From positions 1-21,039 of the IMG/VR virus record IMGVR_UViG_3300032285_001481: a stretch of DNA of 21,039 nucleotides; one strand, written 5' to 3'. This document shows, piece after piece, positions 1-21,039 of the stretch. Made by a program: the position numbers and the translations under genes. This DNA comes from a virus. Position 1 is the first letter of the stretch. Every line of letters begins with the position of its first letter. The notes under the pieces are model-generated. The model was not told the DNA's origin. It searched no databases and saw only the letters and a program-made list of their open reading frames with translations.

Positions 1-1528
1 TAGCTTGTTGTTCTTTGCTAGTCAAAGATTCCCAATCAAGTTCGCCAATTGCTAAACTAGTTATGATTCCGTCAGTTATTGGATCATCTAATAGGTAAGA
101 ACTATTTTGTTCTTTATCAACATGTATCCAAGAATATCCATTCCATTTATGTATTACTAGACCGTATGCTGTCAACTGCACAAAAAGTTGGCCTGTTTCT
201 TTCATTGAATGTGTAGGTATGTCTTTGCCAAAAACAGCACTATCAACTATAAAGTCCTCAGGATGTTCTAATATTTCAATTTGAGCACGTAGTTTTCCAA
301 TAGTATGTTCTTTGTTTTTAAGTTCTGAGAGCAAGTTGTCTATTTCTCTTGCTAGTTCTAACATTCTTTCATGATCTTCAACTTTGACTTCTTTTATGAC
401 TTCTACTGTTTTTTCAACTTCAACAATCTTTTCAACTTCTTTTATAACTTCTACTTCAACTATTTTTTCTACTTCCACTGGAACTTCTACTTCTACTCTG
501 GTAAACACTTCTACCGGAACTTCTACTTCAACTATTTTTTCAACTTCAATAGTTTTGTATTCAATTACAAGTCGATCAACTATTTTTTCAATTACTTCGG
601 GTTCTGAAGTTTCTGATTTCGAATCAGACGTAGTTGAGCTGTCTGCTCCTGCGCCGTCTTCTGTGCTAGATTTAACTGTTTCTGTTGTTGTGTCTGTTGT
701 TGAATCAACAATTTGGTTTTGGGATCTAATTTCTTCATCTTGTTTCCTTTTGGAATAGTTTATAGCCATAGTTACTGCAAGAACCAAACATACTGCTAAT
801 GGATCAAATACCGCAACTATAATAATTATAACCCAACGTACCGCACGTTCTAATAAGTCTTTGTTAACAGTATCACCATATATCAACTGTGCAATATATT
901 TGATTGGACCAACTTCAGATTCAATCTTAGCTTGACTTTGTTGCAACTTTAATTTTTGACTGTTGATTTCACCGATACGTTTATTAGTATCATCAATGGT
1001 TTTGTTTAAGGCATCACGTTCTTTCTTTTGTTGATTGCGTAAAGTATTAGCCTGTGTTGCAATCTGCCCGCCACGTTGGTTTTCAATAGTTTTAGCATTA
1101 CTGCTTTGACTTAAAATGTTATTGATAGCACTGTCCATTTGTGCAATTACACGTTGGCTATCAGTGATACGCTGTCTTTCCACAGTAATCTGTTGATCTA
1201 ATTGTTCAATGATAAGTTGATTGTCACCTACACTACTAGTAGCGTCAATATGAGCACGACTTAGAAAACCAAATATGCCCATGCTGGTAATGAACATTAA
1301 AACTACAACAGCCACACTGAGATAGAACTTAATTGCCCAATTGATTTTGTTCCAGTTACTATGTACCCACACTGTGGTAACTATCTTGCCAACTTCTAAT
1401 ACCGTACCCATTATCACAATAGGTACTAGGACCCCACTAAAAATACTAGTGAGGCCAATTATAGAATAGTAAGCTGATACTGCACTAATACTAATTGCAG
1501 TGAATAGTGCTAATAAGTTTAATAACAT
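1..1528 (-). CDS. Coiled-coil membrane protein with Val-Glu-rich repeat, C-terminus cut by window edge
   Basis: The frame reads without a stop from an ATG at 1528 to the left edge, about 509 residues, so the 3' end is missing. Hydrophobic segments lie near residues 2-46 (two spans), 69-90 and 229-255. Residues about 95-220 are rich in Gln, Asn, Lys and Glu and look like a coiled coil, so this loop sits between membrane spans. After the last span comes a Ser/Thr/Asp linker and then a stretch around residues 310-385 of alternating Val and Glu (VEVEVPVEV and variants), followed by another helical region. An in-frame TGA lies just upstream of the ATG, so the start is well bounded, but there is no clear Shine-Dalgarno. 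It overlaps the end of the deaminase gene by 10 bases. I do not know the function; similar multi-span coiled-coil proteins occur in marine T4-like phages (recollection, not searched). Confidence 0.85.
   Translation of the reverse strand, partial: MLLNLLALFTAISISAVSAYYSIIGLTSIFSGVLVPIVIMGTVLEVGKIVTTVWVHSNWNKINWAIKFYLSVAVVVLMFITSMGIFGFLSRAHIDATSSVGDNQLIIEQLDQQITVERQRITDSQRVIAQMDSAINNILSQSSNAKTIENQRGGQIATQANTLRNQQKKERDALNKTIDDTNKRIGEINSQKLKLQQSQAKIESEVGPIKYIAQLIYGDTVNKDLLERAVRWVIIIIVAVFDPLAVCLVLAVTMAINYSKRKQDEEIRSQNQIVDSTTDTTTETVKSSTEDGAGADSSTTSDSKSETSEPEVIEKIVDRLVIEYKTIEVEKIVEVEVPVEVFTRVEVEVPVEVEKIVEVEVIKEVEKIVEVEKTVEVIKEVKVEDHERMLELAREIDNLLSELKNKEHTIGKLRAQIEILEHPEDFIVDSAVFGKDIPTHSMKETGQLFVQLTAYGLVIHKWNGYSWIHVDKEQNSSYLLDDPITDGIITSLAIGELDWESLTSKEQQA
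384..600 (-). repeat. Low-complexity repeat encoding Val-Glu-rich segment
   Basis: Imperfect short repeats of the type GAAGTAGAAGTT and GAAAAAATAGTTGAA on the minus strand encode alternating Val/Glu with Ile/Lys. On the plus strand the same bases give Ser/Thr-rich and Phe/Asn-rich open frames, which are artefacts. Such repeats can change length by slippage. Confidence 0.7.
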
Positions 1529-1953
1529 CGAATATTTATCGTATCAAATTCATTATCTATCTCAGTTGAGTATACTAATCGTTTAAGTCCAAAAGCCAAA
1601 ATTGCTCTCATACATCCTTCACATGGTTTAGCTATACCGTCGATATATTCATTTGATTTTTCATTTATAAATTTAACTCTGCGTACATACAAAGTAGATT
1701 TAGACAAGTCACGCTTGCTGATATGATTCAATGCATTGCTAATAGCATTAGTCTCAGCGTGGAGATAGATAGCCTCAGGGTGTTTAGAAAACTTTGCTTG
1801 GAAAGGATGAGTACGCCGTTGACAATGTCCAAGACTGATAATGTCATTCTTAATGCAAATAGCAGCCGCAATCCTACTGCTCTTAACGGCTTTGACATCA
1901 ATGGCTTGCCGTTTAAGGAACCCCATGATGCGATGATCGCGGCTGCTGATCAT
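1519..1953 (-). CDS. Cytidine/deoxycytidylate deaminase family protein
   Basis: A 144-residue protein with the zinc-dependent deaminase signature: His65-Ala-Glu67 in LHAETNAI, where His binds zinc and Glu is the proton shuttle, and Pro-Cys111-Glu-Gly-Cys114, the other two zinc ligands. The family deaminates cytosine-type bases; in T4-like phages the common member is dCMP deaminase, which feeds dUMP to thymidylate synthesis. That role is an inference here, since the protein is shorter than T4 Cd and the substrate-specific part is not recognisable; another nucleotide or base deaminase is possible. The start codon overlaps the stop of the upstream 70-aa gene (TAATG), and GGCGAGG lies about 7 bases upstream, so translation is probably coupled. 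Together with nrdA/nrdB this suggests a dNTP supply function. Confidence 0.82.
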   Translation of the reverse strand: MISSRDHRIMGFLKRQAIDVKAVKSSRIAAAICIKNDIISLGHCQRRTHPFQAKFSKHPEAIYLHAETNAISNALNHISKRDLSKSTLYVRRVKFINEKSNEYIDGIAKPCEGCMRAILAFGLKRLVYSTEIDNEFDTINIRCY

Positions 1954-2165
1954 TAGTAAACCTCGCCAACTTCCTCAAGACGACAGTCAATTGATTCACG
2001 CAACCGCATTTCAGGAATCATAGTAATTCCAGTAAGCTCCTGATCGGAAATCAAGCAATATGCCCAAGCAACAATGGCATTGTCATTACGCTGCTTAATA
2101 GCATCCATATACGCACTATAAGAAATAACAAGGTCTTTGATAGACGTATCGCTGCGGTCGTTCAT
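1953..2165 (-). CDS. Hypothetical 70-aa protein
   Basis: A 70-residue acidic, soluble-looking protein beginning MNDRSDTSIKDL. I chose the ATG at 2165 because GAGG sits eight bases upstream in GCGAGGCTAAA, and because the longer open frame (start at 2246) would add a Leu-rich N-terminus that overlaps the better-supported 35-aa gene. Its start lies one base after the stop of that 35-aa gene and its stop overlaps the deaminase start, so the three genes form one translationally linked unit. No motif recognised; function unknown. Confidence 0.7.
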   Translation of the reverse strand: MNDRSDTSIKDLVISYSAYMDAIKQRNDNAIVAWAYCLISDQELTGITMIPEMRLRESIDCRLEEVGEVY

Positions 2166-2166
2166 T

Positions 2167-2274
2167 TTAGCCTCGCTTGTTGAAGTTATACTGGAAGATA
2201 CCCAACGCAAGTGCAGAGCCAACAGTAAAAGCAATAAGCGGCCCAAACACGATCAAACAGTCTACTGTGGACAT
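2167..2274 (-). CDS. Small 35-aa membrane peptide
   Basis: A short frame of 35 codons plus TAA starting at ATG 2274. It has the best ribosome site in this part of the window: GAGGAG, seven bases before the ATG. The peptide begins MSTVDCLIVFGPLIAF and is hydrophobic from about residue 6 to 27, ending in a short Asn/Lys/Arg tail, which fits one membrane span with a positive cytoplasmic end. It is the first gene after a sigma70-like promoter and a terminator that closes the lysis-like cassette. The size and topology would suit a small holin, antiholin or host-membrane effector, but nothing in the sequence decides between these. It is well below the size usually called. Confidence 0.68.
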   Translation of the reverse strand: MSTVDCLIVFGPLIAFTVGSALALGIFQYNFNKRG

Positions 2275-2301
2275 TTTAGCTCTCCTCAGTTCTTATAATA
2301 C

Positions 2302-2329
2302 ATAATAGCATGGTATAGCATTGCGTCAA
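2302..2329 (-). promoter_or_regulatory. Sigma70-like promoter
   Basis: On the minus strand TTGACG (2329-2324) and TATTAT (2307-2302) are separated by 16 bases, each one base off the sigma70 consensus. The predicted start lies about 20 bases before the GAGGAG of the 35-aa gene. It sits just after the cassette terminator, so it would restart transcription for the 35-aa, 70-aa, deaminase and membrane-protein genes using unmodified host polymerase. Confidence 0.65.
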
Positions 2330-2333
2330 CCAA

Positions 2334-2361
2334 AAAAATAGCCTGTTTTCAGGCTATTTTT
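2334..2361 (-). terminator. Rho-independent terminator after lysis-like cassette
   Basis: A perfect 12-bp stem (2334-2345 with 2350-2361; core GCCTG/CAGGC) with a four-base loop, followed on the minus strand by a run of T. It lies about 30 bases after the stop of the amidase-like gene. The A and T runs on both sides would let it act in either direction. Confidence 0.88.
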
Positions 2362-2372
2362 GTAATATTTTT

Positions 2373-2389
2373 TGTTACAAATTGTAACA
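2373..2389. repeat. Short perfect inverted repeat after the amidase stop codon
   Basis: TGTTACAA-A-TTGTAACA is an 8-bp inverted repeat around a single central base, touching the stop codon of the gene ending at 2390 and just before the terminator hairpin. The tiny loop makes it more like a protein-binding dyad than an RNA hairpin. No factor can be named. Confidence 0.4.
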
Positions 2390-3193
2390 TTATGCTGCTG
2401 TTCTGTAAGCAATAATTTTAGAAATTGGATAGTAGCTGATACGTACTTCCTGTCCCTGATTGCCCCCTAACACTGCAACCATTTTTGCACCATTTACGTC
2501 AACAAAGGCATAAAAGAATCCAACATGCCCTTCGGAACGATTACGACCACGACGCAATACAACAACATCGCCAATATTGGGATTGCCAGCAACTGGTTTA
2601 CCCCAATTTAGAAAACTGCGAGCCATTAGACTGCCAGTTGTTTCCATACCGGCTTGTGCCAACACAGTATTTGCCCATGCAGCACACCATGGAATAAATG
2701 CTGGATCTACAGTTTGTCCATTTGCTTCACTTAGTTTTTCTTTGAGAATTTTTCTGTCTTTACGAGCATCAAGACCAATCATACTTTCTGCTTTTGCTAA
2801 ATGTCCAACAGTGCGAGATTGATACATACCAGTAGTTTTTTCGCCAACACTTGGTAATGATCCTGGAATGCCACCATCATCTTGTACAACTGTACGTTTG
2901 TCTTCAGCTGCAATACATTCAGTTTTCCAAAATAGAATCTGGCATTGATTCTTACTTGCAACATCTTCTTTTACATAATCGCAATATAAGTTCCAATTCT
3001 TTTTAGTAGGATCTTTCTTACTAGTTTCGCAACGATTAATTGCAGTTGTCTTAGTTACTTTCCAAATCTGTCCATACTTGTTAATTGTAATAATTTCTTC
3101 TTTTTTCTTTTCTTTAGTTGGATTTGCATATGCTGGAATAGTGAATAATGTGCCAGCGAGCGTTGCAACTGCAAGTGCTAATGTCTTGTTCAT
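2390..3193 (-). CDS. Secreted NlpC/P60- or CHAP-like peptidoglycan amidase (endolysin-like)
   Basis: A 267-residue protein with a Sec-type signal peptide (MNKTLALAVATLAG... ending in AYA, cleavage near residue 23). A Lys- and Cys-containing linker follows, and the C-terminal half carries a Cys/His hydrolase fold: PWCAAW with the candidate nucleophile Cys near residue 169, GDVVVLRRG, GHVGFF with the His near 223, and GGNQG with the Asn near 244. This arrangement resembles the TIGR02594/CHAP-like peptidases of phages and prophages, which cut peptide bonds in peptidoglycan. A signal peptide lets it reach the periplasm without a classical holin. It starts one base after the stop of the SleB-like gene with AAGGAG six bases before the ATG, and is followed by a strong terminator. 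Role as endolysin is inferred; the catalytic fold is well supported. Confidence 0.82.
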   Translation of the reverse strand: MNKTLALAVATLAGTLFTIPAYANPTKEKKKEEIITINKYGQIWKVTKTTAINRCETSKKDPTKKNWNLYCDYVKEDVASKNQCQILFWKTECIAAEDKRTVVQDDGGIPGSLPSVGEKTTGMYQSRTVGHLAKAESMIGLDARKDRKILKEKLSEANGQTVDPAFIPWCAAWANTVLAQAGMETTGSLMARSFLNWGKPVAGNPNIGDVVVLRRGRNRSEGHVGFFYAFVDVNGAKMVAVLGGNQGQEVRISYYPISKIIAYRTAA

Positions 3194-3194
3194 T

Positions 3195-3719
3195 TCATTC
3201 TCCTTGGCGGTTTTCCGCTTTTAACTGCTTTGGACGCCAAAATATATGTTGGCCAACTGCGGCAGTTTTTTTAATTTTATTACTGTGTCTATAATATTTA
3301 CGGTTACGAAAACTCAGCGCACCGTTACTTAAATCATAGGTTTTCCCTGACAAAATTAATGTGGCAATCTGTTGGCTAGTTTCCCAATGTATGCCCTCTG
3401 GGGTTCTATGTTTCCTACAGGTCCAACCAAACTGACACCTTTTTGAATCGGCTTGATGTACAACACTACATATTGTTTGGGGATATATTCCACTGTGAAC
3501 ACGATTTACAATCACATGTCCTACAGCAATTTTTCCGGCTTTAGGCTCAGAGCCTGATTCAAAGTATATAGCTTCTGCTAAACACTTATGATCTTGAGTA
3601 GTTGCATTTACTACTATCTTACCTTCTGCTGTTGCACACCCTGCTAGAGCAAGAGTTGAGGCAACTGCTATCGTTGTTATAATATTCAATACACTCTCCG
3701 TTTTAACTAGGGTTGCCAA
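3195..3719 (-). CDS. Probable lipoprotein cell-wall hydrolase, SleB/CwlJ family
   Basis: A 174-residue protein whose N-terminus is a hydrophobic segment ending in LALAGC, a good lipobox, so the mature protein would be lipid-anchored at that Cys. The rest matches the SleB/CwlJ hydrolase family (Hydrolase_2): CLAEAIYFESGSEP with the catalytic Glu, GKIAVGHVIVNRV, a central QFGWTC segment, and the late SNGALSFRNRKYYRHS stretch. The family cleaves peptidoglycan glycan strands. The start is TTG 3719, with AAGGAG 11 bases upstream, and gives a Lys in the signal n-region. A second TTG at 3689 with GGAG six bases upstream is an alternative that would leave the n-region without positive charge. It is followed immediately by the secreted amidase-like gene, making a two-enzyme cassette directly after the tmRNA. 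Confidence 0.83.
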   Translation of the reverse strand: MATLVKTESVLNIITTIAVASTLALAGCATAEGKIVVNATTQDHKCLAEAIYFESGSEPKAGKIAVGHVIVNRVHSGIYPQTICSVVHQADSKRCQFGWTCRKHRTPEGIHWETSQQIATLILSGKTYDLSNGALSFRNRKYYRHSNKIKKTAAVGQHIFWRPKQLKAENRQGE

Positions 3720-3736
3720 GCCCCAGTGATCTCCTT

Positions 3737-3774
3737 AAAAATAATTGGCGGAATTCTGTTTCCAAGTTTCCGCC
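3737..3774 (-). terminator. Hairpin at the 3' end of the tmRNA gene, probable terminator
   Basis: GGCGGAA (3774-3768) pairs with TTCCGCC (3753-3747) around a 14-base loop. On the minus strand the stem is followed by AATTATTTTT. It lies nine bases after the tag stop codon, so it may be both a stem of the tmRNA coding piece (P5 region) and the transcription stop. The loop is larger than in classical terminators. Confidence 0.6.
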
Positions 3775-3782
3775 GGACTCAT

Positions 3783-3824
3783 TTACGCTGCTAGAGCGTA
3801 AGATGGGGCAAAGTTATCGTTTGC
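3783..3824 (-). other. ssrA: tmRNA tag reading frame ANDNFAPSYALAA-stop
   Basis: Thirteen codons and TAA on the minus strand, starting with the resume codon GCA at 3824. It is preceded by ACAAAAAACTTTAGGT, resembling the conserved A-rich and UAG bases before the resume codon in E. coli tmRNA. With the alanine carried by the tmRNA itself the tag would be AANDNFAPSYALAA. The ALAA end is the classic ClpXP/ClpAP degron. The ANDNF start is typical of alphaproteobacterial tags (recollection). Confidence 0.93.
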
Positions 3825-3910
3825 ACCTAAAGTTTTTTGTTACGTTAAGGCAGTTTCCACGCCACTGTCTACTTCAATCTTTACAGCACCAATCGAACCT
3901 ATTCACTCCC

Positions 3911-3985
3911 ATCATAAACACACAGAACTATAATCCTACGGGGCACTCAGTTATATTGTTGCTACTACAACCTGTGTGTTTATGG
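3911..3985 (-). other. tmRNA intervening segment closed by 12-bp helix
   Basis: The segment (3982-3911) between the CCA end and the 5' G of the coding piece is expected to be removed by RNA processing. ATAAACACACAG (3983-3972) and CTGTGTGTTTAT (3925-3914) pair perfectly over 12 bp, and the helix can extend toward the CCA. This holds the two acceptor strands together in the precursor, as in known permuted tmRNA precursors. Confidence 0.88.
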
Positions 3986-4050
3986 TGGAAGTGGGGAGAT
4001 TCGCACTCCCGTCTTGCCGCCTTATTCCATTGCTATCAACAACAGTAATA

Positions 4051-4058
4051 TATTTATA
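4051..4058 (-). promoter_or_regulatory. T4-late-type promoter box TATAAATA before tmRNA
   Basis: A perfect TATAAATA on the minus strand, the consensus -10 of T4 late promoters recognised by gp55-type sigma factors. Transcription would start about six bases later, near 4044, about 34 bases before the T-arm. Four AATAAATA copies lie before other genes in this window. No good -35 is visible. Confidence 0.55.
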
Positions 4059-4082
4059 CTACTTTTGCTTCAGAATGTCAAT

Positions 4083-7000
4083 TTATAAGGGTTTAGCATC
4101 CGGACCAGTACCGCCATAGGCTGCTGGATCATTACGATTGATACCAGAATCATAAAGACTTCTAGCTGAACCATAACGCTTGATCAATTTATCTAATAGT
4201 CCATTGGCAATTAAACCGCCTGTTACAGTTTGGCTTAATGCTTCAACGTTTTGATTAGTTACTTGGGCTAATAATTCCAGTACACCCCAAATCATTTGAT
4301 CAGTGTTAAATGGATTTTCGTATTTGGTTGTGAGTATGTCCCCATACAATAGACGATTAACAATCTGCATCATTTTTAATACAAATTCGTCATTGTTTGG
4401 CAGTATCAAACCATTGTCTTTGATTTGAGCAACTAATGTTCGATTGCCGTTAAGATCAACAACATACATATTATCATTCATTACTTCTATATTTCTGTCT
4501 AATGCAGTTTTAACTAATTGACGTCCTATGTCTTCTAATACACCAGTGTTTGTCTCAGACCATAAACTGTCATAATAGATTTCATCCTTTTGATTATTTT
4601 GCAATGGAACATCATTGTAGCCCATTTGTTCTAATCTAGTGTTTCTAGCATTTAAATAAACATCAGTTGGGGTACGTGGATATACAGGAGCTAATTTGTT
4701 CTGTGGTTGAGGAGGGAACGCTCCAGTATACATTGATTCATAGAATCCCTCAGGGTCTCTATAGTACTGACTATGAGGCAGTTTAAACTGCTCAACATCA
4801 ATACCAAGACCAGCTAATGCTTGCCCATTGCGACTGTGTCTCATCACAAACTTAACACAATCACCGTAATAATCATCTGATGCAATACGTTCAATATATT
4901 CAGCTGGACGACCATATCCTGTGTCTAATGCCCACCCTTCCAATGCTTGAGCAAACATCATAGCACTTGCTGGAGTAGGTGGAATTGGACTAAACAAATC
5001 AATTTGATGAGTTAATAAGTTGTTGCTTTCTCTTACTAATTGAGCACAACTTGCACTATACGCAGCATCTAACTTTTTGAGATTATCTTGCAATACTGTA
5101 TCTGTATTATTTAATAGTGCTTGATGTTCAGCTTCTATTAGAGGAATAAATGCATATACTACATCATCCAATGATGAAAATTGCACAGTACCACTGGGAA
5201 AAGGAACGCTGATATATCCATCTTCTCCTGGAATTCCTTGACTAGAATCACCGGCTGTGCCTGGAGTAGTATAAGCACCTGCCATAGCATTTTGTAACAG
5301 TTCAGTTAATTTATTCAATGTTTCTGCTGCTGGATGAGCACTGATATAGTCTACAGTTGCTCTAATTACCGGTGCTGTATCAGCATGTACATATCCTGCT
5401 GCTGTACCAATAAAGTCAGCCATGGTTTGTTCACCATAGGTTCCACCGCCATATCCATAAATCTGTAATAATTGATCAGCAACTTCAGTTGGCATCGGAT
5501 GTGAAGATTGATTTACATAATTTAAATCACTTGATGTTTCAAGTTTAGAAAATGCTCGACCAATTTCATAGATTGTAGTTGATTGATTAATACCAATGAT
5601 AGCTAGGTGTACACCAAATTCTCTGAAATTTTCAACCGGAATAAAACTAAAACTAGTTGGCATCATTTTTTTAAAATCAGTTAATTCACCTAAATTAGTT
5701 AGATGAGTTGTCATACTAAATGCAGTGCGTATAGTATTAACTTCTTCTTCACCATTGATATTGTTTAATGCTTGCTGTGTTAGTCTATCAAAAATTGGAT
5801 TATCAATACCAGCTATTGGAACATTTAATGTTGTTAGTTGGTCTGTTAGTCCAGTGTATCCACCTAATCCCTTGTTTAAAATCTGTGCAGCAATATTACC
5901 AGGTTGCATAAATCTCATCAAATTGCTAGCATCCCAACGACCTAATGCTATCATATCAGCACTTACTGCATTGATGTTTTGACCCAGTGTACTAACACTG
6001 AATGTCATCATGTCTTGCATATTACGAACTTTTGCACCATAACCACTGATAGATGAGCCACCAAATCCTTTGCTCATTGCTTCACTGATTGCCCCAACAA
6101 TATTTCTATTTTGACTTGTAGTAGCTGCTACTGCGGCGATAGTATTGGCATAACGCAACAGGTTAAGTTGACCACTTGGTTGTTTATATAGGCTTAATTG
6201 ACCAGTTAATACACCTGAGGCAACTGCACCAGATAAAGCACCTAATGTTGGATTCCCAGTCATATTACTAGCATAAGCCGAAATAGCACCACCTAAGCCT
6301 CCTGCCAATGCATACTGTACTGCTGCGCCCGGAGGCATTCCTCTAGCTAAAGCACCTAACCCACCTTGCAGCCCTTGAATTGCAGCCTGTGCTAATGGGC
6401 CCGGTAAGACATTGCTTAATCCTGGTATCAAACTAGCACCCATGCTGCTTAATGCACCAAAAGCAGAACCTGATAATGCTTGTAAAGGACTTTGACCAGC
6501 TACAATGCCGCCTAGAGCACCGCCAAGAGTTTGACCAACAAATGCACCAGCTGCGCCTCCTAAACTAGCACCAATACTATTACCTAATGCGCCGCCTGCA
6601 CTACCTAGCATTGCTCCCATAGCACCTTGGATACCGCCACCACTTAGCAAAGCCATTGCACCGCTTACTAAGGCTCCTTGTGCAATGCCGCCAAGATTGC
6701 CCAATAAGCCGCCTGCAACACTGGCCATTGGAGACGTTGGTCCGCCACCTAAACAGCCTGCTCCGCCAAATGCAGCACCAGCAGCACCAATAGCACCGCC
6801 TGCACCGCCTAGAGCACCACCAGCTCCACCACCAGCTCCACCGCCACCGTCTCCGGGCGGAACAGTAGCACCTGGACCAGCATCGTCTCCTGATCCCAGT
6901 TGTGTGCCAAATTCTCTTCTTAGAGCTATACCTTGAGTACTTTGGGGATCAACTTGATCTTCATTAGCATCGTATATTTCTCTGTGCAAGTGCGGTTGTC

Positions 7001-7322
7001 CAGGAGCACCAGTATCACCAGTTAATGCAATCGCAGTTCCTGGTTTAACAGTATCACCTTGATTATAATTTATCTGAGACAAATGCATTAATCTCTCAGA
7101 ACCAATATATTCACCATTGATATCGTAATAACTTACTTCTTGCCAGATTCCTGATCTTGAATCTTGTCCGCCGGCTGTAATTTGAGCTGTTACACCATTT
7201 GATGAAGTAAAAGGAATTGGAGTACCAACAGCCGCTGATTGATCTATGCCACCATGTTCTCTAGCACCACCATCTCTTGGTGCACCATAATGTCCATTAG
7301 GTGTAATTGCTCCAGTTGCCAT
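4083..7322 (-). CDS. Large virion protein with N-terminal M23 peptidase domain
   Basis: A 1079-residue protein. Residues 1-130 form an M23/LytM-type zinc endopeptidase: His23-x-Gly-x-Asp27 and His113 as predicted zinc ligands, with His80 and His111 (in HLH) as the catalytic histidines. All five expected residues are present. Residues about 140-390 are dominated by Gly and Ala, with glycine-zipper-like stretches (ALGGAGGAIGAAGAAFGGAG). The remaining ~690 residues are mixed and unrecognised. There is no signal peptide. Its place after the PAAR gene suggests a baseplate or spike component that opens the cell wall during infection, in the role that gp5 lysozyme plays in T4; that is an inference from fold and context. 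The ATG lies three bases after the preceding stop, with CGGAG upstream. On the opposite strand the Gly-rich part produces a false Pro-rich frame. Confidence 0.85.
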   Translation of the reverse strand: MATGAITPNGHYGAPRDGGAREHGGIDQSAAVGTPIPFTSSNGVTAQITAGGQDSRSGIWQEVSYYDINGEYIGSERLMHLSQINYNQGDTVKPGTAIALTGDTGAPGQPHLHREIYDANEDQVDPQSTQGIALRREFGTQLGSGDDAGPGATVPPGDGGGGAGGGAGGALGGAGGAIGAAGAAFGGAGCLGGGPTSPMASVAGGLLGNLGGIAQGALVSGAMALLSGGGIQGAMGAMLGSAGGALGNSIGASLGGAAGAFVGQTLGGALGGIVAGQSPLQALSGSAFGALSSMGASLIPGLSNVLPGPLAQAAIQGLQGGLGALARGMPPGAAVQYALAGGLGGAISAYASNMTGNPTLGALSGAVASGVLTGQLSLYKQPSGQLNLLRYANTIAAVAATTSQNRNIVGAISEAMSKGFGGSSISGYGAKVRNMQDMMTFSVSTLGQNINAVSADMIALGRWDASNLMRFMQPGNIAAQILNKGLGGYTGLTDQLTTLNVPIAGIDNPIFDRLTQQALNNINGEEEVNTIRTAFSMTTHLTNLGELTDFKKMMPTSFSFIPVENFREFGVHLAIIGINQSTTIYEIGRAFSKLETSSDLNYVNQSSHPMPTEVADQLLQIYGYGGGTYGEQTMADFIGTAAGYVHADTAPVIRATVDYISAHPAAETLNKLTELLQNAMAGAYTTPGTAGDSSQGIPGEDGYISVPFPSGTVQFSSLDDVVYAFIPLIEAEHQALLNNTDTVLQDNLKKLDAAYSASCAQLVRESNNLLTHQIDLFSPIPPTPASAMMFAQALEGWALDTGYGRPAEYIERIASDDYYGDCVKFVMRHSRNGQALAGLGIDVEQFKLPHSQYYRDPEGFYESMYTGAFPPQPQNKLAPVYPRTPTDVYLNARNTRLEQMGYNDVPLQNNQKDEIYYDSLWSETNTGVLEDIGRQLVKTALDRNIEVMNDNMYVVDLNGNRTLVAQIKDNGLILPNNDEFVLKMMQIVNRLLYGDILTTKYENPFNTDQMIWGVLELLAQVTNQNVEALSQTVTGGLIANGLLDKLIKRYGSARSLYDSGINRNDPAAYGGTGPDAKPL

Positions 7323-7325
7323 TCT

Positions 7326-8822
7326 TTAAAACTCCGACGGTGGTATGTTAATTGGGCTTGGGGGTAAATCTGGATTATATGAACTTGGCAAGTTAGGTCC
7401 AGGTGGTCTATAATACTTTGGTTCAACGTAAGGTCTTTTTGCAGGATCTTCATCGTGTAATATTACATTTAATAATCCTGGAATACCAGCTGGTACACCT
7501 GATGCTTTAAGCATCTTAGGACGTTCACCACTAAATTCTTTTACGGCTCTGGCCGCTAGATTAGATTTATCAGCATCAGTCAAAGTACTCTGATCTTTTA
7601 CACTAAAATATGAATTTGCATCTGCTGCCTGATCAGTTATCCTATTGGGTGGAGTTAAATTTAACAAATGACTGATACGATCGGCTTGTGTGTTAACATG
7701 GTTCAAATTAACATTACCATGCATTACATAAACAATGTTACCGCCAGGTCCTTGATATACATCATAATTACTGTTAATTGAGTTTATTGGTTTAATAGCT
7801 GTAAATCCCTCAGGAACTGAATCAACTACGATTCCAAAATTTGCAAATTTTGGAGCACCATAAACTGTGTTTGTAATAGTTGCAACCGAATTACCAAAAT
7901 TAGCGTTATCATTTTGAATAGCAGCTAATTTTGATACAACCTTGTTTAGTGGTACACTGTTAACTGCTTTAACTGTGCTTCCACCAATCATTTTATTATC
8001 ATCATCAAAAAGTTTTACAACAAATGCATCACTAGATGTCTGAGAATTGTTTACATTGTTGAGATGATTCTCATCATAATTATGTGCTACTATATTACCT
8101 AAAGTTTTAGATTCGTGTATAGTAGCAGGAAAATTAACCAGCACTCCTGTTACAGGATCTGGCACAGGCAGATGATAGCTTTTAACTTGTGTTATATTTT
8201 GAATAAGTCCACTTTTGCCCCAGTTAATTAAACTAGTGTGAATATTATTATTGTAAGCTGTGTAAAGATTAGATCTATTTTTTGTGTAGGGACTATAGAA
8301 TCTAAAAGCCATATTGCTTTGCGGATATGCAGATACTGTGGTTAGAAAAGCTTGTGTGTTGCTTCTAATAGATTGAACTTCACCGATGAAATTAAGGTTG
8401 TCTTTATCAAATAGCTGATATCCAACACTGAGCTGCGTCATAAATGCAGTATTGCTACCAAGTATAGTATTATTAGCAGCAAACGTACTAATATTGCCCT
8501 GTCCCAATGAAGGATCACTGGTAATTTCAGTGATTGTAGTAGTCTGATAATGAAAACCAAGATTAGCAACAGCAACATTTGCATTGGCAGTTAGAGTTGC
8601 GTAAGTGTTATTAGCAATCATTTTTATCCTGCCAATATAAACATTACCTTCTGTCCTCAGCACAGATAGATTACTAAGTTGAGTTGTAAAAGTCGTAGTA
8701 TTACCTATTACTGTACTATTACTGGTCCAAACACGGATATTTCCTGTACCAGTGGTAATATTACCAAAAGTTACTTCTGCTGGTGCAGCTTGACCGTTTA
8801 TATTAACAACTGCATAAACCAT
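7326..8822 (-). CDS. Structural protein with duplicated beta module, likely baseplate/tail
   Basis: I place the start at ATG 8822, which overlaps the PAAR stop codon (TAATG); this gives 498 residues. The longer frame from 8879 would overlap the PAAR gene by 58 bases and has no advantage. Residues about 20-90 and 100-185 are two copies of a module with the pattern GNI..(W/F)..N.T.(I/L)G..T.F.TQL, then a Gly-Glu/Arg-(V/I) strand, N-T-.-A-.-L-T; it looks like a beta-sandwich repeat. A middle part contains SSDAFVVKLFDDDNK and the C-terminus ends in a Pro-rich tail (PPGPNLPSSYNPDLPPSP). No enzyme motif was seen. It lies between the PAAR spike tip and the M23 protein, so a baseplate or spike-complex role is inferred. 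Exact family not recognised. Confidence 0.75.
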   Translation of the reverse strand: MVYAVVNINGQAAPAEVTFGNITTGTGNIRVWTSNSTVIGNTTTFTTQLSNLSVLRTEGNVYIGRIKMIANNTYATLTANANVAVANLGFHYQTTTITEITSDPSLGQGNISTFAANNTILGSNTAFMTQLSVGYQLFDKDNLNFIGEVQSIRSNTQAFLTTVSAYPQSNMAFRFYSPYTKNRSNLYTAYNNNIHTSLINWGKSGLIQNITQVKSYHLPVPDPVTGVLVNFPATIHESKTLGNIVAHNYDENHLNNVNNSQTSSDAFVVKLFDDDNKMIGGSTVKAVNSVPLNKVVSKLAAIQNDNANFGNSVATITNTVYGAPKFANFGIVVDSVPEGFTAIKPINSINSNYDVYQGPGGNIVYVMHGNVNLNHVNTQADRISHLLNLTPPNRITDQAADANSYFSVKDQSTLTDADKSNLAARAVKEFSGERPKMLKASGVPAGIPGLLNVILHDEDPAKRPYVEPKYYRPPGPNLPSSYNPDLPPSPINIPPSEF

Positions 8823-9139
8823 TAAACCATACTCACCAGTACAGTTGGTGTGCCTGGACCAATCATAGTATGAAAACATGCATCAATGCTTGCTATATGA
8901 GCAACTGGCATTTTTGCAGGTCCCGCTAATACTGTCTTACTACAGTTTAACATAATTGGGTTTGGTGGATGTATTGGTTTTGGAGGAATACCCATCCATG
9001 GGTGAGGTGCCATTAAACTGGTTGTCATAGTTGCTATTGGTCTCATACCTACCATCACATTAGGTACACCAGTCATGCATACACCCATTGCCATATTCAT
9101 ATCGCCTACTGATAGTACTGGTATTCCTGGTCCTGGCAT
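8822..9139 (-). CDS. PAAR-like spike-tip protein
   Basis: A 105-residue protein with a PAAR-type pattern: repeated Gly-Asp/Pro turns and a high content of Met, Pro, Gly, with His and Cys residues suited to binding a metal at the tip (VGDMNMAMGVCMTG, NVMVGMRP, LMAPHPWMG, KMPVAHIAS, ACFHTMIGPGTP). PAAR proteins form the sharp cone at the end of the contractile-tail spike; T4 gp5.4 is the phage example. The gene starts at ATG 9139 with AAGGA seven bases upstream and its stop overlaps the start of the next structural gene. A PAAR gene supports a contractile tail. Identification is by overall pattern, not by an exact motif. Confidence 0.78.
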   Translation of the reverse strand: MPGPGIPVLSVGDMNMAMGVCMTGVPNVMVGMRPIATMTTSLMAPHPWMGIPPKPIHPPNPIMLNCSKTVLAGPAKMPVAHIASIDACFHTMIGPGTPTVLVSMV

Positions 9140-9149
9140 ATAATAATCC

Positions 9150-9458
9150 TTATATTAATCCACTTGTGGATAATTTTAATCCTGTTGTTTTTTCAAGATA
9201 TAATTTTGAAAGTTCAGCATCACAGCGACAATGCATTGCCACTGCATGTTTATTTAACACTATTGTATCGCTGGGATTAGAACTAACAGGCACTGCCATC
9301 ATGCCAAGGCCGCCATTGGGAGTATTTAAAAGAGCCATTGGCTTATTGAGTGTATACTCTGTTGTAGTTTCTTCGTTGAATCTAGCTAAAATTTCGTCGC
9401 CACTGGTTAATTTAAATGTTACTACGTCACCAATGTTATATTTTGTCACCATTAACAT
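9150..9458 (-). CDS. Sm-like (LSm/Hfq-fold) small protein
   Basis: A 102-residue protein. Residues about 9-42 read like an Sm1 motif (bend beta-hairpin: DVVTFKLTSGDEILARF then a turn and YTLNKPMAL), and residues about 65-75 like the short Sm2 strand pair (DTIVLNKHAVA). The C-terminal AELSKLYLEKTTGLKL is helical. Sm-like proteins form rings that bind RNA; comparable small proteins occur in marine T4-like phages (recollection). The fold is inferred from pattern only. The start overlaps the glutaredoxin gene by 23 bases, with AGGA about 9 bases before ATG 9458; an internal ATG two codons later is possible. It sits between glutaredoxin and the PAAR gene, at the border of nucleotide metabolism and structural genes. 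Confidence 0.7.
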   Translation of the reverse strand: MLMVTKYNIGDVVTFKLTSGDEILARFNEETTTEYTLNKPMALLNTPNGGLGMMAVPVSSNPSDTIVLNKHAVAMHCRCDAELSKLYLEKTTGLKLSTSGLI

Positions 9459-9708
9459 ATTGTTGCATCCTATGAGTTAATTCAAAAGGCAGCAACTGGC
9501 GAAGTCCATCGTAGCCACCTTCCACTAGAAGACGTCCTTCTAGATAAAGTTGTGGAACAGTGCGATGACCTTTACTCTTAACAAATTCCATTGCGTCAGC
9601 ATCTTCAGTTATGTCAATTTTATTATACTTAAACCCATTCTTTTGAAGATAATGTTCTGCACCATCACAATAAGGGCAAAGAGGTTTACTATAAAGTGAA
9701 ATAATCAT
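9436..9708 (-). CDS. Glutaredoxin
   Basis: A 90-residue glutaredoxin of the ordinary length. The dithiol active site is Cys11-Pro-Tyr-Cys14, followed by the cis-proline motif TVPQLY and the GGYDGL glutathione-binding stretch. It would use glutathione to reduce the C-terminal cysteine pair of the ribonucleotide reductase large subunit after each turnover. It lies 20 bases after nrdB, in the order nrdA-nrdB-glutaredoxin, which supports that partner. AAGGAA lies before ATG 9708. T4 NrdC is the functional equivalent. Confidence 0.95.
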   Translation of the reverse strand: MIISLYSKPLCPYCDGAEHYLQKNGFKYNKIDITEDADAMEFVKSKGHRTVPQLYLEGRLLVEGGYDGLRQLLPFELTHRMQQYVNGDKI

Positions 9709-9728
9709 TGTTGTTCCTTATATAGTTA

Positions 9729-10829
9729 TTAGAGTTTGAATCCAGCAAAGGAATTTTGATCAACGTCTTGAACTGTTCCGCCAATAACGTAAGCTGAAAT
9801 TTCTGTTTCTTGCGGAGCTACTTGCACATCACTTCCAGCAATCCATTTTTGTGTCCATGGCAAAGGATTGCTTGTTACCTTGTAAGGACAAGTTAACCCA
9901 ACAGCAGTCATACGCTTGTGTGCAATCCATTCAATATACTCACTTAGCAGTTGTTCATTGAGACCAATCATGCTGCCGTCTTTGAATAGGTACTTTGCCC
10001 ATGCTTTTTCTTGATTAACTGCGTCAACAAATAACCTAACACAATCATCTTTTGTCTCTTCAGCAATTGTGACAAAGTCTAGATCATCTTTAGGCAACAA
10101 CTTCAATAATGTCTGTGTGCTGGCTAAATGTAGATTTTCATCTCGGGCAATAAACTTAATGATCTTAGCATTGCCTTCCATCTTCTTAACTTCAGCAAAT
10201 GCCCATGAGCAAGCAAAGCTAACATAGAAGCGAATACCTTCTAAAACGTTGACTGACATTAGAGCCATCCATAGTGCCTTTTTATGCTGATATGGAATAG
10301 GTACAAGATGCCCATGTGTAGCACTAGCAGCACGTTGATTCATATCAATTAGATTATCATAATATTTGCTAATATCACCTGCACAATCTGCAATCTCAGC
10401 AATGTCCATTAGTTCATCAAATATCTTAGAGGGATTTGGATATATGTTTCTGATAATGTGTGTATAACTTCTGCTGTGTATTGTTTCGCTAAATGTCCAA
10501 GTAGTGATCCATGTTTCGAGTTCCGGAAGACTACAAATTGGACCAAACGCTGCTGTTGGCGCTCGACCCTGTACTGAATCAAGAAGTATCTGTCGCTTTA
10601 GATTACTGGTAAAGATATGCTTTTCATGTTCAGTTAAGTCTTTAAAGTCCTTGGCGTCTCTGAGGATATCAACTTCCTCAGGACGCCAAAAGAAACCCAA
10701 CTGCTTGTCAGTTAGTTTATCAAACTGACGGTACTTCATAGTGTCGTAACGCTGAATAGTCACTGGTTCATCAAAGAAGGCTCGTGCCTTAGTATGATCC
10801 TGACGGCTATTGGTATCAAACACACTCAT
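9729..10829 (-). CDS. nrdB: Ribonucleotide reductase class Ia, small subunit
   Basis: A 366-residue radical-generating subunit of aerobic ribonucleotide reductase, which with NrdA converts ribonucleoside diphosphates to dNDPs. The di-iron ligands are all visible: Asp84, Glu115, His118, Glu197, Glu231 and His234, and the radical tyrosine is Tyr122 in ETIHSRSYTHI. Several of these keep the same residue numbers as in E. coli NrdB. The C-terminal tail (QNSFAGFKL) is of the kind that docks into NrdA. Length is close to the E. coli protein (376). The ATG has a strong AGGAGAACGAG leader. A sigma70-like promoter lies in the gap after nrdA, so it can be transcribed apart from nrdA. Confidence 0.98.
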   Translation of the reverse strand: MSVFDTNSRQDHTKARAFFDEPVTIQRYDTMKYRQFDKLTDKQLGFFWRPEEVDILRDAKDFKDLTEHEKHIFTSNLKRQILLDSVQGRAPTAAFGPICSLPELETWITTWTFSETIHSRSYTHIIRNIYPNPSKIFDELMDIAEIADCAGDISKYYDNLIDMNQRAASATHGHLVPIPYQHKKALWMALMSVNVLEGIRFYVSFACSWAFAEVKKMEGNAKIIKFIARDENLHLASTQTLLKLLPKDDLDFVTIAEETKDDCVRLFVDAVNQEKAWAKYLFKDGSMIGLNEQLLSEYIEWIAHKRMTAVGLTCPYKVTSNPLPWTQKWIAGSDVQVAPQETEISAYVIGGTVQDVDQNSFAGFKL

Positions 10830-10850
10830 TCTCGTTCTCCTGTAAGTTTA

Positions 10851-10879
10851 ATTATACAATTTCAATTTGGTAAAATCAA
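10851..10879 (-). promoter_or_regulatory. Sigma70-like promoter for nrdB
   Basis: TTGATT (10879-10874) and a perfect TATAAT (10856-10851) separated by 17 bases on the minus strand, about 22 bases before ATG 10829. The -35 overlaps the nrdA stop codon. It would allow early transcription of nrdB and glutaredoxin by host RNA polymerase. Confidence 0.68.
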
Positions 10880-10883
10880 ATTG
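10863..10883. repeat. 7-bp inverted repeat overlapping the nrdB promoter
   Basis: CAATTTG and CAAATTG (10863-10869, 10877-10883) flank a seven-base spacer, covering the -35 box and part of the promoter spacer. It could be an operator or a weak hairpin at the end of nrdA. It does not resemble the NrdR box. Confidence 0.4.
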
Positions 10884-13176
10884 TACATGACTCACATTCA
10901 GCTTGACTTGGAAGTTCCGTTGGTAAGTCTTCCATAAACTTAACAACATTGATTTCACCTTGTCCATCATAGGTGTTGAAGTAATACAATGTTTTACCTC
11001 CTAACTTATAATGTAACAGCAATAGTTTGATCATATCACTCATTGGTAACTTCTCATCAGGGTAGAACTGAGGATTGTAACTAGTATTAACAGACAATGC
11101 TTGATCCATATACTTCTGTAATACAGCACAAATTTTGATGTAACCTTCTGGACTTGGTTGATCCCAAAGTAATTCATACTTGTTCTTAAGTCGTTTGAAC
11201 TCTGGTACCACTTGCTTTAATACACCGTGCTTGCTCTGCTTAATTGAAATATAACTACGTGGTGGCTCGATGCCATTGGTTGCATTAGCAATCTGCGCAC
11301 TAGTTTCTGCTGGCATACCTGCCATTAGTGTACTATTGCGAATACCGCTGGCTTTTGCTCTAGCTGACAGGCTTGCCCAATCAAAATGTTGTACAGGTGG
11401 AACAACTTCATCAAGATCACGCTTGTAAGTATCAATTGGCATAATACCCTGACTGTACTTGGTTTGATTACTAAGAGGACATGCTCCTTTTTCTTCTGCA
11501 AGTTCAATACTGGCTTTGATGAGATAATAACTCATTGCTTCCATATATTCATCAAGTTTAACAAGGCTACTGTCATCACTGTATTTGAAATCATTCTTAG
11601 CAAGCCAATAGGCAAGATTAATAATACCAATACCCAGCGGACGACGATTCATTGTACTAACACGAGCAGCAGGAACTGGATAATGTTGATAGTCTAGCAA
11701 CTCATCTAATGCACGAACTGCAAGCTTACAAGGACGTTCAAAATCCCTAGGTTCTTTGATGTTACCCCAATTAATTGCTGAAAGAGTACAGAGACTAATT
11801 TCGCCTTCTTCGTCAAATATATGAGTAAGTGGCTTAGTTGGCAGTGCAATTTCACAGCACAGATTGCTTTGACGAATTGGAGCAATGCTTTCAATAAAAG
11901 CACCGTGACTGTTAGTATTATCAACATTCATTAGATAAACACGTCCAGTATCTTTACGCTCAGTCATAAATGCTGAGAATAAATCTATTGCTGGGATTGT
12001 TTTTTTTCTAATTTTTGTACTACGTTCATACTTTTCATAGAGGTTCCTAAATGTATCGGTATCACTATAAAAAGCGTCATAAAGATCAGGAACATCATTA
12101 GGGCTAAAAAGAGTAATAGTTGATCCCGTAAGTAACCTTTCATACATCACCTTATTAAACTGAACACCATAATCCATATGACGGACACGAGTATCTTCAG
12201 TTCCCTTGTTGTTCTTTAACACAAGGAGGTCTTCAACTTCCAAATGCCAAAGTGGATAGTATAGTGTAGCCGCACCATTGCGAACACCACCTTGACTACA
12301 GCTACGAACAGCAGCTTGAAACATCTTATAAAATGGAATTACACCAGTATGACTTGTGTCGCCGTTACGTACTGGTGATCCTAATGCACGAATACGTCCT
12401 GCCCCAATGCCAATACCTGCCTTCTGACTAACATACTTTACAATAGCACTAGTTGTAGCATTAATTGAATCTAGCGAATCATCAGTTTCAATAAGCACAC
12501 ATGAACTAAATTGACGTTGTGGTGTGCGTAGTCCTGCCATAATGGGTGTAGGAAGACTAATGTCATGCTTGCTAATTGCTTCGTAATAATCTTTGACCCA
12601 ATTAAGGCGTGTTGACTTCTCATATTTTGAAAACAGAACTGCTGCAACTAATGCATACAAGATTTGTGGAGTCTCCATAATTTGTCCAGTTACTCGATTC
12701 TGCACAAGATATTTGCCACGTAGTTGTTCCATTGCAACATATGTTAATGCCATATCTCGCTCATGATCAACAAAACTGTTGATTTTATTCCATTCTTCTT
12801 CAGTATAATCTCGCAATAAGTCAGCGTCATACCATCCTTCGGCGACATTTTTCTTAATAAGATCAAAAATATGCCATGGCGTATAATCTCCGTAAACTTC
12901 CTTACGTAGATGATAGTTTACTAAACGGCCAGCAACATATTGATAATTTGGACTATCTTCACTGATAAGGTCAGCGGCAGCTTTAATCATTGTTTCTTGA
13001 ATATCAGCGGTTTTAATATCATTATAAAACTGAATTTGACTGCGAATTTCTAATTCACTGACATTGACATTCTTCAATCCTTCAGTTGCCCAGTATACAA
13101 CCTTATGGAGTTTTTCTACGTCTAAGGATTCTTTTCTGCCATCACGTTTGATGACCATAATACGATTTGCATTCAT
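10876..13176 (-). CDS. nrdA: Ribonucleotide reductase class Ia, large subunit
   Basis: A 766-residue catalytic subunit. An ATP-cone starts at residue 5 (IMVIKRDGRKESLD), the usual site of overall activity control. Active-site residues match E. coli NrdA in both motif and position: Cys near 225 in FSSCVLIE, Asn-x-Cys-x-Glu near 437-441 in SNLCCEIALPT, Cys near 462 in SLCTLSAINWG, and the radical-transfer tyrosine pair in KTLYYFNTYDG. The C-terminal shuttle pair is Cys-x-x-Cys (ECESCTI), closer together than in E. coli. Length is normal for the family (E. coli 761). It precedes nrdB and glutaredoxin and is preceded by AAGG in AAAAGGCGTATCA. No truncation or intein is seen, although phage nrdA genes often carry insertions. 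Confidence 0.98.
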   Translation of the reverse strand: MNANRIMVIKRDGRKESLDVEKLHKVVYWATEGLKNVNVSELEIRSQIQFYNDIKTADIQETMIKAAADLISEDSPNYQYVAGRLVNYHLRKEVYGDYTPWHIFDLIKKNVAEGWYDADLLRDYTEEEWNKINSFVDHERDMALTYVAMEQLRGKYLVQNRVTGQIMETPQILYALVAAVLFSKYEKSTRLNWVKDYYEAISKHDISLPTPIMAGLRTPQRQFSSCVLIETDDSLDSINATTSAIVKYVSQKAGIGIGAGRIRALGSPVRNGDTSHTGVIPFYKMFQAAVRSCSQGGVRNGAATLYYPLWHLEVEDLLVLKNNKGTEDTRVRHMDYGVQFNKVMYERLLTGSTITLFSPNDVPDLYDAFYSDTDTFRNLYEKYERSTKIRKKTIPAIDLFSAFMTERKDTGRVYLMNVDNTNSHGAFIESIAPIRQSNLCCEIALPTKPLTHIFDEEGEISLCTLSAINWGNIKEPRDFERPCKLAVRALDELLDYQHYPVPAARVSTMNRRPLGIGIINLAYWLAKNDFKYSDDSSLVKLDEYMEAMSYYLIKASIELAEEKGACPLSNQTKYSQGIMPIDTYKRDLDEVVPPVQHFDWASLSARAKASGIRNSTLMAGMPAETSAQIANATNGIEPPRSYISIKQSKHGVLKQVVPEFKRLKNKYELLWDQPSPEGYIKICAVLQKYMDQALSVNTSYNPQFYPDEKLPMSDMIKLLLLHYKLGGKTLYYFNTYDGQGEINVVKFMEDLPTELPSQAECESCTI

Positions 13177-13189
13177 TGATACGCCTTTT

Positions 13190-13630
13190 CTATTTTTTAA
13201 TTGGTAAATCTTGTGCTGTTACAATAAAATTTGGATTTGACAGTTGTTTAACCTGTTGGATATTTACTGACTGTCCCAGCTGATAATTCAGCATATATTT
13301 CCCCTCTTCCAAAGAGACTAAATTAAGTGTTTGATGTTCACTTGCCAATTTATAATGCAGAATTTTCATTTGTTCTTTATATGGGTAACTAGAATAATAT
13401 AGCGTATAAAATATACCTAATGCAATAGAAATATCACAAAAGATGCCGGTACTAATCAATGCCCAAGGATCAGGCCAATTTTCTGTTGTATCATAAGCAA
13501 GATAGTTATTGGTTATTGGTGCTTTAGTCCAAATTTTAGCCACTTGTTCAATATCGTCAGGCCAAACTGACAATGAGTTCCTAAATTCACGCCAAGCTAG
13601 AATTTTAATTTCGGATTTACCTTGAAACAT
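13190..13630 (-). CDS. Hypothetical 146-aa protein
   Basis: A 146-residue protein not recognised. It has a Trp-rich first half (KILAWREFRN, VWPDDIEQVAKIW, ENWPDPWALI) and a partly hydrophobic segment around residues 58-80 (GIFCDISIALGIFYTLYYSSY) that may be buried rather than membrane-spanning. Its start codon overlaps the stop of the upstream 136-aa gene (TAATG), so the two are probably made together. It lies between the tail fibre and nrdA; whether it belongs to the virion or to another function cannot be told. Confidence 0.72.
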   Translation of the reverse strand: MFQGKSEIKILAWREFRNSLSVWPDDIEQVAKIWTKAPITNNYLAYDTTENWPDPWALISTGIFCDISIALGIFYTLYYSSYPYKEQMKILHYKLASEHQTLNLVSLEEGKYMLNYQLGQSVNIQQVKQLSNPNFIVTAQDLPIKK

Positions 13631-14040
13631 TAATAACGTTGATTTTGTTGAATTTCAGTAGTTTGGATACTATCACCGGCTTTTAGTTCTTCTAGTCGAT
13701 AATTTATAGGTTGAGAACTGTTTACCATTACTTTCCTACCTGTTTCAATTTCTGTATATACAAGTTTGAATTTATCTTTCTGATGAAATGTACTTACATA
13801 TACTATAACTTCTTCGTCAGCTAACCAATATGTTAATTTGGCTCTTGGTTTAATTACATTTTTAATCTTTTCTATTATTCCAACTTTAGGAGTTATAACA
13901 ACTTCAGTTAGCTTAATTGTTTTCTTAAAAATGTTTATTTTACCCAACAACCAAATTGGTCCTGTCCAAAGTACTTTTATACATTTAAAAATACCTAGGG
14001 TTTTATCTATAATAATTCTAAGATCTGCTAACACTGACAT
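13630..14040 (-). CDS. Hypothetical 136-aa protein after tail fibre
   Basis: A 136-residue, Ile/Lys-rich protein not recognised. An N-terminal part of about 60 residues has a hydrophobic patch around CIKVLWTGPIWLLG; the C-terminal part (about 70-136) looks like a small beta domain (AKLTYWLADEEVIVYVSTF, then FKLVYTEIETGRKVMV). The ATG lies one base after the tail-fibre stop, and its stop overlaps the next start. The tight link to the fibre gene would suit a chaperone, adaptor or fibre-associated protein, but nothing in the sequence proves it. Confidence 0.7.
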   Translation of the reverse strand: MSVLADLRIIIDKTLGIFKCIKVLWTGPIWLLGKINIFKKTIKLTEVVITPKVGIIEKIKNVIKPRAKLTYWLADEEVIVYVSTFHQKDKFKLVYTEIETGRKVMVNSSQPINYRLEELKAGDSIQTTEIQQNQRY

Positions 14041-14041
14041 A

Positions 14042-17000
14042 TTACCAACTTAAATCAAGATAAGATTCTGCAACCAGTAAGTCAATATCGCTGCCAATAT
14101 CAGACGTGTAATCCAAACTTACATATGTGCCGTCATCACTTAAACTAAATGTAACACCAACATCATTAGTTTCGCTTGAATCATCATCTAGATTATATGT
14201 AAACGTACTACTGTTCACTGATATAGTTAAAATACCAGTTCTAGTATCCCCGCCTCGTTGCAGTGAATATTGAACTTTTTTATTATAACTGTTGTCATCT
14301 AATAAGAAACTATAACCTGTAGCTTGATTAGTTTCAGCGCCATTTAGTGTGTATCTTTCACCACCTTCTTGACGCCAAAGCCCAACTTTTACTTCATGCC
14401 CTGCTGTAATTTCAATGGTTCTAGTATTACCATATACATAGTTATATCCTGATTCATGAGCTTCTTCATAAGTTCTTTCAAATTGATCATTGATACTTGC
14501 GCATCCTTCACTTAGATCACCAAAATCCATAATATAACTAACAGCATGTCCAATTCCGTTGTAATTGTTACCTACATCTCGATAGCTGTTGAAGTTGCTG
14601 ATTACATTAGTTGCATAGTTTGTTTTTATTGCTTCATGACCAATTAAATCAAAAACACAATTGCTTATGTTCATTGTGTTTAATCTACCGCCTAATACAG
14701 CAACATTGAATGCATTATACATCATTCTAAAAGTTGTACTACTGAATATAACATTTCTACTGTATTCAGTTGAAGGTTGGTAAACTCCGTAGTTATAATT
14801 TTCAATAATACAATCTATAAAGTTTAAATCAGCAGGGGGATCTAATTCACCACCTATAATATAAACACCTACATATTCTACACCATCTATCGCTTGGGGT
14901 CCAGGATTATTAGTTTGACCTCCAGTCATTCTCACACGTTCAAAAGTTGTTATACTTGAATTGATATGCCAAACAGCATCATATGAACTTTCCAATGCCA
15001 TGTTTGATACATAAATGCTTTTTGGAAGAACAGCGCCATTTAAACCTGATTGTGCGCCAATTTGTTGTAAGCTGTCAGCTGTGGTCATTACATAACTAAC
15101 AAAATTTGGATCAGCAGTCTGTTGAATAATAGTATTATTCATACCTTCACCAACTAGATTTGCGTTAGTTGGCACATTTAATCCGTTGCTTATGATATAA
15201 CGCCCACCTGGAAAATACAATGTTTTTCTAGCTGATGGATTAGCATTTCGACAAAAAATTTCATACATAGCACGATTAATAGATTCTGTATCATCAGTTA
15301 CACCATCACCAACAGCACCAAAATCTTTAACACTGACATAATCATCTAATTTACTTTGTAGTGTTCTAATAGTTTGACTGGTGCCAAAATTAAAACTAAA
15401 TCCATCCCAAGTTACAGCATCAACACTGTTTGCGATAAATCCTTGATTGCCTACAGCAGTAAACTTTGTCTTAGAATTAACATAAACTATTGATAAAATA
15501 TCAGAAGTATTCAAATTTGGAACAGTATAAGTTTTATCGGTTTGACTAACGAAATTTTGACCATCATGGCTGATCAAAATAGAATTATATTGTCCTACAA
15601 TTACATAATAATTATTTCCGTATGTACTGTTATACAATGTGGGACCATTATATCCAGTTGTCAAACTATAAACAACAGCAAGGCTCTGCGGAGTTATAGT
15701 ACTTGGTACTGTGATATCTAATGCATATAGCGTACTATATCCAACACTGCCAATAATCCAAAAATATCCTAAACCATAATAAATGTTAAACATATGATTT
15801 GTGGCATTTATATTTTCTACATATGCCCAAGTTTGACCATTGTCAACACTAGATAAAACTTTTGCATTGTTTCCAACAGCAAACCATTTAGTATAGGTTT
15901 GTAAATCATAAGTCCATGTGACATAATTTACGTTATGTAGATCATCACTGAAGCCTGAGGGAACTGTAGAAAGGGTCCAAGTTGCACCTTTATCCGAACT
16001 ATAAATTATTGCTCCATTTGTTCCAACTGCTACTGTACGCCAATTTGATCCACCAACATTGAATGATTTAACACTGTCTAAATTTTCTGCAATGCCAGTT
16101 GATCTCAATGTCCAAGTACTTAAATCATTACTTGTATAAATTTCACCTTGTTCAGCGGCAATTATATAAGTTTTTTCAGTGGGAGAATTTGGTTTAGCTA
16201 CAGTGATACCATATAATGAATTTGACGTATCTAATGAAATAATTTGCCAAACAGCTCCATCATTACTAGTTAGAATAAATCCGCCAGTACAAACAGCAAC
16301 ATATACTGAATTATCACTGTCATATATTATCCTATTAATATCTTCGTTAAACGATCCTAACCCACTGGTGCTAGTGCTTACTTTTGACCAAGTTACACCT
16401 GAGGAACTTGTTAAAATTGTAGTATTAGCTCCAACAGCAACAAATTGATTGTCATCTGCATTATAACAAACATCATATAAATTTTCTTCGGTATCAGTGT
16501 TTGAAATTACTAAATCAGTAGTGTTAGTTCTATAAATTATTCCGCCGTCGCCTACAAAAACCCATGTTGTACTGTTTTTTGCAGCAGCTCTAAAAGTATC
16601 AGTATAACCATAAGTCCAAGTAGTTGCATCCATGCTTACTAACACAGTGCTGTATTCGCCGGTTATTGTCCATTGGTCAGTGTATTTGACTGATTTCAAA
16701 TTGTAATTAGTTGGGCTTGTTTGTAAAGTCCATGTAGAAACATCATTTTCATTGCTTAATAAAATAATTCCGTTATTACCAACTGCCACAGCATAGCTAC
16801 CATCGAAATCAATGCTATTTAAACTGTCACCTACACCTGTTGCAATTGGACTGCTCCAAACATTTGCATCTTCGCTGATAATAATAAAACCGGTATTACT
16901 TGTGGCAATAAACTTTTGTACTGTTCCGCCAGCATATACAACTGAAGTAAGCGTAAGGAAAATAGCAGTTGATGCAGTGTTCCAGCCACCGCCATCCGAA

Positions 17001-17449
17001 CTTCTTACAATAGTACCACCTGCACCAACAGCAACATATAAACCATTACCGTAACATACACTGTTAAAGCTGGTAGTTACACCAGGATATATCGGAGACC
17101 AATTTGCTCCGTCAGTGCTTGTTAACAGATTACCAGCATTACCAACTGCAACATATAAATCGTTACCATAGATTACGCTAGTAAACCTACTGGTACGTCC
17201 ACCGGTATTAGGAATATAACCAGCAGTTTCATTTTTGAATGTATAAGTTTTTGCTAATTGTAAGATATCACTATGCTCAGTCAACATTTCAGTATTGCCA
17301 AGTTTAGGAGCACCTTCTGCTAAAGGTCCATTGCCAATAAAGAGGCGCTGTTCGTCCATACTCCAACCAAATTCAGCAGCAGCTAATTGTGGTAAATCTT
17401 GTTGTAAACCTCTACGATGTTGGATGCGGGAAATGCTTACTATAGACAT
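14042..17449 (-). CDS. Tail fibre/tailspike with double propeller and beta-helix
   Basis: A 1135-residue adsorption protein. Residues about 5-45 (SRIQHRRGLQQDLP...EFGWSMDEQRLFIGNG) match the N-terminal module found in phage fibres such as Mtd. Residues about 85-690 contain 14 repeats of roughly 43 residues, each with a (A)VG-x-G-x-I-x-x-S-x-D-x-x-x-W core, as in Ycf48/BNR-type propellers. From about 705 (VKDFGAVGDGVTDDTESI) a pectate-lyase-3-type right-handed beta-helix begins, the usual body of depolymerase tailspikes. The last ~125 residues form a separate Asp/Ser-rich beta domain. It would bind, and perhaps cut, surface glycans of the host. Catalytic residues in the helix cannot be assigned. 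AAGGA and an AATAAATA box lie upstream of ATG 17449. No C-type lectin variable region or reverse transcriptase is present. Confidence 0.87.
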   Translation of the reverse strand: MSIVSISRIQHRRGLQQDLPQLAAAEFGWSMDEQRLFIGNGPLAEGAPKLGNTEMLTEHSDILQLAKTYTFKNETAGYIPNTGGRTSRFTSVIYGNDLYVAVGNAGNLLTSTDGANWSPIYPGVTTSFNSVCYGNGLYVAVGAGGTIVRSSDGGGWNTASTAIFLTLTSVVYAGGTVQKFIATSNTGFIIISEDANVWSSPIATGVGDSLNSIDFDGSYAVAVGNNGIILLSNENDVSTWTLQTSPTNYNLKSVKYTDQWTITGEYSTVLVSMDATTWTYGYTDTFRAAAKNSTTWVFVGDGGIIYRTNTTDLVISNTDTEENLYDVCYNADDNQFVAVGANTTILTSSSGVTWSKVSTSTSGLGSFNEDINRIIYDSDNSVYVAVCTGGFILTSNDGAVWQIISLDTSNSLYGITVAKPNSPTEKTYIIAAEQGEIYTSNDLSTWTLRSTGIAENLDSVKSFNVGGSNWRTVAVGTNGAIIYSSDKGATWTLSTVPSGFSDDLHNVNYVTWTYDLQTYTKWFAVGNNAKVLSSVDNGQTWAYVENINATNHMFNIYYGLGYFWIIGSVGYSTLYALDITVPSTITPQSLAVVYSLTTGYNGPTLYNSTYGNNYYVIVGQYNSILISHDGQNFVSQTDKTYTVPNLNTSDILSIVYVNSKTKFTAVGNQGFIANSVDAVTWDGFSFNFGTSQTIRTLQSKLDDYVSVKDFGAVGDGVTDDTESINRAMYEIFCRNANPSARKTLYFPGGRYIISNGLNVPTNANLVGEGMNNTIIQQTADPNFVSYVMTTADSLQQIGAQSGLNGAVLPKSIYVSNMALESSYDAVWHINSSITTFERVRMTGGQTNNPGPQAIDGVEYVGVYIIGGELDPPADLNFIDCIIENYNYGVYQPSTEYSRNVIFSSTTFRMMYNAFNVAVLGGRLNTMNISNCVFDLIGHEAIKTNYATNVISNFNSYRDVGNNYNGIGHAVSYIMDFGDLSEGCASINDQFERTYEEAHESGYNYVYGNTRTIEITAGHEVKVGLWRQEGGERYTLNGAETNQATGYSFLLDDNSYNKKVQYSLQRGGDTRTGILTISVNSSTFTYNLDDDSSETNDVGVTFSLSDDGTYVSLDYTSDIGSDIDLLVAESYLDLSW
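15390..17190 (-). repeat. Fourteen propeller-blade repeats within tail fibre
   Basis: I count 14 repeats of about 130 bases encoding motifs such as GNAGNLLTSTDGANW, GNNGIILLS, GTNGAIIYSSDKGATW and GNQGFIANSVDAVTW. They differ in sequence, so the repetition is at protein rather than DNA level. Confidence 0.75.
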
Positions 17450-17470
17450 ATATCAAAATCCTTGTCTAAT

Positions 17471-17478
17471 TATTTATT
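17471..17478 (-). promoter_or_regulatory. Late-promoter-like box AATAAATA before tail fibre
   Basis: AATAAATA on the minus strand, one base from the T4 late consensus TATAAATA, 21 bases before ATG 17449 and before the AAGGA. It overlaps the end of the nuclease gene. Same box and similar distance as three other genes here. Confidence 0.5.
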
Positions 17479-18172
17479 GAATATTATTAGACAAGTAATA
17501 TTGATGCACCCTATCAAACCATTTAGATTCCCATTCTGTTAGATCAACAACCCAATTTTGGGGTTGAAAATCTTTACTGCACATTAAGATAACACCTTGT
17601 TTAATATCAGTGCCATAAACAGCATTATGAGCAGAGGCATACGCAGCAGCTTGGATGAAATAGTCTTGTATCCATTCTGTTTTCTTTGTTTTATTAGTTT
17701 GCTTAAAATCAATAATACTGGGTACACCATTATAGACGCCAACAAGATCAGTTGTGCCCGCATATAACTCAGGATAATATAAACCAACTTCACTGCCCCA
17801 CCACTCATTGAGATGTGGATTTAAGTAATCCTCGATAATCCTTGTTGCCATTTTAGCACTTTGTTGATGTACAAGATTGGATTTATTTTGAATAGTTCCA
17901 GTAGCAAGCCAATGTTCTAAATGACTGTGCATACTTGTGCCACGATTAGCTGCTTCAACAGTTATTGCTTGAGCTTTGTCGTGTCCAATTCGATTACGCC
18001 ACTCTTGAAGAGCTTGTTTACTTTCTTCTGATTTAGTTTTATCTAAAATAGTCGTTACACTTGCAACAGCATTGCCATCAGGTGTTAGATACTTACGACC
18101 TTCTTTTGTTTGTTTTCGACTAATTGGGGTGTAATTAAATTGTTCTTTGAATCTTACCAGGTTATCTGCCAA
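17474..18172 (-). CDS. PD-(D/E)XK superfamily nuclease
   Basis: A 232-residue nuclease of the RecB/Cas4-like PD-(D/E)XK superfamily. The core is visible: RGTSMHSHLEHW near residues 78-89 (helix with His/Glu common in phage members), Glu128, Asp142 in YAGTTDLVG, Asp155-Phe-Lys157 in SIIDFKQ, and the QAAAYA helix at 174-179. These supply metal binding and catalysis for cutting DNA. The target is unknown; roles in host DNA breakdown, recombination or genome processing are all possible. There is no cysteine cluster for an iron-sulfur centre. The start is TTG 18172, overlapping the upstream gene by 19 bases, because no ATG occurs before the conserved helix. Confidence 0.87.
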   Translation of the reverse strand: MADNLVRFKEQFNYTPISRKQTKEGRKYLTPDGNAVASVTTILDKTKSEESKQALQEWRNRIGHDKAQAITVEAANRGTSMHSHLEHWLATGTIQNKSNLVHQQSAKMATRIIEDYLNPHLNEWWGSEVGLYYPELYAGTTDLVGVYNGVPSIIDFKQTNKTKKTEWIQDYFIQAAAYASAHNAVYGTDIKQGVILMCSKDFQPQNWVVDLTEWESKWFDRVHQYYLSNNIQ

Positions 18173-18492
18173 TATAGGTGTTCCATGTCATCGCTTTTAC
18201 GATTTATAGTATACCCTAATTTCTTGTAATAGTCAATAACTTTGTTCATTTCAACTGTTAATCGATTATCAACAGTTATGCCTTGCCATGCACTATAGTA
18301 AGCAGTATCAGTAGTCATCGGAGAACCAGTAACTAAAATTTCATGTACAGGAAGTTCAACATCCTTATTAAGGATAAAACTTGTAGTGCCCATATCACGA
18401 GAAAGTAAAATACCAATATAGAGAAGGTAAATTTCTGTTTCTACAAAATAATCATTTTGAATTTGTGTTTTTACATCAACCGCTGTTAACAT
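18154..18492 (-). CDS. Hypothetical 112-aa protein
   Basis: A 112-residue protein with no motif I recognise. The first half is hydrophobic (EIYLLYIGILLSRDMG) but not clearly membrane-spanning; the second half contains WQGITVDNRLTVEMNKVIDYYKKLGYTINRK, a likely strand and helix pair, and the C-terminus is aromatic. It starts at ATG 18492 with AGGGAT upstream and an AATAAATA box at 18511-18518, and overlaps the nuclease start by 19 bases, so they share a transcript. Function unknown. Confidence 0.72.
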   Translation of the reverse strand: MLTAVDVKTQIQNDYFVETEIYLLYIGILLSRDMGTTSFILNKDVELPVHEILVTGSPMTTDTAYYSAWQGITVDNRLTVEMNKVIDYYKKLGYTINRKSDDMEHLYWQITW

Positions 18493-18510
18493 AGCATCAT
18501 CCCTGTGTAT

Positions 18511-18518
18511 TATTTATT
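18511..18518 (-). promoter_or_regulatory. Late-promoter-like box AATAAATA
   Basis: AATAAATA on the minus strand, 18 bases before ATG 18492 and overlapping the TAA of the upstream 115-aa gene. Would start transcription of the 112-aa protein and nuclease genes. Confidence 0.48.
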
Positions 18519-18864
18519 AGGCAGGTTGATTGATATCCTTAGCAGCACTTTTTGCCATTGCGTCAACCTTAGCGTCGCCGTTGGCTTCTCCATCGCCTTG
18601 AATATCAGTAACACTTTGACCAATTGTAATTTGATCTTTATTTGGTGTTCCTGATACTAGTTTTTGTATTTGCTCATTGCTATTATATAAACTCATAAAT
18701 TCATCAAAACTCATGCTATACCCAACATTATGTAATAAATTGGATATAGCATTGAATGGAACTTTGACACCTTTACCAAGTTTTGATTCAAGATGTTGGA
18801 GAATAGTCATCAATGTGCCAGTCTGACTCATTGTAAAATTTGGTGCAATCTCCAACAATTTCAT
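18517..18864 (-). CDS. Hypothetical 115-aa protein
   Basis: A 115-residue protein, not recognised. The N-terminal ~75 residues are compact and mostly helical (TLMTILQHLESKLGKG, FDEFMSLYNSNEQIQKLV); the C-terminal ~40 residues are Gly/Asp/Ala/Lys-rich and probably disordered (DIQGDGEANGDAKVDAMAKS). The ATG lies one base after the stop of the 305-aa gene with GAGG upstream, so the two are probably coupled. It may be a partner of that protein. Confidence 0.73.
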   Translation of the reverse strand: MKLLEIAPNFTMSQTGTLMTILQHLESKLGKGVKVPFNAISNLLHNVGYSMSFDEFMSLYNSNEQIQKLVSGTPNKDQITIGQSVTDIQGDGEANGDAKVDAMAKSAAKDINQPA

Positions 18865-18865
18865 A

Positions 18866-19783
18866 TTATCTTTTGCCTCTGCCTAACTCAGCAGTACCAC
18901 CAACAGCAGCATCACTTGTAGCCATATCGTCAGCACGTGGAATCTCAGGTGCAGCAGGAGCAGCAGCATCTAATCCAGTATCAACATCTGCCATTGGAGC
19001 AGCAGGTGCAGTTAATCCAGTATCAGCACCGGGAGTCATTGGCATTGCGCCTTCTTCACCTGCAACTGTACGAGCAGCGCCGTCCATGCCTTCTCTTGCT
19101 GCTCTAACAGCATCAAGTAGAGGAGTTAGTGTCTGTGTAGCAGCAGCACCAAAGGCAGCAGCTTGATCAGCACCAACACGGTCACGGATTGTATCCATAA
19201 GTGGAGGAAGCTCTTCGTTAACCATGCCGCTGATCTTTTCAACCATCTTCTGAATTTCATCAACCATGCCACGAGCAGCAACAATAGCTGATGCATGGTC
19301 TACTTCACCTTCATTTAGTTGAGTTGATCCAGACAGTACGCTCTTTAGAAGATCCATTGCTTCTTCAACAGATTCCTTCTTTGCCATCTTGGTAGCAGTA
19401 GCATACATAACATCTTCGCCACGTCCTGGATAACGCTTTTCAAAATCACCTTTGACTTTCTTCATGCCTGTAGCATACTTCTCACGCTTCTTAATTTCAC
19501 TGGGATTAAGTTTGCGCTCTGCAAGCATTTCTGCACGTTCATTTAACCAAGACTCAAGCACCTGACTTACCAGCATTGCTTCCATAAATTGTGGATTACG
19601 TTCTGCATGATGTGCAAGACTACTTGTCTTAATTCTATTAATTTTAGTGTTTACTTTATTTAGAGTTGAGTGTGCATCACGCTCACTCATTTCTTTTAAA
19701 TTAAGATGCCATTTATAAACGCCTTCAAGTTGCTTGTTTAAATCAGAGCTTGTAAGCTTTTTGCCAAATTCATTGACGATCAT
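18866..19783 (-). CDS. Helical 305-aa protein with Ala/Pro-rich tail
   Basis: A 305-residue, mostly helical protein. Residues about 1-110 are charged helices; residues about 100-132 contain KYATGMKKVKGDFEKRYPGRGEDVMYATATKMAKK (a basic segment that recurs in marine T4-like phage proteins, by recollection); residues about 160-230 form a further helical part; the last ~75 are Ala/Pro/Met/Asp-rich and likely flexible. No enzyme motif. A virion or assembly (core/scaffold-like) role is possible but only inferred. Start ATG 19783 has GAGGA upstream, and an AATAAATA box at 19805-19812. Base usage is more GC-rich in the tail than in the neighbours because of the Ala codons. Confidence 0.78.
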   Translation of the reverse strand: MIVNEFGKKLTSSDLNKQLEGVYKWHLNLKEMSERDAHSTLNKVNTKINRIKTSSLAHHAERNPQFMEAMLVSQVLESWLNERAEMLAERKLNPSEIKKREKYATGMKKVKGDFEKRYPGRGEDVMYATATKMAKKESVEEAMDLLKSVLSGSTQLNEGEVDHASAIVAARGMVDEIQKMVEKISGMVNEELPPLMDTIRDRVGADQAAAFGAAATQTLTPLLDAVRAAREGMDGAARTVAGEEGAMPMTPGADTGLTAPAAPMADVDTGLDAAAPAAPEIPRADDMATSDAAVGGTAELGRGKR

Positions 19784-19804
19784 GATTAAAATCCTCGTTT
19801 AGTA

Positions 19805-19812
19805 TATTTATT
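19805..19812 (-). promoter_or_regulatory. Late-promoter-like box AATAAATA
   Basis: AATAAATA on the minus strand, 21 bases before ATG 19783 and overlapping the end of the upstream gene. Same spacing as at 17471. Confidence 0.5.
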
Positions 19813-20239
19813 GCAAACCAACAGATTTTTCTAATTCTGTTATTAGTTGATATACATTACTTAAATCGTCAACGACTCTACTTAAACGATTTTCCAGTAC
19901 TTCACGCCTATTTGAATGCTTCATTTGATGTTCAAATAGCCTTTTGTCATGTTTTAGATTACGTAATTGAAAATCTAATCCATAAACTGCTATTAAATTT
20001 GAGTATTTCTTTTTACAGGTTAATGCTGCGGTCAATATTGCCAATCTTTGACTATATGTGTTGGCAATTTCATTGCCTTTGGCATTAATTACTGCCCATG
20101 CGTCATCCTTTTTATGAATACTAAAGTCGTTGACTTTGTATCCTTTCTTAGTTTCAGTAATGATTAATGATATAGCTGTCTTCACTTGTTCGTTAACGAA
20201 CGACTCAATTTTGTTGAACTTCTCTATATTGTTTGTCAT
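19808..20239 (-). CDS. Hypothetical 143-aa protein
   Basis: A 143-residue protein, not recognised. It has an N-terminal helix (FNKIESFVNEQVKTAISLIITETKKG), a small strand region (YKVNDFSIHKKDDAWAVINAKGNEIANTYSQR) and a long C-terminal helical part, probably a coiled coil (residues about 90-140). The domain with DAWAVIN and GNEIANTYS resembles small beta-hairpin binding modules, without a known function. The ATG at 20239 has no clear ribosome site, so the start is less certain than for its neighbours. Lies before the 305-aa protein gene. Confidence 0.68.
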   Translation of the reverse strand: MTNNIEKFNKIESFVNEQVKTAISLIITETKKGYKVNDFSIHKKDDAWAVINAKGNEIANTYSQRLAILTAALTCKKKYSNLIAVYGLDFQLRNLKHDKRLFEHQMKHSNRREVLENRLSRVVDDLSNVYQLITELEKSVGLQ

Positions 20240-20274
20240 GTAACTACATTAACAAAAATATCTTAGTTTGTCAA

Positions 20275-20556
20275 TCAATGAGGTAACTTTGCGATATAAA
20301 TTCCTAAGCCAATGAGTGTTGTTAAAAGTGAGCCAATTACAGTAAAGCCAATATTAACCATTTTTTTATAAGCCTGATTTTCTTTCTCTGCCAACATATC
20401 TTTTATTTGTTTTACCAATGTTTCGACGTTGGTGAGACGTGTTTCCATTCTCTCCATGTTGTCCTTCATTGCATCGTAACGCTGAGCACACAGTTCGACA
20501 TGTGCTTCAAGACTTTCTTTTTCGATATCTGTTGGTATTAATTGTTGTGTACTCAT
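20275..20556 (-). CDS. Small coiled-coil protein with C-terminal membrane span (XhlA-like)
   Basis: A 93-residue protein with residues about 12-65 forming a coiled coil (MERMETRLTNVETLVKQI...) and a single hydrophobic span at residues about 68-88 (VNIGFTVIGSLLTTLIGLGIYI) ending in KLPH. This layout is that of XhlA/haemolysin-type phage proteins, sometimes holin-associated, but it also fits other tail-anchored phage proteins. Function unproven. It starts at ATG 20556 with AGGTAAC upstream, and the AATAAATA box at 20578-20585 precedes it. Confidence 0.73.
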   Translation of the reverse strand: MSTQQLIPTDIEKESLEAHVELCAQRYDAMKDNMERMETRLTNVETLVKQIKDMLAEKENQAYKKMVNIGFTVIGSLLTTLIGLGIYIAKLPH

Positions 20557-20577
20557 TTTGGTTACCTATGCAAAATA

Positions 20578-20585
20578 TATTTATT
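20578..20585 (-). promoter_or_regulatory. Late-promoter-like box AATAAATA
   Basis: AATAAATA on the minus strand, 21 bases before ATG 20556, overlapping the end of the 131-aa gene. Fourth near-identical copy with the same spacing. Confidence 0.5.
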
Positions 20586-20979
20586 ATGTTAAAGCAAAGT
20601 AAATGTTACAATATTCCCCTGCTGTAATTAAACAACTAGGTGGAATGATGATTTTTTTATAGTCAAGCATGGGTACAAAATTACAGTCAGAAATTAAAAC
20701 ACCAATGGGATTATCGTCAATCTCATATAATTTCATGTTCTCAGATGTAAAATTAAAAGTATAAACTTCAACTTGTGCCAGGTTATTATATTTGTATTTT
20801 GATCCAAATTTTGTTTGTTTGATATCAACGATTTCTTTTGATGGAAAATTAATTATAATTGGTTGAGTTTTTAGACTCAATGTTTGAACTAAGGTATTCC
20901 AATTTCTAATTGTTGATCTGTTACCTCTATGTTCAAGTTCAAACAATGTGTAACAAGTAATAATTGATTGTTGAGCCAC
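20584..20979 (-). CDS. Hypothetical 131-aa protein
   Basis: A 131-residue protein, mostly beta-strand in character (KTQPIIINFPSKEIVD, LAQVEVYTFNFTSENM, NPIGVLISDCNFVPML, YKKIIIPPSCLITAGEYCNIYF), not recognised. The assigned start is GTG 20979, but there is no Shine-Dalgarno near it. The open frame continues upstream for six codons as ETKYAV, back to an ATT, before an in-frame TGA; the extension reads like real protein, so an unusual ATT start cannot be excluded. It follows a hairpin terminator at 21013-21036 and is the first gene of the transcription unit here. Confidence 0.68.
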   Translation of the reverse strand: MAQQSIITCYTLFELEHRGNRSTIRNWNTLVQTLSLKTQPIIINFPSKEIVDIKQTKFGSKYKYNNLAQVEVYTFNFTSENMKLYEIDDNPIGVLISDCNFVPMLDYKKIIIPPSCLITAGEYCNIYFALT

Positions 20980-21012
20980 AGCATACTTAGTTTCAATAAA
21001 ATCTAGTCAAAA

Positions 21013-21036
21013 AGAAAGGGCATTTCTGCCCTTTCT
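21013..21036 (-). terminator. Rho-independent terminator at the right edge
   Basis: A 10-bp stem AGAAAGGGCA/TGCCCTTTCT with a four-base loop. On the minus strand it is followed by TTTTT, so it ends transcription of a gene beyond the right edge and isolates the unit that begins with the 131-aa gene. Confidence 0.85.
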
Positions 21037-21039
21037 AAA

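Follow-up and report, generated by a model that had tools for sequence, protein, structure and literature searches.

The window, by which we mean the whole stretch of 21,039 nucleotides that was analyzed, is a 21-kb metagenomic virus contig (a fragment), and its minus strand carries a tmRNA gene of circularly permuted (two-piece) form, complete at 4085-3744 and flanked by a gene for a 1079-amino acid protein upstream and a cell-wall hydrolase gene downstream. The features of the locus are given below, with the evidence for each in parentheses.

4083-7322, minus: upstream gene, 1079 aa, M23 peptidase/tail-type protein (gene calls, domain and PHROG matches)
4053-4081, minus: predicted sigma70-type promoter, TTGACA at 4081-4076, 17-nt spacer, TATAAA at 4058-4053 (sequence)
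3983-4046, minus: 3' half of the tRNA-like domain, promoter-proximal, with CCA at 3985-3983 (RF04321, ARAGORN -ps50); the 5' boundary at 4046 is approximate, being taken from where the Rfam match begins
3994-4010, minus: T-arm, GGGAG-TGCGAAT-CTCCC (sequence, ARAGORN bracket structure)
3987-3993, minus: 3' acceptor strand CACTTCC, forming 7/7 pairs with 3910-3904 (sequence, ARAGORN)
3911-3982, minus: intervening segment (IVS, or spacer), 72 nt (sequence, fold, comparison with relatives)
3904-3910, minus: 5' acceptor strand GGGAGTG, with an RNase P cut expected at 3911/3910 (sequence, Rfam, ARAGORN)
3744-3910, minus: 5' half of the tRNA-like domain plus the mRNA-like domain, i.e., the second RNA piece (RF01849, to 3744)
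3783-3824, minus: tag frame GCA...TAA, encoding ANDNFAPSYALAA (Rfam, ARAGORN -ps50)
3745-3775, minus: 3'-terminal hairpin of the 5' piece, GGCGGAA...TTCCGCC (fold, 3' end of RF01849)
3195-3719, minus: downstream cell-wall hydrolase of endolysin type (Pfam PF07486, E 1.8e-20; PHROG endolysin)

The stop codon of the 1079-aa gene abuts the tmRNA promoter. Within the minus-strand tmRNA gene, A3986 stands between the 3' acceptor strand (3993-3987) and the encoded CCA (3985-3983), a D-loop-like sequence, AATAGGTTCGATTGG, lies 3' of the 5' acceptor strand (3910-3904), and the tag frame has its resume codon, its stop, and a hydrophobic AA-type end. A hairpin-like sequence, CTGGGGCTTGGCAACCCTAG, occupies 3727-3706, in the gap that separates the tmRNA from the hydrolase gene, and a similar one, GGGCTTGGCAACCCTA, is found 3' of the tmRNA in one relative (L088).

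Two Rfam models matched the gene in full length, not truncated, and above their gathering cut-offs: RF04321 (tmRNA_permuted) at 4046-3783 (-) with 113.6 bits (E 6.9e-22; cut-off 47 bits), and RF01849 (alpha_tmRNA) at 4085-3744 (-) with 96.9 bits (E 1.1e-25; cut-off 50 bits). ARAGORN reported no tmRNA gene in the window at default settings, but at a lowered threshold (-ps50) it returned a gene in permuted form whose ends and tag, ANDNFAPSYALAA, agree with those read from the sequence. The default search thus misses the tmRNA of this lineage, and such genes are under-counted. A first-pass annotation, made from the sequence alone, had proposed a phage-encoded permuted tmRNA here, and the two Rfam matches, including the alpha_tmRNA check that it had suggested, together with the ARAGORN -ps50 result, bear this proposal out; its ARAGORN check in permuted mode succeeded with the named ends at -ps50 and failed at default settings. 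The ends that it had placed at 3983 (CCA) and 3910 (5' piece), as well as its seven acceptor pairs including G3-U70, are found both in the sequence and by ARAGORN -ps50, while its span of 3747-4058 hits the right locus but is slightly short, with the promoter beginning at 4081 and the alpha_tmRNA match covering 4085-3744. The tmRNA precursor also folds more stably than shuffled sequence (z -3.3). The tmRNA call is far beyond chance, and the RNA is of the alphaproteobacterial type.

Other genes in the window are those for a CHAP protein (downstream), a glutaredoxin, the two RNR subunits, a long fibre-like protein, a nuclease, and a dCMP deaminase, and one PHROG match is to a baseplate hub/tail lysozyme; neither a capsid nor a terminase gene was found in this 21-kb fragment. 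A large fibre-like protein at 14042-17449 begins in an Mtd_N-like manner and contains YCF48/BNR-like repeat units as well as a domain resembling pectate lyase. The tmRNA gene is phage-encoded and is not host DNA, as seen from its phage neighbors in a viral contig and from its recurrence in relatives. The window NrdB has thousands of phage matches, but even the best of those in isolates, to jumbo phages, reaches only 60% identity, so membership of the phage among the T4-like phages, although plausible, is unproven.

Conservation among phage relatives

A permuted tmRNA above the RF04321 cut-off was present in 20 of 48 NrdB-related IMG/VR contigs, many of which are fragments, and both Caulobacter phage records tested also passed this cut-off. 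Many more phage permuted tmRNAs were found by a pattern scan, after which a dissection script, requiring at least six of the seven acceptor pairs, placed the T-arm, CCA, spacer, 5' strand, and tag of each gene. Two low-scoring false positives of the pattern finder (L012 and L013) and one gene with a wrong spacer end (L004) were left out of later counts, and because the finder missed some true genes (L101, L105, L106, and L191), the census is incomplete. Searches for relatives through the 1079-aa upstream protein confirmed none, a BLASTN search of the window tmRNA against isolate phages gave only short matches, which pointed to Caulobacter phages, and a marine tmRNA query found no match. Caulobacter phages of the phiCbK group (L082-L085, L447, and L448; JX100814, JX163858, MH588544, and JX100811) carry a permuted tmRNA that scores 71-88 bits with RF04321 and is not annotated in the inspected records; Mesorhizobium phage Cp1R7A-A1 (L446, 1345-1631) also has a permuted tmRNA that is unannotated, its spacer measuring 93 nt. 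A GOLLD RNA lies near the permuted tmRNA in phiCbK, Karma, and DSS3_MAL1.

The G3-U70 pair is invariant in the phage genes (97/97), and acceptor pairs 4-7 covary, with up to five standard pair types among the 97 genes; in the window, for example, pair 4 is A-U and pair 6 is U-A, and other phages have C-G, U-A, or A-U. Since the finder itself demands at least 6/7 pairing, it is the variety of pair types, and not the rate of pairing, that constitutes the evidence. Most phage tags end in AA, and a similar TTGACA...TATAAAT lies just 5' of the tmRNA in nearly all of the phage relatives, among which the position of the tmRNA varies.

These features bear on two alternative accounts of the gene. It might be a recently captured host tmRNA that persists as a neutral or decaying remnant of recombination, an origin with which the alphaproteobacterial type of the RNA would agree and for which the host-to-phage transfer argued for Melnitz (PMC9004378) offers a precedent. 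A gene that is intact in the window, widespread at varied positions in relatives, altered by compensatory changes in its acceptor stem, and equipped with its own consensus promoter does not look like such a remnant, to which we give hardly any credence. Phages often attack the translation quality control of their hosts, and the RNA could instead be a decoy that inhibits host trans-translation by titrating SmpB. This has been proposed for the tag-less, tRNA-like RNA of mycobacteriophage DS6A, and a DS6A-like molecule inhibits tmRNA, possibly through SmpB titration (PMC4131195, PMC11915505). A decoy, however, would need neither an intact tag nor the alanine identity pair G3-U70, whereas the phage genes keep this pair throughout and have an intact and conserved tag frame, resume codon region, and ALAA-type degron, which makes a decoy role highly improbable.

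Length, contents, and exchange of the spacer

The least usual feature of the window gene is its intervening segment, to which the first-pass annotation had drawn no attention. Phage spacers (n = 96 distinct) have a median length of 91 nt, with 72 of them longer than 60 nt and 43 longer than 95 nt, whereas the spacers of 99 alphaproteobacterial control genes, retrieved by one 20-nt pattern, have a median of 30 nt, with only six above 60 nt and one above 95 nt (Mann-Whitney p 4e-18); the difference holds when the phage loci are limited to the same 20-nt pattern (p 2e-14). Long alphaproteobacterial spacers do occur, reaching 139 nt among the 99 controls and 89-232 nt in a set of genomes selected for their long matches, and spacer length alone is therefore not unique to phages. 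A helix extending the acceptor stem is usual at the start and end of the spacer in phages and bacteria alike.

In the window, the 72-nt spacer is structured (fold z -3.59 relative to dinucleotide shuffles) and contains no ORF of more than 3 codons. Its outer helix, UAAACACACAG/CUGUGUGUUUA, lengthens the acceptor stem and encloses the core GGTTGTAGTAGCAACAATATAACTGAGTGCCCCGTAGGATTATAGTTCT; a 49-nt core is identical in three relatives (L005, L110, and L111). Where compared (L111 and L005), the spacers are 93-94% identical to that of the window, the tmRNA bodies are 70% identical, and the outer helix shows one compensatory change, from C-G to U-A. The window cassette is a structured non-coding element. 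When 20 relatives were scanned with Rfam at E 0.5 for known riboswitches or ribozymes within the spacers, only tmRNA, tRNA, and chance matches were returned, and a looser 16-nt search for the window core outside tmRNAs yielded three extra matches, all in high-GC contigs and all dismissed as chance.

A spacer of this kind could be unconstrained filler, drifting within an ordinary phage permuted tmRNA and containing ORFs that are fortuitous or decaying. It is by definition absent from the mature tmRNA (PMC11915505), bacterial spacers vary freely too, and that of the window is non-coding. Non-coding phage spacers nevertheless form more stable folds than their dinucleotide shuffles (mean z -2.7, n = 31; about -3.6 in the window), although much of this signal comes from the outer helix, which is present in bacteria as well, and nearly the same spacers, 49-79 nt long, recur in phages that are otherwise diverged. 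Further evidence against filler comes from small protein genes in the spacers of mostly marine phages. Five families of homologous spacer ORFs gave dN/dS values of 0.07-0.34 where computable (some pairs being saturated), mostly below 0.25, with many third-position changes; as judged by these substitutions, the spacer ORFs are under purifying selection. ORFs longer than in shuffles (p<0.05) occurred in only 15 of 44 long spacers, which fits filler in part and indicates that not every long spacer is coding, but ORF length is a weak test, and the coding case rests on conservation. Some spacer ORFs also have homologs that are ordinary phage genes elsewhere: gp85 of Melnitz, directly upstream of the Melnitz ssrA, is a relative of the L134 and L180 spacer protein, and the 120-aa spacer protein of L131 has homologs immediately downstream of the tmRNA gene in L393 and L415. 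With selection and homology of this kind on record, we regard filler as an unlikely account of the phage spacers. No ORF family homologous to those of the phage spacers was seen in alphaproteobacterial spacers. For one 33-aa spacer protein, the best isolate match was rejected as chance.

The 142-nt spacer of Melnitz (L430, MZ577097) contains an unannotated ORF (2785-2927) that lies entirely under the SsrA feature, where no CDS is recorded. This ORF (MFKWLSKTRLVVITRDYFRERNRKADAKIPKYLSGTRSVYDGG.../MFKWLSKTRLVV...) is preceded by a Shine-Dalgarno-like GGAG, resembles the first ORF of the L131 spacer (...KIPKYLSGRR...), and, like several others, ends within the 5' tmRNA piece. Crossing the RNase P site is not in itself evidence of selection, because one frame in three must do so in the absence of an earlier stop. 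Four homologous spacer ORFs (L127, L200, L201, and L124) stop at the UAG of the tmRNA's own GGGGGCGAAAUAG, so that in these phages the 5' end of the tmRNA is also coding. A different kind of gene was found in a 504-nt spacer of L070 (10360-10863) and L432, which belong to the same species and encode a 100% identical LAGLIDADG endonuclease, matching PHROG 5046 (labelled HNH endonuclease) with E 8e-18 and Pfam LAGLIDADG_1 with E 7e-4, the latter at a score below the gathering cut-off.

Comparisons between closely related genes, and between distant ones, revealed that spacer and body can part company. In L142 and L198, the contigs are 95% and the tmRNA bodies 99% identical, the spacers are only 61% identical, and the spacers hold different small ORFs. 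Similarly, body and spacer identities are 98% and 50% for L094/L147, and 98% and 32% for L009/L111, the genomes of the latter pair being 77-82% identical around the 98% identical tmRNA. The reverse holds for L037/L123, where a 79-nt spacer is 99% identical, the body is 64% identical, and almost no other DNA similarity exists. High body identity across swapped spacers may in part reflect constraint on the RNA, which leaves L142/L198 as the cleanest case of a swap. Taken at the level of aligned sequences, these pairs show phage tmRNA spacers being swapped as cassettes while the tmRNA halves stay.

Proposed role of the spacer and known systems

We consider it very probable, on the strength of these comparisons, that the window holds a functional-looking phage permuted tmRNA whose spacer serves as a cargo slot of the phage. 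The gene would be transcribed from its own consensus promoter into a single precursor, from which (i) RNase P cleavage at 3911/3910 and (ii) trimming of the 3' end to the CCA at 3983 would release the IVS, presumably through processing enzymes of the host. The product would be a two-piece, alanine-chargeable tmRNA that, with host SmpB, would add ANDNFAPSYALAA to the products of stalled ribosomes. For the phage, such an RNA might keep ribosomes available late in infection or stand in for that of the host, as the first-pass annotation had suggested. As the IVS would be cut out anyway during maturation, it could be a tolerated site of insertion, occupied by a non-coding cassette in the window, often by a small protein gene (which would be translated) in marine relatives, and by a LAGLIDADG endonuclease gene in one lineage. 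Recombination in the conserved halves may be the route of exchange, driven now and then by homing endonucleases.

A broader version of the cargo-slot reading, which we advance tentatively as possible but somewhat doubtful, would make the IVS of phage permuted tmRNAs a general, splicing-free integration niche. Inserted genes or RNAs would be expressed from the tmRNA promoter, removed by tRNA processing, and recombined as cassettes, similar to an intron but lacking a ribozyme. Where an ORF runs past the RNase P site, as in Melnitz and several others, maturation would create a non-stop mRNA, itself a substrate of the same tmRNA.

Phage permuted tmRNAs have already been published for Melnitz (PMC9004378), and the window gene therefore adds a member to a described, if uncommon, type of phage gene. 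Ten phage tmRNAs were listed in 2014, with no mention of permuted ones (PMC4131195), and 53 unique two-piece phage tmRNAs were known by 2021, of which marine or aquatic phages account for 50 (PMC9004378, 2022). Trans-translation RNA supplied by a phage is known but rarely studied, and the window contributes a lineage that default ARAGORN misses. The spacer carries more weight than the gene: an RNA segment lost from the mature tmRNA is enlarged, exchanged, and often protein-coding in phages, giving a concrete example of genes nested within a non-coding RNA gene without an intron and predicting hidden small proteins in annotated genomes, including that of the cultured Melnitz. A search of the open-access literature turned up no account of phage tmRNA spacers that code for protein or are exchanged, which is not proof of novelty.

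Among known systems, Melnitz EXVC044M (MZ577097) and Pelagibacter phage Mosig (PMC9004378) resemble the window in having a phage-encoded permuted tmRNA of alphaproteobacterial type with its own promoter and a degradation-type tag. Melnitz also shares a long spacer, but its 142 nt include an ORF running into the 5' piece, whereas the 72 nt of the window are structured and lack an ORF; Mosig differs in its short form, with an RF04321 match of only 215 nt. The alphaproteobacterial permuted tmRNA, as in Caulobacter, has the same order of parts, G3-U70, a tag of the type ANDN...AA, and an outer helix extending the acceptor stem, and differs in its short spacers (median 30 nt). Two inserts within the IVS have been reported as well (PMC11915505), one a tRNA-Ala gene and the other a repetitive element, and the genomes concerned are one archaeal-binned and one bacterial; these inserts likewise place extra genetic material in the spacer, but they are isolated and non-protein-coding, and do not mark a recurrent site of phage exchange. 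Finally, group I introns in the T-loop of tmRNA, some with LAGLIDADG homing endonuclease genes (PMC11915505), are removable inserts able to carry the same kind of gene as the spacer of L070 and L432. Such an intron must self-splice, whereas the L070/L432 ORF sits in a spacer that would be removed by normal tRNA-type processing, so that no splicing would be needed.
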